Assembly (NCBI GenBank): GCA_900696645.1 | Contig: CAADGV010000021.1 | Location: 124,001 to 188,000, forward strand | Length of the DNA stretch: 64,000 bases | Reading direction: 5' to 3' | Source of the DNA: an uncultured Chlorobiota bacterium | GTDB taxonomy: Bacteria; Bacteroidota; Ignavibacteria; UBA10030; UBA6906 | Shown here: positions 1 to 64,000 of the stretch, piece by piece | How the letters are laid out: every line of letters begins with the position of its first letter | Numbering within the stretch: the stretch's first letter is position 1 | Translations under genes and position numbers: made by a program | Notes under the pieces: generated by a model | Told to the model about the DNA's origin: nothing | What the model saw: only the letters and a program-made list of their open reading frames with translations | Database searches by the model: none

Positions 1-504
1 TACCATCCCGATATTCGGGTTGGTGTTGAAGTGAGGGATAGTCTTCAGAAGAAAATCCTGTTTCGGGACAAAATCCGCGTCGAAAATGGCGATAAACTCG
101 CCGCGTGCCGTTACCAATCCTTCCTTTAATGCCCCTGCTTTGAATCCCTCTCTGTTCGTGCGGCGCACATGTCTGACGTCGAAGCCAAGCTTTTGATACT
201 TCTCGACATGCGCGGCAACGACGTCAACCGTTTCATCCGTCGAATCATCAAGCACTTGAATCTCCAGCTTGTCCTTCGGATAGATCATCGCGCAGGAGGC
301 ATCAATCAAGCGGCCGACAACGTAGCGTTCGTTGTACACGGGCAACTGCACGGTGACAACCGGAAATTCGTCCAGTGATTGTACGGCGGGACGTTTCTTG
401 TCCTTGTACTTCAGGTAGTAGTAGATCATAATGAAGCCGTGCAATCCGAAGATGAACAGGATTGACAGTGAAGTGATGTAGGCAATCAGTACAAATTCAG
501 CCAT
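1..504 (-). CDS. Family 2 glycosyltransferase, membrane-bound (C-terminus cut by window edge)
   Basis: 168 residues are visible and the frame stays open at position 1, so the C-terminal part lies outside. An N-terminal hydrophobic helix (about residues 3-30) is followed by a GT-A fold. It has the VQLPVYNE opening, a DDSTDET nucleotide-sugar motif and the metal-binding DADF (DxD-type) motif. This layout is that of processive or cellulose-synthase-like GT2 enzymes, which build an exopolysaccharide or glycolipid at the inner membrane. The start is the ATG at 504, 42 bases after the lptE stop on the same strand, so co-transcription with lptE is likely. The acceptor, and whether a catalytic QxxRW motif follows, cannot be seen here. 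Confidence 0.85.
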   Translation of the reverse strand, partial: MAEFVLIAYITSLSILFIFGLHGFIMIYYYLKYKDKKRPAVQSLDEFPVVTVQLPVYNERYVVGRLIDASCAMIYPKDKLEIQVLDDSTDETVDVVAAHVEKYQKLGFDVRHVRRTNREGFKAGALKEGLVTARGEFIAIFDADFVPKQDFLLKTIPHFNTNPNIGMV

Positions 505-546
505 AATGACTTCTTTTTACACCTCTGATGTTGATACAATGATGGT

Positions 547-1065
547 TTACCAGCCGGATACTGTTTCGAGCAGAATATCTTCCGAGATCTTCTTCATTGC
601 TTCTTCCAGTCCAAGCTGACGCTGGGCGAAGCCGCCCCCCGAATCGTAATCGCCGTAATTCGAGAATGTCTTCTCGTACACCTTCTTCCGCATCTTCATA
701 TCCTGGAAAATCACTTTCACCGACATGTTGATGCGCCGTTTGTTCACCTGCTCGCTTCCCTGGGCTCCGGCGCCAACCGAAAGAATCTCATCACGAATGG
801 GAAGAATCACGGTTTCAAGAATCGAATCCGAAGCGCTGCGATCTGCCACCTCAAGACTGTTGTCGCTGATGAACAAATCCGTGAGCGTTGTTGTAAACTT
901 TTCGCGCAAGCCTGCCTCGCCGAATCCCGATTGATCGTCCGCTAACGGAATGGCAATCGTCTTCAAATGGCTCGGCACGGATGCGCCGGTGAATGAATAG
1001 CAACCTGCAAACGCAAGTAACGCGATGAAGCACAAGAAGGCGGTATTGGCGGTTCGCATTCTCAT
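547..1065 (-). CDS. lptE: LptE-like LPS-assembly lipoprotein
   Basis: 172 residues. A lipoprotein signal peptide ends in the lipobox LAFAGC, with the acylated Cys near residue 22, followed directly by YSFTGASVP. That start is typical of LptE proteins of the Bacteroidota/Chlorobi group. LptE plugs the LptD barrel in the outer membrane and helps insert lipopolysaccharide. The rest is an alpha/beta mixture without enzymatic motifs, as expected. The ATG at 1065 overlaps the stop of the upstream sigma-54 activator by four bases, which implies translational coupling. The family call rests on the N-terminus, size and lipobox; the sequence is otherwise divergent. Confidence 0.75.
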   Translation of the reverse strand: MRMRTANTAFLCFIALLAFAGCYSFTGASVPSHLKTIAIPLADDQSGFGEAGLREKFTTTLTDLFISDNSLEVADRSASDSILETVILPIRDEILSVGAGAQGSEQVNKRRINMSVKVIFQDMKMRKKVYEKTFSNYGDYDSGGGFAQRQLGLEEAMKKISEDILLETVSGW

Positions 1066-2210
1066 TCGAGATTGTATTCCTTGATTTTTCGGTACAACGT
1101 CCGCTCGCTGATGTTCAATGCCCGTGCCGCTGCACGCCGGTTGCCTCTCGAGCGATGCAGTGCTTCCACAATCATCCGGTGTTCCATTTCAGCAAGAGAA
1201 AGCGTCGAATCGGACTGTATTGCCATCGGATCGGTGACCTGCTGCGCGACGGTTGCCATTGCCGTTGAATGTTCCTGCAACGCATTCTTGAGTTCCAGAA
1301 CATCTGCCTTGATTTCCAGCAACGCCCGAAGGATCAACTCCCGCTCCGCTTGTTCGACGCTCTTCCCCGTGATGGCGGGGAGGTTCCTCGACTCGCTTTT
1401 CGGTGAGTGATACTCCTTCAGATATTTGCGGATGTCGTCGGCGTGCAGAAATTTTCCCCCCTCCAGCACAAGCATGCTTTCGGTAACGTTGCGCAGTTCA
1501 CGCACGTTGCCCGGCCAATGATACTGCATCAACTCCTGCATTGCTTCGTCGGAAATACCGCCGAACTTCACGTTGTTCTTGGCGGAAAGTTCTTCGACGA
1601 ACACCTTGAACAGCACGGGGACATCTTCCCTCCGGTCGCGCAACGGCGGAATGATGATGTTCACCGAACGAAGCCGATAGTACAAATCCGAGCGGAAATT
1701 GTTATTGCGGACTTCTCCCTCAAGATTCTTGTTCGTTGCGGCAATCACCCGTACGTTGACCCGGCGCGAAATTGATGAGCCTACGCGCAGAAATTCTCCG
1801 TTTTCAAGAATACGCAGGAACTTCACCTGCGCCGACAGCGGCATCTCGCCAATCTCATCCAGAAAAATCGTTCCGTTGTCGGCAAGTTCGAAGTAGCCCT
1901 TCCGCTCGCCTGCGGCGCCGGTAAACGAGCCGCGCTCGTGTCCGAACAACTCGCTTTCGATTATACCTTCGGGAATCGCGCCGCTGTTTACGGTCACAAG
2001 CGGTTTTTTGCTTCTTGTACTGGCGGCATGAATCGCTTTCGCAATCACTTCCTTGCCGACGCCGCTTTCTCCCGTTATCAGCACAGTGATGTCTGTCGGG
2101 GCAACTTGCTGCACAACTTCAACAATCTTCTTCATGGCAACGGATTCGCCGAGAATGCCGTGTTCTTCCTGAAAACTGGAGGGTGACATGTGAAGTGCAG
2201 AACTTTCCAT
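1062..2210 (-). CDS. Sigma-54-dependent transcriptional activator without a receiver domain
   Basis: 382 residues. An AAA+ sigma-54 interaction domain spans about residues 15-250. It has Walker A GESGVGKE, the sigma-54 contact loop in the form GSFTGA, a Walker B segment TIFLDEIGE and the WPGNVREL signature. The C-terminus carries a Fis-type helix-turn-helix (about 340-382, GNRRAAARALNISERTLYRK). Only about 14 residues precede the AAA+ domain, so there is no receiver, PAS or GAF sensor. Such short activators are controlled by partner proteins or by their own level. Its ATG and the upstream SPOR gene's stop share one base (TAATG), and its stop overlaps lptE, so it sits inside an envelope operon. 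Confidence 0.93.
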   Translation of the reverse strand: MESSALHMSPSSFQEEHGILGESVAMKKIVEVVQQVAPTDITVLITGESGVGKEVIAKAIHAASTRSKKPLVTVNSGAIPEGIIESELFGHERGSFTGAAGERKGYFELADNGTIFLDEIGEMPLSAQVKFLRILENGEFLRVGSSISRRVNVRVIAATNKNLEGEVRNNNFRSDLYYRLRSVNIIIPPLRDRREDVPVLFKVFVEELSAKNNVKFGGISDEAMQELMQYHWPGNVRELRNVTESMLVLEGGKFLHADDIRKYLKEYHSPKSESRNLPAITGKSVEQAERELILRALLEIKADVLELKNALQEHSTAMATVAQQVTDPMAIQSDSTLSLAEMEHRMIVEALHRSRGNRRAAARALNISERTLYRKIKEYNLE

Positions 2211-2989
2211 TACCGGATAACAACGATGTAGTTCATGTTGAATTCGCGACGGATTGCGTCACCCGTTGCCCGGGCTTCGCCATCCGTGCTGTACGAGCCG
2301 ACATACACAACGAACAACTCCCGCGAGCCGCTCATTTTTCTCTCAACTTCCGCCGGATAATTATGATATGTGAAGAATGATTTCTGCTTGTCTGCGTTCT
2401 CAAACGTCGAGAAGGCGCCAACTTGCAACGTGAATCTGCCTTGCGAGGCAGGTGGTTGCGTTACAGGCGGTTTCGACTCCTCCATTCTCGGGCTCGACTC
2501 CGGTTGTGATAACTCGATGCTCGGAGTTGTCGGCGGCTCGGTGAATGTCTCTGAAGTCTGCGTAGTTTCTGTTTTCTGTTCGGAAACTGCCGGCGCGGCA
2601 GGGGGCAAACCCGCAACGTATTTCGAGTCGGGGTAATCCCGTTTCAACTGTTCGAGTTTCAGATCCGCCGTTCGGAACAATCCGATAGCGTAGTAGAACT
2701 TGTAGACTCTGTGCAGCGCGTCGTCGGCCCATTCGCTTGCAGGATGGTTGTCAACGATATTCTGATACAGACGAACCGCCTCCGCTCCGTCCGTTGTCAA
2801 CAACGCTTGCAGGTACAGCACGCCGGGGTTTTTCGAATGCTGATTCAAAAGAGAAGGAAGCTCGTTGCGCACAAGGTCGCTCTGCCCGTTCTCAATCAGC
2901 GCAATGTATGTTTCGATGTTCGGCGGTTGTGCGAACGATGTTACGTACAGCAAGGTCATCAACGCCAGTTTCAGAACAGATCGCTTCAT
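2210..2989 (-). CDS. Secreted SPOR-domain protein with a TPR-like N-terminal half
   Basis: 259 residues with an N-terminal signal peptide (MKRSVLKLALMTLLYVTSFA). Residues about 25-130 look like a short TPR-type helical region (NPGVLYLQALL, HPASEWADDALHRVYKFYYAIG, LERLKRDYPDS-like spacing). A Pro/Thr/Glu-rich linker follows (about 135-180). The last 75 residues are a SPOR domain (FTLQVGAFSTFENADKQ to YVGSYSTDGEA), which binds denuded peptidoglycan glycans at division sites. It probably acts in the periplasm at the septum or cell wall. The gene starts four bases inside the end of miaB (ATGA overlap) and abuts the sigma-54 activator, so it is co-translated with both. Confidence 0.85.
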   Translation of the reverse strand: MKRSVLKLALMTLLYVTSFAQPPNIETYIALIENGQSDLVRNELPSLLNQHSKNPGVLYLQALLTTDGAEAVRLYQNIVDNHPASEWADDALHRVYKFYYAIGLFRTADLKLEQLKRDYPDSKYVAGLPPAAPAVSEQKTETTQTSETFTEPPTTPSIELSQPESSPRMEESKPPVTQPPASQGRFTLQVGAFSTFENADKQKSFFTYHNYPAEVERKMSGSRELFVVYVGSYSTDGEARATGDAIRREFNMNYIVVIR

Positions 2990-4335
2990 TGCGTCACCGC
3001 CTCCGTCTTGAATCCCGCCTTACAATCCGAATGCGCGCCCGGCCGTCTACCAAATAACGTCGCCGGATTGCAGCGTTCGATCACAATATCAATATACTCG
3101 CCCGACGCTTCGCCGTTCTTCGAGAAAATGACTGTTCGGTTTGTATCCGTTCGTCCTGTCCACTCTTCATCGGATTTTTTGCTCGGGCCTTCGACGAGTA
3201 CCTGCTCGACTTTCCCGATCAGTCTCTGATTTAGTTCGTGGGAGATTTTCTGTTGCAGTTGCGAGATTTCGAATACCCGCTGTCCCTTCACCTCTTCAGG
3301 AACATCATCCACCATTTCCCATGCCTTTGTATTTTCCCGCGGAGAGTATTTGAACGTATATGCGCCGTCGTACCGGACTTCCCGCATCAAGTCGACCGTC
3401 ATCCGGTGTTCTTCTTCTGTTTCGGTCGGGAATCCGCTGATGATGTCGGTCGTGAGGCTCGCGTCGGGCATCGCTGTTCTGATCTTCTTAACAAGCCCGA
3501 GATAATGTTCGATGGTATAGGTGCGGTTCATCAGTTCAAGAATTCTGTTCGAGCCCGACTGTACCGGCAGGTGAATGTACTTGCAGATATTGCTGTTCGC
3601 CGCAATCGTCTCAATCAGCCTGTCGCTCATATCCTGCGGGTGTGAGGTAGTGAAGCGAATCCGCATTGTGCGGTCGACTTCGGCAACACTGCGCATCAGG
3701 TCGGCAAAATCGTATTCGCCGTCCCTGTACGAATTGACGTTCTGTCCCAGCAACGTCACCTCTTTGAAGCCACGCTCTGCAAGGGTTCGAACTTCTTCTA
3801 CAACGCTTGCCAGCGACCGGCTGCGCTCGCGGCCGCGGGTAAACGGCACCACGCAGAACGAGCAGAACTTGTCGCATCCGCGCATCACGGAAAGCCACGC
3901 GCTGATGCCTTCCGTGCGGAGGGGGACGATATCTTCGTAGTTCTCGACCCGTGAAAGCCGGGTGGCGATTCCCTTTTCGCCCACAAAAGCGTTCTCAATA
4001 AGTTCGGGGAGTTTCCGGTACTCGTCCGGGCCAACGACGAGGTCGACCAGCTTTTCTTCTTCCACCAACTTGAAGCGGAGCCGCTCGGCCATGCAGCCGA
4101 GAATGCCGATAAGCGTGCCCGGACGTTGCTTTTTGTACGTGCCGAACAGCCCGATCCGGCCGTAAATGCGCTGTTCGGCATGGTCGCGGATGGCGCAGGT
4201 ATTCACCAGAATCACGTCCGCATCGGACATATCGTTGGTGAAGCCGTAGCCCCGCCGCGCGAGAATGCCGCCAACAACCTCGCTGTCTGCCACGTTCATC
4301 TGGCAGCCATACGTTTCAATATAGACGCGCTTCAT
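2986..4335 (-). CDS. miaB: tRNA-2-methylthio-N6-dimethylallyladenosine synthase
   Basis: 449 residues from the ATG at 4335; an open extension to 4401 adds 22 residues absent from the family. MiaB is a radical-SAM enzyme that adds a methylthio group to i6A37 of tRNAs. The N-terminal MTTase domain has the auxiliary iron-sulfur ligands Cys11, Cys47 and Cys81. The radical-SAM motif CDKFCSFC gives Cys154, Cys158 and Cys161, and a TRAM RNA-binding domain closes the protein (about 375-440). No clear ribosome binding site precedes the start. It is the first gene of the minus-strand operon with the SPOR, sigma-54 activator and lptE genes. Confidence 0.96.
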   Translation of the reverse strand: MKRVYIETYGCQMNVADSEVVGGILARRGYGFTNDMSDADVILVNTCAIRDHAEQRIYGRIGLFGTYKKQRPGTLIGILGCMAERLRFKLVEEEKLVDLVVGPDEYRKLPELIENAFVGEKGIATRLSRVENYEDIVPLRTEGISAWLSVMRGCDKFCSFCVVPFTRGRERSRSLASVVEEVRTLAERGFKEVTLLGQNVNSYRDGEYDFADLMRSVAEVDRTMRIRFTTSHPQDMSDRLIETIAANSNICKYIHLPVQSGSNRILELMNRTYTIEHYLGLVKKIRTAMPDASLTTDIISGFPTETEEEHRMTVDLMREVRYDGAYTFKYSPRENTKAWEMVDDVPEEVKGQRVFEISQLQQKISHELNQRLIGKVEQVLVEGPSKKSDEEWTGRTDTNRTVIFSKNGEASGEYIDIVIERCNPATLFGRRPGAHSDCKAGFKTEAVTQ

Positions 4336-4582
4336 TGAGTATGACAAAACTGAATGGGCTTGGGGGTGAAAAAATCTATCCAAAGCATGACAGATATACA
4401 ATCAGGGCGGGTTAAATGAGAGTTAAATGATTTTAATTGCTAAGGATTTTGTGCCAAGTGGAACGGGAAATGCCAATTCGTCACGACGAGAGTTGGAAGG
4501 GATGTATGACAAAAAGTGAGAGAAAGGGATTTAGTTTCACACGAAATACAATTACATTGGCTTCACAAAATCCCCCATAGCC

Positions 4583-5674
4583 ATGCAAATGTTTTTCGTA
4601 GCCGGCATTGGTATTGCCGTCTTTATTGAAATTTTGCTGATCAGTAAGAAGAACAAATCCGGATCGGACAAGATTCTTACCGTCTGGATGTTCCTGATTC
4701 TCGTCCATTTGTTTCTGTTCTATCTCTTCTTCACGAGGGACATTTTCACATTCCCCTTGCTGCTGGGTATTGAACAACCCCTCCCGTTGCTTCACGGCGT
4801 ATTCCTCTACCTCTACGTTGCCTCCTTGACGAAACAGTTGCCCGAAAAGAGGCTGCTGGCGCTATTGCATTTCCTGCCTGCAGCCCTAATGTGCGCCTAT
4901 CTCGCGACGTTCTTTGTTCTTTCTTCCGAACAGAAAATCGCGATTTACAAGAATCGCGGTGCGGGATATGAGACGTTCAATATGCTGAAATCCTACGCCT
5001 ATTCGCTGTCGGGATTGTTCTATGTCATCTGGTCTACGATACTCCTTAAGAGACATCAACGGAACATCCGTGACCAATTCTCGACGCTCGAAAAAGTCAA
5101 CCTGCAGTGGCTTCAAATTCTGACGTTCGGGCTGGGAGGAATCTGGTTTCTGGTGATATTCTTCGGAACCGACGCCCTCATCTTCTCGGGTGTCGTCGTT
5201 TTCATATTTCTGATAGGCTTTTTCGGTATTCGTCAGGCGGATATCTTTGCTCGAGGTTCCGCTGCCACTGAGGACAACGAGCCGAGGGAAAAGTACCAGA
5301 AATCAGGATTGACGGAAGATGCTTCCGAAGAACTGCACACGGAGTTGAAGCGGCTGATGACGGACGAGGCGCTGTACAAAAACAGTGACTTGTCTATCAG
5401 TGATCTCGCAACCAAACTCGGCGTTCACCCCAACTATCTTTCTCAAGTCATCAATCAGAGAGAGAAGAAGAACTTCTACGACTTTGTAACTGCTTACCGG
5501 ATCGAAGAATTTAAGCGGCTGATCGGGCTGCAGAAAAACCGTCAGTTCACACTCCTTTCATTGGCCCACGAATGCGGATTTAGTTCAAAAACTGCATTCA
5601 ATCGAAGCTTCAAAAAGGCTACAGGACTAACTCCCTCCGAATACGCCACTAAGCAGAACTCATCGCCCGCCTGA
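4583..5674 (+). CDS. AraC-family regulator with an N-terminal multi-pass membrane domain
   Basis: 363 residues. The first about 220 residues form several hydrophobic helices, roughly six or seven, starting with MQMFFVAGIGIAVFIEILLI. The C-terminal about 100 residues hold a double helix-turn-helix of the AraC type (LATKLGVHPNYLSQVIN, then LAHECGFSSKTAFNRSFKKATG). This architecture is common in Bacteroidota, where the membrane part is thought to sense an unknown ligand while the regulator stays membrane-attached. It is transcribed toward the alpha/beta hydrolase and barrel genes, so it may control them. That is an inference from position only. The 247 bases upstream to the miaB start hold no other gene I can support. 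Confidence 0.9.
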   Translation: MQMFFVAGIGIAVFIEILLISKKNKSGSDKILTVWMFLILVHLFLFYLFFTRDIFTFPLLLGIEQPLPLLHGVFLYLYVASLTKQLPEKRLLALLHFLPAALMCAYLATFFVLSSEQKIAIYKNRGAGYETFNMLKSYAYSLSGLFYVIWSTILLKRHQRNIRDQFSTLEKVNLQWLQILTFGLGGIWFLVIFFGTDALIFSGVVVFIFLIGFFGIRQADIFARGSAATEDNEPREKYQKSGLTEDASEELHTELKRLMTDEALYKNSDLSISDLATKLGVHPNYLSQVINQREKKNFYDFVTAYRIEEFKRLIGLQKNRQFTLLSLAHECGFSSKTAFNRSFKKATGLTPSEYATKQNSSPA

Positions 5675-5841
5675 GATTAGCCCACAAGTCTCAACACAGG
5701 CAACCCTTTCTGCCATCTTGACTTAGCGCGTAGTTTCCAGACGAAAACGACATTCATAGTGCCGGCTTGCAAGGTGGCACCCGAAAATGCGTTCCGCCTT
5801 CCAAGGTGAACCGATTCCCCTGTATACCGACCGTATCTTTG

Positions 5842-5886
5842 CACCAGATGTACCTGATCAACATTTCATTAATCATAAATCTGGTG
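5842..5886. promoter_or_regulatory. Inverted repeat just before the hydrolase start
   Basis: The half-sites CACCAGAT (5842-5849) and ATCTGGTG (5879-5886) are perfect reverse complements separated by 29 bases. The right arm ends five bases before the ATG at 5892. The surrounding 217-base gap (5675-5891) holds no convincing gene. Position and symmetry suit an operator or a start-occluding RNA hairpin; neither is shown. Confidence 0.35.
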
Positions 5887-5891
5887 TACTT

Positions 5892-6872
5892 ATGAAAACA
5901 CTATTCTTCACCCTTCTCGCGGCAGTACTTGCCGCGGCCACGCTTACCTCCTGCGAGACCGTCGAATGGAGCGAACCCGGAGCGCTGGTTCCCCTCACGG
6001 TTGACCAGGATCCCTCGCTGCCGTCCATTTCGGTGAACGGCACGCAGCTTCATGCCGAAACGTACGGCAATCCGAACGACCCGATGATTGTCGTGCTGCA
6101 CGGCGGCCCCGGATCAGATTACCGGAGTCTGCTCAATTGCAGCAAGTTCGCGGCGGACGGCTACTTCGTCGTCTTCTACGATCAACGCGGCTCGGGATTA
6201 TCCAAGCGGCACGGTAAGGAAGTCTACACGAAGCAGATATTCATAGACGATCTGAATGCCGTCATCAACTACTATCGGAAACCGGGGCAGAAGGTGATTC
6301 TCATGGGTCTTTCCTGGGGAGCCATGCTGGCAACGGCCTACGTGAATGAGCATCCGGCGGAGATCAGCGGTGTTGTTGTGATGGAGCCGGGAGGATTCAT
6401 CTGGCGTGATGCCGAAGCATATATCAAGCGCTGCAGATCGCTTGAACTGTTCGGCGAGACGAGCAACGATTATCTCTTCATCGACCAGATCGTAACCGGA
6501 CATGATCACAATGTGCTCGATTACAAGGCGGCCGTGCAAGCTGCTGCCGATTTCGCAAAAGGAAACAAAGTGGGAAATCAGGGCCCGTCGCCGTTCTGGC
6601 GGATCGGTGCGGTGTGCGCATCGGCGTCGTTCGAGTATGTTCGTGCGCATCCGTTCGACTACACGGCGAATCTGCAGCAGTACACGACGCGGGTTCTGTT
6701 CGTGTACAGCGAGCTGAACACGGCATACGGCAAAGCACACGCCGAACACGTCTCCTCGGCATACCCGAATGTGCAGCTTGTTGAAGTGAAGGGAACGGGA
6801 CATGAGATTCCGTACTTCGGCTGGGCGGGATTCTATCCTGTTGCCAAAATGTATCTCGATACAATCAGATAA
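5892..6872 (+). CDS. Lipoprotein alpha/beta hydrolase, proline-iminopeptidase-like (S33)
   Basis: 326 residues from the ATG at 5892. An upstream in-frame ATG at 5787 would put 35 polar residues before the signal peptide, so the internal start is preferred. The lipobox TLTSC places the lipidated Cys at residue 21. The oxyanion motif HGGPG (70-74), DQRGSG (98-102) and nucleophile elbow GLSWGA (Ser141) are typical of S33 aminopeptidases and related hydrolases. A late Asp and the GTGHEIPY His complete a triad. It is likely anchored on the periplasmic side, where it could cleave small peptides or esters. It is followed after 22 bases by a small barrel gene. Confidence 0.85.
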   Translation: MKTLFFTLLAAVLAAATLTSCETVEWSEPGALVPLTVDQDPSLPSISVNGTQLHAETYGNPNDPMIVVLHGGPGSDYRSLLNCSKFAADGYFVVFYDQRGSGLSKRHGKEVYTKQIFIDDLNAVINYYRKPGQKVILMGLSWGAMLATAYVNEHPAEISGVVVMEPGGFIWRDAEAYIKRCRSLELFGETSNDYLFIDQIVTGHDHNVLDYKAAVQAAADFAKGNKVGNQGPSPFWRIGAVCASASFEYVRAHPFDYTANLQQYTTRVLFVYSELNTAYGKAHAEHVSSAYPNVQLVEVKGTGHEIPYFGWAGFYPVAKMYLDTIR

Positions 6873-6894
6873 TTATTCCAACGGAGAAAACATC

Positions 6895-7560
6895 ATGAAA
6901 AAGCTATTTGCAGCAACAATCATCCTGCTTGCGGTTGCTGAAGCAGGTTTGTCACAGAATATCAACTGGAGATCGTTAGGCGAGGATCAACGCAACATCA
7001 TCCACTTGAATTTTGGATATGACTACGGAGTGACGGCCGAAGCGGGCTACGGCCGGATGTTCACGTTCATCAGGCCGGTTGTCGTGGGAGTGGATTTTTC
7101 TGTTCCGATGGGAGAGAATCTCGTTGACGACTTCAAAGCTAAAATCGGGGCACAGATTGAAGTTGTTGAGATGGGGGGATTTTCGGCCACGCTGCGTATC
7201 TTCTCGATTTTCAGACGATACGAGAATGAGTTGGTGAGAATCGTCAGCTTCGGCTCCGAATTGGGACTTGTGGCGGGATATTACAGTCCGACGTGGCACG
7301 CCGCCGGCGAATTCGGATTCGACAAATCCATCGTGTCGCATCTGAAACATTCCGACGTCATGCGAAGCTCTTATCCGCGGATACGGAACGGCTGGTACAT
7401 TCCGTCGGGGGGGCATTTCTATTACGGCATCCAGGCAGGCAAGACGCTTGGGGAAAGCCTTGACCTTTCGTTCCGGGTAGGCGCAACCGAGGCACAACAT
7501 ATCGACGAACAGGCCGCTGTACCGTACTATCTTCAATTGGGGTTGGGGATAAGATTCTGA
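6895..7560 (+). CDS. Putative outer-membrane beta-barrel protein
   Basis: 221 residues from the ATG at 6895, which follows an ACGGAG ribosome binding site. A longer reading from 6802 overlaps the hydrolase and lacks a signal sequence. The signal peptide (MKKLFAATIILLAVAEAGLSQ) is followed by alternating hydrophobic/polar strands rich in Gly and aromatics. The C-terminal strand is YLQLGLGIRF, ending in Phe as outer-membrane barrels do. No family is recognised. It lies 22 bases after the hydrolase gene and is probably co-transcribed with it. Confidence 0.7.
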   Translation: MKKLFAATIILLAVAEAGLSQNINWRSLGEDQRNIIHLNFGYDYGVTAEAGYGRMFTFIRPVVVGVDFSVPMGENLVDDFKAKIGAQIEVVEMGGFSATLRIFSIFRRYENELVRIVSFGSELGLVAGYYSPTWHAAGEFGFDKSIVSHLKHSDVMRSSYPRIRNGWYIPSGGHFYYGIQAGKTLGESLDLSFRVGATEAQHIDEQAAVPYYLQLGLGIRF

Positions 7561-7573
7561 CCGTGACGATCAG

Positions 7574-7669
7574 ATGAGAAAGTTGATAGAAAACTCCTTC
7601 TGGATAGCACTCGTGGTCATCAGCGTGTCGCTTTGGCTTGCGGCGGTATGGCTGATGTTCCACGACTGA
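7574..7669 (+). CDS. Possible 31-residue single-pass membrane peptide
   Basis: An ATG 13 bases after the barrel gene's stop opens a 31-codon frame ending TGA at 7669. It encodes MRKLIENSFW, then a hydrophobic stretch (about residues 9-28, IALVVISVSLWLAAVWLM), then FHD. The basic N-terminus and one clean membrane helix are characteristic of small bacterial membrane proteins. There is no strong ribosome binding site, so expression would depend on coupling to the barrel gene. It could also be chance. Confidence 0.4.
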   Translation: MRKLIENSFWIALVVISVSLWLAAVWLMFHD

Positions 7670-7693
7670 TGGGAAAACTTTAAGAATCCAAGT

Positions 7694-7737
7694 AGGGACG
7701 TTCAATTGTCCGAAGGACTCCTTTGGAGAACGTCCCT
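7694..7737. repeat. Nested inverted repeat between barrel operon and pta
   Basis: AGGGACGTTC (7694-7703) and GAACGTCCCT (7728-7737) form a perfect 10-base stem. Inside its loop a second small hairpin, GTCC-GAA-GGAC, sits at 7708-7718. There is no T-run, so it is not a standard terminator. A second intergenic element with a 9-base outer stem ending in the same GTCCCTA sequence occurs at 38423-38461. Confidence 0.5.
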
Positions 7738-7850
7738 CCGGCTGGAAGAGCCTGCAATGACCTACCCCGAAAAAGCTACTCTCTCCAAACTTTCTTATCT
7801 TTAGTACAGCAGTTTTTCATCTCCAATTCATAGCTGAAAGAAATACGTCC

Positions 7851-8837
7851 ATGATGCCCTCAGAATTGATGAACAGCATACATCTCAAAGCGAAATCCCT
7901 CAAGAAATCCATCGTGCTGCCCGACGCAACGGATGAACGCGCCATTCAGGCGGCGCGGATTCTTCTCGATAAGGGACTCGTTGCCCCCATTCTCATCGGC
8001 GATGCGGGCGCTATTGAAGAGCAGGCGAAGAAAACAAGCGTGCAACTTGGTGGCATTCGCGTCATCGATCCGAAAAAATCCGAAAAGCTGAGCGACTTCT
8101 CACACATCTTCTTCAATCTCCGAAAGGAAAAAGGAATCACGTTTGAAGAAGCGCAGAAAGCGATGACGAACCCGCTTTACTTCGGTGCCATGATGGTACG
8201 CGAGGGCATGGCCGATGGCAGCGTTGCCGGTTCGCTTTCCACCACAGGCGACGTCCTGCGTGCCGCCATTCAGGTGATCGGGCTGGCCGATGGAATTACG
8301 ATTGTCTCCAGCTTTTTCCTGATGGTATTTCCGCATCAGGTGTTCTCGTTTGCCGATTGCGCCGTTGTGCCCGACCCGACGCCCGAGCAACTTGCCGACA
8401 TCGCCGCCTCGACTGCCGATAATCACAAAAAGCTCACGGGCGAAGAACCGCGTGTTGCGATGCTTTCGTTCTCCACAAAAGGAAGCGCGAGCCATCCGCT
8501 TGTGGAGAAAGTGCAGCAGGCAACGGAGATTCTCAAAAAGAAGCGTGCCGATTTGCTGGTCGATGGCGAGTTGCAGCTCGATACGGCAATTGTTCCGAAG
8601 GTTGCACAAAGCAAAGCGCCCGGCTCGCCTATCGGCGGTCGTGCAAATGTGTTGGTCTTTCCTGACCTGAATGCCGGTAACATCGGCTACAAACTCGGCC
8701 AGCGGTTAGGCGGCGCGGAGGCAATCGGCCCGGTGGTGCAGGGATTGCGCAAGCCGGCCTTCGACCTTTCCCGCGGGTGCAGCGTTGACGACATCGTGAA
8801 TGTTGCGGCGATCAATGCCGTGGTCGGAACTGTGTGA
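7851..8837 (+). CDS. pta: Phosphate acetyltransferase (PTA/PTB family)
   Basis: 328 residues, the length of the single-domain catalytic phosphotransacetylase. It interconverts acetyl-CoA and acetyl-phosphate in the cytoplasm. Family segments include [16 protein letters not shown] near the N-terminus, [32 protein letters not shown] and [17 protein letters not shown] near the C-terminus. The ATG at 7851 is taken; ATGs at 7854 and 7869 are also possible, and none has a strong ribosome binding site. No acetate kinase gene is adjacent. A phosphate butyryltransferase activity cannot be excluded from sequence alone. Confidence 0.92.
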
Positions 8838-8914
8838 AGTTGAATTAATTGACTGAACCTTGAAGTACGTTTGTCTGGTTTGTACTTTGAATTGTCATTA
8901 ACAGGAGGGGAGAT

Positions 8915-9634
8915 ATGAAGGGAATACAGTTATTGTTGGTTGCGTGGATTGTTCTTTTGCAACTTAGTTGCGCCGACAAAGCAGTCACGTCGAAAGAGCC
9001 CGAACAGATTTTGCATGATTGTTCCGATCCGCCCGTTGTACGTACGGGCGAAGCGACGTACTACACGTGGGCAAACGGCGGCGGCAATTGCATGTTCGAC
9101 CCGACGCCGAACGACTTGATGGTGGCGGCAATGAATCACGTTGATTATGCAGGTTCGGGCGTTTGCGGTTCGAGCGTGAGAATAACAGGTCCAAGCGGCG
9201 AAGTAACAGTCCGCATTGTGGATCAGTGCGGGGATTGTCCTGTCGGCAACATTGACTTAAGCCCGGCAGCATTCTCGCGCATCGCCGATATTTCGCTTGG
9301 GCGCGTGCCGATCACATGGCGCTTCGTCCCGACCGCTGTTCAGGGAAACATCATCTACCATTTCAAAGATGGCAGCAATCAATGGTGGACAGCGGTGCAA
9401 ATCCGCAACCATCGCTATCCGATCGCGCGGGTTGAGTACAGAACGCAGCAGGGAACGTTCACGTCGGTGAACCGGACAGACTACAACTATTTCGTTGAAC
9501 CGGGCGGAATGGGTCCGGGGCCGTACACGTTTCGTGTAACCGACATCTACGGTCATGTGTTGGTAGATAGCAATGTTGTACACCGCGAAAATCAGAACGT
9601 GGCGGGAAGCGGGCAGTTTCCGTTGTGTAATTAG
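8915..9634 (+). CDS. Lipoprotein expansin-like protein 1
   Basis: 239 residues with a lipobox ending at Cys19 and a strong AGGAGGGG ribosome binding site. Domain D1 (about 42-135) is a double-psi beta-barrel with VDQCGDC (Asp103) and NIDLS (Asp114), matching the conserved acidic positions of bacterial expansins. Domain D2 (about 145-225) has KDGSNQWWTAVQIRNHRYPI, with the exposed Trp157-Trp158 pair, and DYNYF, giving the third aromatic of the cellulose-binding face. Expansins loosen plant cell walls without hydrolysis; here the protein would be tethered to a membrane. The adjacent paralogue at 9750 has the same architecture. Substrate binding is inferred from the conserved aromatics. Confidence 0.88.
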   Translation: MKGIQLLLVAWIVLLQLSCADKAVTSKEPEQILHDCSDPPVVRTGEATYYTWANGGGNCMFDPTPNDLMVAAMNHVDYAGSGVCGSSVRITGPSGEVTVRIVDQCGDCPVGNIDLSPAAFSRIADISLGRVPITWRFVPTAVQGNIIYHFKDGSNQWWTAVQIRNHRYPIARVEYRTQQGTFTSVNRTDYNYFVEPGGMGPGPYTFRVTDIYGHVLVDSNVVHRENQNVAGSGQFPLCN

Positions 9635-9653
9635 TACTGACTGTAGTTCATAA

Positions 9654-9715
9654 GCCACAGAGGCACCGAGACACGGACCCTTCTCAGGAGTTTCCGTTGC
9701 TTGCGACTCTGTGGC
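9654..9715. repeat. Inverted repeat between the two expansin genes
   Basis: GCCACAGAG (9654-9662) and CTCTGTGGC (9707-9715) form a perfect 9-base stem with a 44-base loop that begins GCACCGAGACACGGA. The composition resembles the CCACAGAGGCACAGAGACAC-type intergenic palindromes scattered in many environmental bacterial genomes. It lacks a T-run. It could be a mobile palindromic unit or an RNA stem shared by both expansin transcripts. Confidence 0.45.
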
Positions 9716-9749
9716 AAACAATTGTTGATGTAAGTGAGGGAGAACGAAG

Positions 9750-10562
9750 ATGAAGGAATCGGCAAGAGTGATGATGACGGCAATGAAGGTTGCGGCAGTT
9801 CTTTTTCTGATTGTGATTTCCGGTTGTACCGACGCAACAGACGCGGTGAAGCCGCAAACGGCCGTCGAGGATGATGTGAATCAAGAAGTCTTCATTGAGG
9901 CGGGCGATTCTCTTTCTTTGATTGATGCGTTGGGGAGAAGATGTGACACGCCGTTGCGGACGGGCTTCGCTACATACTACATAGAAGCGAACGGCGGCGG
10001 CAATTGCCTGTTCGACCCTACCCCGAACGATTTGCTGGTTGGCGCAATGAACTCGATTGATTACGCCAACTCGGATATCTGCGGCGCAACGGTTATGGTG
10101 TGGGGCCCGAAGGGCAGTGTGGCAGTGCGCATCGTTGACCAGTGCGGCGGGTGTTCGGAAGGTTCCATTGATTTGAGTCCGCTCGCGTTCTCACGCATTG
10201 CCGATCTTCCGCAAGGTATTGTGCCTATCAAATGGAAACTAATTGCCGCGCGGGTACAGGGAAATATTCTCTACCATTTTAAAGACGGCAGCAACCAGTG
10301 GTGGACTGCGGTACAAGTTCGCAATCACCGCTACCCGATAGCGCGGCTGGAATATTTCTCCGGCGGGAGTTGGATAAACGTGCAGCGGCTCAGTTACAAC
10401 TATTTTGTCGAATCAAACGGGATGGGCCCCGGTCCGTACACATTCCGCGTTACCGATCTGTTCGGCCACGTTCTGGTGGATAACGGCATTCCGCATATCG
10501 AAAACGGAAGCGTTCCGGGTGCACGACAATTTCCGTTGTGCACTGTTGTGAAGGAGTTCTGA
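9750..10562 (+). CDS. Lipoprotein expansin-like protein 2
   Basis: 270 residues, start ATG at 9750 after GAGGGAG. The lipobox ends VISGC with acylated Cys near residue 27, followed by a longer acidic linker than in its neighbour. The double-psi barrel carries VDQCGGC and SIDLS. The second domain has KDGSNQWWTAVQVRNHRYPI with the paired Trp residues and SYNYFVE. It is clearly a tandem duplicate of the 8915 gene, nearly identical around D2 but diverged in the N-terminal linker. That suggests different reach from the membrane. Function as a cell-wall-loosening or polysaccharide-binding protein is inferred from the family. Confidence 0.88.
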   Translation: MKESARVMMTAMKVAAVLFLIVISGCTDATDAVKPQTAVEDDVNQEVFIEAGDSLSLIDALGRRCDTPLRTGFATYYIEANGGGNCLFDPTPNDLLVGAMNSIDYANSDICGATVMVWGPKGSVAVRIVDQCGGCSEGSIDLSPLAFSRIADLPQGIVPIKWKLIAARVQGNILYHFKDGSNQWWTAVQVRNHRYPIARLEYFSGGSWINVQRLSYNYFVESNGMGPGPYTFRVTDLFGHVLVDNGIPHIENGSVPGARQFPLCTVVKEF

Positions 10563-10609
10563 GAAATACAAGTTCCCGAAAAACAATCATCCGAAAATCC
10601 GGATACACT

Positions 10610-11542
10610 ATGCGATCAGTAGACTGCTGGGCTGTGTTGTGTGCTTGCATGACGGCCATTCTGCTCACTTCATGTGCTTCACAATCTGTGTACATGCAAA
10701 ATCTCACCTCCGACGGCACGATGGTCAAGCCGCCTCTGTTCATGACAGACGATACGAAAGAGGGTGATGTCCGGGTTGTTCCGAAGGTGTCTGTCGCGGC
10801 ACGGCAGACTCTCGTCGGCAGGGCACACGAACATTCCAACGTTAACGACAGCGGCGTGTTTCAGGTGGATACAGTAATGCAGAACGGCACAACGCAATAC
10901 TTCGAGAGGGCGGGCGTGAACAAGAATTCTTTTCAGGGGAGGAATTTCCGCTGGGAGCCGCCGAGGGTAACAGCGTCGGTGGATTTCGAGTACTTTGTGA
11001 CGAAGACATTTTCCGTAGTTGCGGGGGCGAATTACTCATCGGGCAGTTCGCGGAGTTTCCTCGGCGCGGCGGGGGGAGTCGGCTTTTCGTTCGAAAGCAA
11101 GAATCTCGGCTTGCGTATCGATCTCGGCGCGCATTGGAGTTCGGTTGCGTACACCGTTGATTACGTCGTCGCGACGAAACTGTTCGGCGAGTCGGATCAG
11201 CGGGTTGAGTTTTTCCGCGAGTCGGGGAAATCATCCTACCTGAATTCGTACGGCGCCTTCACGCTCAACACAAAATTCAAGTCGTCGCCGATTCAGGGAT
11301 TTCTGCAGCTCGGCATCAACCGTCAGACGCTGGTTGAGATCGAGCGGCGGACATCGTTCGTCGGCAACTCGGTTGTGCTGCAATCTGCATCGTTCTTTAT
11401 TGTGACGCCGGGGGTATTTTTCAACGTTGCGCCAGGGACAAGAATCGTTGCCGGGATACATTTGGCCGATGAGACCGAGTTGCTTGAAGCCGATCCCGGA
11501 GTGTTGCTCTCGCCGTTTCTGCAAATAGAAATCGGGCTTTGA
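10610..11542 (+). CDS. Lipoprotein of unknown function, possible beta-rich outer-membrane protein
   Basis: 310 residues from the ATG at 10610. An in-frame start at 10538 would overlap the expansin and add 24 residues before the signal peptide. The signal peptide ends AILLTSC, a lipobox. The mature part is rich in beta-strand patterns (VTASVDFEYFVTKTFSVVAG, NLGLRIDLGAHWSS) and closes with FLQIEIGL, like a surface or barrel-associated lipoprotein. I recognise no family. It follows the second expansin by 47 bases and is probably in the same transcript. It converges with znuB only six bases away. Confidence 0.65.
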   Translation: MRSVDCWAVLCACMTAILLTSCASQSVYMQNLTSDGTMVKPPLFMTDDTKEGDVRVVPKVSVAARQTLVGRAHEHSNVNDSGVFQVDTVMQNGTTQYFERAGVNKNSFQGRNFRWEPPRVTASVDFEYFVTKTFSVVAGANYSSGSSRSFLGAAGGVGFSFESKNLGLRIDLGAHWSSVAYTVDYVVATKLFGESDQRVEFFRESGKSSYLNSYGAFTLNTKFKSSPIQGFLQLGINRQTLVEIERRTSFVGNSVVLQSASFFIVTPGVFFNVAPGTRIVAGIHLADETELLEADPGVLLSPFLQIEIGL

Positions 11543-11548
11543 CCCGTT

Positions 11549-12373
11549 CTATGCGCGAACCTGTCGAACCAGCCACGCAACACCCAAAACGGCTGATGCA
11601 ACGGCCACCGCAGTGGGCGAAGTGGGAAAGTCGAGCTTGAACGCAAGAAACAACCCGACGATTGGTGAGAGCATCCCAAGAAGAACTGCAGTAAGAAAAA
11701 TCCACTTTACCCGCTTTGCAATCAACATTGCGGCAACCGGCGGAACAACAAGAAAGCCGAAGACAAACACATCTCCCACCATGTGTGTCGCCACCGAAAT
11801 GACAACGGCGGCGATAATGTAGAATAGCATTTCCCAGAGGCCTGTGTTGTATCCCTGCGTGCCCGCCGTCTCCGCATCAAATGAGATGTACGAGAATTCT
11901 TTGAAGAAGAGAAGATGGACCGCCATCGTCACAACAAACACTCCTGCCATCAGATAGAACAACTCCGGCGTGACAAAAAGAATATCGCCGCGCAGAAGGT
12001 TTTCAATCTCCGAAGCTTCAACCTTCGGCGCTTTCTGCATAACGAGAATGCGTGCTGCAATCGAAAACACAAACACGAAGCCGAGAACGGCGTCCTTCGG
12101 GATGTGTTTTCCCGTGAGGAGTGTTGAGAGGATGATGACAGATGCAATCGTTACTACAAGCGACCCGATCGTGTGGGGGAGGGCGAACACCGGGAGAAAC
12201 GTCAGAGCGAGACCCAGCACCGACACTTGTGTCAGAACAGCTCCCAAAAACACGACACGCTTTGCGACGATATACACCCCGAGGAACGCGCAGAGCGTCC
12301 CGACAAGCATGCTGCCGTACAGGGCATACGGAAACTCCCTGACAACGGTCAGGACAATGTCATGCGTTTCCAT
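11549..12373 (-). CDS. znuB: Zinc/manganese ABC transporter permease
   Basis: 274 residues, about eight hydrophobic helices, of the ABC-3 permease family (ZnuB/MntB/TroC). Typical pieces are ALYGSMLVGTLCAFLGVYIV near the start, VVISVATHMVGDVFVFGFLVVPPVAAMLI late, and FPTSPTAVAVASAVLGVAW at the end. It forms the inner-membrane channel for a divalent metal. The ATG at 12373 lies inside the last 14 bases of the ATPase gene, a coupled overlap. The metal is inferred as zinc from the binding protein's ligands. Confidence 0.92.
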   Translation of the reverse strand: METHDIVLTVVREFPYALYGSMLVGTLCAFLGVYIVAKRVVFLGAVLTQVSVLGLALTFLPVFALPHTIGSLVVTIASVIILSTLLTGKHIPKDAVLGFVFVFSIAARILVMQKAPKVEASEIENLLRGDILFVTPELFYLMAGVFVVTMAVHLLFFKEFSYISFDAETAGTQGYNTGLWEMLFYIIAAVVISVATHMVGDVFVFGFLVVPPVAAMLIAKRVKWIFLTAVLLGMLSPIVGLFLAFKLDFPTSPTAVAVASAVLGVAWLVRQVRA

Positions 12374-13130
12374 TGTCTCCCCCCGCGCGAATTATCTTGG
12401 CTCCACCCACGTTCGAGACAGTTACCGGCATTTCGTACAATGCAGAGAGGTTTTCCGCGGTAAGAATTTCGTCGACATCTCCCACCTGAAAAGCCGACCG
12501 CTCGACGAGCGCGATGCGCTTCACGTAGTTCGCAACATCATCCAATAGATGACTGACCATCAGCACCGTGAGCTTGTCGTGCTCATGCAAGTGGCGGACA
12601 AGCTGGAGAATGGAAAGTCGTGACGAGAGATCCATGCCGTTCGTCGGCTCGTCGAGAATGAGAACCTCCGGCTCGGAAGCAAGCGCACGGGCGATAAGCG
12701 TGCGCTGCTTCTGTCCGCCGGAAAGATCTTTGAACGCAACATGCTTCAGCTCGCTGATATCGACATGCTGAAGACTTTCATGCACAATTCTTCTATCATG
12801 TTGCGAAACCGATTTCAGCAAACCAACCTGACGGTAACGTCCCATCGCAACCACTTCTTCCACAGTGTATGGCATGACATAGTCTACCGTATCGCGTTGC
12901 GGCACGTAGCCAAACCGGACGGGCTTCCCGTTGTTGTTCCGGACAATAACTTCCCCACTCATCGGCTTCAGTGTTCCGAGTATTGCGCGCAAGAGTGTTG
13001 TTTTGCCCGCCCCGTTCGGTCCAACAAGCCCGAAGAAATCGCCGTCGAGAATCGAGAACGATATGTCCTTCAGAACAATCTTCGGACCGTAACCCAGCGT
13101 CGCATTGCGAAATTGAATCAGTGGTTGCAT
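12360..13130 (-). CDS. znuC: Zinc/manganese ABC transporter ATP-binding protein
   Basis: 256 residues with Walker A GPNGAGKTT, Q-loop segment FGYVPQRD, signature LSGGQKQR and Walker B EVLILDEPTNGMD. The family is the metal-type ATPase (ZnuC/MntA). It powers the permease encoded directly downstream. The ATG at 13130 follows an AGGA ribosome binding site, nine bases after the binding-protein gene's stop. Operon order is barrel, binding protein, ATPase, permease. Confidence 0.94.
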   Translation of the reverse strand: MQPLIQFRNATLGYGPKIVLKDISFSILDGDFFGLVGPNGAGKTTLLRAILGTLKPMSGEVIVRNNNGKPVRFGYVPQRDTVDYVMPYTVEEVVAMGRYRQVGLLKSVSQHDRRIVHESLQHVDISELKHVAFKDLSGGQKQRTLIARALASEPEVLILDEPTNGMDLSSRLSILQLVRHLHEHDKLTVLMVSHLLDDVANYVKRIALVERSAFQVGDVDEILTAENLSALYEMPVTVSNVGGAKIIRAGGDNGNA

Positions 13131-13139
13131 TGCAGGTCC

Positions 13140-14018
13140 TTATTTCAATGCCTCAACGAGTGTACGAATATTGTAGTCCATCATCGAAATGTAATCCCTC
13201 GCTTCATCAACTCCTCCCACGGAAGTCGGAAGCCGGAGCACCGTGGCCGAGGTTGAGCGCGCAATTTGCTGCGGGGCGCTTGCATCATAGAACGGCTCGA
13301 CAACAATCGCCTTGATGTTTCCCGCCCTCACTTTTTGGATGAGTTGCGCCGTGTGGCCTGGCGACGGCTGTATGCCGGGCTTCGGCTCAACCTGATCAAC
13401 GACGTCGAGGCCCAACCAAGCTGCAAAATACGACCAGCTTTTGTGAAAGGTGATGAGTTTTGCGCCTTTGAGCGGCCTCATCGCGTCTTCCCACTCCGTA
13501 ATCTTCGTATCAAGCTTTTTCAGAAATGCCTCAGCGTTTGTGCGAAAGAACTGCTCATCGGCGGGAGAGGATTTGATGAGAGACGCGACGATCTCGTTGA
13601 CGATGGCTCGAATATTTCGCGGATCAAGCCAGTAATGCGGATTACCGTACCGATGAACATCTCCCTGGCTTGCGTCAACTTTGTCGGGCACTTCCAGCTT
13701 GTGGATGGATTTTGAAAGATTGACAACGTCGAGGCGGGCATTGCGTGAGCCGTCAATAATCTGCGGGGCCCACATCTCCAACTCCATTCCAATCATGAGA
13801 AACACGTCGGCCGATTTCAGCTTCATCATGTAGCTCGGTTTCACTTCCACAAAATGCGGGTTCTGATCTCCGCGAACGATGTGATCAACCGTAACTTTGT
13901 CGCCTCCAATCTGCCGGGCAAAATCGGCAAGATCGGGAAGCGTGGTGACGACGCGGACTGTTGCGTGTGCGACAATCGGCAGGGTCATCATAGCAAGAAC
14001 TGCAAGTATCTTCTTCAT
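13140..14018 (-). CDS. znuA: Zinc ABC transporter substrate-binding protein
   Basis: About 292 residues with signal peptide MKKILAVLAMMTLPIVAHA. Cluster A-I motifs are visible: NPHFVEVKPSYM with the first His, GNPHYWLDPRN with the second, and ITFHKSWSYFA with the third. A His at the third site (instead of Glu/Ser) is the zinc-type arrangement. A late EPFYDAS supplies the acidic region. The His-rich loop of ZnuA is short here. Two ATGs (14024, 14018) follow AAAGGA; the 14018 one has the better spacing. Confidence 0.9.
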   Translation of the reverse strand: MKKILAVLAMMTLPIVAHATVRVVTTLPDLADFARQIGGDKVTVDHIVRGDQNPHFVEVKPSYMMKLKSADVFLMIGMELEMWAPQIIDGSRNARLDVVNLSKSIHKLEVPDKVDASQGDVHRYGNPHYWLDPRNIRAIVNEIVASLIKSSPADEQFFRTNAEAFLKKLDTKITEWEDAMRPLKGAKLITFHKSWSYFAAWLGLDVVDQVEPKPGIQPSPGHTAQLIQKVRAGNIKAIVVEPFYDASAPQQIARSTSATVLRLPTSVGGVDEARDYISMMDYNIRTLVEALK

Positions 14019-14037
14019 GTTCATAGTCCTTTCACTG

Positions 14038-15168
14038 TTAGAAGGGATGCGCTTTATGCGGACCCAGCGAGAACAGCACCTGTAATGCAATCGAGTTTAC
14101 CGACTGACTTACTCCGGCAATGTCCGTTCTGGTGTTTTGATACTGCAAACGAAGGCCCAGTGTTTCTTCAACAGGATAGTAACCGAAGAACACGGCGATA
14201 GCCCGCGCTTTGTCATCATCGTCGTATGGTGATTGGCTCCAATCGAAGCGGGCACCGACGCTGTACGTTTTCAAGAACTGATAGTCGGCAAAGATGTACA
14301 TGCCGGACGTTTTAATACTGCGTCGTTCCGGATTGCCGGCATCATCAACAAACTGGTTGAACTCGCGGTCTTGACGGCCTTTTCTGGTGTTGAACAGATA
14401 TTCTCCCTGCAGCGTGAGCGACGTGTACATGTCGGGTTTATACTTGTATTTGAAATCGAAATTCCAATACCAGAACCGGTCGCGGTTGTACGGATCGTGA
14501 ATGCCGGTGTACATGCTGATGCCGGTTTCAAGATCGCTGTAATCGGTCAGCGTGAAGAAACTCATCACGCGTCCCGACGTTGCATAGGTCGGCTTGGCTT
14601 CAGTGGTATCCTCAATTCCGGTCGCTTCGCCGATCGATGTTCCTCTGAGCAGATCGAAGGTGAGTTTAGTGTAGATGTTGCCGGTAGGAAGCAATGTGCT
14701 GACCGACAGGCCGAGATCGTTCAGTCCCTCGTCTCCGAAGAACCGTTCCTGCGAAAGGGGTTGTGTCACAAATGCCCATTGATGCGGGTGCATCATGTTG
14801 ATCTTGCCAAAGTCAACCCGGTACTTTCCCAGCCGTACGTTCAGGTCAAGCGGCAAGCCGCGGAATACTGTTGCGTATGCTTCTTCCAGACTGAAATCAA
14901 CATGATCACCGTTGTGACTGTGCATCGCCAGGACAACATCGGCGCGTGAAAACGGATTGAGATACGATGACACGACAAGCTCGAGTTCCTGGAAACGGAA
15001 ATCGGGGCGGCTGAATTCGCGAACGCCGTCTGCCAAGCGTTCTCCATCATGTGAATCAATGATGAAACGCGGGATAACACTGATATCGGGATTAAGAGAT
15101 GTTTGAGCATTGCCGGAAACGAACACAAGCGCGAGCAATGCCCCTGCACAAATTGCATGACGAAGCAT
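14038..15168 (-). CDS. Porin-like outer-membrane protein of the zinc uptake operon
   Basis: 376 residues, signal peptide ending near VSGNA, and a strong AAGGAGG ribosome binding site. The sequence is a run of amphipathic strands with many Tyr/Phe and Asp, and ends SLGPHKAHPF in Phe, as barrels do. Segments such as LGKYRVDFGKINMMHPHQWAF resemble phosphate-selective-porin-like channel proteins. There is no TonB box or plug, so passive diffusion is likely. Its place as first large gene before znuA suggests it passes zinc or a zinc chelate across the outer membrane. Family identity is not certain. Confidence 0.75.
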   Translation of the reverse strand: MLRHAICAGALLALVFVSGNAQTSLNPDISVIPRFIIDSHDGERLADGVREFSRPDFRFQELELVVSSYLNPFSRADVVLAMHSHNGDHVDFSLEEAYATVFRGLPLDLNVRLGKYRVDFGKINMMHPHQWAFVTQPLSQERFFGDEGLNDLGLSVSTLLPTGNIYTKLTFDLLRGTSIGEATGIEDTTEAKPTYATSGRVMSFFTLTDYSDLETGISMYTGIHDPYNRDRFWYWNFDFKYKYKPDMYTSLTLQGEYLFNTRKGRQDREFNQFVDDAGNPERRSIKTSGMYIFADYQFLKTYSVGARFDWSQSPYDDDDKARAIAVFFGYYPVEETLGLRLQYQNTRTDIAGVSQSVNSIALQVLFSLGPHKAHPF

Positions 15169-15225
15169 AAAATCCTCCTTATTGGATTACTTACGATAAT
15201 TGGAAGCGTAAAAGAACAGGAGAAG

Positions 15226-15573
15226 TTATGCGAAAGGCGGGCCGCGCTTGCCGGAATAAACTACATCTGTTTCAACTGTTTGCCCGGTATGCGAAGGGAA
15301 TATGGCAATGGAAACAACGGCAGCATCAAATGTGAATGAGCGGCTGACATCAGCGGAAAAACGTTGCGCAAACTGTGAGCAGGCAAGGCAATGACGCGCC
15401 TGATCGAGCGGGACGTGAATTTCCCTGGCGCCGCAGTCGTGGCTGGAGAGAACCGGCTCCGAATGCAGCGGCAGGTTTGCGTGATCGTGGTGGGCCAGAT
15501 CGACCAGCGTGTTGCCAAGGAGGTACCCCAGAATGGCAAAAACGGAGAACGTATGTCGTAAGAACAAAGCCAT
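15226..15573 (-). CDS. Small secreted His/Cys protein heading the zinc uptake operon
   Basis: 115 residues from the ATG at 15573 (a TTG at 15615 would extend it by 14). The N-terminus is a signal-like hydrophobic segment (LRHTFSVFAILGYLLGN). The mature part carries likely metal ligands: HHDH, SSHDC, HCLAC. It ends RGPPFA. Size, spaced Cys/His and a Pro-Pro end resemble DUF2946-type small proteins of metal operons, but this is not a confirmed match. It precedes the barrel/znuACB genes by 57 bases. A promoter-like TTGTTT-17-TATATT lies only about ten bases from the ATG, with no ribosome binding site. Confidence 0.6.
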   Translation of the reverse strand: MALFLRHTFSVFAILGYLLGNTLVDLAHHDHANLPLHSEPVLSSHDCGAREIHVPLDQARHCLACSQFAQRFSADVSRSFTFDAAVVSIAIFPSHTGQTVETDVVYSGKRGPPFA

Positions 15574-15582
15574 TGCGTGTAG

Positions 15583-15611
15583 AATATATGCGAAGCGGGG
15601 GCGAGAAACAA
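15583..15611 (-). promoter_or_regulatory. Sigma-70-type promoter, nearly leaderless, for the zinc operon
   Basis: On the minus strand TTGTTT (15611-15606), a 17-base spacer and TATATT (15588-15583) give a good vegetative promoter. Transcription should start near 15576, about three bases before the ATG at 15573. No Zur-type palindrome is evident by eye. Confidence 0.5.
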
Positions 15612-15618
15612 GCAACGT

Positions 15619-15762
15619 CTACAATCGTATCTTCACTCCGCCGTTCATCACAAACCCGTCCACGGGGGCAAAGAGGTCGTTGAAAATCGGATTCGTGATT
15701 GTGCCTGTGTAAATGCTGCCGTATCGTGTCAGACACACAAATGGTTCGATCTGAGCTATCAT
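15619..15762 (-). pseudogene. Remnant resembling an outer-membrane receptor C-terminus
   Basis: An open frame of 47 codons (minus, ATG at 15762, stop TAG at 15621-15619) encodes a segment with TRYGSIYTGTITNP, NDLFAPVDGF and the final strand VMNGGVKIRL. That pattern resembles the last two strands of TonB-dependent receptors. No start signal, signal peptide or upstream receptor sequence exists, because czcA occupies the adjacent DNA. I read it as the tail of a receptor lost when the flanking operons were assembled. The alternative is a chance open frame; resemblance was judged by eye only. Confidence 0.4.
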
Positions 15763-15779
15763 GGGCAGGGGCTCAGTCC

Positions 15780-18700
15780 CTACTCGGTTTTTGCTGTCTT
15801 CCGCCTTGACTCAATCATGCTGTATATCAACGGCAGCGCAAACATTGTCAACAATGTTGACGTTATCAACCCCCCTATGACAACCGTTGCCAACGGTCGC
15901 TGCACTTCAGCACCAGTCCCATGAGAAAGTGCCATGGGAATGAAACCGAGGCTTGCAACGAGTGCGGTCATTAGCACGGGACGTAACCGGTCTGATGCGC
16001 CTTTGATGACTGCAAACATCAGCTCGTGACCTTCCTTCAGAAGTTGGTTGATGTGGGAGATCATCACCACGCCATTGAGGACTGCGACTCCAAACAGTGC
16101 GATGAATCCGATCGAAGCAGACACACTCAGGGGAAGGTCACGGATGAACAGGGCTACCACTCCTCCGCATAACGCAAAGGGGAGATTCAGCAAGATGAGA
16201 AGCGAGTGGCGCAAGTTTCCGAAGGTCGTAAACAACAGGACAAAGATGATGAAAATGGACAATGGGACAACAACCAGCAGGCGTTGTGTGGCACTCTCTT
16301 GATGCTCGAATTGACCGCCCCAGGTAATGTAGTACCCGGCAGGCAAGCTCACTGAGCGCTCAATACGCTGCTTTGCTTCTGCGACAAAAGTCCCGATGTC
16401 GGTTCCACGAACATTGCATTCGACGACTATCCTTCGCTGCCCGAACTCACGGCTCACCTGCACCGGCCCTTCCTCAGCAACGATGTGGGCGACTTGTTTC
16501 AAGGGTATTGTTCCACCGCTCGGCAAGCTGACAAGGGTATTCTCGATACCCTGGATGTCTCCTCGAACACTCTCAGGATAACGGACAAGCACCCCATATC
16601 TTGCCTGGCCTTCGATGACTTCTGTGGCAATCTTCCCGCCGATAGCGGTCTCAATGACACGCTGAACATCGGCGACATTCAGGGCGTAGCGTGCGATGGC
16701 GGCACGGTCAACATAGATGTTCAGATATGTTTGTCCTGCAACCTGCTCAGTCGATACATCGGCTGCTCCGGGAACGGTACGAACGATGTCGGCGATCTGA
16801 TCCGCCTTCTCTTTGAGGATTGTGAGATCGTCCCCGAAAAGCTTGATGGCAATATCAGACTTAACTCCGGTGACAAGCTCGTCAACACGCATGGCGATTG
16901 GCTGTGTGACATTGTAGTTCACGCCCGGAATGTGCTCCAGTTCTTTGACCATCTTATTCACAAGCTCTTCTTTGGTTTTCGCGGTCTTCCATTCCGATTT
17001 GGGTTTGAGGGTCACATAAATGTCGCTCAGGTTTACTCCCATGGGATCCGTGGCTATGTCTGGACGACCCAAACGACCTACCACGAATTCCACTTCCGGA
17101 AACTGCATAATGATCTGCTGGATCTTCTTCTCCATCTCAATGGATTCTGTCAGCGAGATGCTCGGCATGCGGATCGGCTGAATGAGAATGGAACCTTCAT
17201 CTAACTCGGGAATGAACTCTGTCCCGAGGCTCGGAACCAAAGCAAACGAGCCAACAAGAACCGCAAGGGCAATAGTGAATGTGATTGTTTTACGCCTGAC
17301 CGCTCTTTCGAGCAACGGCGTGTAAACCAAACGAATCCAGTGAATCAGCCTCGGTTCCTTGTGCGTTTTCTTTTCTCGCAACAGCAGACTGCTGACAACG
17401 GGAACGAATGTCAGCGTAAGTAACAGCGATCCTATCAATGCAAGCCCCACCGTCAACGCCATCGGCTTGAACATCTTTCCTTCGATGCCCTCCAGCGTTA
17501 GAATGGGGATGTACACCGCTATAATGATGAGAATGCCAAAGAGTATTGGGCGCCCCACTTCTTTTGCTGCGCTGGAGATCAATTGCAGTTTGGTCTCGTC
17601 GGCTTCCTTGTGTGTCAGTCTGCGAGTGAAGTTCTCCACCATCACCACAGAGCCGTCAACGATCATCCCAAAGTCAATTGCGCCAAGGCTCATCAGGTTG
17701 GCTGTCAATCCAAGCCATTCCATCCCGATAAATGCAAACAGCATCGAAAGCGGGATAGTTGATGCGACGATGAGAGCAGCCCGAATGTCGCCAAGGAAAA
17801 GAAGCAGTACGGCAATTACAAGAAGTCCGCCTTCAACGAGGTTCGTGCGAACGGTGGTGATGGTCTTTTGAACAAGATCAGTTTGATCGTAGTACGGATG
17901 GATCTTGACATGCGGAGGAAGAGACTTGTTGATCTCTTCGACTTTTGCCTTGACACGCTGAATGACCTTCTGACTGTTCTCCCCTCTGAGCATCATTACA
18001 ATGGCAGCACTCACCTCGCCACGACCCTGCATGACAACTGCTCCCTGCCGGTTTTCAGGTCCGATTGTCACCCGTGCAACGTTCCTGATGTATATAGGGG
18101 TGCCATGATCGTTCTTGACAACAATGTTCTCGAAGTCCTGCTCTTTGCTTGCAAGACCAATCCCCCGAATAATGTATTGCTCTGAGGCATGTTCGAGGTA
18201 GTTGCCGCCTGCGACGGAATTGCTTTTCTCCACAGCCTCAAACACCTCGTCGAGAGTAAGGTTGTAGCTCAACAGCTTGTTGGGATCCACGATGATATGA
18301 TACTGCTTCACAAGTCCGCCGAAGCTGTTCACTTCCGTTACGCCGGGCACTGTGCGCAGTTGTGGCTTGATGATCCAGTCCTGGATTGAGCGAAGTCCCA
18401 TGAGGTCAAGACTATCGCTTTCAAGGAAGTACTGGTAGATTTCTCCCATCCCCGAAGCGATTGGCCCCATCTCCGGTTCGGGAACCGTCGGAGGGAGAGA
18501 CTGCCTTGCTTTCTGGAGTCGTTCAAGAACAAGTTGCCGAGCGAAATAGATATCCACGCCATCTTCAAACACAACCGTTATCACGCTCAACCCATACTTG
18601 GAAATTGACCTGACTTCGGTGAGGCGAGGAAGGCCGTTCATTGCCACCTCGATGGGGAAGGTGACAAGCTTCTCCACCTCGACGGGGGAAAGCCCGTGTG

Positions 18701-18857
18701 CTTCGGCAATGATTTGCACTTGAACATTCGTCACATCGGGGAACGCATCAATGGGAATGTTGTTCAGCGAATACAACCCGAGAGCGGCAAGCAGGATTGT
18801 CATTGCAGCAACGAGCAAGCGCTGCTTGAGAGCAAAGTCTATTATTCGATCAATCAT
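15780..18857 (-). CDS. czcA: CzcA-type heavy-metal efflux RND pump
   Basis: 1,025 residues, full length for HME-RND pumps. It is the proton-driven inner-membrane trimer that expels divalent metal ions through CzcB and CzcC. In transmembrane helix 4, DFGMIVDGSVVMVEN gives Asp395, Asp401 and Glu408, the DFG-D-EN pattern of CzcA (Zn/Co/Cd) rather than CusA (Cu/Ag). The N-terminus has GLSPVEVEKLVTFPIE and the usual two large periplasmic loops. Start ATG at 18857 after GGAG. It lies 15 bases downstream of czcB. Confidence 0.95.
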   Translation of the reverse strand: MIDRIIDFALKQRLLVAAMTILLAALGLYSLNNIPIDAFPDVTNVQVQIIAEAHGLSPVEVEKLVTFPIEVAMNGLPRLTEVRSISKYGLSVITVVFEDGVDIYFARQLVLERLQKARQSLPPTVPEPEMGPIASGMGEIYQYFLESDSLDLMGLRSIQDWIIKPQLRTVPGVTEVNSFGGLVKQYHIIVDPNKLLSYNLTLDEVFEAVEKSNSVAGGNYLEHASEQYIIRGIGLASKEQDFENIVVKNDHGTPIYIRNVARVTIGPENRQGAVVMQGRGEVSAAIVMMLRGENSQKVIQRVKAKVEEINKSLPPHVKIHPYYDQTDLVQKTITTVRTNLVEGGLLVIAVLLLFLGDIRAALIVASTIPLSMLFAFIGMEWLGLTANLMSLGAIDFGMIVDGSVVMVENFTRRLTHKEADETKLQLISSAAKEVGRPILFGILIIIAVYIPILTLEGIEGKMFKPMALTVGLALIGSLLLTLTFVPVVSSLLLREKKTHKEPRLIHWIRLVYTPLLERAVRRKTITFTIALAVLVGSFALVPSLGTEFIPELDEGSILIQPIRMPSISLTESIEMEKKIQQIIMQFPEVEFVVGRLGRPDIATDPMGVNLSDIYVTLKPKSEWKTAKTKEELVNKMVKELEHIPGVNYNVTQPIAMRVDELVTGVKSDIAIKLFGDDLTILKEKADQIADIVRTVPGAADVSTEQVAGQTYLNIYVDRAAIARYALNVADVQRVIETAIGGKIATEVIEGQARYGVLVRYPESVRGDIQGIENTLVSLPSGGTIPLKQVAHIVAEEGPVQVSREFGQRRIVVECNVRGTDIGTFVAEAKQRIERSVSLPAGYYITWGGQFEHQESATQRLLVVVPLSIFIIFVLLFTTFGNLRHSLLILLNLPFALCGGVVALFIRDLPLSVSASIGFIALFGVAVLNGVVMISHINQLLKEGHELMFAVIKGASDRLRPVLMTALVASLGFIPMALSHGTGAEVQRPLATVVIGGLITSTLLTMFALPLIYSMIESRRKTAKTE

Positions 18858-18872
18858 TTGATTCTCCGACGA

Positions 18873-19991
18873 CTAATGTTCTTCACCAAACGTTTCCTTG
18901 GCAAGCTCCGACTTGAGGAAGAAGCCGCCTTTGACAACAATTCTCTCTCCCACAAGCAAGCCGTCAAGAACCTCGGCAAACTCTCTTGTCTCAACTCCGG
19001 TGCGAACATCCCGGCGTTCAAATGTTGTATCATTCAGAGCGATGAAGACAAAATGCTTCTCGGTTTCTCCGAGAAGTGCGCTTGCCGGAATCTTGATCGT
19101 CTCTTTCCCGAATTGGGTCTGGACGTTTACCGTGCAGAACATCTCCGGCTTGAGTCTCCCGCGCTTGTTTGGAACGTCGACTCGTGCCTTTACGGTTCGG
19201 GTTCTCTCGTCCAGCACATTGTAGATTGTTGAGATCGACCCCGGGAAGGAATCGGGATATGCAGCGACGATCACAAATGCTTTCATTCCTGCACGCACAA
19301 GGGGGAGGTCCTTCTCATAGAGGTCGGCAAGTACCCACAGTGTCGAAAGGTCTGCAAGCTCAAAAAGCTCAGTGCCAACTTGCACATAGGCGCCACGACG
19401 AACATTGCTCTTGATGATGGTTCCTGCGAAGGGTGCTCGAATGTGAAGATGTGATTGAGGAACCCGGTTGACTTCCAGGTCATCCACCTCTGCATCGCTC
19501 AAACCGATGACGATAAGTTTTTGCTTTGCTGACTCGTAGATTGCCCTTGCCGCCACGCTGTCATCACTCGCTTTGGACCGAGAACGTTTCCAACGCTCGG
19601 ATGCCTGCAGGAATTCGTTCTGCAATGACAGGAATTCCTGGCTGAACAGTTCGAGAAGAACTGCGTCCTTGCCAGCGTAGTCATTGGTGAAGGCAGAGAC
19701 ATTTTCTATTCTTCCGCTGACACGGGCGGTGATTTGAGCAAGGTGACGCTCGTCGAAGCTGACATTGCCGGGCAGTGAAAGTGGAACAGCGACGGACTTT
19801 CTTTGAACAGACTCGACTTTTATCCCGGCATGGAAAACCTTGTGCCTGTCGAGATGAACAACTGTTCCCGCAGCTTCCTCCTTCATGTGTTCATTGTGGT
19901 CTTCGTCTGACTCTTTGGCTTGTTGCCGACAACCCGAAAGGGTAATGACTGCAGCAAGCGTAATGGCAAGTGCGTATGTCGTGTATGTCAT
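18873..19991 (-). CDS. czcB: CzcB-type efflux RND periplasmic adaptor, lipoprotein
   Basis: About 372 residues. The ATG at 19991 follows CAGGAG; an in-frame TTG at 19997 is less likely. The signal ends ITLSGC, so the protein is lipid-anchored, and the first mature residues are His/Glu/Asp-rich (ESDEDHNEHMKEE), fitting metal capture. The membrane-fusion fold follows: lipoyl halves at VSGRIENV and APFAGTIIKSNVRRGAYV, a coiled hairpin between, then the beta-barrel (KPEMFCTVNVQ). It links CzcA to CzcC in the periplasm. Confidence 0.93.
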   Translation of the reverse strand: MTYTTYALAITLAAVITLSGCRQQAKESDEDHNEHMKEEAAGTVVHLDRHKVFHAGIKVESVQRKSVAVPLSLPGNVSFDERHLAQITARVSGRIENVSAFTNDYAGKDAVLLELFSQEFLSLQNEFLQASERWKRSRSKASDDSVAARAIYESAKQKLIVIGLSDAEVDDLEVNRVPQSHLHIRAPFAGTIIKSNVRRGAYVQVGTELFELADLSTLWVLADLYEKDLPLVRAGMKAFVIVAAYPDSFPGSISTIYNVLDERTRTVKARVDVPNKRGRLKPEMFCTVNVQTQFGKETIKIPASALLGETEKHFVFIALNDTTFERRDVRTGVETREFAEVLDGLLVGERIVVKGGFFLKSELAKETFGEEH

Positions 19992-19993
19992 GC

Positions 19994-21250
19994 TCAATCT
20001 CCTGAAGAAAACAAAGTGTCAAAGGGCAATTCACCGGACGCTTCCAATGCGGCAAGTGCTGCGGCGTGGTTGTACATCGCTCGAAGATGTTCGACTTGCG
20101 TTGCCTGATACGTGCGATAGATATCAAGCAAGTTGAGAATGTCTAGCTGGCTGTTCTGATACTGATTGATGGCGCTGGAGAGAATGTCGTCAGCATCCGC
20201 AAGAAGCGACGTATCGAAGGTGATCAATTGAGATTGCGTGGTTTTGACCGCCTCGATTGCGTTGCGAATGCTTGCCTGCACCTGCAACGCTACGGCGTTC
20301 TGGTTCAATCTCGCAGCATCCCCGAGCACACGAGCTTCTTGAACTTGCCCGGCAGGTTCCTGCCAGAACCAGAGAGGGAGAGTCGCCTTTAATTCGATCC
20401 CCCACAATGGAGCAACACTTCCACGGCGCTGATGTGCAAGACCAAGCTGGAAGTCCGGTAAGTATGTTGTCCTTGCCAGAGAGAGTATTTGGTCTTGGCG
20501 TTGGATACCAAGCTCTGCAATTCGCATTGTGGAGCTACGCTCACTGAGTGAAGCGGCGACCGAGTCGAGGTTCAAATGCAAAGGCAGCGTAGGGAAGTCA
20601 TCGATGAGCACGATTGGCTGTTCAGCATCTCTGCCTAAGAGGAGATTGAGTTCATGCTTGTGTCGCTGCTGCTCTCGTTGCGCTTCGATGATATCATTCG
20701 TCAACCGTGCATGTTCGACTTTGGCTCGAAGGATTTCAAGGTACGAACTCGTCCCGGCCTGGTACTTTGCATTGAGCTGTTCCTGGAGGTCTCGGAAAAG
20801 AATGATCTGCCGGTCCAGATTCTTGACAACCCTTTGACTTAGGAGCAATCGGAAGTATGTCTGTTTTACCTCAGCGGCAATGAGAACAACTGCCCTGCCA
20901 TAGCGAAGACGTGCAACTTGCACCTCGGTTGAGGCGACGTCAATCCTTGCGCTCCTCTTGGTTGGGAACTCAATTGGTTGGGTGATGCTGATGTCTCTTT
21001 CGTTGGCCTCGTTCGGTTTGAGAATAGATTGACTTTCGTTCCAGGCAACGCCAAGTTCAGGATTTGGAATTCGTCCCGCCTGCAAGATGCGGGCGTCCGC
21101 AACTTCCTGAAACTTGCCGGCTTTGAGAACCGTTGGATTGTTCTGTAGTGCCACGATGATGGCATCAGAGAGGGAGAGTCGATCCTGGGTTTGTGCCCGT
21201 GCGGACATTGTGCCCATGAGCAAAAGCAATCCCGCCCGAATGAAATACAT
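19994..21250 (-). CDS. czcC: CzcC-type outer-membrane efflux channel (TolC family)
   Basis: About 418 residues from the ATG at 21250 (a TTG two codons earlier is possible). Signal peptide MYFIRAGLLLLMGTMSARAQ, then the duplicated OEP coiled-coil repeat: LSDAIIVALQNNPTVLKAG in the first half and DQILSLARTTYLPDFQLGL in the second. It forms the trimeric exit duct of the metal efflux pump. Its stop overlaps the beginning of czcB. First of the three efflux genes, it is preceded by the small Cys-rich protein. Confidence 0.92.
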   Translation of the reverse strand: MYFIRAGLLLLMGTMSARAQTQDRLSLSDAIIVALQNNPTVLKAGKFQEVADARILQAGRIPNPELGVAWNESQSILKPNEANERDISITQPIEFPTKRSARIDVASTEVQVARLRYGRAVVLIAAEVKQTYFRLLLSQRVVKNLDRQIILFRDLQEQLNAKYQAGTSSYLEILRAKVEHARLTNDIIEAQREQQRHKHELNLLLGRDAEQPIVLIDDFPTLPLHLNLDSVAASLSERSSTMRIAELGIQRQDQILSLARTTYLPDFQLGLAHQRRGSVAPLWGIELKATLPLWFWQEPAGQVQEARVLGDAARLNQNAVALQVQASIRNAIEAVKTTQSQLITFDTSLLADADDILSSAINQYQNSQLDILNLLDIYRTYQATQVEHLRAMYNHAAALAALEASGELPFDTLFSSGD

Positions 21251-21349
21251 TCTCAAGGCGAACCTCGCTGCAAAGTGATAATTAGTTGAATAACTGAGAT
21301 TATGGAGTTGGTCGTCGTATGCGACTGAGCAACTCCCGTAGGAATCTGC

Positions 21350-21676
21350 TTACGCAGTTATGGGAGGGCGAAACACCGACTTCTTTGGCGGTGAAGGAAC
21401 CGTGAAAGAGAAAGAGGCGAAAGGCGGTTCAGCAGCCTGCGCGTAGCTGGGGGTGGCCGTTCTATGCACGACCGCAGGAACGTGACAGACACAAGAGCAA
21501 GCAGAAGAGCCCATAGTAGATGGAGACTTTGTTGAGGAATCATGATTCCCCGACAGTGAACACACTAACGAGCTGCAACTATTCTCTGTTGTCCCATTCA
21601 GACAATCGGTATCGCCACACCAAACGATTGAGGCTGTAAAGCAAAAAAAGATAAGTATTTGGCTGAAAGTCATCAT
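21350..21676 (-). CDS. Small secreted Cys-rich protein heading the czc operon
   Basis: 108 residues starting at the first of two ATGs (21676, 21673). A signal-like N-terminus (MMTFSQILIFFCFTASIVWC) precedes a Cys-rich part with CGDTDC, SCSSLVCS and CSCVCHVP, then a Ser/Pro tail ending VFRPPITA. Comparable 90-120-residue proteins sit at the head of metal operons in Bacteroidota; their role (periplasmic metal sensor or chaperone) is unproven. It is 99 bases upstream of czcC. There is no ribosome binding site, and the predicted transcription start lies about five bases before the ATG. Confidence 0.6.
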   Translation of the reverse strand: MMTFSQILIFFCFTASIVWCGDTDCLNGTTENSCSSLVCSLSGNHDSSTKSPSTMGSSACSCVCHVPAVVHRTATPSYAQAAEPPFASFSFTVPSPPKKSVFRPPITA

Positions 21677-21687
21677 AAGACTAAAGG

Positions 21688-21716
21688 AATATATCTAATC
21701 GGCATCGCAATTCCAA
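21688..21716 (-). promoter_or_regulatory. Sigma-70-type promoter, nearly leaderless, for the czc operon
   Basis: Minus strand TTGGAA (21716-21711), 17-base spacer, TATATT (21693-21688); expected start near 21681, five bases from the ATG at 21676. It has the same layout as the promoter at 15583-15611. The rest of the 271-base divergent gap to the oligopeptidase holds nothing else I can support. Confidence 0.5.
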
Positions 21717-21947
21717 AAAACTGAGAGAGACGGTCTGAAACCGCAAATAACGCTAACTGTTGAAACGGCGAAGACATGCAACGTAATGATGAATGCCATG
21801 ACTCTCATGAATTTAACATTCGAAGAGATGTCATGAAATGAAACTGATGATATTCTTTCCTACCATCATTCACAAAAAATCACGTCATTACTGTAGCTCC
21901 CTTTCAGGAGCCCCGTCTTTCCCGACTTGTCTCAAGAGGAGAATGTA

Positions 21948-24071
21948 ATGTTCGTTCCGCGTGTGCGGGTTATTCTGTTGTGCCTCTCTATGCTCTCGGA
22001 CGTTTATGCGACTGGAAATGACATGAATGCCACGCAACCCCCGATGGCGGAAATCAAACCGCATGTGTTGGAGAAACACGGCCATATCCGCACCGACAAT
22101 TACTACTGGCTGCGCGAGCGTGACAATCCGCAGGTTCTTGAATATCTCAACGCTGAAAACCGCTACACCGATGCCGTGATGGCTCCGGTGAAGCAATTTG
22201 AGCAGAAGCTGTTCGATGAAATGAAGGCACGCATCAAGCAGACCGACCTTTCTGTTCCATACAAACTGGATGACTACTTCTACTACACTAAATACGAGAG
22301 CGGTAAAGAATACCCCATCTACTGCCGGAAACGGGGCTCACTTGATGCGCTGGAAGAAGTGATGCTCGATGGAAACGAGATGGCGAAAGGCCACGGCTTC
22401 TTCAACATAGGAAGTACGGCAGTCAGTTTTCAGCAGGATATCGTTGCTTTCACTGTTGACACTGTTGGACGCCGCTTCTATACAATCCGTTTCAAGGATC
22501 TCAGATCCGGTGAAATCATGCCGGACGAGATACGCTCATCTACCGCAAATATCGCATGGGCAAACGACAACACAACTCTTTTTTATACGAAGCAGGATCC
22601 GGCCACCCTGCGGGCCCATAGAGTGTACCGTCATACGTTAGGTACAGACGCATCGAAGGACACTCTCGTTTATGAGGAAGAGGATAGCACGTTCAGTTGC
22701 AGCGTCTTCCGGACGAAATCCAAACAATACATAATGATTGCTTCACGGCAGACCCTCAGTACGGAGTATCGCTACTGTGATGCCAACACGCCGGACGGCC
22801 AGTTCAGAATCATTATGTCCAGAATGGATAATCACGAGTACTCCGTTGAACATTTCGAGAGCAACTTTTACATCCGGACGAATTACAAGGCAAAGAATTT
22901 CCGTCTGATGCGAACACCGGTATTGGACACGCGCATGCTTTCCTGGAGAGATGTGATTGTTCACAGGCGAGGTACGCTGCTGGAAGGATTCGCGATCTTC
23001 AAGGACTTTCTTGTTGTTACAGAGCGAAAGAACGGTCTGCGCCAGATACGCGTTCTTCCCTGGAGCGGCGGCGAGCATTACATCCAGTTCGACGAGAGTG
23101 TCTACGCTGTAGGTGTCGGAATCAACCCGGATTTTGACACACATCTGCTTCGCTACAATTACCAATCATTGATCACTCCCAACTCCGTTGTTGAGTATGA
23201 CATGGCGAGGCGGACGAGGACGGTGTTGAAGCAGGATGAAGTGTTGGGGGGCTACAATCCCGACAGGTACCAAACGGAGCGTGTGTTTGCAAAAGCGCCT
23301 GACGGACTCCTTGTCCCGATCTCGCTTGTCTATAAAAAGGGGATGAGAAGAAACGCAGACAATCCGTTGGTGCTGTATGGCTACGGCTCGTACGGCATAA
23401 GCACGGACGCGACGTTCGCATCCAACCGGTTGAGTCTGCTCGACCGCGGGTTCATCTATGCTATCGCGCATGTTCGCGGGGGGCAGGAGCTTGGGCGCGA
23501 GTGGTATGAAGACGGAAAGATGCTGAAGAAAAAGAACACCTTCACCGACTTCATTGCGTGTGCCGAATTTCTCATTCAAGAACGGTATACAACTCCCCGG
23601 AAACTCTTTGCACAGGGAGGAAGTGCCGGCGGCCTGTTGATGGGCGCGGTGATGAATATGGCGCCCAACTTCTTCAAGGGGATTGTAGCAACCGTTCCCT
23701 TTGTTGATGTCGTCACGACGATGCTTGACGAGACGATTCCGCTGACAACATCGGAGTATGACGAATGGGGAAATCCGAACGAAAAAGAACACTACGACTA
23801 CATGCTTTCATATTCCCCCTATGATAACGTTGAGGCAAAGAACTATCCCAACCTGTTGGTGATGACGGGGTTGCATGACTCGCAGGTACAATACTGGGAG
23901 CCGGCCAAATGGGTTGCAAAACTCCGTGCTCTGAAAACCGACAACAATCTGCTTCTCCTCAAGACAAACATGGAAGCCGGACACGGCGGCTCCTCCGGCA
24001 GGTTTCGCAGGCTCCGCGAAACTGCGCTGCAATACGCGTTCATATTGCATCTCGTCGGGATAACAAGATAG
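21948..24071 (+). CDS. Prolyl oligopeptidase family protease (oligopeptidase B-like, S9A)
   Basis: 707 residues from the ATG at 21948, which follows AGAGGAGA; the longer reading from 21927 lacks this. A signal-like segment (VRVILLCLSMLSDVYA) suggests export, unusual for oligopeptidase B. The N-terminal beta-propeller holds DNYYWLRERDNP and ANDNTTLFYTKQD. The hydrolase domain has YGYGSYG, GGSAGG with Ser559, Asp644 (GLHDSQVQYWEP) and His679 (AGHGG), the full triad. It cleaves short peptides, probably in the periplasm, after basic or prolyl residues. The next gene starts one base after its stop. Confidence 0.93.
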   Translation: MFVPRVRVILLCLSMLSDVYATGNDMNATQPPMAEIKPHVLEKHGHIRTDNYYWLRERDNPQVLEYLNAENRYTDAVMAPVKQFEQKLFDEMKARIKQTDLSVPYKLDDYFYYTKYESGKEYPIYCRKRGSLDALEEVMLDGNEMAKGHGFFNIGSTAVSFQQDIVAFTVDTVGRRFYTIRFKDLRSGEIMPDEIRSSTANIAWANDNTTLFYTKQDPATLRAHRVYRHTLGTDASKDTLVYEEEDSTFSCSVFRTKSKQYIMIASRQTLSTEYRYCDANTPDGQFRIIMSRMDNHEYSVEHFESNFYIRTNYKAKNFRLMRTPVLDTRMLSWRDVIVHRRGTLLEGFAIFKDFLVVTERKNGLRQIRVLPWSGGEHYIQFDESVYAVGVGINPDFDTHLLRYNYQSLITPNSVVEYDMARRTRTVLKQDEVLGGYNPDRYQTERVFAKAPDGLLVPISLVYKKGMRRNADNPLVLYGYGSYGISTDATFASNRLSLLDRGFIYAIAHVRGGQELGREWYEDGKMLKKKNTFTDFIACAEFLIQERYTTPRKLFAQGGSAGGLLMGAVMNMAPNFFKGIVATVPFVDVVTTMLDETIPLTTSEYDEWGNPNEKEHYDYMLSYSPYDNVEAKNYPNLLVMTGLHDSQVQYWEPAKWVAKLRALKTDNNLLLLKTNMEAGHGGSSGRFRRLRETALQYAFILHLVGITR

Positions 24072-24072
24072 C

Positions 24073-24537
24073 ATGAACCGATCCCAACATCAGAATCCCG
24101 CCGGATTCAAACCCTTGCCGCTATTCACAAAAATCCTGCTTGTCACGGCGGGAACGATATCGCTCGGCGTCGGCATCGTCGGGGCGTTTCTTCCTGTGCT
24201 GCCGACAACGCCGTTTGTGCTGCTTGCCGCAATCTGCTACGTTCGCAGTTCGCAACGTTTGTACGAGCGCCTGATGCAAAGCCGGTTTGCAAGCAAGCAT
24301 GTCCACAACGTGCTGGCCGGGAAGGGCATTCCGCTCTCGGTCAAAGTCATTTCACTTTCTATCTCTGCAGTCATGATCGGGTATGTGAGCATCTTCGTGA
24401 CGGAACATTTCGTCGTTCGCATGTTGCTCGGCCTGCTGTATCTCGTACAACTCGGGTTTATGTTGAAGATGAAGACCCTGAAGCATCATCAGGCAGAAGC
24501 CGATTTTCCTGAAGGCCGTTTGCTGGACGAGGCGTGA
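24073..24537 (+). CDS. DUF454 (YbaN-like) inner-membrane protein
   Basis: 154 residues. The DUF454 signature is clear: GIVGAFLPVLPTTPFVLLAA in the first helices, followed by CYVRSSQRLYERLMQS and SKHVHN. About four hydrophobic helices are present. The family has no established function. The ATG lies one base after the oligopeptidase stop, so both genes are one transcript; whether the two products act together is unknown. Confidence 0.88.
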   Translation: MNRSQHQNPAGFKPLPLFTKILLVTAGTISLGVGIVGAFLPVLPTTPFVLLAAICYVRSSQRLYERLMQSRFASKHVHNVLAGKGIPLSVKVISLSISAVMIGYVSIFVTEHFVVRMLLGLLYLVQLGFMLKMKTLKHHQAEADFPEGRLLDEA

Positions 24538-24625
24538 TTCGTTTTCTACCGGAAGATGTATGCGGAGAAGTCTGTCGATTTTCGTATCTTCTTGATGCTG
24601 TTCTCACAAACTGAAAGATACGATC

Positions 24626-25711
24626 ATGCAAATCGGAATTGTCGGACTTCCGTTTTCCGGAAAATCCACGCTCTTCCAAACCATCACGAAATCCCACTTT
24701 GATCCCGCGGCTCTTGGCAAGGCTGAAGCCCATCATGCCGTTGTGAAAGTGCCCGATGCCCGGCTGGATGAGTGTTCCCGAATCTTTTCCCCGAAACGGA
24801 CAGTCAACGCTACCATTGAATTTGTCGATGTTGTTGGATTGAAAAAAGGCGAAACGGGCTCGACGCAATTCACAACGAACTTTCTCTCCAACGTCAAGAC
24901 GAACGACGCGCTTGTTCAGGTTGTACGCCTCTTTGCGAATGATGCCGTACCGCATCCCGACGGAACGATTGACGCACAACGGGATATTGATTCCTTCGAA
25001 ACAGAGTTCATACTTTCGGATCTCGCCGTTGTGGAGAACCGGGTCGAGCGGCTGAAGAAGCAGGTGATGAAGTCGGGAGATGAGTTGGGCAAACGCGAAC
25101 TGCCAGTGTTGGAGAAATGCAAACACATTCTTGACTCGGCAACACCGCTGCGCGAACATGACTTCTCGAAAGAAGAACTTCAATTGCTGAAGACGTATCA
25201 GCTTCTCTCCATCAAACCGATGTTGATCGCCTTGAACCTTGATGAATCGCAGCGCGATCAGGCCGATTCTCTGCGCAAAAAGGTCGCCGAACTGAAGGAA
25301 GGGAAGCATACGAAAGTCGTTTCCTTCTTCGGCAAGATCGAAATGGAGATGTCGGAACTTGCGGATGAAGAAGCCTCTGTATTCATGCAGGAATACGGCA
25401 TCACCGAGTCTGCGCTTGACACACTGATTCGCGAGTCGTATGCAATGCTTGGCTTACAGTCATTCTTCACGGTTGGCGAAGACGAATGCCGTGCATGGAC
25501 GATACGACGCGGGATGACAGCGCAGGAGGCGGCGGGCGTTATTCATTCTGACTTCTTTGCAAAGTTCATCCGTGCCGAGGTCGTGCATTATGATGATTTC
25601 ATTGCCCACGGCGGTTCGTTTGCGAAAGCAAAAGAGGCAGGCGTGTGGAGACTTGAGGGAAAAGAGTACATTGTGAAAGACGGGGATATAATTTCGATTC
25701 GACACGGTTAA
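24626..25711 (+). CDS. ychF: Redox-responsive ATPase YchF (OLA1 family)
   Basis: 361 residues, typical YchF length. The P-loop is GLPFSGKST where most members have GLPNVGKST, and the G4 region IALNLDES departs from NKxD, consistent with ATP preference. DVVGLKKG supplies G3. The C-terminal TGS domain (FFTVGEDECRAWTIRRGMTA to YIVKDGDIISIRHG) is complete. It binds ribosomes and modulates stress and translation. The gene stands alone, with a terminator-like hairpin downstream. Confidence 0.95.
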   Translation: MQIGIVGLPFSGKSTLFQTITKSHFDPAALGKAEAHHAVVKVPDARLDECSRIFSPKRTVNATIEFVDVVGLKKGETGSTQFTTNFLSNVKTNDALVQVVRLFANDAVPHPDGTIDAQRDIDSFETEFILSDLAVVENRVERLKKQVMKSGDELGKRELPVLEKCKHILDSATPLREHDFSKEELQLLKTYQLLSIKPMLIALNLDESQRDQADSLRKKVAELKEGKHTKVVSFFGKIEMEMSELADEEASVFMQEYGITESALDTLIRESYAMLGLQSFFTVGEDECRAWTIRRGMTAQEAAGVIHSDFFAKFIRAEVVHYDDFIAHGGSFAKAKEAGVWRLEGKEYIVKDGDIISIRHG

Positions 25712-25738
25712 GCAGGGCGACGACATCCGTGTATGCAA

Positions 25739-25786
25739 CAACGCCATCCCACCGGTTTGACAGGCTGAGATGGCGTTGACGTTTTT
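25739..25786 (+). terminator. Intrinsic terminator after ychF
   Basis: CAACGCCATC (25739-25748) pairs perfectly with GATGGCGTTG (25769-25778), followed by ACGTTTTT. It lies between the convergent ychF and rplS genes. Confidence 0.7.
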
Positions 25787-25796
25787 GAAGAATGAA

Positions 25797-26135
25797 TTAC
25801 GAAGTCTTCTGCCGGATTTGCTTTGCTGCGAGGTGGCGCACATAATACATTTTTGCGCGACGCACCGAACCCTCCTTCACCCGCTCGATCTTAGCGATGC
25901 GTGGGGAGTGAAGGGGGAAAATACGCTCAACGCCCACCCCATCCGAAACCTTCCTGACAGTAAATGTTGCGCTCATGCCCGACCCGTGGCGGCCTATCAC
26001 GACCCCTTGAAACTGCTGGATACGTTCCTTGTCCCCTTCGATGACCCGCACATGTACGTTGATGGTATCTCCTGCGGAGAACGCCGGAAGATCGCTCTTC
26101 ATTTGCGTCGCATCCACTAACTTTAGCTTTTCCAT
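25797..26135 (-). CDS. rplS: 50S ribosomal protein L19
   Basis: 112 residues, full length. Family segments: [29 protein letters not shown], with [19 protein letters not shown] and [10 protein letters not shown]. It sits at the 30S-50S interface. Last gene of the ffh-rpsP-khpA-rimM-trmD-rplS operon, 24 bases after trmD. Confidence 0.97.
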
Positions 26136-26159
26136 GACTCCTTCTCCAAACTACGTATG

Positions 26160-26840
26160 TTATGATTGTTCAAGTAAATCTTTCCGGCGTTCCTCGGTGC
26201 GTTTTAGTCGCTGCTCCGCGCGCCATGCTTCAATTTCTTTATGATTGCCCGAAAGCAGAACATCGGGCACTTTCATTCCGTGGAACTCTTCAGGACGGGT
26301 GTACTGGGGTCCATCAAGCACACCGTGCTGGAATGAATCCGTCAACAACGATTCACCGTCCCCGATTACGCCAGGAATCAATCGCACGACGGCATCGATA
26401 AGCACAAGCGCCGGAAGTTCTCCCCCCGTCAGCACATAATCGCCAATGGAAATCTCCCTCGTGATAAGTGCTTTCCGGATGCGCTCATCGATTCCCTTGT
26501 AATGCCCGCACAACAGAAGGAGGTTATCCTTCAGTGAGAGTTCGTTGGCGATCTTTTGCGTCAACCTTTCGCCATCGGCGCTGAGGTAGATCACCTCATT
26601 GTAGTGCCGCTTCTTCTGCAGGGATTCGATACACGCAAACACCGGCTCGGCCTTCAGGATCATTCCCGCGCCGCCGCCGTACGGCGTATCATCGATCGTT
26701 CTATGTTTGTCGGTTGCAAAGTCCCGAAGGTCGTGCAGTTCGATCTCGACGATCCCCTTTGCCTTCGCCCGCTTGATGATGCTTTCGTTCAGCGGACTGT
26801 GCATCAGATTGGGAAATCCTGTAACCACATCAATCCGCAT
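26160..26840 (-). CDS. trmD: tRNA (guanine-N1)-methyltransferase
   Basis: 226 residues from the ATG at 26840, which follows GGAGG inside the end of rimM; the longer frame to 26885 adds residues not found in TrmD. SPOUT methyltransferase motifs are present: DDTPYGGGAGM, LLLCGHYKGIDERI, SIGDYVLTGGELPA and the trefoil-knot region. It methylates G37 of tRNAs with SAM. It overlaps rimM by 11 bases, implying coupling. Confidence 0.97.
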   Translation of the reverse strand: MRIDVVTGFPNLMHSPLNESIIKRAKAKGIVEIELHDLRDFATDKHRTIDDTPYGGGAGMILKAEPVFACIESLQKKRHYNEVIYLSADGERLTQKIANELSLKDNLLLLCGHYKGIDERIRKALITREISIGDYVLTGGELPALVLIDAVVRLIPGVIGDGESLLTDSFQHGVLDGPQYTRPEEFHGMKVPDVLLSGNHKEIEAWRAEQRLKRTEERRKDLLEQS

Positions 26841-27381
26841 CGGGTGCCTCCGACTCTTCGGCAGACTCGTCGAGCATTCCCTCAATAAGTCGTACCGTCA
26901 TCGTTCCGGATTCCATGTCGATCTTCTTGATGAACTCTTTTACTGCTGGGAGCAGAACCTCGTTGCCGTACCGCTCCACGACGTACACATCGTTTGCAGG
27001 ATATTTGAGAACATCTTTCACGACACCGATTGCCTCGTCATTCTCGCCAATGACGCGCAACCCGATAATGTTGTGAATGAAGTAACTTCCCTTCGGAAGT
27101 CGGACTGCATCCTTCTCATCTACAAAGAGAAGTGAACCGACGAGCTTTTCTGCTGCAGTTCTATCCGTAATGCCCCGGAGGGTAATGCGCACGCCCCGCG
27201 GCTCAACACGAGCCGATAGAATGCCATAGTCGGCCACCTGAGCATCGGTCGGGCCGACCAGCACGTGTTTCAGTTTTCTAAACCGCGCCGGATTGGTCGT
27301 CATGGGAAGCACAACAAGTTCACCCCTGATGCCGAACGGCTTGACGATTTTGCCGACTGCTAACAGTGTTCGACTGCTCAA
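26830..27381 (-). CDS. rimM: 16S rRNA processing protein RimM
   Basis: 183 residues. The N-terminal barrel has VGKIVKPFGIRGELVV, and the PRC-like C-domain includes DVLKYPANDVYVVE and LLPAVKEFIKKID. It assists maturation of the 30S head. No ATG exists upstream in frame; the start is a TTG at 27381 directly preceded by GAAGGA. The position before trmD is the conserved bacterial order. Confidence 0.94.
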   Translation of the reverse strand: MSSRTLLAVGKIVKPFGIRGELVVLPMTTNPARFRKLKHVLVGPTDAQVADYGILSARVEPRGVRITLRGITDRTAAEKLVGSLLFVDEKDAVRLPKGSYFIHNIIGLRVIGENDEAIGVVKDVLKYPANDVYVVERYGNEVLLPAVKEFIKKIDMESGTMTVRLIEGMLDESAEESEAPDAD

Positions 27382-27396
27382 TTCCTTCGCAAAGGC

Positions 27397-27627
27397 TTAG
27401 TCTGCAATCTCCAGAATTGCCCGTTTACCTTCCTTGGCTGCAACTGCCGCAAGCAATGTACGCATTGCCTGTGCTGTTCTGCCTTTTCGTCCGATCACTT
27501 TGCCGACATCTGCCTGCCCCACTTGAAGTTTGAATATCACCTTGCCGTCTTTCTCTTCCTGGTCGAGAATGACTTGCTCGGGATTATCCACGAGATGTTT
27601 GGCGATGAACGTTACAAATTCTCGCAT
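27397..27627 (-). CDS. khpA: KH-domain RNA-binding protein KhpA
   Basis: 76 residues from the ATG at 27627 after AAGAGG; a longer frame to 27723 is not family-like. It is a single KH domain with ADVGKVIGRKGRTAQAMRTLL (GxxG loop GRKG). KhpA proteins sit between rpsP and rimM and bind RNA with KhpB/Jag in several bacteria. It ends 15 bases before the rimM start. Confidence 0.93.
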   Translation of the reverse strand: MREFVTFIAKHLVDNPEQVILDQEEKDGKVIFKLQVGQADVGKVIGRKGRTAQAMRTLLAAVAAKEGKRAILEIAD

Positions 27628-27785
27628 AGCGCGCCTCTTGAGTTGGTTGTTAGATCTTACCTGTCCTAAGACCGCCGTGCACTCCTTGCACATGGTCTTT
27701 AAGATCTGACGTCTGTACGACAACCCCCGCCCTGTCGTGCGGGATGTTGCCAGCGAGAAGCCTGCTCGCCTCCGTGCGAGTTAGG

Positions 27786-28223
27786 TCAGGCCGCGGCAGT
27801 TCCTGGTTCTGCCGGTGCCGGCTCGCCGCCGGCACTTTTTCGAGCCTTACGTTTTGCAGCAAGACGACGTGCTTTGCGCGCTTCATCGCGCTGTTGCTTT
27901 TCAGCCTGCGCCATTTGCCACTTCTCCATAGTGCTCGCAATTGTGGCTTCGTCCGTTCCTTTCTTGAGCAGGCTCCACTTCAGCCATGTGCCGTTCCGTT
28001 GCAGCAAACTGCGCAAGGTATCCGTGGGTCGCGCTCCGGTCTTCAGCCAATACATCAACCGCTGTTCTTTTGTTTCAATAAGCATCGGATTGCGCAGGGG
28101 CTCGTAGCGGCCGATTATTTCCAGAAACTTGCCGTTACGGGCTGCACGCGAATCCGCCGCGACGATGTGGTACTGCGGCATTTTCTTCTTGCCGACTCGT
28201 CGCAATCTGATACGTACTGCCAA
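27786..28223 (-). CDS. rpsP: 30S ribosomal protein S16 with an extended tail
   Basis: 145 residues. The S16 core is the first about 82 residues (MAVRIRLRRVGKKKMPQYHI, GRYEPLRNP, GARPTDTLRSLLQ). A basic, Ala/Lys/Arg-rich tail of about 60 residues follows, as in other Bacteroidota/Chlorobi S16 proteins. The start codon is TTG at 28223, well supported by GAGGAGG five to six bases upstream; no ATG start is available. It is probably in the ffh transcript, 84 bases downstream. Confidence 0.96.
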   Translation of the reverse strand: MAVRIRLRRVGKKKMPQYHIVAADSRAARNGKFLEIIGRYEPLRNPMLIETKEQRLMYWLKTGARPTDTLRSLLQRNGTWLKWSLLKKGTDEATIASTMEKWQMAQAEKQQRDEARKARRLAAKRKARKSAGGEPAPAEPGTAAA

Positions 28224-28307
28224 TGGTTCCTCCTCTATGTTTGAACATTCTGTAGAGTAGTCATGCCTCCGCTCCTCGCCGGACGAGCGGATTCACTTTC
28301 TTGCATC

Positions 28308-29636
28308 TCAAAACGCCGCTTTCATGCGTTGGGACATCTTGAACTTACCGCCCCCTTTTCCGAAACTCTTCATCATCTTTTGCATTTGCTCGAACTGCTT
28401 GATGAGTTTGTTGACTTCCTGAACCGATGTTCCGCTTCCGATCGCAATCCGCTTGCGCCTGCTGCCGTTCAGCACGTCGGGATTGTCCCGCTCCTTTTTC
28501 GTCATTGATTGAATGATGGCTTCGATGCGAACAAGTTCCTTGTCATCAACATTCACATCCTTCGGCAACTTGTTCATACCGGGCAGCATTCCCATCACCT
28601 GGCTGAGCGGCCCCATCTTCTTGATTTCCTGAAGCTGATCGAGAAAATCCTCGAACGTAAATTGCGACTTTCGAAGCTTTTGTTCAAGCTTGACTGCCTT
28701 CGCCTGATCGAACGTCTGTTGTGCCTTCTCGACAAGCGTGACTATATCGCCCATGCCGAGAATGCGGCCTGCAAGCCGTTCGGGGTGAAACTTCTCCAGC
28801 GCATCAAGTTTCTCCCCCACACTGATAAACTTGATTGGCTTGCCGACAGTTGCACGCAACGAGAGTGCGGCACCACCCCGCGCATCGCCGTCCATTTTGG
28901 TCAGTACCGCGCCATCGAAATTCAGGCGGTCGTTGAACGCCTTTGCCGTGTTAATGGCATCCTGCCCTGTCATGGCATCGACGACGAAGAGGATTTCATT
29001 CGGTTTGGTCGAGGCCTTGATCTCCTCAACTTCCTTCATCATCTCTTCATCAACGTGCAGGCGTCCTGCGGTGTCGATAATGACAACATCGCGGGCATTC
29101 TTTCGGGCGTGGTCGATGGATTGCTTTGCAATCTTCACGGCGCCGGAATCCCGTTCGGAATACACCGGAACGGATATCTGTTTTCCGAGCGTAATCAGTT
29201 GATCGATTGCGGCAGGCCGGTACACATCTGCGGCAACGAGCAGCGGGCTTCGACCCTGACCCTTCAGGTGGTTGGCCAACTTTCCTGCGAACGTCGTTTT
29301 GCCCGATCCCTGCAATCCCGCCACCAGAATAACCGATGGCGGCATTGATGAGAACGAAAGCTCGACTTTCTTTTCGCCCAGTAACCGTACCAACTCGTCG
29401 TAGATGATCTTGACAATGAGTTGCCCGGGGGTAATACTGGAAAGAACTTCTGCCCCGACTGCCCTTCTCTGGACGTCATCTACGAACTGTTTTGCAACTT
29501 TGTAGTTGACATCGGCATCAAGCAGCACTCGCCGGACTTCACGGAGAGTTTCAGCGACGTTTGCCTCTGAAATCTTTCCCTGACCCCGCAGCTTCTTCAG
29601 CACCCCATCTAATTTCTGACTCAGATCTTCAAACAT
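28308..29636 (-). CDS. ffh: Signal recognition particle GTPase
   Basis: 442 residues: N domain, G domain with P-loop AGLQGSGKTTFAGKLA, DTAGRLHVDEEMM and TKMDGDARGGAAL, then a C-terminal M domain with GSGTSVQEVNKLIKQFEQMQ. It targets nascent membrane proteins to the translocon together with 4.5S RNA, which I did not find in the window. First gene of the minus-strand translation operon. No clear ribosome binding site precedes the ATG. Confidence 0.97.
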   Translation of the reverse strand: MFEDLSQKLDGVLKKLRGQGKISEANVAETLREVRRVLLDADVNYKVAKQFVDDVQRRAVGAEVLSSITPGQLIVKIIYDELVRLLGEKKVELSFSSMPPSVILVAGLQGSGKTTFAGKLANHLKGQGRSPLLVAADVYRPAAIDQLITLGKQISVPVYSERDSGAVKIAKQSIDHARKNARDVVIIDTAGRLHVDEEMMKEVEEIKASTKPNEILFVVDAMTGQDAINTAKAFNDRLNFDGAVLTKMDGDARGGAALSLRATVGKPIKFISVGEKLDALEKFHPERLAGRILGMGDIVTLVEKAQQTFDQAKAVKLEQKLRKSQFTFEDFLDQLQEIKKMGPLSQVMGMLPGMNKLPKDVNVDDKELVRIEAIIQSMTKKERDNPDVLNGSRRKRIAIGSGTSVQEVNKLIKQFEQMQKMMKSFGKGGGKFKMSQRMKAAF

Positions 29637-29673
29637 CGGCCAAACAGGAGAAGTAGCACAAGAACAGAATCGT

Positions 29674-29689
29674 ACCCATCAAGATGGGT
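29674..29689. promoter_or_regulatory. Perfect palindrome in the ffh / TPR-transglutaminase divergent gap
   Basis: ACCCATC-AA-GATGGGT is a 7-base perfect inverted repeat with a two-base centre. It lies 38 bases upstream of the ffh start and about 100 bases before the -35 element of the divergent gene. It could be an operator; no family is suggested. Confidence 0.3.
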
Positions 29690-29776
29690 GATTAAAGTAC
29701 AGAAAAACAAGAAGTTAAGCAAGGCAGTCAGATTAAGAATTGTTGAGCTTGACTGGCATTTCCGCGCTTCTTTGCC

Positions 29777-29805
29777 TTGAAACTCACGCACCAATTGGGT
29801 AGAAT
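29777..29805 (+). promoter_or_regulatory. Sigma-70-type promoter of the TPR-transglutaminase gene
   Basis: TTGAAA (29777-29782), 17-base spacer, TAGAAT (29800-29805). Expected start near 29812, leaving a leader of about 38 bases containing TAGGG. Confidence 0.5.
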
Positions 29806-29849
29806 GAATTACGCATTTTCTGTCAAAACTGCTTGTAGGGAACTTGATT

Positions 29850-32800
29850 GTGACAAGACTTCAGACACTCGTCTTAGCCCTTCCGTTCTGTTTCTGCGGA
29901 GCCGCTGCTTTTGCATCCACCTCAAATGATTTGGTTGAGAAGGGATGGAAAGCGCTTGAGCCGGCCGCGACCCCGGGAGGCGGACAATCCGATGCTGAGA
30001 AGTTCTTCAAGGCGGCAATTGATGCGGATAAATCCAACACGCGGGCCTATCTCGGGCTTTCCTTATTATATGAGATGCAAGAACGGAAACCCGAAGCGTG
30101 GAATGCGTTTCGAAACGTGCTCACGACGGAGAAGAACTATTACCCCTATCTCTCGGCGCAATGGCTTTACACATGGGACGACAAGCTGCGCAATTTGCCG
30201 AACTCCGGAATGATCGAGCTTCTGAAGCAACTCAGCGTCAACGCAAACCCTGACGGCATGATAAAAGCTCAGGCAGCCGAGCAACTTGGCACACACTTCA
30301 TGAACCGGGGCGACCTGCCGCAGGCACGAGGCTGGTTCAATACAATGAATGCTATCACACAGTGGATGGTGATCGGGCCGTTTGATAATATCTCAGCGTC
30401 GGGGTTTGACAAGGTGTTTCCTTTGGAATATGAATTTGATTTGTCAAGAACGTACGAGGGGAAGAACGGCATTCCGGCCTCGTGGTTCGAGCCGAAGGCG
30501 ATGCGATTTGACCGGTGGGTCGATTTCACGCGTTACTTTGCTTTCTCGCAGGCGGTGTACTATGCCAATAATTTCGTTTTCTCCCCGAAGAAGCAACCTG
30601 CGTGGATACGCATCGGAACGTCGGGATCGTTGAAAACTTTTCTGAACGATGAGGAGATCATTCAGTATTTCGATGAGAACAACAATGATCTCGACACCTA
30701 TATCATCGAAACGGAACTGCAGGAGGGATGGAACCGCCTGCTCATCAAATGCGGCTACTCCGAAATCACGCGCTGCAATTTCATGGTACGCGTCACCGAC
30801 TCGTCCGGTAATCCTATCGACGGATTGCAAATCTCTCTTTCTCCACAATCATATACAATGAAGCCGGGCGCCCCGAGCAGGCATGTCGAGAATTTTGCCG
30901 AGGCGTTCTTCAAGGGAGAAATCAGGAATCATCCGGAGCGGCTGGAAAATTACGTTCTTCTTGCCCAAGTCTACCTCATGAATGACAAAGCTGTTGAGGC
31001 CGAACTGCAGTTGCGGCACGCTCTGAAACGTTCTCCCAACAACATTCTCCTGCTGAACAAAATGCTTGAGGCATACATTCGCGGACAGAAGTTCGACGAG
31101 ATGACACAAACGCTCGAGAGACTGTTGACCATTCACCCGAACGTACCTTCGGCAATTCTGTACACGTTGCAACGTGCCATTGAGAACGAGGATTTCGAAA
31201 CAGCCGAGAAGTCATTGCAACAATTGAAGTCGCTTCTGCCGAATTCCGAGCAGGCATATCGTCAGGAGATTGCCTTCTATAGTAAGAAGAAACAGAACGA
31301 GAAGGTGATTGAACTGAACAAAGAGGCATATGCGAAACATCCCGATGTCTGGGAGTTCGCATATCTCGAAGCGACGTTTGCCCAAACACGGCAGCGCAAT
31401 ACCGATCGCGCAAAGCAGATCGTTGCGCAATATCTGAAGAACAACTACAACGCAAACGTATTAAGCACGCTTGCGGAGTACAGCCTCGCTTCAAGCCTTT
31501 CCGAGTGGGAATCATACTATGCAAAGATGATCGAGCTGGAACCGGCCGCGCCCGGCTATCACTACAAAATGGCAAAAGTGTATTCCTCGCTTGAGTTGTA
31601 CGACAAAGCCGTGCAGGCAATGCGCCGCGCGATCGACATCTGCCCCAACAGCGACTCATATTGGTCGGAACTGGGTGAGCTGTATCGCATCCGGAAAGAC
31701 AATCTTCAGGCGATGGAGGCTTATCAATCGGCGTTGAAATTCAATCCCGCCAACTACGATGCGCGTGAAAAGCTGCGCGAGTTGCAGGGGAAGAAATCGA
31801 CCTTTTCACATTTTCAATCTGCAAGCATAGACAGCGCGATCAAGGCCTCACCTAAATCGGGCGACTATCCGAATGATAACGGCGTCATCTTGCTGGACGA
31901 TACGAAGCGTGTTGTGTTCGACAAGGGAACGTCAATGTCGCAACACGAATTGCTTGTGAAACTCTTCAACAAAACAGGGATTGACCAATACAAGGAGTTC
32001 GGCGTTCCGTACAATCCCTACACGGAAACGCTTATCATTGAAAAGGCTGTTGTCATCAAAAAGGACGGGTCGGAGGTGAAGGCCGACATTTCAAGAAATG
32101 CGATGGTGTTCAAACAGCTTGAGGAGAATGACTGCATTCATATCAAGTGGAAAACAAAGAACTACTACAACGGACGGCTTTCCAATCAATTCTGGGACGA
32201 AAACTATTTCAACGGCGGATACCCCGTTTTGCTTGCGCGATACAGTCTGCTTGTCCCCGAACAACTCGCGTTCAACCACCGGACGCAACACATGCCCGAT
32301 AGTCCTGTGAAACGAACAACCGAAGACGGCTTGCTGTACGAATGGACAGCCGGCAACGAGCCGGCAATTGTGTACGAGGCAGACATGCCTCCGCTCACCG
32401 ACGTTGCAAAGGTGCTGTATATTTCCAGCATCCAGTCGTGGGACTATTTGGTGGATTGGTACACCGATCTGGCGAGAACCAAGACACGCAGCACGTTTGA
32501 AATACGCGAACAGGTTGAGGAATTGTTTGAAGGGAAGAAGCATCTTTCGGAAGAAGAGAAAATCAGGATCGTGTACAACTTCATCACCGAGAATATCCGG
32601 TACAGCAGCGTCCCCTTCAGGCAGTCGCCGCTTGTGCCGCAGAAAGCGCGGGATGTTCTTGTAAATCGTATAGGCGATTGCAAGGATGTTGCGACGCTGT
32701 GTATTGCCATGCTGCGTGAAGTCGGCATCACGGCGCATCATGTTCTCGTCAACACGGCCGATCAGGGATCGAATGCAAACATTCTTCCCACCATTGCGTT

Positions 32801-33611
32801 CAATCATGCGATCGCTGCAGTGGAAACTGAGCAAGGAATCCGCTATCTCGATTTGACGGCGAATAACTTTCCGTACGGCTCAGCCCCGTTTCCCGACATT
32901 AATGCGTTCGCTCTTCTGATTGCCCCGAACAACACGAAGCCAGAGTATCTCGGCAAGAAGGAATTCAGTCCCACCAACGTGCATTGCACAACAACGGTAA
33001 CGATTGCCGCCGACAACAGCATCAGCGTCAGGCATGAATCGAAAAGAACTGGCGAAGAGACGGCGAGCGTGCGGTATTTCTATCGCGACAAAAGCCAACA
33101 GGACAGGGAGAAAGTCTATGTGCAGGAACTGACTGCGGATTTCCCGAACGTACGGTTGACATCGTTGAATTTCACCGGACTTGATACCGTAACGAATGTT
33201 GTGACCGTGAGTTCCGGATTCGAAGTGCCCGACTATGTGTCCGAGTCGGGAAGGTTCAAGTTTCTCAAGCTTCCGTGGGCCGACAAGCTTGGCCCGAACC
33301 CGGCCCTCGTGTATGAGAGCCGTATGTATCCGATTGTGGATTATGGCCATGAAGACACGTTGCGAGAGCAGATCACCGTGAAGTTTCCCAAAGGATATGC
33401 TGTGGAAGGCCTTGCCCCGAAGGTAAGACTCTCCTCACCTGCGGCGGAGTATTCGGTTGTGTACAAACTTTCCGGTAACTCGCTGCTTGCAACGCGGGAG
33501 TTTATCAGAAAGAAGAATACTGTTTCGCCCGAGGAATACGCTGCGTACAGAAAGTTCTACAACGATGTGCTGAAAGAAGATACAAGGCAGATTGTGTTGA
33601 GGAAGAAATGA
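29850..33611 (+). CDS. Secreted TPR / DUF3857 / transglutaminase-like giant protein
   Basis: 1,253 residues, starting at GTG 29850 nine bases after TAGGG (a TTG at 29844 is an alternative). After a signal peptide come TPR-type helices (residues about 25-130), a beta-rich module (about 170-330) and a long TPR array (about 350-650; for example YHYKMAKVYSSLELYDKAVQ). A DUF3857-like beta domain follows (about 680-870), then a transglutaminase/protease core. The core has Cys944 in GDCKD, His986 in FNHAIA and Asp1001 in YLDLTA, a complete triad. A beta tail ends the protein. It probably acts in the periplasm or at the cell surface on protein crosslinks or peptides. The substrate is unknown. Confidence 0.85.
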   Translation: MTRLQTLVLALPFCFCGAAAFASTSNDLVEKGWKALEPAATPGGGQSDAEKFFKAAIDADKSNTRAYLGLSLLYEMQERKPEAWNAFRNVLTTEKNYYPYLSAQWLYTWDDKLRNLPNSGMIELLKQLSVNANPDGMIKAQAAEQLGTHFMNRGDLPQARGWFNTMNAITQWMVIGPFDNISASGFDKVFPLEYEFDLSRTYEGKNGIPASWFEPKAMRFDRWVDFTRYFAFSQAVYYANNFVFSPKKQPAWIRIGTSGSLKTFLNDEEIIQYFDENNNDLDTYIIETELQEGWNRLLIKCGYSEITRCNFMVRVTDSSGNPIDGLQISLSPQSYTMKPGAPSRHVENFAEAFFKGEIRNHPERLENYVLLAQVYLMNDKAVEAELQLRHALKRSPNNILLLNKMLEAYIRGQKFDEMTQTLERLLTIHPNVPSAILYTLQRAIENEDFETAEKSLQQLKSLLPNSEQAYRQEIAFYSKKKQNEKVIELNKEAYAKHPDVWEFAYLEATFAQTRQRNTDRAKQIVAQYLKNNYNANVLSTLAEYSLASSLSEWESYYAKMIELEPAAPGYHYKMAKVYSSLELYDKAVQAMRRAIDICPNSDSYWSELGELYRIRKDNLQAMEAYQSALKFNPANYDAREKLRELQGKKSTFSHFQSASIDSAIKASPKSGDYPNDNGVILLDDTKRVVFDKGTSMSQHELLVKLFNKTGIDQYKEFGVPYNPYTETLIIEKAVVIKKDGSEVKADISRNAMVFKQLEENDCIHIKWKTKNYYNGRLSNQFWDENYFNGGYPVLLARYSLLVPEQLAFNHRTQHMPDSPVKRTTEDGLLYEWTAGNEPAIVYEADMPPLTDVAKVLYISSIQSWDYLVDWYTDLARTKTRSTFEIREQVEELFEGKKHLSEEEKIRIVYNFITENIRYSSVPFRQSPLVPQKARDVLVNRIGDCKDVATLCIAMLREVGITAHHVLVNTADQGSNANILPTIAFNHAIAAVETEQGIRYLDLTANNFPYGSAPFPDINAFALLIAPNNTKPEYLGKKEFSPTNVHCTTTVTIAADNSISVRHESKRTGEETASVRYFYRDKSQQDREKVYVQELTADFPNVRLTSLNFTGLDTVTNVVTVSSGFEVPDYVSESGRFKFLKLPWADKLGPNPALVYESRMYPIVDYGHEDTLREQITVKFPKGYAVEGLAPKVRLSSPAAEYSVVYKLSGNSLLATREFIRKKNTVSPEEYAAYRKFYNDVLKEDTRQIVLRKK

Positions 33612-34065
33612 AACGGTATCGCGTATACGCAGACACGTCTGTTTTCGGAGGATGCTTTGACGACGAGTTTCGTATGAGAGTATAAAATTCTTCGAAGAAG
33701 TGGCACAGCGGAAGTTCATACTGGTCTTGTCATAGGTAACATTGCGCGAATTAAACGAAGCCCCAGAGCATGTGCAAAGAACACTTGAGAAGATCCCAGC
33801 AGACACCATCGAAGTAGTTGATGATGCGGAAGAGATTACATTGTTACGCGATTCATATATTGAAGCGGGTGTGCTTGGGCGGGCAAGCGCTGACGATGCA
33901 GAACACATCGCAGCGGCTTCGGTCGCAGAGGCAGACTTCGTGGTAAGCTGGAACTTCAAACATATTGTTCACTACGAGAAAATACAGGGCTTTCAAGCTG
34001 TGAATCTTCTGAAAGGGTATAAACCAATTCGTATTTATTCACCGAGGGAGGTGGTCGAGTCATGA
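33608..34065 (+). pseudogene. Broken PIN-domain toxin (VapC-like)
   Basis: The ATG at 33608 overlaps the previous stop and encodes MKRYRVYADTSVFGGCFDDEF, a PIN start with the first catalytic Asp. A one-base deletion near 33674-33676 then shifts the frame into a stop at 33683. The correct frame resumes with KFFEEVAQRKFILVLS, is cut by TAG at 33733-33735, and continues with TLRELNEAPEHV to the end. That part has the remaining acidic residues (SADDAEH, ADFVVSWNFKH). A 107-codon piece could in theory start at TTG 33742, but it lacks the N-terminal Asp. The ribonuclease should be inactive. Confidence 0.85.
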
Positions 34066-34247
34066 AGAGGGGAAAGAAATTCGATGCCGTTCAAATGAAG
34101 TGGGAAGTACAACGGAAGATCGCCGAGGAGTTTGCCAATGTTCCGGCATCGGAGGCGCGTAGGATTCAAATGGAACGAATCAAAAAGAACCCCATCCTTG
34201 GCGAGATTGTTCGCAAGGCGAGAAAAGGAACGGTTGCAGGTAAATGA
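34062..34247 (+). CDS. Antitoxin-like partner of the broken PIN toxin
   Basis: 61 residues, highly charged, MKRGKKFDAVQMKWEVQRKI at the start and a helical body. It begins four bases inside the toxin pseudogene (ATGA) and its own stop overlaps the next gene. Small basic/acidic helical proteins beginning FDAVxMKWE are typical partners placed after PIN toxins of this type. The frame is intact, although the toxin is broken. DNA binding is inferred from the family only. Confidence 0.75.
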   Translation: MKRGKKFDAVQMKWEVQRKIAEEFANVPASEARRIQMERIKKNPILGEIVRKARKGTVAGK

Positions 34248-34912
34248 TGCAAGTCCTGAAGATATTCCTCGTGTTGGCCTTCCTTCTCGATTGCTCGCTC
34301 GCTCAACAACGCATCTCCAGCGCCTTCAAAATAGCCCGCCTGAAATACTCCGGCGGCGGCGATTGGTACAACGATCAATCGGCGGAAGTCAACCTGCTGA
34401 GATTTGTCAGGGAGAACACCACCATTCACGTCGAGCCGACGTATGAATTTGTGGATCTGAACAGCGAGCAACTCTTCACATACCCGATGCTGTTCATGAC
34501 AGGACACGGCAATATCTCGTTCAGCGAACAGGAAGTTCGCCGTCTGCGAACGTATTTGGAGAATGGCGGCTTCCTCTATGCCGATGACGATTACGGAATG
34601 GATAAAGCATTTCGCCGCGAGATGAAGAAAATTTTTCCGGGACAGGAACTCGTCGAGATGCCGTTCAGCCACGGCATCTACCGGAGCCGGTTCGAGTTTC
34701 CGAACGGCCCACCCAAAACGCATGAACACGACGGTAAGCCGGCGCAGGGCTTCGGGCTGTTTCACAACGGGCGGCTTGTGGTGTACTATACGTACGAGTC
34801 CAACCCGAGCGACGGCTGGGCCGATCCCGAAGTTCACAACAACACTCCCCAGAAGCGGGAAGAGGCATTGAAGTTCGGAACAAACATCATCGTGTGGGCG
34901 TTGACGAATTGA
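34244..34912 (+). CDS. DUF4159 domain secreted protein
   Basis: 222 residues, signal peptide ending near DCSLA, then DUF4159: FKIARLKYSGGGDWYND, FMTGHGNISFSEQEVRRL, YLENGGFLYADDDYG and the late HNNTPQKREEALKFGTNIIV. The family has a GATase1-like flavodoxin fold with no demonstrated activity. It overlaps the antitoxin by four bases and precedes the DUF4175 gene by 21. Across many genomes these two families co-occur with MoxR/BatA stress genes, which are absent here. Confidence 0.9.
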   Translation: MMQVLKIFLVLAFLLDCSLAQQRISSAFKIARLKYSGGGDWYNDQSAEVNLLRFVRENTTIHVEPTYEFVDLNSEQLFTYPMLFMTGHGNISFSEQEVRRLRTYLENGGFLYADDDYGMDKAFRREMKKIFPGQELVEMPFSHGIYRSRFEFPNGPPKTHEHDGKPAQGFGLFHNGRLVVYYTYESNPSDGWADPEVHNNTPQKREEALKFGTNIIVWALTN

Positions 34913-34933
34913 GAGCTAATCTGTGAACTGCGA

Positions 34934-37900
34934 ATGAGCGAAAACACGCCGAAAATACTCAGCGAGTTGATTGTCCGACTTGCATCCGTACGGAAGAAAG
35001 AGAATTCATCTTCACTTCTTTACGGCATCCTGTTTTCTGCTTCCTTGATTGTCGGCGCTGCGGGATTTGTGATTCTTGTTGAGCAGATATTCTATCTGCC
35101 GGTTCCGGCCAGAACGATCATTTTCTGGGTCGTCATCGCTGTGTCGGTTGGCTTGCTTGCATGGTTTGTTCTTCGCCCGCTGCTGAAGCGGTTCGAATTG
35201 CTACCGGCAGAAAGCAATGCACAAACGGCGGAGAAAGTCGGTAAAGCATTTCCGAACATCAACGACCATCTCATCAACATTCTTCAACTCTATAACGAGC
35301 GGGAGAGCAGCCGGTTCTACTCGCCCGATCTCATTGATGCATCATTCGAAGATGTCCGGAAGGAAATCGAGCCGGTTGATTTCACGGCCGCGGTGAGTTT
35401 TGCCCGTCCCCGAAAATGGGGGAGAATTCTCGGTATTGTAACAGGCATCGCATTACTCCTGTTGGCAGTGTTTCCTTCAGGATTCTTGGGAGCCGCGAAC
35501 AGGCTCTGGCACTACACCGAATCATTTGAAGCGCCGCTGCCCTTCCGGTTCATCGTCGAGCCCGGCAACAAGGAAGTCGTGAAGGGTGCTTCTGTGCCGA
35601 TTGTTGTGAAGGTGGAAGGCGTGCCTCAAAAGCAGATCACGCTTTCGTCAAAGCCGTCGGGTCAAATTCAGTTTGACGAGAAGACTCTTGCGGCCAACGC
35701 TGACGGCACGTTCAGCTACGAAATGCCCGCATTGAAATCCACGACACTATACCGGGTAAGTTCCGGCGACGTTTCCAGCGAGGAGTACACGCTGACGGTT
35801 ATCGACAGGCCGATGGTGAAAATGCTGCGGCTGAATCTCGCGTTTCCGTCGTACGCGAAACTCTCTTCCCGCCAACTCGATGATAATGTCGGAGACGTGA
35901 CGGCGCTCAAGGGAACACGGATCACGTTTTCTCTCGAAGCCAACAAACCACTCGCCGTGGCGAAACTCATGTTCTCACAACCGGCGAATGAAACGAAACC
36001 GAACGCACACTCTCTCACCGTTTCGGGAAGCAAAGCATCCGGTTCGCTTACGCTGCTCAAGGAGCAGACGTATTACATTCATCTCGTCGACGAGGAAAAT
36101 GTCGCAAGCGCCGAGCCGATTGAGTACAGCCTCAAGATTGTGCCCGATGCATTCCCGACCGCACAGATTCTCTTTCCGGGAACGAACATCGACATCGCCG
36201 AAAACAGCCGGCTGAACATGCTGTACAAGATCACCGACGACTTCGGCTTCTCGTCGTTGCGTCTTGCCTACCGGCTCATTCAGTCGCGCTACGAACAGCC
36301 GTGGGAGGATTTTCGCTATCTCGCCGTTCCGATTCCGTCGGCAATCGTAACCGGGGGCGACATTGCCCATCTGTGGCCGCTTTCCGAACTCAATCTCGTT
36401 CCGGAAGATGTTGTGAGTTACTATCTCGAAGTGTTTGATAACGACAATATTTCCGGCCCGAAGTCAGGCCGGAGCGAAATCTACACACTTCGTCTTCCAT
36501 CTCTCGAAGAAGTCTTTGCCGATCTCAACCAGTCGCACGATGTGAGTCTCGAAGCGATGAAGGAGTCGTTGAAGCAAGCGGAGGAAGCAAAGAAAGAACT
36601 TGAGCAGCTTCAGCAAGAGATGAGGAAGAACCAGCAGAAAATGGATTGGCAGCAGCAGAAAAAAGCCGAGGAGATGCTGAAGAAATATGAAGAGATTCAG
36701 AAGAAGATGGAGGAAGTGAACAAAACCATCAACGAGATGGTGCAGAAGATGGAGAAGAACGAGGTTCTCTCGCAAGAGACGCTCGAAAAATACCAGGAAC
36801 TGCAACAGTTGATGGAGCAGATGAACTCGCCCGAGTTTGCCGAGGCGATGAAGAAAATGCAGCAGGCAATGCAGCAGATGAATACCGAGCAGATGCGGCA
36901 GGCGATGCAGAATTTCCAGTTCAACGAAGAGAACTTTCGGAAAAGCATCGAGCGGACGATGAATCTTCTGAAGCGGATACAAATCGAGCAAAAGGTCGAC
37001 GAGGCGATCAAGCGTGCCGAAGAGATGATGAAGAAGCAGGAGGAATTGCAGAAGCAGACTGAACAGACGAATCCTTCTGACAGAAACAAACTCGACGATC
37101 TTGCCCAGCAACAGAAAGATCTGAAGGAAATGCTCGACCAATTGCAGAAGGAGCTTGCCGAGTTGCAGAAAAAGATGCAGGAATTCCCCGCCGAAATGCC
37201 TCTCGACGAGATGCAGAAAGCGCAGGAACAACTCGACCAGAGCCAGCTTGACGAGATGATGGAACAGATTGCCCAACAGATGCAGCAACAACAACTCTCG
37301 CAGGCAATGCAGAACCAGCAAAGTGCCCGGCAGAAGATGCAGCAATTCATGCAACAGATGCAGCAAATGCAGCAGGCGATGCGGCAGAACCAGCAGCGAC
37401 AAATTGTTAACGAAATGCGGCGAGCATTGCAGGATGTGCTGAATCTCTCGAAGCGCCAGGAACAACTCAAGAACCAGTCGCAGCGCATGGAGCCGAACTC
37501 GCAGCAGTACCGCGACAACGCACAACAGCAGATGGATGTTCTGCGCGATCTTGCCAACGTCACGCAGGGACTTTCACGCCTCTCGCAGAAAACATTCGCC
37601 ATCACGCCCGAGCTCGGCAAATCCATCGGCGATGCGATGCGGCAGATGAGCCAGGCAATGCAGTCGCTTGACCAGCGTAGCGGCAACCAGGCGGCGGGAC
37701 AGCAGCAGGGCGCGATGGGTTCGCTCAATGAAGCTGCCGAACAACTCCAGAGCGGCATCAACGGCATGATGCAGGGGGGACAAGGAATGGGGATGGGCAT
37801 GGCGGGTTTTATGCAGCGCTTGCAACAAATGTCGGGACAGCAGCAGGGCATCAACCAAGGAACGCAGAACCTAGGCGGTATGTCGGCGCAGCAGCAGGCG

Positions 37901-38350
37901 GAGATGGGCCGGCTTGCGGCCGAGCAGGGAATGGTGCGCAAGTCGCTTGAGCAGCTTGCGAAAGAGGCGGCGCAAAGTGGCGAGTTGAGCAAGATGTTGG
38001 GCGACCTGAACCGTGTTGCCCAGGAGATGCGCGAGGTACAGACCGACCTCGCTCAGGGCAACGTGAACCCCGAAACGATGAAGAAGCAGGAACGGATACT
38101 CTCACGCCTGCTCGACTCGCAACGCTCGGCGCGTGAGCGTGACTTCGAGAAGAAGCGGCGGGCCGAATCAGGAACGAACGTTGCCCGCAAAAGTCCCGGC
38201 GAAATTGACCTGAACACGCAGGAAGGCCGCAACCGCCTCCGCCAGGATTTGCAAAAGGCGATCGAGGAAGGCTACGCAAAAGACTACCAAGAGTTGATTA
38301 AGAAATACTACGAGGCGCTGGAGAGGTTGGAGAGTGCGCCTCAATACTGA
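34934..38350 (+). CDS. DUF4175 membrane protein with a giant Gln/Met-rich coiled coil
   Basis: 1,138 residues. Two transmembrane helices near residues 25-75 and one near 165-185 anchor the protein. Residues about 200-510 form beta-sandwich modules (DUF4175 region; for example YEMPALKSTTLYRVSSGDVSS). From about 520 to 1,130 comes a very long coiled coil loaded with Gln, Met, Glu and Lys (QQMQQMQQAMRQNQQRQ). No enzyme motif appears. It is likely an inner-membrane scaffold or mechanical element projecting into one compartment. Opposite-strand open frames here are artefacts of its codon bias. It is transcribed with the DUF4159 gene. Confidence 0.85.
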   Translation: MSENTPKILSELIVRLASVRKKENSSSLLYGILFSASLIVGAAGFVILVEQIFYLPVPARTIIFWVVIAVSVGLLAWFVLRPLLKRFELLPAESNAQTAEKVGKAFPNINDHLINILQLYNERESSRFYSPDLIDASFEDVRKEIEPVDFTAAVSFARPRKWGRILGIVTGIALLLLAVFPSGFLGAANRLWHYTESFEAPLPFRFIVEPGNKEVVKGASVPIVVKVEGVPQKQITLSSKPSGQIQFDEKTLAANADGTFSYEMPALKSTTLYRVSSGDVSSEEYTLTVIDRPMVKMLRLNLAFPSYAKLSSRQLDDNVGDVTALKGTRITFSLEANKPLAVAKLMFSQPANETKPNAHSLTVSGSKASGSLTLLKEQTYYIHLVDEENVASAEPIEYSLKIVPDAFPTAQILFPGTNIDIAENSRLNMLYKITDDFGFSSLRLAYRLIQSRYEQPWEDFRYLAVPIPSAIVTGGDIAHLWPLSELNLVPEDVVSYYLEVFDNDNISGPKSGRSEIYTLRLPSLEEVFADLNQSHDVSLEAMKESLKQAEEAKKELEQLQQEMRKNQQKMDWQQQKKAEEMLKKYEEIQKKMEEVNKTINEMVQKMEKNEVLSQETLEKYQELQQLMEQMNSPEFAEAMKKMQQAMQQMNTEQMRQAMQNFQFNEENFRKSIERTMNLLKRIQIEQKVDEAIKRAEEMMKKQEELQKQTEQTNPSDRNKLDDLAQQQKDLKEMLDQLQKELAELQKKMQEFPAEMPLDEMQKAQEQLDQSQLDEMMEQIAQQMQQQQLSQAMQNQQSARQKMQQFMQQMQQMQQAMRQNQQRQIVNEMRRALQDVLNLSKRQEQLKNQSQRMEPNSQQYRDNAQQQMDVLRDLANVTQGLSRLSQKTFAITPELGKSIGDAMRQMSQAMQSLDQRSGNQAAGQQQGAMGSLNEAAEQLQSGINGMMQGGQGMGMGMAGFMQRLQQMSGQQQGINQGTQNLGGMSAQQQAEMGRLAAEQGMVRKSLEQLAKEAAQSGELSKMLGDLNRVAQEMREVQTDLAQGNVNPETMKKQERILSRLLDSQRSARERDFEKKRRAESGTNVARKSPGEIDLNTQEGRNRLRQDLQKAIEEGYAKDYQELIKKYYEALERLESAPQY

Positions 38351-38422
38351 GCGGAGCGAAGTATCCTCATCTCGAAGAAACTTGAATGCCGGGATCACGC
38401 GACCATAAGAAAGGGAATATGA

Positions 38423-38461
38423 GGACATGACGGCCTACGGCTGATAGAGAGTCATGTCCCT
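38423..38461. repeat. Inverted repeat downstream of the DUF4175 gene
   Basis: GGACATGAC (38423-38431) and GTCATGTCC (38451-38459) form a perfect 9-base stem; the loop contains a small GCC-TAC-GGC hairpin. The 244-base gap 38351-38594 holds no gene I can support. The element is similar in plan to the one at 7694-7737. Confidence 0.45.
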
Positions 38462-38594
38462 ACAGGATGTTCTCCACGAACTCACGACAAATGAGCAGTA
38501 ACAAGTGTCGTGACAGAACACGCCGGTACTTAAGTTGTAAATCCTGTTTGGAATAATTAGATTAAGCGTCACATATTCCGCTCAGGATTTATTC

Positions 38595-39818
38595 ATGGCA
38601 TTTGCGAGATTACTCAAGGGGAAAGACCCCGCCCGGACTCCCAACACGCTGGCCCGCCATCTTTTTTCTTCCTATGAACAGTATCGTCTCGACCATCTTG
38701 GCCCCCACAATTGCAATCACACCGAGATAACCGCAGCCGTTCATTCTGTGGTTGCAAGCAGCAGGGGGTTGTTGGATTTTCAGGAGGCCGGAAAATCGCT
38801 TGAGGGGAGAAGCATCAATCTCATCTCCTGCGGAAAAGGAAACAAGCGCATTCTTCTCTGGTCACAGATGCACGGCGATGAATACACTGCAACTCTTGCG
38901 TTGATGGATATCTTGAACATGCTCGTCCGCAGATCTTCTGAAGAGAAGTGGATTCACGAGATGTTCGACGAGGCGACGCTATATTTCCTTCCGATGCTGA
39001 ATCCCGACGGAGCCGAACGGCGGCAGCGGCGTACCGCGCAGAATATCGATATGAACCGCGATGCGCGGGCGCTGATAACACCGGAAGCGCAACTGTTACG
39101 CAACCTGCAGCACCGCCTCAAGCCGCAGTTCGGATTCAACTTGCATGATCAGGAACTGTGGGCTGTCGGCGATACGAAGGAAATCTCGGCGATTGCGTTG
39201 CTGGCCCCGGCACTTGACCACAAGCGTTCATCACCGATGGTTCGCGTACGTGCCATGCGTGTTGCCGCGCTGATTACCCGCGTGCTGGCACAATTCATCC
39301 CGAAAAACCTTGCAACGTACGATGATGCATTTGAGCCGCGGGCGTTCGGTGACAACATGCAGTTATGGGGAACAAGCACCGTGCTTGTCGAATCGGGACA
39401 TTGGCCGGGAGATAGGGCGAAGAAGTTCATTCGCAAGCTGAACTTTGTCGGTATACTCACTGCCTTGCGGTGTATCGCCAACGGTTCGTATCAGGATGCC
39501 GAACTTGATTTGTACAAAGAGCTTCCTCAGAACGGCAAGGCAATCTATGACATCATTATCCGCGACGTCGTACTCAAACATTCTCTCAACGGAACGTCCG
39601 AGTGGGCTCAGAGTGTTGACATCGGGTTGAGCATACCCGTCAACACCAATCCTGATCCTGTCGTTGTTACTGTCAAGGATATTGGCGACTTGAGTACGTA
39701 CGCAACTCTTGAAACGATCAACGGCAACAAGCGCTCAATTGCATCCTCCCTGCTGACGTTGGAACAGGAAATCCCTCTTTCAGGGTTGCTCAATGCGCTG
39801 CAACTCTACCACCGGTAG
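38595..39818 (+). CDS. M14 family zinc carboxypeptidase
   Basis: 407 residues. Zinc ligands His93 and Glu96 (QMHGDEYT) and the His in GFNLHDQEL match the HxxE...H signature. NPDGAERRQRR and NMNRDA-like spacing (NIDMNRDA) supply the substrate-carboxylate Arg region, and VLVESGHWPGD the catalytic Glu. No signal peptide is visible, so it is probably cytoplasmic, unlike most M14 enzymes. It removes C-terminal residues from peptides or cell-wall fragments. A CAGGA ribosome binding site precedes the ATG. It is not linked to a recognised operon. Confidence 0.92.
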   Translation: MAFARLLKGKDPARTPNTLARHLFSSYEQYRLDHLGPHNCNHTEITAAVHSVVASSRGLLDFQEAGKSLEGRSINLISCGKGNKRILLWSQMHGDEYTATLALMDILNMLVRRSSEEKWIHEMFDEATLYFLPMLNPDGAERRQRRTAQNIDMNRDARALITPEAQLLRNLQHRLKPQFGFNLHDQELWAVGDTKEISAIALLAPALDHKRSSPMVRVRAMRVAALITRVLAQFIPKNLATYDDAFEPRAFGDNMQLWGTSTVLVESGHWPGDRAKKFIRKLNFVGILTALRCIANGSYQDAELDLYKELPQNGKAIYDIIIRDVVLKHSLNGTSEWAQSVDIGLSIPVNTNPDPVVVTVKDIGDLSTYATLETINGNKRSIASSLLTLEQEIPLSGLLNALQLYHR

Positions 39819-39917
39819 TACGCGATATTGCTTACAAACACGGCTTGAATGTCGGGGGCTAATGTCGTAACTTGGCTCGTGAGGTAACTATGTTATGTTC
39901 AATCTTCCCGGAACTCC

Positions 39918-40490
39918 ATGGCGCGGGCTGCCGTTACGCAAAAACAACGTGAATTTCAGGGTGAAGCCCTTCCACACATGGACTTTCTGTACAACTATGC
40001 CTTGCGAATGACTTTCAATGCGGCCGATGCCGAGGACCTTGTGCAGGAGACGTTTTTGAAGGCGTTCCGGTTCTGGGACTCGTACGAGAAGGGAACGAAT
40101 ATTCGCGCGTGGTTGTTCAGAATCATGAAGAATGCGTTCATCAACCGCTACCGGAAGGAGAAGAAAGAGCCGGAGACGGTTGAGTACCAGGAAGTCGAGA
40201 ACTTCTACAACAGCGTCCGCGAAAGCGCGGTTGAAACCAGCGACCTGCAAGAATCTGTTTTCAAAAATCTGCTGGAGGATGAAGTAGCCGTTGCGATTGC
40301 AGAGTTACCGGAAGATTTTCGTACCGTGGTCATCCTCTGCGACATCGAAGAGTTGACCTACGAGGAGGTTGCAGAATTCATAGATTGTCCCATCGGAACC
40401 GTTCGTTCACGGCTTCATCGTGGCAGGAAACTGTTGCGGGCCCGGCTTATGGAGTATGCCCGGAAGCGCGGTTACGTTGAAGAAAAATAA
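39918..40490 (+). CDS. ECF-family RNA polymerase sigma factor
   Basis: 190 residues with sigma-2 (FLYNYALRMTFNAADAEDLVQETFLKAFRFWD) and sigma-4 (LPEDFRTVVILCDIEELTYEEVAEFIDCPIGTVRSRLHRGR) regions. It directs RNA polymerase to stress-type promoters. The zinc-binding anti-sigma gene follows 47 bases later, the usual pairing. Confidence 0.95.
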   Translation: MARAAVTQKQREFQGEALPHMDFLYNYALRMTFNAADAEDLVQETFLKAFRFWDSYEKGTNIRAWLFRIMKNAFINRYRKEKKEPETVEYQEVENFYNSVRESAVETSDLQESVFKNLLEDEVAVAIAELPEDFRTVVILCDIEELTYEEVAEFIDCPIGTVRSRLHRGRKLLRARLMEYARKRGYVEEK

Positions 40491-40537
40491 TAGAAAGAAA
40501 TCTACTGCTTATTTGCTAATAGTCCGGTCAGGTTAAC

Positions 40538-41374
40538 GTGGAGTGTAGGAAATATCAAGAGCATATTACGGCCGCGGTCGACAATGCTCTGGAAAAGACG
40601 GAGAGAGATGCGCTGGAATTGCATCTCGCCGATTGCCCTTCGTGCAGAAACGAATTTGAAGTGGAGAAGCTGACACGCAACCTTGTGAGAACGCGTTGTC
40701 AGCGCAAGCGTGCCCCCGGCTACGTGCTGCAGCAGATTTCCCAACGCCTCGAACATGAAGATCAGCCAACACGACAAGTGTCATGGTGGAAGACGCTTGT
40801 CGGTTCTACCTACTTCAAGCCGGCGGTTGCCTTTGCCACTGCGTGTGTCGCAATTATCTTCCTGGTTAACAATCCCTCGCTAAACAGTCCGAGAGTGATT
40901 GAAGCATCTCTTCTTCCCCAAAATGACATCATCAAACAATCACTTGCCAATCATGTTGCAGTGGTTGCGGGAGAAATAACCCCGCAAGTGGTTTCCAATC
41001 AAGCCGAATTTGTTCAGGGATTCTTTGCAGGAAAGACAAAATTCCCGGTTGTGCTGCCGAAGATGACGGATTGTACATTGGTGGGCGGTGTACTCAACGA
41101 CTTCGGCGGTGAAGCGCTGGCTCACGTTGTGTACAGTTACAACAGCTCGGAAATCATTTACGTGTATGAGGCCTGCTGGAAAACCGTCTTGAATGGCTCG
41201 CCATTTCATCTCAGCCGGGATGTTGTTGATGAGTTGCAACGCACACAGCGGTACAGCACAACCACTCCCGATGGACGCTCGCTTGTGCTTTGGACTGACG
41301 GCAGAACCCTCTGTGCTGCTGTCTCGCGTATCGAGGTCGCCGCACTCATTGCGTGCCTCGACGCGGCACGATAG
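40538..41374 (+). CDS. Zinc-binding anti-sigma factor, membrane-anchored
   Basis: 278 residues from a GTG at 40538 preceded by CAGG. The ZAS motif is complete: Cys3, His29, Cys33 and Cys36 (HLADCPSC). One transmembrane helix lies near residues 90-110 (KPAVAFATACVAIIFLVN), so the C-terminal half is extracytoplasmic and likely senses the signal. That half shows strand-rich DCTLVGGVLNDFGGEALAHV-type motifs and no known domain. It probably holds the ECF sigma factor at the membrane until released. Confidence 0.9.
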   Translation: MECRKYQEHITAAVDNALEKTERDALELHLADCPSCRNEFEVEKLTRNLVRTRCQRKRAPGYVLQQISQRLEHEDQPTRQVSWWKTLVGSTYFKPAVAFATACVAIIFLVNNPSLNSPRVIEASLLPQNDIIKQSLANHVAVVAGEITPQVVSNQAEFVQGFFAGKTKFPVVLPKMTDCTLVGGVLNDFGGEALAHVVYSYNSSEIIYVYEACWKTVLNGSPFHLSRDVVDELQRTQRYSTTTPDGRSLVLWTDGRTLCAAVSRIEVAALIACLDAAR

Positions 41375-41439
41375 CTCTGTATTGCGCTTGTTGGCGGTTT
41401 TGTAGCCGTGTGAATCACTCTTCATGAAAGGCAGATTGC

Positions 41440-41865
41440 ATGTATTCGCGCATACTCGTCCCTACCGATTTTTCAAGATCATCCTTCGTTGCATTTAAGC
41501 CCGCTCTCGAAATAGCAAAACGGTTCAAAGCAAAAATCTACCTGCTGCATGTTACAGAGGAAGTACCTGTGTATGCGTACCGCATCGGCATTTCGCAGAG
41601 TGAATTCAGTGAACGCTTTCTCGAGCACGCGGCAAATGAAATGCGCAAGGCGGCAAAACGCCTCGGCGATCCCGGGGCCGAATTGCTGATCCGTCGGGGT
41701 GTGGTGCTGAAAGAGATTCTCAATATCGTGAAGGATAAGAAGATCGACTTGATAGTTATGAGCACACATGGCCGGACGGGACTTGCGCACGCCGTTGTGG
41801 GAAGTATTGCGGAAAAAGTCGTGCGGCGGGCGCCGTGCCAAGTGCTAACCGTCAAGCCGAAGTAG
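41440..41865 (+). CDS. Universal stress protein (UspA family)
   Basis: 141 residues with the ATP-binding signature at the C-terminus: MSTHGRTGLAHAVVGSIAEKV, matching G-2x-G-9x-G(S/T), and a Walker-like start (RILVPTDFSRSS). It is a cytoplasmic nucleotide-binding stress protein. It lies upstream of lon on the same strand. Confidence 0.93.
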   Translation: MYSRILVPTDFSRSSFVAFKPALEIAKRFKAKIYLLHVTEEVPVYAYRIGISQSEFSERFLEHAANEMRKAAKRLGDPGAELLIRRGVVLKEILNIVKDKKIDLIVMSTHGRTGLAHAVVGSIAEKVVRRAPCQVLTVKPK

Positions 41866-41922
41866 CCTCCCGGGCTTTCTATTCAGGAGTAAGATGAGTC
41901 ATAGTGTCCGCCCCTGCATTTC

Positions 41923-41951
41923 TTGACATCCCTTCTTTATCTTGGTATATT
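41923..41951 (+). promoter_or_regulatory. Strong sigma-70 promoter of lon
   Basis: Perfect -35 TTGACA (41923-41928), 17-base spacer, -10 TATATT (41946-41951). Transcription should start near 41958. Its position shows that a longer Lon reading (from GTG 41904) is not used. Confidence 0.75.
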
Positions 41952-41966
41952 TTTTCGAGTGAACAT

Positions 41967-41992
41967 AAAGGTGTCGTGCCGACACCTTTTTC
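41967..41992 (+). terminator. Terminator-like hairpin in the lon leader
   Basis: AAAGGTGTCG (41967-41976) pairs perfectly with CGACACCTTT (41980-41989) around a TGC loop and runs into TTTTTCTTTC. It is 10-20 bases after the predicted lon transcription start and 34 bases before the ATG. It either terminates uspA read-through or forms a 5' stem or attenuator on lon mRNA. Confidence 0.7.
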
Positions 41993-42023
41993 TTTCGTTG
42001 AATTCGACAGGGTCAGTTACTTC

Positions 42024-44405
42024 ATGCAATCAGATTCGCTAACAGGAGGCGGGCCGCAGTACAGCGATCAGCTCGATGCGATTCCCAATCAACTGCCGGT
42101 GTTGCCGCTTCGCGACGTCGTTGTCTTTCCCTACATGATTTTTCCCGTTCTCGTGGGACGTGAGTCATCGCTCAAAGCGGTGAATGAAGCGCTTGAACGC
42201 GACAAATTCATTTTTCTTGCTGCGCAGCGCAACTCCGTGACGGAAGAACCCGGCATTGAGGATATCTATCATGAAGGTACGATCGCCAAGATCATCCAGA
42301 TTCTCAAGCTTCCCAACGGGTTGATGAAAATTCTGGTGGATGGTGTTGTACAGGCCTCCGTCAAACGCTTCATCTCCAACGGAAAGTTTCTTGAAGCGGA
42401 GCTGAAGATCAATTTCGACCATGTGGCGATGGACTCCGAGCTTGATGCACTTCTCCGTCATACCTCAAGCCTGTTTGCCGAATACGTTCACCTGAATCGC
42501 AACGTGCCGAGCGAGGTGTTGCTTGCGTTTGAGAACACCAAAGACGTGCAGCGAAAGGTGTTCTATATCGCGTCGAACATCCTGCAGAATGTGGACGTCA
42601 AGCAGAAAGTTCTGCAAATCACCACCACCCGCGAGCAACTGCACGAGTTGATACGGATTCTGAATTCCGAAAATGATGTCCTGAAGATTGAGAAGGAAAT
42701 CGATTCGAAGGTTCATGACAACATTGCCAAATCGCAGCGGAAGTTTTTCATCCAGGAACAGATCAGAATCCTTCAGGATGAGTTGGGTGATGAAGATTCA
42801 TCTCCCGAACTCCTGAAACTTCGCGACGACATCAGGAAAGCAAAGATGCCGAAGCCGGTGGAGGAGAAGGCTGTCGAGGAGTTCGGCAAACTGAAGAAGA
42901 CACCGCCGCTCTCACCCGAATCGACCGTCATTCGCAGTTATCTCGATTGGATGGTGAACGTCCCGTGGCACAAGCGAACCAAGGATAATCTGAATGTTCA
43001 ACACGTCAAGGCAATTCTGGACGAAGATCATTTCGGCCTTGACAAGCCGAAAGAGAGAATTCTGGAACACATCGCCGTTCTGAATCTTGTACGCGAAATG
43101 AAGGGACAAATCCTGTGCTTTGTGGGCCCGCCGGGTGTGGGGAAAACGTCCCTCGCGAAATCCATCGCCCGCGCGCTGGGGCGCAAGCTTGTGCGCATTT
43201 CTCTTGGCGGTGTGCGCGACGAAGCCGAAATTCGGGGGCATCGCAGAACGTACATCGGGTCCATGCCCGGCAAAATCATCCAGTCAATGAAACGGGCAGG
43301 TGTCATCAATCCCGTTATTCTGTTGGATGAAGTGGATAAGATGAGCATGGATTTCCGCGGTGATCCTTCTTCGGCCTTACTCGAAGTTCTCGATCCCGAG
43401 CAGAACTCCACATTCAACGATCACTATCTTGATGTAGACTACGATCTGTCGCATGTCATGTTCATCACGACTGCAAACGTCCGGTATCAAATACCGTTGC
43501 CGTTGCAGGATCGGATGGAGATTATCGAACTCGCGGGGTACTTGCAGCACGACAAGCGTGAAATCGCGAAACGGCACATTATCCCGAAGCAACTGGAAGA
43601 ACATGGTCTCACGAAGAACAATGTTGAATTCCAGGATGCTGCCATCGACAAGGTCATCTCCGCCTATACGCGTGAAGCGGGCGTACGCAACCTCGAACGT
43701 GAATTGGCTTCCGTGTGCCGGAAAATTGCCAAAGAGATTGTCGTCGGAAATCAGAAGAATGGAAAGAAAGAACGGCAGGCACTTTCGCTTGCTGTCACTC
43801 CGGAAAAGGTGGAGGAGTACCTCGGCGTTCCCAAGTTCCGTAGCCGGTTGCGTGCCGAAACAAACCGCGTCGGTTCGGTAACGGGGTTGGCATGGACGAG
43901 TGTCGGCGGCGACATTCTGCATGTGGATGTGACTATCATGAATGGGAAAGACAAGCTGACACTCACCGGGCAGTTGGGTGACGTGATGAAAGAGTCGGCT
44001 CAGGCAGCCCTCAGTTATCTTCGGTCCAATGCTGAAGCGTTTGGTCTTGGGCCCGACTTCTATAAGGACAAGGAGATTCACATTCACTTGCCTGAGGGCG
44101 CTATTCCGAAAGACGGCCCGTCGGCAGGGATAACAATGGTTATGGCGATGTACTCCGCTGTGAGCGGCAAGCCCGCACGGGCTGAAGTGGCGATGACGGG
44201 CGAGATTACGTTGAGGGGCGAAGTTCTGGCCATCGGCGGGTTGAACGAAAAACTGATTGCTGCACAGCGCAGCGGCATTACCACTGTCCTGATTCCTCAG
44301 GAGAACGTGAAGGACCTGACGGAAATTCAGGCGAAAGTGAAGGAAGGATTGTCGATCATTCCGGTCAATAAAATTGAGGAAGCGCTTCAATACGTCTTCC
44401 CGTAA
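42024..44405 (+). CDS. lon: ATP-dependent Lon protease
   Basis: 793 residues from the ATG at 42024. The LonN domain starts LPVLPLRDVVVFP. The AAA+ module has GPPGVGKTS and LDEVDKM. The protease domain has Ser700 (PKDGPSAGITM) and Lys743 (GGLNEKLIAAQRSG), the catalytic dyad. It degrades misfolded and regulatory proteins in the cytoplasm. It lies downstream of its own promoter and a terminator-like hairpin, and 30 bases before dnaX. Confidence 0.96.
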   Translation: MQSDSLTGGGPQYSDQLDAIPNQLPVLPLRDVVVFPYMIFPVLVGRESSLKAVNEALERDKFIFLAAQRNSVTEEPGIEDIYHEGTIAKIIQILKLPNGLMKILVDGVVQASVKRFISNGKFLEAELKINFDHVAMDSELDALLRHTSSLFAEYVHLNRNVPSEVLLAFENTKDVQRKVFYIASNILQNVDVKQKVLQITTTREQLHELIRILNSENDVLKIEKEIDSKVHDNIAKSQRKFFIQEQIRILQDELGDEDSSPELLKLRDDIRKAKMPKPVEEKAVEEFGKLKKTPPLSPESTVIRSYLDWMVNVPWHKRTKDNLNVQHVKAILDEDHFGLDKPKERILEHIAVLNLVREMKGQILCFVGPPGVGKTSLAKSIARALGRKLVRISLGGVRDEAEIRGHRRTYIGSMPGKIIQSMKRAGVINPVILLDEVDKMSMDFRGDPSSALLEVLDPEQNSTFNDHYLDVDYDLSHVMFITTANVRYQIPLPLQDRMEIIELAGYLQHDKREIAKRHIIPKQLEEHGLTKNNVEFQDAAIDKVISAYTREAGVRNLERELASVCRKIAKEIVVGNQKNGKKERQALSLAVTPEKVEEYLGVPKFRSRLRAETNRVGSVTGLAWTSVGGDILHVDVTIMNGKDKLTLTGQLGDVMKESAQAALSYLRSNAEAFGLGPDFYKDKEIHIHLPEGAIPKDGPSAGITMVMAMYSAVSGKPARAEVAMTGEITLRGEVLAIGGLNEKLIAAQRSGITTVLIPQENVKDLTEIQAKVKEGLSIIPVNKIEEALQYVFP

Positions 44406-44435
44406 TGGAGTTTTCAATTTTTCCCCTTGTGATCT

Positions 44436-46169
44436 ATGAGTGACTACATCGTTACCGCCCGCAAATATCGTCCGATGAAGTTCGATGATGTTGAAGCGCA
44501 GGGTCACGTGACGCAAACGCTGAAGAATGCCATCAAGCAGAAACGCCTTGCGCATGCATATCTGTTTGCCGGGCCGCGCGGTGTCGGAAAGACCACGACC
44601 GCCCGCTTGCTTGCAAAGCTTGTCAACTGCCAGAATCCGACGAAGGACTTCGAACCTGACAATACATGCGAGATCTGCCGGGAGATTACGGAGGGAAGAA
44701 GCTTTGATGTTCTGGAAATTGACGGCGCCTCAAATCGCGGTGTAGAGGAAATCCGCAACCTGCGCGAGTCGGTACGGTACGCTCCCGCCAAGGGTGCATA
44801 CAAAGTGTACATCATCGACGAAGTACACATGCTGACAAAGGAGGCATTCAACGCGCTTCTTAAAACGCTCGAAGAGCCGCCGCCGCACGTGATGTTCATC
44901 TTTGCGACAACCGAAATCCACAAGCTTCCCGCTACAATCATTTCACGCTGCCAGCGATTCGATTTCCGCCGCATTTCGATTGAGGAGATCATGGCCAACC
45001 TCGGCAGCATTGCGAAGAAGGAAGGGCTGGAGATTGACAATGATGCGCTGCTGTTGATTGCAAAGAAGGGCGACGGGTCGATGCGCGACTCGCAGAGCAT
45101 CTTCGATCAGATTGTGGCCTTATGCGGCTCAACGATTGCGAAGGATCAGATTCTACAAGCTCTCAACATCGTCGATCAGGATTTCTATTTCCGTGTCACC
45201 GATCTCATCAAGACGAAAAACGCAAAAGGCGGGCTTGATCTCGTTCAGGATATCATGAATCGCGGCTACGACATCAAGGAGTTTCTGGGCGGGCTGACGG
45301 AACATCTCCGCAACATCTTGACGACAGTAACAACCGGATCGACCGCCTTCATTGAGGAATCCGACTTCTACAAACAGAAATATGTCGATGTCGCGAAACA
45401 GTTTTCCGTTGCCGACGTGCTGCGGTTGCTGAAGTTCGTAAACAGCACCGAAGCTGCCATCAAGTGGAGTGCCCAACCCCGTTTCAAGCTTGAGACGGAT
45501 ATTGTTCAGATGATTACAATGAACAGTGCTGCCGAAGTTGGAGAGGTTCTGAAAAGAATTGACGACTTGTCAAAAGGTATCCCGCAGGAGAAAAAAAAAC
45601 TCCATGAAGATAACCGCGCCCCGGTAGTTCGAGCCGCCGCGCCTCCCGTTGAAGAACGGCAGCCGGAAGCAGGATTTGTCTCTCCTCAAACGTCAACCAC
45701 AACATCACGATTTGCTGTACGCCCGACCTTCGTGCGTCCAGCGGCCCGGACGAAAAGCGACGAATCCCCTGCGCATGATGCTGCCATTCAGACATCACTT
45801 TCGGAAGGAGAAGTTGTTTCGCGATGGGATGAGTTTCTTGCCGAAGTTCGCCGTCAGCGTATTGCTGTGGGAACCGCGCTTGAATCGGCAGACCTGCTTG
45901 GTGTCAGCGGGATAACGATCCGTGTGCGGGCAAGTGATTTCACCGCCTCGTCGATAACCCGTAACCGGGAGTTACTGGCAACAATTATCCAAAGAGTATT
46001 CAATACGCGCGGCAGAATAGAAGTTGAAATCGGCCAGGAGAAGGAGTCGGCAGTATCTCCCGATACACATTCCGCTTCCTCGACCGAACTTCCGCCGCCT
46101 GACCGGTTGGAGAAGGAACATCCCGTCATCAAAGCAATGATCCGTGAACTTGGCGTCGAGCCGCTGTGA
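44436..46169 (+). CDS. dnaX: DNA polymerase III subunit tau/gamma
   Basis: 577 residues (tau). Clamp-loader motor domain with GPRGVGKTTTARLLAKLVNC, the zinc-knuckle Cys residues, VYIIDEVHMLTKEAFNALLK and the SRC motif ISRCQRFDF. Lys386-Lys387-Lys388 come from a run of nine A (45591-45599), preceded by CAGGAG. One extra A would give a stop after about 390 residues and one missing A a stop after about 396, both gamma-length proteins. The C-terminal tau-specific part has poor similarity but is open to 46169. Confidence 0.95.
   Translation: MSDYIVTARKYRPMKFDDVEAQGHVTQTLKNAIKQKRLAHAYLFAGPRGVGKTTTARLLAKLVNCQNPTKDFEPDNTCEICREITEGRSFDVLEIDGASNRGVEEIRNLRESVRYAPAKGAYKVYIIDEVHMLTKEAFNALLKTLEEPPPHVMFIFATTEIHKLPATIISRCQRFDFRRISIEEIMANLGSIAKKEGLEIDNDALLLIAKKGDGSMRDSQSIFDQIVALCGSTIAKDQILQALNIVDQDFYFRVTDLIKTKNAKGGLDLVQDIMNRGYDIKEFLGGLTEHLRNILTTVTTGSTAFIEESDFYKQKYVDVAKQFSVADVLRLLKFVNSTEAAIKWSAQPRFKLETDIVQMITMNSAAEVGEVLKRIDDLSKGIPQEKKKLHEDNRAPVVRAAAPPVEERQPEAGFVSPQTSTTTSRFAVRPTFVRPAARTKSDESPAHDAAIQTSLSEGEVVSRWDEFLAEVRRQRIAVGTALESADLLGVSGITIRVRASDFTASSITRNRELLATIIQRVFNTRGRIEVEIGQEKESAVSPDTHSASSTELPPPDRLEKEHPVIKAMIRELGVEPL
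45585..45599 (+). promoter_or_regulatory. Candidate slippage site in dnaX (A9 with upstream SD-like element)
   Basis: A9 in the AAA reading frame, directly after CAGGAG. Both +1 and -1 frames meet stop codons within 12 codons, giving gamma-sized proteins. Thermus dnaX uses an A9 run for the same purpose by transcriptional slippage; E. coli uses AAAAAAG with an SD-like stimulator. Confidence 0.6.
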
Positions 46170-46343
46170 TGCAAGGAATGTGAGGAAGGCCAAATGTCGT
46201 CACCCCATTCATTCTGCAATCAGCCTAATTTTGCCGTATTGTGAAGGTTCGGTGACGGTGAATGTGATCTTGAGCCTTGATTTTCAAGCCTCATTTTCTG
46301 ATTATGAAGCCACAAACTCAGGAGAGCCCTTACTGCAAGCATG

Positions 46344-46398
46344 ATACAGTGCTGTATGTAGTTCACTGTAAACTTAATCCGTCCGGCCAACAGGCCGG
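46344..46398. promoter_or_regulatory. Palindrome and hairpin upstream of the PorV-like gene
   Basis: Two symmetric elements lie in the 250-base gap 46170-46419. ATACAG-TG-CTGTAT (46344-46357) is a perfect 14-base palindrome suitable for a dimeric regulator. CCGGCC-AACA-GGCCGG (46383-46398) forms a GC-rich hairpin ending ten bases before the GAGAGGTGA ribosome binding site. The rest of the gap shows no gene. Confidence 0.4.
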
Positions 46399-46419
46399 TG
46401 TATTTTCGAGAGGTGAAAG

Positions 46420-47478
46420 ATGAAAGCTCGTTGGTGTGCAATCGTGTTGTTGATGTGTGCGGCCTCTTTCGGGGCAATGGCCGGTGGCACGAGTGTCGCA
46501 AAGTATGCCGGGGAATTTACCTCGATTGGAGTTGGAGGAAGGGCTCTCGGTATGGGCGGCGCATTTGTGGCGCTCGCCAATGATGTGACCGCGGGATATT
46601 GGAATCCGGCAGGACTCTCGCACATTATGTATCCGCAAGCGGCGCTAATGCACGAAGAACGGTTCGGAAGTGCCGTCAATTACGACTACGGTGCAATTGC
46701 ATTTCCGCAGGGGACCAATACGAGTTGGGGATTCAGCGTCATCCGCATTGGTGTTGATGATATTCAGGATACCCGCAACGCTGCAATTGATGCAAGCGGA
46801 CGTTTGGTTGATTACCAGACATACATTCAGAATCCGGAAAACTACCGGATTGACCCGAGCCGCGTTACGTACTTCAATGCGGCGGATTGGGCCTTCTTCT
46901 TTACCTATTCAAAAAAGCAATCGGAAGATTTCTCGTACGGAGCAAGCCTCAAGGTGATCCGTCGTGAATTGGGTGATGCGTCGGCAACAGGCTTGGGGCT
47001 CGACATCGGCGTATGGTACATGCCGATGGATAATGTCATGCTGGGCGTAAATCTTCAGGATATTACCACGACATTTCTTGCGTGGAATACCGGCACCAAC
47101 GAGCTGATTTCCCCGACAATGAAAATAGGCTCGGCATACTTCATCGAAGCATTCGGCGGGCGGTTTGCACCGGCAATTGATTTTGATATCCGTTTTGAGA
47201 ATCGCAAGTCGGCATCAACCTTCGCCCTCGGTCCGGTGAGTTTCGATGCGCATATCGGAACGGAGTTTCTGTTCAGGAATCTCGTCGCATTCCGTGTCGG
47301 CTACAATGATGTGAAACAGGTATCATTTGGCGCTGGGCTTCATCTCCCGAAACTCAGCATCGACTATTCGTTTGCGCGGTTCGCACAATCCGCCGGAGAT
47401 CGTCTTGACGATACCCACCGCATTTCGTTGATGTTCACGCTTGAAGCAGAACAGTTCAGGAGAGTGGACGGCTATTGA
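46420..47478 (+). CDS. PorV/PorQ-family outer-membrane protein
   Basis: 352 residues with signal peptide (MKARWCAIVLLMCAASFGAMA). The family hallmark GVGGRALGMGGAFVALANDVTAGYWNPAGL opens the barrel, and strands continue through SVIRIGVDDIQDTRNA and SYGASLKVIRRELG-type segments. It is a FadL-type barrel. In type IX secretion PorV shuttles cargo and PorQ helps attach it. Which role it has here is unresolved, since other T9SS genes are not in the window. A GAGAGGTGA ribosome binding site precedes the ATG. Confidence 0.88.
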   Translation: MKARWCAIVLLMCAASFGAMAGGTSVAKYAGEFTSIGVGGRALGMGGAFVALANDVTAGYWNPAGLSHIMYPQAALMHEERFGSAVNYDYGAIAFPQGTNTSWGFSVIRIGVDDIQDTRNAAIDASGRLVDYQTYIQNPENYRIDPSRVTYFNAADWAFFFTYSKKQSEDFSYGASLKVIRRELGDASATGLGLDIGVWYMPMDNVMLGVNLQDITTTFLAWNTGTNELISPTMKIGSAYFIEAFGGRFAPAIDFDIRFENRKSASTFALGPVSFDAHIGTEFLFRNLVAFRVGYNDVKQVSFGAGLHLPKLSIDYSFARFAQSAGDRLDDTHRISLMFTLEAEQFRRVDGY

Positions 47479-47502
47479 GTTTGATGGTGTTGCGATGATG
47501 AG

Positions 47503-47533
47503 AGGTGTGTTCAGGGATTGAGCACACCTTTTC
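47503..47533 (+). terminator. Intrinsic terminator after the PorV-like gene
   Basis: AGGTGTG (47503-47509) pairs with CACACCT (47523-47529), followed by TTTTCTG; it lies between the convergent barrel and cyclase genes. Confidence 0.65.
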
Positions 47534-47553
47534 TGTTTCAGGAGGAGAAAGGG

Positions 47554-49743
47554 CTACTTTGTTGTCAATTCGAATACCCCGCTCCAATCGGCAGGAGGCG
47601 GATTGCGCTTGAAGAAGCCTGCGCGTTCAGTGTACAACTGTGAAGGGTAGTCGTCTTTCCGAAGCATTGCCGCTTCGCTGAATTTTCGTTCCGCTTCGTC
47701 CCACTTTCTCAATCTGTACAGATGCAATCCTTCCGTGAAGAGTTGAACAAATCTCTCCAGCGCAGGATCAAGGTCCGCATCCCGTTGTTGAATCAACTCG
47801 AATGTTCGTACGGGTTCCGAGCGTCCCTTTACGGAGAGCAGGTCGAGTTCACGTCCGAGTATACTGTGTTTCACAGCCTCATACGTTGTCTCGCTGACGA
47901 TGATCCCCGTTCGATACACTTTATTTGCTCCCTCAAGGCGTGAGGCAATGTTGACACTATCCCCAATAACAGTATAATCGAACTTCTCCGCGCCACCCAT
48001 GTTGCCGACAACCATTTCACCCGTGTTAATCCCGATGCGCGTGTAGATCATCGGTCTGCCGTCCTGTTTCCAGCGATTCCGGATTTCCGCCAGTTTGTTC
48101 TGCATTTCCAAAGCTGCGGCACATGCGCGCAATGCGTGATCTTCTTGCGATAGCGGCGCCCCCCAGAATGCGATCACCGCATCGCCAAAAAACTTGTCGA
48201 GTGTGCCGTTGTTGCGGAGAATAATGCTGCTCATTTCCCCGAAATACTCGTTCAACAATGCAACAAGCGCATCGGACTCCATTTTCTCGGAAATCGAGGT
48301 GAAGCCTTCAATATCACTGAACATGACAGTAAGCTGCTTGCGTTCTCCCCCCAACTTCAGCTTCTCCGGGTTGGCTATCAGCTCATCAACAACGGTCGGA
48401 TTGACGTAGGTGCTGAACATTGTTTTGATCATGAGCCGCTGCTTGCGCTCGGTGACGAAGTGATACCCCGTGCTGGCGACATATCCGCCAAGCACTGCCA
48501 CAATGGGGCTGATTGCCGCCATGACAAATTGAGAGTGGATAAACAGCCAGAGCGTTGCTACTGCAATCACCGCAAGTTCGAACATCAGAAACAGGAAACC
48601 GAATAACTCGAAGACAAAGTGCCGCTTGCTTCGTCCGCTTCTCAGGGCGGATGTGACATAGAATGTGAAGAGCGAAAAGAACAGAACAAGAAGAATCTCC
48701 GATCGGGCTGACTGCTTGTACAGAAAGTTGTTCCGGAAGATGCTCTCGATAACATTGGCGTGTATTTCCACACCATACATGAGATTGTCGCCGCGTTGCA
48801 ACCCTTGTGCAATTGAGACAGGAAAGAGATCATGATCTTCGGGAAGTGTCGAACCGACAAGAACAATCTTGTCCGTAAACGTGCCGTCATAGAGGTACCC
48901 GTAGTCGGGGTCGCTGAACGTATTAATCGATTCGCCCGTTTCCGTTTCCTCGTTGGTGACGATGTCTTCGTCATCGATAACATCCGCAAACTTGACACGG
49001 CGAAATGTGCCGCTGGGTCCGAAGAAATTGATAAGCAGGGAGGAAGGATCGTATTGCGGAATCATTCTTCCGGCATACGTGAACCGTTTCTCTTCAACCG
49101 TTGCAACGTGCAGGGGAGGCAGCCCGAAGTATTTGTTGAGAACGGCAAAGCCGAATGTCGGTACGCGTACAGTGTCGTGCCGCCTGATGTGTGTTGCCTC
49201 CCAGAACGGGCTGTAGCGCCTGTACACGCCATCCGGGTCGTTACGGATATTGACGAGCCCGAGTGAACTATCCACCGTGAAGAAAATGTTGCCAAAGTGT
49301 TCATCGGCTTCAACCAATGTATAGTCCTGCTGCTTCGTTTCCAGCTTGCCGGCCAGAATAACAATGCCTGTTTCGCGAATTGCCGCCCGCAGATCGTCGT
49401 CGTTCTCCGGAGACTGTATCTCCGCTTCGCTCAGGATGATATCGATTCCGACGGCTTTTGCACCGGCCGCCTTCAGATTGCGAACAAGGCGGGCATAGTA
49501 CGAGCGGGGCCACGGCCAGCGGTCGGGCAGCGACCTGTACGACTCATCGTTGACTTCCACAATCACGACATGACTGGATTCACGCAAGCCGGGATATGCA
49601 CCGCGTGCCTGAAAGCGGTAGTCCAGGGTTGCCATCTCAAGCCGTTGCACAACTCCCAGTTGGAGTATATCGTCATGTGTGAGAATGATGGTGAGAACGG
49701 CGACAACAATGGCGACGAGTAGTTTTCTGACCTGCGGGTTCAT
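47554..49743 (-). CDS. CHASE2-domain class III adenylate cyclase
   Basis: 729 residues. One N-terminal helix, then an extracytoplasmic CHASE2 sensor (about 30-340), three transmembrane helices (about 348-425), then a class III cyclase domain (about 465-650) and a short helical tail. Catalytic residues: metal Asp477 and Asp521, purine-selecting Lys517 with Thr591 (class IIIb adenylate type), transition-state Asn598 and Arg602. It would make cAMP in response to an envelope signal. It starts six bases after the large barrel gene, so it is probably co-translated with it. Adenylate over guanylate specificity is inferred from the Lys/Thr pair. Confidence 0.93.
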   Translation of the reverse strand: MNPQVRKLLVAIVVAVLTIILTHDDILQLGVVQRLEMATLDYRFQARGAYPGLRESSHVVIVEVNDESYRSLPDRWPWPRSYYARLVRNLKAAGAKAVGIDIILSEAEIQSPENDDDLRAAIRETGIVILAGKLETKQQDYTLVEADEHFGNIFFTVDSSLGLVNIRNDPDGVYRRYSPFWEATHIRRHDTVRVPTFGFAVLNKYFGLPPLHVATVEEKRFTYAGRMIPQYDPSSLLINFFGPSGTFRRVKFADVIDDEDIVTNEETETGESINTFSDPDYGYLYDGTFTDKIVLVGSTLPEDHDLFPVSIAQGLQRGDNLMYGVEIHANVIESIFRNNFLYKQSARSEILLVLFFSLFTFYVTSALRSGRSKRHFVFELFGFLFLMFELAVIAVATLWLFIHSQFVMAAISPIVAVLGGYVASTGYHFVTERKQRLMIKTMFSTYVNPTVVDELIANPEKLKLGGERKQLTVMFSDIEGFTSISEKMESDALVALLNEYFGEMSSIILRNNGTLDKFFGDAVIAFWGAPLSQEDHALRACAAALEMQNKLAEIRNRWKQDGRPMIYTRIGINTGEMVVGNMGGAEKFDYTVIGDSVNIASRLEGANKVYRTGIIVSETTYEAVKHSILGRELDLLSVKGRSEPVRTFELIQQRDADLDPALERFVQLFTEGLHLYRLRKWDEAERKFSEAAMLRKDDYPSQLYTERAGFFKRNPPPADWSGVFELTTK

Positions 49744-49749
49744 TGCACG

Positions 49750-52188
49750 TCAGAAATCGAAGCGGTATTTGACGCTCCAGAAATCATCGTTCGGAAGGCC
49801 TATGTTGCCAAAGAGGCTGTACTGGAGGATGATGTTCATTGCCCGTGCCACAGCCCATTGAGCAGACAGATCGAATGTGACCCGCTTGAAATCGCCAAAT
49901 GTCGGACTGACGGTGCAGGAAATTGACGCAACGTCATCTGGAAGTGTGTACACACCGTTGGCGAACACGTTTGTATACCGCAGCCGCATGCGCGCCCCGA
50001 ACGGTCCGGGATAATTATTGTAATTGTGCGTGAACCCCATTGTGGTTTGAAGCGGTATCCGGTATCGCGTATTGAGATTCAAGGCCACGGAGGTGTTGCG
50101 CACGTCGAGGTTTTGCGGCGTGTAATCATTCCGTTTTGACCCGGACAGACTGATGGATGCGGTATGTGATGCGTGGAAGTTGAACCGCTGAGCAAGAAGA
50201 ACAAAAAGCCTGTTCGTCTGATCGTCCACTGCGCCGATCACGAATCGTGGAGAAAGGTTGTTGATGTTTCGATAATGTGTGAAACCCACGGCTATGCTCG
50301 GTAAGATCGAACGCGGATCGTAGTTGACAGCAACATTGTACGTTGTAAAGTGGGTTGTTACCGCTTTTGATTTGCTGGTATTGTCCGAAAGACGCTCGTA
50401 CCCGAGAGTGATGAAGAGATTCTGAGCCGGAAGCTTGATCCGATCGGTGATATTAAAGCCCGCTATGTCCGTTCGCAGGAACGTCTGTCCGAATGAATTG
50501 TAGTCGCTTCCCCGAAACTGGTAGTTGATTCTGAATGCGTTATCGAAGTAGTTCAGGGCAAGGCCCACGTCGTACGCAACAGTTGAGAGTTTTTTGAACG
50601 ACAGAGGCCGGAGGTTATCGTTAACCGTAATGAAACTCTTCAGAATATCCCGCGCATTTTTGATGGCAGCCGCATCCTTCTTGTACACCGAGTCGATATA
50701 CGCATCGGTGAAGCTGCCGCTTGAAATATCATTATTGTATGCGCTGAATGCAAACTGTCCGGTTAACTCAATTCTGCTGTTATCGAAGCGCGACAACAAA
50801 TCCGCTCCCAGCACAAGATTTTCCTTCGGTCTCGTTCCGTACCGGATTGAGTTTATGTCGTCTTTTGACTTCAGCCAGGTGAAGCCAATCTGGTATGTCT
50901 CGCCCGATCCGAAACTCGGCCGCACAGCAAAAAGGCTGCGCGAGTAGGTTCCGTAATTGTACTTTCCCCAGAGAAGCGAATCGATTTTTGCATAGGCCGC
51001 CAGGGAGTCGATCTGCTGTTCGTACGCAAGCTGTTCGATGGGAATAACTTTCAGCAGAGTTCCCTCAACATCCCGGACTGTTCTTCCGGCTGCAACTTCC
51101 ACGTTGAATTTACCGAGCCTGATTGCAGAATTCAGCCCGCGGACTCGTTTTCCATTCAAGATCAGACTTGGAAAGTACGGGTAACTGTCGCCGTATCCAA
51201 CAAGAAGCCATTTCGATTCCAATCCGGCATAGTATCTGTTCTGCGGCTGTCGATTCAAGCGTTCATCCGATGTGACGAAGGCATTAGCATTGAAACGCCA
51301 CGCCCCCTGGCTGCCGTTGAAGCGGAAGTTGCCCCGATTGTACCACGTTTCTTCGCGGTTCACTTTCTCGCGCCTGAGCTCAAGGTCAACCGATCCTGTT
51401 GACACAAATGCTGTACCTCCCCGTTCGGGTGGTTGTCCCTCTGCAAGCACATTGAATGACGTTGTGACCTGCCGGTGCAACAATCCCTGGCGGTTGTACA
51501 ACAGCACCGAAGCCGTGTAACGTCCCGGCTTGAGAGTGACTCCATGATTGGCCGGAACATACACGAGAATGTCATCGCTGATAACAATATGGCGCGTAAC
51601 ATTTGTATTGTTCAGAAAGAGTTGTGTCGCCCTCTTGACAACCATCGTATCCGCCCTGTACAGCGAAACGGAAATCAGCACATCGTTCGTCTCATAGGAT
51701 GCGTTTGGTTCAGGACTGAGGAACACCGCCTGCACATCATCTTCCTTCTTCATAACAGGAAGCTGAAGGGTTTTCCCGGGTGCATTGGAAAGCGGGTCGG
51801 GGTTTTCGCTTACAGGGTATGATTCAAGCTGCCCCGAACGATTCACGAGCACGATATAGTATTCAAGAAACGGCGGTGATACATGTCTGGGAGGAACTCG
51901 TGCTATTGCCGTGTTTCCCATCAGTTCCATCTCCACTCTTGTCCAGCCCGACTCGGTGAATGAGCGGTAGAGAAAGTACACACGTTCGATCGTTTCTCCA
52001 TGCCGCAGCTCGGCACGGACTACCAACGGTGATTCGCTAACAGCCTCAGATGGCGAGAACGAAGAGATGCTCGTTGAAACCTGGGCCTGTAGCGATGAAG
52101 CACAGACGAGAAGAGAACAGAGCAGGAACAGAGTATGCAGAACACGGCAACGGCACCTCGATAGGGTCGGCGAAAAGCCAATTGTCAT
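49750..52188 (-). CDS. Large outer-membrane beta-barrel protein of the CHASE2 cluster
   Basis: About 812 residues from the ATG at 52188 (a TTG at 52197 is the extended reading). Signal peptide LHTLFLLCSLLVCASSLQAQ. The first 270 residues have repeated beta-sandwich-like periplasmic segments. From about 285 onward alternating strands make a large barrel that closes SVKYRFDF (terminal Phe). No TonB box or plug motif was found. No ribosome binding site is evident, and a terminator ends 24 bases upstream. Partner or substrate is unknown. Confidence 0.75.
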   Translation of the reverse strand: MTIGFSPTLSRCRCRVLHTLFLLCSLLVCASSLQAQVSTSISSFSPSEAVSESPLVVRAELRHGETIERVYFLYRSFTESGWTRVEMELMGNTAIARVPPRHVSPPFLEYYIVLVNRSGQLESYPVSENPDPLSNAPGKTLQLPVMKKEDDVQAVFLSPEPNASYETNDVLISVSLYRADTMVVKRATQLFLNNTNVTRHIVISDDILVYVPANHGVTLKPGRYTASVLLYNRQGLLHRQVTTSFNVLAEGQPPERGGTAFVSTGSVDLELRREKVNREETWYNRGNFRFNGSQGAWRFNANAFVTSDERLNRQPQNRYYAGLESKWLLVGYGDSYPYFPSLILNGKRVRGLNSAIRLGKFNVEVAAGRTVRDVEGTLLKVIPIEQLAYEQQIDSLAAYAKIDSLLWGKYNYGTYSRSLFAVRPSFGSGETYQIGFTWLKSKDDINSIRYGTRPKENLVLGADLLSRFDNSRIELTGQFAFSAYNNDISSGSFTDAYIDSVYKKDAAAIKNARDILKSFITVNDNLRPLSFKKLSTVAYDVGLALNYFDNAFRINYQFRGSDYNSFGQTFLRTDIAGFNITDRIKLPAQNLFITLGYERLSDNTSKSKAVTTHFTTYNVAVNYDPRSILPSIAVGFTHYRNINNLSPRFVIGAVDDQTNRLFVLLAQRFNFHASHTASISLSGSKRNDYTPQNLDVRNTSVALNLNTRYRIPLQTTMGFTHNYNNYPGPFGARMRLRYTNVFANGVYTLPDDVASISCTVSPTFGDFKRVTFDLSAQWAVARAMNIILQYSLFGNIGLPNDDFWSVKYRFDF

Positions 52189-52211
52189 TGTATCCAAGCG
52201 GAGAATGATTC

Positions 52212-52248
52212 AAAAAAAAGCCCTGCAGAACATCACATCCACAGGGCT
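52212..52248 (-). terminator. Strong intrinsic terminator between fecR-like and barrel genes
   Basis: On the minus strand AGCCCTG (52248-52242) and CAGGGCT (52225-52219) form a stem followed by eight T (plus-strand A8 at 52212-52219). It ends 24 bases before the barrel ATG, leaving almost no room for a separate promoter. Confidence 0.8.
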
Positions 52249-52267
52249 ACTTGCGTGTGAACGTCAC

Positions 52268-52963
52268 TTATCTGAATTTGATTTCGATATTCTTCTTGTT
52301 GCCCCCGCCATCTTTCAACTCGATATCAAGTCTGCCATCCTGCTCTCCTGTACGCGAGGAAAGCTCGGCGGCTACTTTTTCTTCGGGTGTTGAAGGGCGG
52401 ACTTGCAAAGTGCCATCGGGATAGGAAAGTCCCGTAAACCCACCGCCTACATCGACAGCTCGCGATGAAACCTTGCTTGAAAGTACAACCAGTCCGTCGA
52501 GGACGATCAACTTGTCCAACGAATCCGAGGCGCTGAATTGTCCGCTTGTTCCCCGCACCGACGCAACAGAAGTCGGCGACGAAAAGCGGAAGCCCTCACC
52601 CTGCTGCTGCTTCTTGATGCTGAAGCCGATAACGCCACGCTCGAACTCCGTCGATTTCAGGGTTGAAGTTCCATCCTTCAGATCGTTAAGCAGAACCTCG
52701 GTCTTTTCCCGCACGCGCAACATGCTGTTATCCTTGAATTTGATTACCGCGATCGATTTCTCGCCGGTTTTCAAACGTTCGCCCGACGAAAGCATTTCAC
52801 CCCGCTTGGCTGCCTGCCAGGCTTTGTCGGGTTGTTTGCGCGTAACGTCGAGAATAACTCTGCTGATAAGCGCGATTGTTGTATTCTGTGTCGGGGGAGG
52901 AACTGCGCCCGGAAGCACACAGAGCATCACCAAAATCAAGCCTGCTAAACCTGTTGTTTTCAT
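52268..52963 (-). CDS. FecR-domain secreted protein
   Basis: 231 residues from the ATG at 52963 after GGGGAG. Signal peptide MKTTGLAGLILVMLCVLPG. The FecR core spans about residues 55-150: KRGEMLSSGERLKTGEKSIAVIKFKDNSMLRVREKTEV, then the FSSPTSVASVRGTSGQF motif. Unlike true FecR it lacks the anti-sigma N-terminus. Secreted FecR proteins commonly neighbour CHASE2 sensors, as here. Role: probable periplasmic ligand or scaffold for the sensor (inference). Confidence 0.85.
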   Translation of the reverse strand: MKTTGLAGLILVMLCVLPGAVPPPTQNTTIALISRVILDVTRKQPDKAWQAAKRGEMLSSGERLKTGEKSIAVIKFKDNSMLRVREKTEVLLNDLKDGTSTLKSTEFERGVIGFSIKKQQQGEGFRFSSPTSVASVRGTSGQFSASDSLDKLIVLDGLVVLSSKVSSRAVDVGGGFTGLSYPDGTLQVRPSTPEEKVAAELSSRTGEQDGRLDIELKDGGGNKKNIEIKFR

Positions 52964-52979
52964 TGTCAGACTCCCCTGA

Positions 52980-54050
52980 TTATTCAACGATTACCGAACT
53001 GACTGATTCCGGGCTTGACCGGATATCATTCAATGCGTTTAACAAGTCGGCCAAAGAAATAGGGGAGCCATTAAACCGGAATGTTCCGGACGGGCTGAGA
53101 TCCTGGGCGCGAATTTGATCGAACACGGGTTTGTATGAAGGAGGCAGTGCATCTTCCAATTCCTGAAGAAGCCAATCCAGGGAACTTCTGCGCTGAGTCG
53201 AAACAGAGAATGACCGCAAAGCGCTTCGAAGTTCGAGATCTGTTCCGCCCGCTGTGCCAACCAATCCCTTGACGTGCCACACGTATGTCCGGCCAGGCAT
53301 CAGAGGGCGCGCCCCTGTTACAGGATAGCGGAATGATCGCGTTGAAACGGTTGCGGTTATCTGGGGAGTACCGGAAGCCACTTCTTCAAGGCTCCGCTGA
53401 CCGGGAAGCATTTCATAGATACTAATTGTTGCGCGCGGCCCGTCGTATTGCCATTCAAACAACGGCAACTCTTCCACCACTGTCTCGCCCGCTGCAGGTG
53501 CAAGCAACACAGGGGATGACGGATTGGTTAGATTGAATTCGAAGATCCCCTGGCCCGTGGCATTGCCAGCGGTGACATCCACCGTAAACCTGTACGTGCC
53601 TGCCGGCATCGAGCCGCTCGGAAGGGCGATCTCCTGAAATGCCGCCTTCGCCTGTGGGTTGAATATGTAACCATCAACATCGCGCTGCGGTATGCCTCTT
53701 CCTCTTCCAAGTTCGAGGTTGGTAACAGTTCTGGTACCATCCAACATGAATGGCTTCGAGATGAACTTCGCGGCATTCACGTAGGTTTCACCGGCAGCCA
53801 AATAGACATCAAGGTTGATCGTGAGTATCACTTCAACCGATTGAGGCGACGACATAGTGATTGTAAAAAGCCACTTCGGTGTGGTCGCATTGAGAAAATC
53901 AAGGTCGCTAATACTCAAAGTATTAACGGGTGCACGAAGGGTGGTAACGGTGATTTGGCTCTGTGAGGTGGCCGGCCACAGAAGAACTGTCAAGCAGAAA
54001 AGAACCCCAAGGACTCGCCCAGTCCTTTTCCCATCAAACACATTCTTCAT
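52980..54050 (-). CDS. Secreted protein of unknown function heading the FecR/CHASE2 cluster
   Basis: 356 residues, signal peptide ending TSQSQ. The mature part looks like two beta-sandwich modules: an Ig/Fn3-like one with TPKWLFTITMSSPQSVEVIL and a second around FEWQYDGPRATISIYEML, then a charged C-terminal region. There is no catalytic motif and no family I recognise. It is 17 bases from the FecR gene, so co-transcribed. The ATG is preceded by GGGGAAC. Confidence 0.7.
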   Translation of the reverse strand: MKNVFDGKRTGRVLGVLFCLTVLLWPATSQSQITVTTLRAPVNTLSISDLDFLNATTPKWLFTITMSSPQSVEVILTINLDVYLAAGETYVNAAKFISKPFMLDGTRTVTNLELGRGRGIPQRDVDGYIFNPQAKAAFQEIALPSGSMPAGTYRFTVDVTAGNATGQGIFEFNLTNPSSPVLLAPAAGETVVEELPLFEWQYDGPRATISIYEMLPGQRSLEEVASGTPQITATVSTRSFRYPVTGARPLMPGRTYVWHVKGLVGTAGGTDLELRSALRSFSVSTQRRSSLDWLLQELEDALPPSYKPVFDQIRAQDLSPSGTFRFNGSPISLADLLNALNDIRSSPESVSSVIVE

Positions 54051-54154
54051 AATTGTTCCCCTTCAGATTATGAATAGACAAGATTCCCCTTGAAATGATA
54101 AGAAAAACCCCATTGGATAGCAAACCCGATAATCTTTGCGATTGTTCAACGCAC

Positions 54155-54188
54155 AAAAAAGGGAGGGCTCTTCAAAATGCCCTCCCTT
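54155..54188 (-). terminator. Intrinsic terminator after rseP
   Basis: On the minus strand AAGGGAGGGC (54188-54179) and GCCCTCCCTT (54168-54159) pair perfectly and run into a T-tract (plus-strand A-run 54155-54160). It lies in the gap between rseP and the secreted-protein gene. Confidence 0.8.
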
Positions 54189-54216
54189 AGCCCGATTCAC
54201 CTCCGGCGATGGCGAC

Positions 54217-55533
54217 TTAGAAATTTCTGATGTCGTTGAATACGACAAAGGCCATAAATGCGAGGAGGAGGAAGAATCCCGCTCGTTGCACCGCAAGCTT
54301 GATTTTCGTCGGGATTTCTCGCCCCATTATTCCCTCAATTCCGAGAAACACAAGGTGCCCGCCATCAAGGGCAGGGATTGGCAGGATATTCAGGATGGCG
54401 AGACTGATGCTGAGAAACGCCATAAAGGTCAAGTAGGTAATGATGCCAAGTTCGGCTGTCTGCGAAGCGAGTTGTGCAATCTTGATTGGCCCCGCGACGG
54501 ACTCACGGAACGGGGTCTTGCCGCTGACTATACTTCCAATTCCTTTGACTGTCAGCCCGACCACATTGCTGATGCTAACAATGCCCTCATTCAGGGCTTC
54601 GAACAGTGAATAGTTCGTGTGTTTGACCGGCCCGTTGTAACGCAACCCGAACGAGATACCTATCAATCCTTTGTCACTTGGCACAACCGTGCCCGACATC
54701 AGCGAGTCACCTCGTCGCCATTCAACAGCCAGCGGTTTGCTTGCATGTGCACGCACGATTTCGTTTACCCTGCGATCGTAGCGGATTGGCTGATTGTCGA
54801 GCGAGATGAGAACATCACCCGGCTTGAGTCCCAACTCCGCGGCGGGCCTGCCCGGATCAACCGTATTGATAACGAGTTCCGTGTGGTTTGGCGTAATGCC
54901 GAATGATCCTTCGTTGAGGGATTGCAGAGTCTGTTCCGGGGCGTTGACGGTTACTTTATTCCCGTCCCGCAAGACAACGAAGTGAAGTTCCTTCCCGATA
55001 TTCTGGAGATAGATGTGGTTCCTGACATCATCCCAATGCTCAATCGTCTTGTCGTTGATTGTCAGGATTTTGTCGCCGCTCCGTAAGCCGGCCGCTTCGG
55101 CAGGGCTGCCTTCAAGTACGTAGCCGATTTCCGTCGTGTCCGAAACACTCTTGCCTTGCGAGTAATGGATTCCCCAGAAAATTCCGACGGCGAGAAGAAT
55201 GTTCATTATGACGCCTGCAGAAATGACGATCATTCTCTGCCAGATTGGTTTCGAACGGTATTCCCACGATTGAGGTTCTTGTTGCAAGTATTCGGTATCA
55301 AAGCTCTCGTCGATCATGCCGGCGATCTTGACATACCCGCCTATCGGAATCCAGGAGATGCAGTAATCCGTTTCGCCGATCTTCTTGCCGAAGGCGCGTG
55401 GGGGAAAGCCGAGCGAGAAGACATCAACCCGCATACCGAACATTTTCGCCGCAAGAAAATGCCCCAGCTCGTGGATAAACACCAGAATACCTAACGTGAC
55501 AACAAAATAGAATATCGTGTTGATGACTTCCAT
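54217..55533 (-). CDS. rseP: Site-2 protease RseP/RasP (intramembrane zinc metalloprotease)
   Basis: 438 residues. Catalytic HELGH (His21, Glu22, His25) in the first membrane helix; LDGGH in the C-terminal helix gives the third ligand region. The central region has two PDZ modules (around GSPAEAAGLRSGDKI and DPGRPAAELGLKPGDVL). It cleaves anti-sigma factors and remnant signal peptides within the membrane. Position 12 bases after dxr is the widely conserved order. The ECF/anti-sigma pair at 39918 is a plausible but unproven client. Confidence 0.95.
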   Translation of the reverse strand: MEVINTIFYFVVTLGILVFIHELGHFLAAKMFGMRVDVFSLGFPPRAFGKKIGETDYCISWIPIGGYVKIAGMIDESFDTEYLQQEPQSWEYRSKPIWQRMIVISAGVIMNILLAVGIFWGIHYSQGKSVSDTTEIGYVLEGSPAEAAGLRSGDKILTINDKTIEHWDDVRNHIYLQNIGKELHFVVLRDGNKVTVNAPEQTLQSLNEGSFGITPNHTELVINTVDPGRPAAELGLKPGDVLISLDNQPIRYDRRVNEIVRAHASKPLAVEWRRGDSLMSGTVVPSDKGLIGISFGLRYNGPVKHTNYSLFEALNEGIVSISNVVGLTVKGIGSIVSGKTPFRESVAGPIKIAQLASQTAELGIITYLTFMAFLSISLAILNILPIPALDGGHLVFLGIEGIMGREIPTKIKLAVQRAGFFLLLAFMAFVVFNDIRNF

Positions 55534-55545
55534 GCGATTCCTTCG

Positions 55546-56706
55546 TTACTGTACCGTTGTAGAGAATTCGTGAGCACGCTGACGCGTCTCAGCATCAATA
55601 CGCACGATCTGTTCGTACGTTGCATTGTGAACCACTGTGTGTGAACGCAGCGCCTCTTCGATGACATCAGGAATGGACGAAAAAGGGATTTCTTCACTCA
55701 AGAACTTCTGTACGGCGACTTCATTGGCGGCGTTGAGAACGGTGGTTGCCGTCCCTCCTTTCTCCAATGCCGTGAACGCGAGATCGAGGCATTTGAACTT
55801 CTCGTAATCCGGTTCATCAAAAGTCATTTCCTTCAAGGTCGAGAAATCGAGCCTCTTGTGTGGCGCTGCGGGGCGTTCGGGATACATCAGTGCGTATTGT
55901 ATCGGGACTTTCATATCCGGCATGCCGAGCTGCGCCTTCGTCGATCCGTCCTTGAATTCCACCATTGAATGAATGATAGACTGCGGATGAATCACAACGT
56001 CAATGCATTCGTGCGGTAACCCGAACAGCCAGTGTGCTTCTATTATTTCAAGCCCTTTGTTCATCATTGTTGCCGAGTCGATCGTGATCTTGTTTCCCAT
56101 GCTCCACGTCGGATGATTCAATGCATCAGCAACCGTGATCGTATGAAAGAGTTCTTTCTCCATCCGCCGGAACGGCCCTCCCGATGCTGTAAGAATCAGC
56201 CGCTCGACACTTCCGATCTCTTCGCCTTGCAGACATTGGAGGATGGCGCTATGCTCGCTGTCCACCGGAAACATCCTGACTCCGTATTTCCTGACAGCGT
56301 TCATCATGATTTCGCCCGCAACAACAAGCGTTTCCTTGTTCGCAAGGGCGATATCCTTTCCGGCCTCAATGGCATGCAACGTCGGTTTCAGTCCGGCAAA
56401 CCCGACCAGGGAACTCACAACAACATCAACATCCTCACGCTGAACAATCTCACAGAATGCATCTTCGCCGGAAAGGACTTCTGTTGTTCCGTTGACGAAT
56501 TTTCTCAGAACCGATGCATTGCACTCGTCAAGCACAACAACCGCACGCGGGTTGAATTGCCGGATCTGCTTCTGCAACAAGTCGATATTCTTGTGCCCCG
56601 TCAGATAGGTAACGCGGAAGCGGTCGGGAAACAGGGAAATAACATCAAGTGTGCTGCGCCCGATGGAACCTGTGGAACCGAGGATGGCTATGTTTTTCTT
56701 TCTCAC
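55546..56706 (-). CDS. dxr: 1-deoxy-D-xylulose-5-phosphate reductoisomerase
   Basis: 386 residues starting at GTG 56706. NADPH-binding ILGSTGSIGRSTLDVI at the N-terminus, ALANKETLVVAGEI and PVDSEHSAI in the catalytic domain, plus the flexible loop region SGGPFRRM and the DUF-type C-terminus. Second step of the MEP isoprenoid pathway. No ribosome binding site is visible upstream; an inverted repeat lies 33 bases upstream. Confidence 0.96.
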   Translation of the reverse strand: MRKKNIAILGSTGSIGRSTLDVISLFPDRFRVTYLTGHKNIDLLQKQIRQFNPRAVVVLDECNASVLRKFVNGTTEVLSGEDAFCEIVQREDVDVVVSSLVGFAGLKPTLHAIEAGKDIALANKETLVVAGEIMMNAVRKYGVRMFPVDSEHSAILQCLQGEEIGSVERLILTASGGPFRRMEKELFHTITVADALNHPTWSMGNKITIDSATMMNKGLEIIEAHWLFGLPHECIDVVIHPQSIIHSMVEFKDGSTKAQLGMPDMKVPIQYALMYPERPAAPHKRLDFSTLKEMTFDEPDYEKFKCLDLAFTALEKGGTATTVLNAANEVAVQKFLSEEIPFSSIPDVIEEALRSHTVVHNATYEQIVRIDAETRQRAHEFSTTVQ

Positions 56707-56738
56707 TATCGAAAATCACTCTCTCACAAAGAAACAAA

Positions 56739-56777
56739 ATCACCAAGAGATTCGTTCTTGAATCAAAGCTTGGTGAT
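56739..56777. promoter_or_regulatory. Long imperfect inverted repeat upstream of dxr
   Basis: ATCACCAAG (56739-56747) pairs with CTTGGTGAT (56769-56777), and inside it GATTC (56749-56753) pairs with GAATC (56760-56764) around GTTCTT. Read on the minus strand it lies in the dxr leader. It could be an operator or an mRNA structure. The rest of the 232-base divergent gap (56707-56938) holds the promoter at 56904-56931. Confidence 0.4.
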
Positions 56778-56903
56778 GAAAAAACGTCGTTTCAAATCAG
56801 CAAAAAGGTACGTAAATCGCATTTCGTTCGCAAGGAATGCGCTGCGAAGCAACATAACAACCGGGCTTCCTTATGGGATAGAAACACGCTTATTCCCCGC
56901 ATA

Positions 56904-56931
56904 TTGTATAGTTATGTGAATTTGGTATATT
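56904..56931 (+). promoter_or_regulatory. Promoter abutting the TPR gene start (leaderless candidate)
   Basis: TTGTAT (56904-56909), 16-base spacer, TATATT (56926-56931). The seventh base downstream is 56938 and the ATG begins at 56939, so the transcript should begin at or next to the start codon. No ribosome binding site exists. Confidence 0.5.
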
Positions 56932-56938
56932 ATTTCAC

Positions 56939-58828
56939 ATGAATCGAAATGTCCTGAAAAAAACTTGCCTTCTGCCTGCAATACTCTGCGCGATTACGGT
57001 GTGGCCTTGTGCCGGAACGTTTCGGGTTGCTGCTCAGTCTCCCGATACGAACAATCGTTACCGGTTGGCGCAAAGCTACGAGCAAGGCGGCGATTTTGAG
57101 AATGCGGCAAAGTTGTACCGCGAGCTTCTCCTTGCCGATCCTGCGAATTACGTGTTCTTCGACGGACTCAGGAGGTCGTACTTTCAGCTTAAGAGATATG
57201 ATGATGCGATTATTCTGATTCGCCAGCGTTTGATTTCGAACCCGCGAGACTTGAATCTGCTTTGCCATCTCGGCAGCGCGCAATATCAGTCCGGCCAGGA
57301 ACGTGAGGCAAGCGCATCGTGGGAGCAGGCGACTGAGGTCGATCCGAAGAATGCCAACGTCTACCGTATTGTTGCAAACACACTTATTGAAAACCGTCTG
57401 CTTGAGAAAACCGCCGAACTGTACCGCCGGGCACGTGTTGCGTGCAACGATCCGAATCTTTTCACACTCGAACTTGCGCAGCTTCTTTCCGCAACAATGG
57501 ACTATGCCGGCGCAACAACGGAGTTCCTCCGGTATTTGCAACAGATTCCCACACAACTCGGCTATGTACAGAGCCGGATGTCGCAATACACGGGGAAAGA
57601 AGATGCACGCAACGCGGCAATTGATGTTGTTCGCTCGGCACAGCGTCGCTCCGACGACCTGAACCTTCACCGCCTTCTTGCGTGGCTGATGATGGAGGCA
57701 AAGAATTTCGGCGAGGCGTTCAGTGTGTATAAAAGGATCGACGCGTTAACGAATGCCCAAGGGGTTGAACTTCACTCCTTTGCCGACCGGGCATACAAAG
57801 AAGGCGCGTTTGGCATTGCCGCGGAAGCGTACAGGGCTGCAATCGCTACACCTCTCGCGTCGCAGCGGCTTCCGCACGCAAAGTTCGGGCTTGCACTTGC
57901 CGTCAAAGAGTTGAGCATTCTTGAAGACTCCATCAAAGGAACTTTGCAAGCCGCAGGCACTGTGCCTGAGTCCCAATCAAGGTTTGTTACGGCGATTGAT
58001 CATTTCAGAACGCTGATAACAGAATATCCCAACAGCGAGTTTGCTGCCCGTGCATATCATCAGATCGGGCTGCTCCAGTTTGAAAAGTATTTTGATCTCG
58101 ACGGCGCGCTGGCGTCGTTTCAGAATGTTGAAAAGGGATTGTCCCCGATGAATCCCGTCAGATTCGATGCACTGATCAAGCTGGGAGAGGTGTTGACGGC
58201 GAAAGGCGACACTGCCACGGCAGCAATCCGGTTTCGTTCCGTAATGGCTGCACCCAACGCAACGCCTGATCAGCAGGACGAAGCAACGTACAGGCTTGCC
58301 GAGCTGGAATATTTTGCCGGGCACTTCAACGAAGCAATCCGGAACCTTGATGCTATCAGCACAAACCTGAAAGCCGACTACACGAACGATGCGTTGCTGC
58401 TCCGCTCCTTTCTGCAGGAGAATTCGCAAGGAGCCGAAATCCCCCTCAAGGAATTTGCACGGGCCGACTATCTTGCCCGACAGAAGAAATACACCGAGGC
58501 AATATCATTGTTTCAGAATGTCATCGACAAAAACCCCCAGGCGCTGTTTGTTGATGATGGTATGATGAGGATTGCAACGTTGCAAACGAAGGCAACGCGG
58601 TATGCCGATGCGCTTGCAACGTATCAGGCCTTGGTGTCGCAATTCAAGGAGAGCAGTATCGCGCTTGACAAGGCGCAGTTCAGTATCGCAGAATTGTATG
58701 ACTACAATTTGAACAACAAGGTGCAAGCTATAGCGGCGTACGAGAAACTGCTGGCTGACCATCCGCAGTCGCTGCTGAATGAAAAAGCACGCCGGAGGAT
58801 CAGAGAGTTGAGAGGAGATTCTTTATGA
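56939..58828 (+). CDS. Secreted TPR-repeat protein
   Basis: 629 residues. Signal peptide LKKTCLLPAILCAITVWPCAG, then TPR repeats along most of the length (RYRLAQSYEQGGDFENAAKLYRELL; YHQIGLLQFEKYFDLDGALASF; AQFSIAELYDYNLNNKVQAIAAYEKLL). It has no enzyme domain. The 4-base ATGA overlap with the next gene implies coupled translation and a joint function with the 'asparagine synthetase B-like' protein. It is a likely periplasmic protein-protein scaffold. Confidence 0.88.
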   Translation: MNRNVLKKTCLLPAILCAITVWPCAGTFRVAAQSPDTNNRYRLAQSYEQGGDFENAAKLYRELLLADPANYVFFDGLRRSYFQLKRYDDAIILIRQRLISNPRDLNLLCHLGSAQYQSGQEREASASWEQATEVDPKNANVYRIVANTLIENRLLEKTAELYRRARVACNDPNLFTLELAQLLSATMDYAGATTEFLRYLQQIPTQLGYVQSRMSQYTGKEDARNAAIDVVRSAQRRSDDLNLHRLLAWLMMEAKNFGEAFSVYKRIDALTNAQGVELHSFADRAYKEGAFGIAAEAYRAAIATPLASQRLPHAKFGLALAVKELSILEDSIKGTLQAAGTVPESQSRFVTAIDHFRTLITEYPNSEFAARAYHQIGLLQFEKYFDLDGALASFQNVEKGLSPMNPVRFDALIKLGEVLTAKGDTATAAIRFRSVMAAPNATPDQQDEATYRLAELEYFAGHFNEAIRNLDAISTNLKADYTNDALLLRSFLQENSQGAEIPLKEFARADYLARQKKYTEAISLFQNVIDKNPQALFVDDGMMRIATLQTKATRYADALATYQALVSQFKESSIALDKAQFSIAELYDYNLNNKVQAIAAYEKLLADHPQSLLNEKARRRIRELRGDSL

Positions 58829-60111
58829 GAAGTTTCTGCACCCTGGCGGGAATACGTTTTCTGCTTTTCGGCATGCTTGCGTACAATGCCGCGGCAGCTC
58901 AATCGAAAGTTCTCATCCCGATGGATTTATCCCAGACGGATCATCTGAAGGCATACGGCATTGCTTACTGGGCCCTGACCAAAGGAATTGAGATTGACTG
59001 GCTGCTGAACTATCGCGGCGGCTCATTCATGATAGATGATCACAGCGTGGTTTCGGCAGAATGCCGTATACGCGGTGTCGGTTTCACGTTTGTCAGCGCT
59101 TCCGAGGCTTCGCAGATTTACTCCGAAGTCCAGCAGGAAGACAACAATATGGATGTTATCCGATTGGAGAAAGCGCCGAAAGTTGCCGTGTACGTGCCGC
59201 CGGGTTTCCAGCCCTGGGACGACGCTGTCACGCTCGCCCTCGAATATGCCGAGATCAAATACGACAAGTTGTGGGATACCGAAGTAATGGCGGACAAGTT
59301 GAACGAGTACGACTGGCTTCACCTGCATCATGAAGATTTTACCGGCCAGTACGGGAAGTTCTACGCGTCGTTCGCCCAGGCAACGTGGTACATTGAACAG
59401 CAGGTGACACTTGAGCGGGAGGCCAAGAAGCTCGGATTCAAGAAGGTTTCCGAATTGAAGAAAGCCGTTGCGCGAAAAATCAAAGAGTATGTCGGCAGCG
59501 GCGGGTTCATGTTTGCCATGTGTTCTGCAACGGACACGTACGATATTGCACTGGCCGCCGAGAATACCGATATGTGTGATGTGATGTACGACGGCGACCC
59601 GCCGGACCCGAACGCGCAGCAAAAACTGGATTTCAGCAAGACACTGGCATTCACGAACTTCACTCTTGAAAAGAATCCTCTGCGATATGAGTACTCCGAC
59701 ATCGATCAACCGCCGAGTGATCTGTTGGGATTGCAGAATCCTGAAACCGATTATTTTACGTTGTTTGAGTTCTCCGCCAAATTCGATCCCGTGCCGACAA
59801 TGCTCACGCAGAACCACGTCAACGTGCTGAAGGCATTTCTCGGGCAAACGACAAACTTCAAGAAGAACCTGATCAAGAACACTGTTACGATTCTTGCGGA
59901 GAAAGAGGGATTGGATCAGGTGCGGTACCTGCACGGCAATTTCGGACGGGGAACGTTCACGTTCTATGGTGGGCACGACCCTGAAGACTATCAACACGCG
60001 GTCGGCGACCCGCCGACGGATTTGTCACTGCACAAGAATTCTCCAGGGTACAGACTCATTCTTAATAACATTCTCTTCCCGGCCGCAAAGAAGAAGCAAC
60101 AAAAGACTTGA
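58825..60111 (+). CDS. Secreted 'asparagine synthetase B-like' protein, real function unknown
   Basis: 428 residues from the ATG at 58825 after AGAGGAGA. Signal peptide ending YNAAAAQ, then KVLIPMDLSQTDHLKAYGIAYWALTKG, WLLNYRGGSFMIDD, HLHHEDFTGQYGKFY and GSGGFMFAMCSATDTYDIAL. Proteins of this pattern are often labelled asparagine synthetase B in Bacteroidota databases, yet no glutaminase N-terminal Cys or AsnB ATP-pyrophosphatase motif is present and the protein is exported. The GGFMFAMCSAT stretch looks like a GATase1-type nucleophile elbow; activity is unproven. It overlaps the TPR gene by four bases. Confidence 0.75.
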   Translation: MRSFCTLAGIRFLLFGMLAYNAAAAQSKVLIPMDLSQTDHLKAYGIAYWALTKGIEIDWLLNYRGGSFMIDDHSVVSAECRIRGVGFTFVSASEASQIYSEVQQEDNNMDVIRLEKAPKVAVYVPPGFQPWDDAVTLALEYAEIKYDKLWDTEVMADKLNEYDWLHLHHEDFTGQYGKFYASFAQATWYIEQQVTLEREAKKLGFKKVSELKKAVARKIKEYVGSGGFMFAMCSATDTYDIALAAENTDMCDVMYDGDPPDPNAQQKLDFSKTLAFTNFTLEKNPLRYEYSDIDQPPSDLLGLQNPETDYFTLFEFSAKFDPVPTMLTQNHVNVLKAFLGQTTNFKKNLIKNTVTILAEKEGLDQVRYLHGNFGRGTFTFYGGHDPEDYQHAVGDPPTDLSLHKNSPGYRLILNNILFPAAKKKQQKT

Positions 60112-60175
60112 AGCCGGGAATAATAACCAAGCATATATCCATTTCATTCAATAACGAACAAGTAAAGGAGATACT

Positions 60176-60802
60176 ATGAAAAAACTCGTGCTGGCGTTAG
60201 CGGCCTTGATTATTCTTGCTGCACCATCGTTCGCAGCAGGGCCTGTGAGTTTTGGTTTGCAGGCAACAGGGGCAAACATCAATATTGACGGGCCGCTGAA
60301 AGACGTGTATGGTTTTGGTTTCGGTGGCGGGGCACATCTTGACATCAACCTGCCGGTATTGTTTGCCATTCGGCTTCAGGCGGACTATATAACATTCTCC
60401 CCCGACAACGGGAAGTATCAAGCGCTGATCGCCGGTCTGATTCCCGGGTCAGCGTCAGCAGATTTTTCGATTGATGGAGGGAGAATAAATATCTTTTCGG
60501 CCAATGCCAACGGCAAACTGAGTCCGCTGCCTCTTCCCATTATCTCCCCTTACATTACAGGGGGAGTTGGATTGGCAAATCTCGGTGCAAGTGATGCAAC
60601 GATCAAATATCAGGGCAATCCGCTTCAGGGGGGCACAATCCCGGGAGCAAAATCGGAAACCAATACATCTGCAAATCTCGGTGTAGGCGTTGACCTTGAC
60701 CTGCTCGTGCTCAAGCTCTACGTTGAGGCGCGCTACACATGGATCTTCACTTCGGGTGCGACAAGCACATACATCCCCGTATCGCTGGGCGTAACATTCT
60801 AG
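60176..60802 (+). CDS. Small outer-membrane beta-barrel protein
   Basis: 208 residues with a strong AAAGGAGA ribosome binding site. Signal peptide MKKLVLALAALIILAAPSFA, then amphipathic strands with conserved Gly (YGFGFGGGAHLDINLPV), closing IPVSLGVTF, a terminal Phe. It resembles OmpW/OmpA-like eight-strand barrels in length; the exact family is uncertain. It follows the TPR/'asnB-like' pair by 64 bases and precedes a terminator, so all three probably form one unit. Confidence 0.8.
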   Translation: MKKLVLALAALIILAAPSFAAGPVSFGLQATGANINIDGPLKDVYGFGFGGGAHLDINLPVLFAIRLQADYITFSPDNGKYQALIAGLIPGSASADFSIDGGRINIFSANANGKLSPLPLPIISPYITGGVGLANLGASDATIKYQGNPLQGGTIPGAKSETNTSANLGVGVDLDLLVLKLYVEARYTWIFTSGATSTYIPVSLGVTF

Positions 60803-60828
60803 TCACACAAAATCTTCACATGAAAAAC

Positions 60829-60862
60829 AAAGGGCGAGCCGGTTTCGACTCGCCCTTTTTTT
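60829..60862 (+). terminator. Bidirectional intrinsic terminator
   Basis: AAAGGGCGAG (60829-60838) and CTCGCCCTTT (60849-60858) pair perfectly; plus-strand T7-run (60856-60862) and A-rich left flank. It serves the barrel gene and the convergent right-edge gene. Confidence 0.85.
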
Positions 60863-60889
60863 ATGCCGGTGATTTCGATTGCTCGACCT

Positions 60890-63800
60890 CTACTTGAGGA
60901 GGATCATCTTCTTCAGACTTGTGAAGTTCTGATCTCCCGCCGTTGATGTTGCTTCCATCCGGTAGAAGTAGATGCCGCTGCTCACCTTGCTTCCCGCCTT
61001 GTTCGTTCCATCCCACGTTGCGAGGAAGTACCCCGCATTCCTGACCTCGTCGGCAATCGTAATGATTTCCTGTCCGAGCAGGTTGTAGATGGTCAACTTC
61101 ACCCTGCTTTCCGTCGGTAGTCCGAACTTGATGGTTGTTGCCGGATTGAACGGGTTGGGATAGTTCTGCGTTAATGTGTATTCTTCCGGAACTCCCAATC
61201 CGGCTTCCGTCACTCCGGTCGACCCGGTCACGAGTAGGCGGACCGGCACGCGAAGCGTATCTGCCAGCGACGAATTTGTGGCTACAACCGAAATTTCGCC
61301 AAAGTAATTGCCGGGGTGGTTGCTAATCGATGTGTCCGTCGCATCAAAGTACGCTGTCATGAGTACCGAGTCTCCCACCGCCACCGAGCCTTGGATCGGC
61401 TCAAGGGAGAGCCATGTTCCGCCGGAGATGTCGATGCCGCAGTGTGCCATCAGGTTGGAGGTGTTTGCAAACGGCAGAGGGCAGCTTGCGCCGACGAGAG
61501 ATGCCAGTCTTCTCACACCTGAAATGCCGGTATGATATGTCGAAATTCCGGTGCCAACTCTCGCGCATTGATTGATGTCTATAACCAGACTCTGCGTCGG
61601 GTCGTACGCAAACGGGATATCGAGATCAATACTCAGCCAGTCGCCAATTGCGGCTACCGAGAGGGAATCCGTTGCCCGGGAATAGACGGTTTGCATCGGC
61701 CCCGCGTACCAGTCGGTCGATGGCAACTCGGTAAGTGTTGTTTGCCCCATCTTGATCTCTAATTGAGAGAACACACCGGAACCGACCGTGGAAATCCTGA
61801 AGTGAAGTCTTGTGATTCTGCCTTGCGGAGCCGGTGTTGGCTGAGAGAAATCTCCCGGCAGGTAGATCCATTGAATACGCTTTCCTGCAGTTACATTGAA
61901 CGGAAATGTATTGCCTGCACCGCCGGTGTTGAAGTTGTAATGCATCGGAATGGCTGCTACTCCGTTTCCTCTCGACAAATCTTCCGGGGTCGAGGGATCG
62001 TACCCGTCCGTTATCGGATCGGGGCTGCCTGATGCGACTGCGTTGGCGGGTTTGACCGTGACCGGAACGGTAATCGGCTGCGACTTTTCACCGCCGGGTC
62101 TTTGCGGGAACATCCTGACAAGCGCTCTGAACTCGCCGTTGCCGGTGCCCGCGTTTCGCATGTAGAATTGGATCGAGTCGCGATTTCCGCCCTGAAGGGT
62201 TCTTGTCAGCGAGTCGGCACGTACGCGGAATGCTGGCGCGCCAAGGCTGGATGCATACAGTTGTACCGACGGAGCAGCCGGATCATTCGACACAAAATTC
62301 ATCGTGCCTGTGTGTGGCGCTCCGGGTGCAGGGGCGGTAAATGTGACATGTACTGTTTGTGAATCAAGTGACGCCAGCGTGAAACTCGTCGGGCTTGCCG
62401 AGAAGTTCGCGTTGCTCATTGTAATGTTGGTGACCGTCAATGTTGCGCCGCCGATGTTTCGCACAAGAAGGGCGCGTGACCTGCTCGAATCAATCTGTAC
62501 GGCTCCGAAGTTCAACGAATCCTTGTTAACAGCGAGGCGTGCGCCTGCGGGTGGTATGACGAATAACCGTGACGGTACTCTCAACGTATCAGCCAAGGCG
62601 GAATTGGTTGCGATAACGTCGAGTCTGCCAAAATAATTGCCCGGATTGCCGTAAATGGACTCTTCCGTTGCATCGAAGTATGCCTTCATCGTTATCGAGT
62701 CGTTGATGGCAACTGTTCCTGTAGTCGGAGCAACCGAGAACCAGTTGCCGGTGCCAACCTCGGTGTTCCACGTCGATGCAATCTCAACATCAGAGAGTGC
62801 CCTGCTGTACATGCGGAATTCATCCATCAGCCCGCCTGCGGGAATACCGGTGGAGGTAGAATATGCCCCGACTCTGAATGGGGCTGTTCCGTTCAGATTC
62901 AGCGCGCTTTGTGCAACAGTGGTAACAAGCACGCCGTTTCTGTACGCTTTGATATTGGGGCCGCTGGCGTCATAGACGAAGTGAACGACAGTGGGGCCCG
63001 GCGCCACTCCCGGAAGGTCAACATTTGTGATTCCCGTGCCGCGCAGTGTTACAACTCCGGCACCTGCCGCGCCTCCAAGGAAACACCGGAAGCTTGAAGC
63101 CGTGTTATCTCCCCACAAATAAAAGAGTGAAGTATTGTTGGGGAGATTGTTCAGCCACATGCTGATCGTCCAACTTCCATTGCCGAGCGCTGTGTTCCAC
63201 CCGGTGTTGACGAAGTTGTTTGTGGCTCCGGTTCCAATCAATGCGCTGCCGAATTGTCCTGTCCCTCCCATCGTTTGTCCGGTAATCGGAGCCGGGTTGG
63301 TTCCGACTCCCGGAACTGCGTGATTTTGGGTCGACGTCCCGCCAGCTTCATCGAACTTGTAGTACAGCAATTCAGGAAATTGCGCCATGATTGTTGATTC
63401 GCCGCCGGAGAAGCCATCGATTGTCAATGGGATTTCGACGGGTTGACCTTCCGCTCCGGTGGGACCCGTTCGAGGGAACATGATTGCTCGCGCGGAGAAG
63501 TTCCCGGATGTTGTTCCGACGTTTCTCATTCTGAAAGTGACGGAATCGCGCGTACCGCCTTCAAGCGTTCTGGTGAGCGAATCGACGCTGGCCGTGAAGT
63601 GCGGAACACCGATGGCTGTACCGTCAAGGATGACATCCTTGCGTGGTGTGTAGATGGAATTGCTCAGCACTATGACGCGTCCGGTGTCACTTCCCTCAGC
63701 CGTCGGCGTGTAGGTGACGTAAATCTTGACCGAATCTTGCGCCGGAATCACCACGTTCGTCGGGGAAACCGCAAAGTCGGGATTGGTTGTGGTGAGTGAG

Positions 63801-64000
63801 CTTAATGTTAACGGTGTTGCAAACTGATTCCGCGCCGTCAGACTGTCACGCTTTGTGCCCGGTACCGGCGTGGGGGGGAAGGAGATGCTTGCTTTTGTGA
63901 GAACAAGATCCAGCGGCCGCAACCCGAAGTTCCGCGTCAGCGTGTCGTTGCGCGTGATGGTGACGGCAAGTGTCGTATCGAGGAAACCAAATCTCCGTGC
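60890..64000 (-). CDS. Large secreted adhesin-like protein with LamG-like domain and type IX sorting tail (5' end outside window)
   Basis: About 1,036 residues visible; the frame remains open at the right edge, so the N-terminus and start are missing. Repeating beta-sandwich modules of the choice-of-anchor/ASH-like kind include SFPPTPVPGTKRDSLTARN and the repeated RDSVTFRMRNVGT-type segments. A concanavalin/LamG-like domain spans VTLRGTGITNVDLP to GLMDEFRMYSRALSD. The last 85 residues are a type IX secretion sorting domain: YTLTQNYPNPFNPATTIKF, LLGQEI and SGIYFYRM. It is predicted to be exported and anchored or released by T9SS. Target glycan or partner is unknown. Confidence 0.9.
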   Translation of the reverse strand, partial: ARRFGFLDTTLAVTITRNDTLTRNFGLRPLDLVLTKASISFPPTPVPGTKRDSLTARNQFATPLTLSSLTTTNPDFAVSPTNVVIPAQDSVKIYVTYTPTAEGSDTGRVIVLSNSIYTPRKDVILDGTAIGVPHFTASVDSLTRTLEGGTRDSVTFRMRNVGTTSGNFSARAIMFPRTGPTGAEGQPVEIPLTIDGFSGGESTIMAQFPELLYYKFDEAGGTSTQNHAVPGVGTNPAPITGQTMGGTGQFGSALIGTGATNNFVNTGWNTALGNGSWTISMWLNNLPNNTSLFYLWGDNTASSFRCFLGGAAGAGVVTLRGTGITNVDLPGVAPGPTVVHFVYDASGPNIKAYRNGVLVTTVAQSALNLNGTAPFRVGAYSTSTGIPAGGLMDEFRMYSRALSDVEIASTWNTEVGTGNWFSVAPTTGTVAINDSITMKAYFDATEESIYGNPGNYFGRLDVIATNSALADTLRVPSRLFVIPPAGARLAVNKDSLNFGAVQIDSSRSRALLVRNIGGATLTVTNITMSNANFSASPTSFTLASLDSQTVHVTFTAPAPGAPHTGTMNFVSNDPAAPSVQLYASSLGAPAFRVRADSLTRTLQGGNRDSIQFYMRNAGTGNGEFRALVRMFPQRPGGEKSQPITVPVTVKPANAVASGSPDPITDGYDPSTPEDLSRGNGVAAIPMHYNFNTGGAGNTFPFNVTAGKRIQWIYLPGDFSQPTPAPQGRITRLHFRISTVGSGVFSQLEIKMGQTTLTELPSTDWYAGPMQTVYSRATDSLSVAAIGDWLSIDLDIPFAYDPTQSLVIDINQCARVGTGISTYHTGISGVRRLASLVGASCPLPFANTSNLMAHCGIDISGGTWLSLEPIQGSVAVGDSVLMTAYFDATDTSISNHPGNYFGEISVVATNSSLADTLRVPVRLLVTGSTGVTEAGLGVPEEYTLTQNYPNPFNPATTIKFGLPTESRVKLTIYNLLGQEIITIADEVRNAGYFLATWDGTNKAGSKVSSGIYFYRMEATSTAGDQNFTSLKKMILLK

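Follow-up and report, generated by a model that had tools for sequence, protein, structure and literature searches.

The four genes and their products

The window, that is, the whole 64,000-nucleotide stretch of DNA analyzed here, carries a unit of four genes at positions 47554 to 54050, transcribed in the order gene A, fecR, barrel gene, and CHASE2 cyclase gene (Table 1). The open reading frames, Pfam matches, and AlphaFold models agree with the preliminary description in placing all four on one strand, the minus strand. Their spacing is operon-like: the A and FecR reading frames overlap or abut, and the outer-membrane barrel gene lies directly upstream of the cyclase gene at a gap of 6 nt, with the FecR gene further upstream in the same unit. 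The true start codons are likely ATG 52963 for fecR, giving 231 amino acids (aa), and ATG 52188 for the barrel gene. A terminator-like hairpin in the gap between these two genes may yield more A and FecR than barrel and cyclase, setting expression ratios; it is not conserved, and a six-T run is found in the gap of 7 of the 39 relatives where this gap exceeds 30 nt. A 12/12 match to a promoter on the plus strand, at 47951, was discarded because it falls within the cyclase gene and the scan yields about as many matches as expected by chance.

Table 1. Positions of the four genes, the intergenic hairpin, and the upstream neighbor in the window
Feature	Position	Strand	Basis
CHASE2 adenylate cyclase, 729 aa	47554..49743	minus	Pfam CHASE2 1.4e-51, Guanylate_cyc 2.1e-25
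Outer-membrane barrel protein (predicted), 815 aa	49750..52197	minus	AlphaFold model, alignments
Terminator-like hairpin, fecR/barrel gap	52219..52248	minus	11 pairs, T run, strong intrinsic-terminator type
FecR-domain protein, 239 aa as listed	52268..52987	minus	Pfam PF04773 1.5e-11, hydropathy, alignment
Gene A, 356-aa secreted protein	52980..54050	minus	ORF, hydropathy, AlphaFold, family alignments
rseP (M50 protease), upstream neighbor outside the unit	54217..55533	minus	Pfam, gene maps

Protein A has a hydrophobic N terminus typed as a signal peptide (about residues 1 to 31) and no later transmembrane segment by hydropathy. Its AlphaFold model (pLDDT 88.6) displays two Ig/FN3-like beta-sandwiches, at about 31 to 175 and 177 to 286, and a C-terminal helical tail that is conserved in the family alignments. 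VIA-align returns FN3 matches at Z 9 to 10, no structure match is informative beyond general FN3/Ig, and neither Pfam (nothing over threshold) nor NCBIfam assigns a family. The FN3-like domain recurs in an approximately 1,500-aa protein of the same genome (G000:C14:9265-9675) and in large proteins of relatives.

In the FecR protein, a signal peptide precedes the FecR domain (71 to 167); hydropathy shows no transmembrane segment beyond the signal peptide, and Pfam no anti-sigma domain. Longer FecR reading frames of 368 to 574 aa occur in two families, f5 and f6 (G034:C277, G029:C19, G024:C42, and G030:C15), and include a stretch matching the N-terminal beta-sandwich of the barrel protein (barrel profile, E 1e-9 to 1e-13; 1.5e-13 in G034). 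Judged from these profile matches, an N-terminal sandwich domain appears to be common to the FecR and barrel partners in f5 and f6.

Hydropathy gives the barrel protein a signal-peptide-like N terminus and no later transmembrane segment. In the AlphaFold model (pLDDT 81.9), a beta-sandwich region at 41 to 248, predicted to be periplasmic, is followed by about 26 long strands that run from residue 262 to the C-terminal Phe. The best fold match is the Mtr-complex barrel 6r2q_B (VIA-align; Z 15.8, rmsd 4.0, 440 aligned residues), and FimD ushers also match the model in Foldseek; the large-barrel fold held in common with the Mtr barrel says nothing on function. No family is assigned by Pfam (nothing over threshold) or NCBIfam, Pfam finds neither a TonB-receptor plug nor an STN domain, and a database of viral contigs holds no match.

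Hydropathy and Pfam resolve the cyclase into a first transmembrane segment, a CHASE2 match at 25 to 359, further transmembrane segments at 345 to 425, and a class III domain at 469 to 648, followed by weak TPR-like helices at the C terminus. The CHASE2 domain is predicted to face the periplasm and the class III domain the cytoplasm. Residues D477, K517, D521, N598, and R602 are invariant in the alignment from the window to CyaK of Sinorhizobium meliloti, and T591 is nearly so (at least 90%). The class III set is thus complete, comprising two metal-binding Asp, adenine-specifying Lys and Thr/Asp, and transition-state Asn/Arg, and the closest solved structure is Pseudomonas aeruginosa CyaB. Together, the conserved catalytic residues and this nearest solved cyclase make a putatively active adenylate cyclase the natural reading.

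The preliminary description saw no cAMP effector in the window, and we likewise find none near the cluster. One CRP homologue of the same genome, G000:C39:15689, is encoded away from the cluster and carries FGEMAILDGLARSA, which we take to resemble the cAMP-binding cassette of CRP. The only other CHASE2 protein of the genome is an 895-aa CHASE2-sigma54-activator fusion (L036:8339-11026; G000:C14, about 102.3 to 105.0 kb), a CHASE2 sensor wired to sigma54 transcription, whose gene neighbors are an M23 peptidase, a DUF4292 gene, and a TPR protein. No FecR gene lies beside it, and it was set aside.

Ferric citrate signaling by FecI-FecR-FecA also combines an outer-membrane barrel with a FecR domain. 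The window FecR could by analogy be an anti-sigma factor that works with a TonB-dependent transducer, which would make the cyclase a bystander; that the unit encodes a FecR domain and a large barrel of the outer membrane fits that model. However, the FecR protein of the window has a signal peptide, no later membrane anchor, and no detected anti-sigma domain; no TonB-receptor plug or STN domain is found in the barrel by Pfam; and the unit is flanked by dxr, rseP, and a PorP-like gene, with no adjacent ECF sigma gene. We therefore find this explanation hardly credible.

Conservation and co-inheritance in relatives

The co-occurrence of the four genes was checked in relatives, and the linkage held strongly. 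The exact order of A, FecR, barrel, and cyclase on one strand is found in 47 of 51 adequately flanked relatives, one of them from Calditrichota. All four remaining loci have fecR, barrel, and cyclase; A is undetected in two, and the other two deviate from the strict pattern only in that a match to the barrel profile falls between A and FecR. Such an arrangement is far from chance. Named loci belong to Ignavibacteria and close kin, mostly as MAGs, in addition to the Calditrichota genome and the cultured Stygiobacter electus (L110), which has A as well as fecR, barrel, and cyclase; the unit is also present in four families (f21, f32, f47, and f52) that belong to other classes of the phylum. Across relatives, the junctions have medians of 12 nt (A-FecR), 36 nt (FecR-barrel), and 9 nt (barrel-cyclase), the last being at most 30 nt in 66 of 74 cases.

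The unit lies downstream of dxr and rseP in the window, but this pair precedes A at just 21 of the 51 loci and is absent from the other 30; we thus regard the four-gene unit as the conserved object. FecR proteins elsewhere are RseP substrates. RseP was nevertheless dropped as a candidate member of the system because of this 21/51 adjacency and because the window FecR offers no transmembrane segment to cut. On the other side, a gene for a PorP/UPF0164-like outer-membrane protein (46420-47478) is convergent with the cyclase gene, a placement conserved in many relatives within the order. A TPR gene at 56939 lies beyond dxr on the opposite strand.

Among 59 relatives, gain and loss affect the barrel, FecR, and the orthologous cyclase as a set. 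Co-presence tables are 50, 1, 0, 8 for barrel and cyclase (p = 4e-9) and 49, 2, 0, 8 for barrel and FecR (p = 2e-8), p-values which ignore shared ancestry and so overstate independence; the exceptions mostly lie at contig ends. In the 11 barrel-less genomes of the phylum that were tested, cluster-type FecR is absent bar one weak match (7e-7, in a 639-aa frame). One family (f33, G087) has a divergent barrel without cluster-type FecR.

In three families (f24, f39, and f51) the operon is broken and the barrel gene stands alone among unrelated genes. All eight of their genomes with a well-scored barrel keep both the A-FecR pair and a CHASE2 protein (782 to 864 aa) at separate loci, the pair still being adjacent, with 94 to 372 nt between match ends. 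In a tree of 48 CHASE2 cyclases, all 27 cluster cyclases group with the three placed from dispersed lineages, and 17 others fall outside (96/93); the fork uniting the cluster cyclase group itself has a support of just 95/66. A single genome, G027 (L046, L047), has its cyclase on another contig while A, FecR, and barrel remain at dxr-rseP; both parts persist, and the relocated cyclase still falls with the cluster clade. Among the genomes compared, FecR genes adjoin CHASE2 cyclases of the phylum only in the four-gene unit.

A neighborhood by itself is no proof of a pathway, and the cyclase might merely be co-transcribed with the other genes while answering to its own CHASE2 stimulus, for which the separation of the G027 cyclase from A-FecR-barrel speaks. 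We consider this quite improbable, given the co-retention after dispersal, the joint loss of all genes, a cyclase clade specific to barrel carriers, the occurrence of FecR beside CHASE2 just in this set, and the precedent of NsrA-CyaK, described below.

NsrA-CyaK and a proposed route to cAMP

On pSymB of S. meliloti, nsrA is the gene immediately preceding cyaK (PMC7529298; Garnerone et al. 2018, cited in PMC10463352 and PMC13001267), an arrangement that we also read from the S. meliloti DNA. By domain search, NsrA holds FecR and TPR domains and CyaK consists of CHASE2 and cyclase domains, and the C terminus of NsrA, after FecR and TPR, is a barrel (PMC7529298). For CyaK to perceive an external protein signal and respond with cAMP, NsrA is required (PMC7529298, PMC10463352, PMC13001267). 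Since NsrA is a FecR-TPR-barrel fusion encoded upstream of cyaK, its domain order equals the gene order of the window, where a FecR domain and an outer-membrane barrel likewise directly precede a CHASE2 class III cyclase. The window FecR is homologous to the FecR region of NsrA (hhalign, 96.6%), and the cyclase and its CHASE2 domain are 31 to 32% identical to CyaK with the same active-site residues. In contrast to the single NsrA protein, FecR and barrel are separate genes in the window and its relatives, with no TPR segment between them, and the FN3-like protein A is a fourth component not present in NsrA-CyaK. Against the single NsrA sequence compared, the window barrel displays no similarity at the sequence level (BLASTP; hhalign, 0.1%), and the outer-membrane likeness to NsrA is thus one of arrangement.

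Because the modules and their order are the same and the FecR and cyclase are homologous, we propose that the four genes form one trans-envelope signaling pathway to cAMP of the NsrA-CyaK type, a reading that we hold to be probable. The barrel, with its periplasmic beta-sandwich, would detect a surface or envelope condition, and the signal would pass to the periplasmic FecR, working with the FN3-like A. FecR, or a FecR-A complex, would then act on the periplasmic CHASE2 domain and change the activity of the inner-membrane cyclase. The resulting cAMP could be read by a CRP-like regulator encoded elsewhere, e.g., G000:C39:15689. The observed basis of this relay comprises the genes and their domains, the catalytic residues, the operon-like spacing, the deep co-conservation, the co-retention after dispersal, and the homology of the FecR and CHASE2 cyclase. 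The chain from outer membrane through FecR to cAMP that the preliminary description put forward thereby gains support from co-occurrence and from the NsrA-CyaK precedent; we infer its signal or ligand, the contacts, the direction, and the dependence of the cyclase on the other three genes. Speaking against the relay are the distance on the genome between barrel and cyclase in the dispersed lineages, the lack of a sequence relation to the NsrA barrel, and the divergent barrel of f33 without this FecR.

Signal flow may be inward, from the surface to cAMP, or the cyclase may monitor envelope assembly. In the latter case, A, FecR, and barrel would be an outer-membrane structure or export channel whose assembly or occupancy, rather than an external ligand, is sensed by the CHASE2 cyclase, and cAMP would adjust envelope genes. 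This is in line with the envelope gene neighborhood of dxr-rseP in the window's own lineage, with the likeness of the barrel to large-pore barrels (the Mtr complex and, by Foldseek, FimD ushers), with A-FecR being the tightest pair, together even when the operon breaks, and with some families keeping the barrel without FecR or cyclase beside it. However, the dxr-rseP context is missing at 30/51 loci, no conserved cargo gene was seen beside the unit in the relatives' loci, and the one relative with experimental tests, NsrA-CyaK, answers to a protein signal from outside (PMC7529298). We thus deem such a monitor rather unlikely and favor the relay from the surface.

The proposed relay may also be seen as a disassembled and deeply conserved one, in which a barrel of about 26 strands, unrelated in sequence to NsrA, jointly with a free periplasmic FecR and protein A gates a CHASE2 cyclase. 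On this view, the FecR-CHASE2 pair would serve as a general joint across the envelope, one that has recruited different barrels in Ignavibacteria, other classes of the phylum, and Calditrichota and that runs parallel to the FecR-sigma route. We offer this wider formulation tentatively and rate it at somewhat short of an even chance.

Little has been established about the stimuli of CHASE2 domains. The unit points to three partners in the envelope, which appear to be inherited with one CHASE2 cyclase clade even after operon breakup, so that switching of CHASE2 by FecR plus barrel becomes testable on small soluble proteins and against NsrA-CyaK. If the relay holds true, cAMP gains an outer-membrane input in a bacterial branch for which we found none described, the literature searched containing no paper that combines CHASE2 with Ignavibacteria. 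In that case, FecR domains may be exchangeable couplers of outer-membrane barrels to inner-membrane enzymes.

Comparison with other FecR and CHASE2 systems

The association of CHASE2 sensors with FecR proteins, from which the preliminary description started, is documented (PMC5192318, PMC9239204, and the NsrA papers). In Campylobacterota, a CHASE2 adenylate cyclase is clustered with a FecR-domain outer-membrane protein, and the authors infer one pathway (PMC9239204). This cluster has the combination of CHASE2 cyclase and FecR in common with the window. It also includes a TPR protein and a cAMP phosphodiesterase, both of which are not seen in the window unit, whereas the latter has protein A and a separate barrel. 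In the Burkholderia BiofilmReg operon, a periplasmic FecR-domain protein adjoins a CHASE2 sensor; this operon signals through a histidine kinase with a response regulator, its FecR protein contains LysM, and no outer-membrane barrel is described (PMC5192318). Magnetotactic bacteria encode MtxA, a secreted protein with an Ig-like domain and TPRs, just before a CHASE2 cyclase, and the describing paper mentions neither a FecR nor a barrel partner (PMC4439547). MtxA (4z29) is the top PDB match of our FecR profile, at an insignificant E of 0.11.

On a plasmid of Azospirillum ramasamyi (L035), a CHASE2 cyclase gene is immediately followed by a gene for a ShlB/FhaC-type outer-membrane barrel, perhaps a further barrel linked to CHASE2. 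We do not count this locus as the same set because the 241-aa product encoded upstream lacks a FecR domain.

The idea of a cAMP relay made of outer-membrane protein, FecR, and CHASE2 was thus already known, from NsrA and from the Campylobacterota cluster (PMC9239204). New to it here are the split gene form, a barrel family not related to NsrA in sequence, the FN3-like protein A, and the joint retention of the components after their dispersal.
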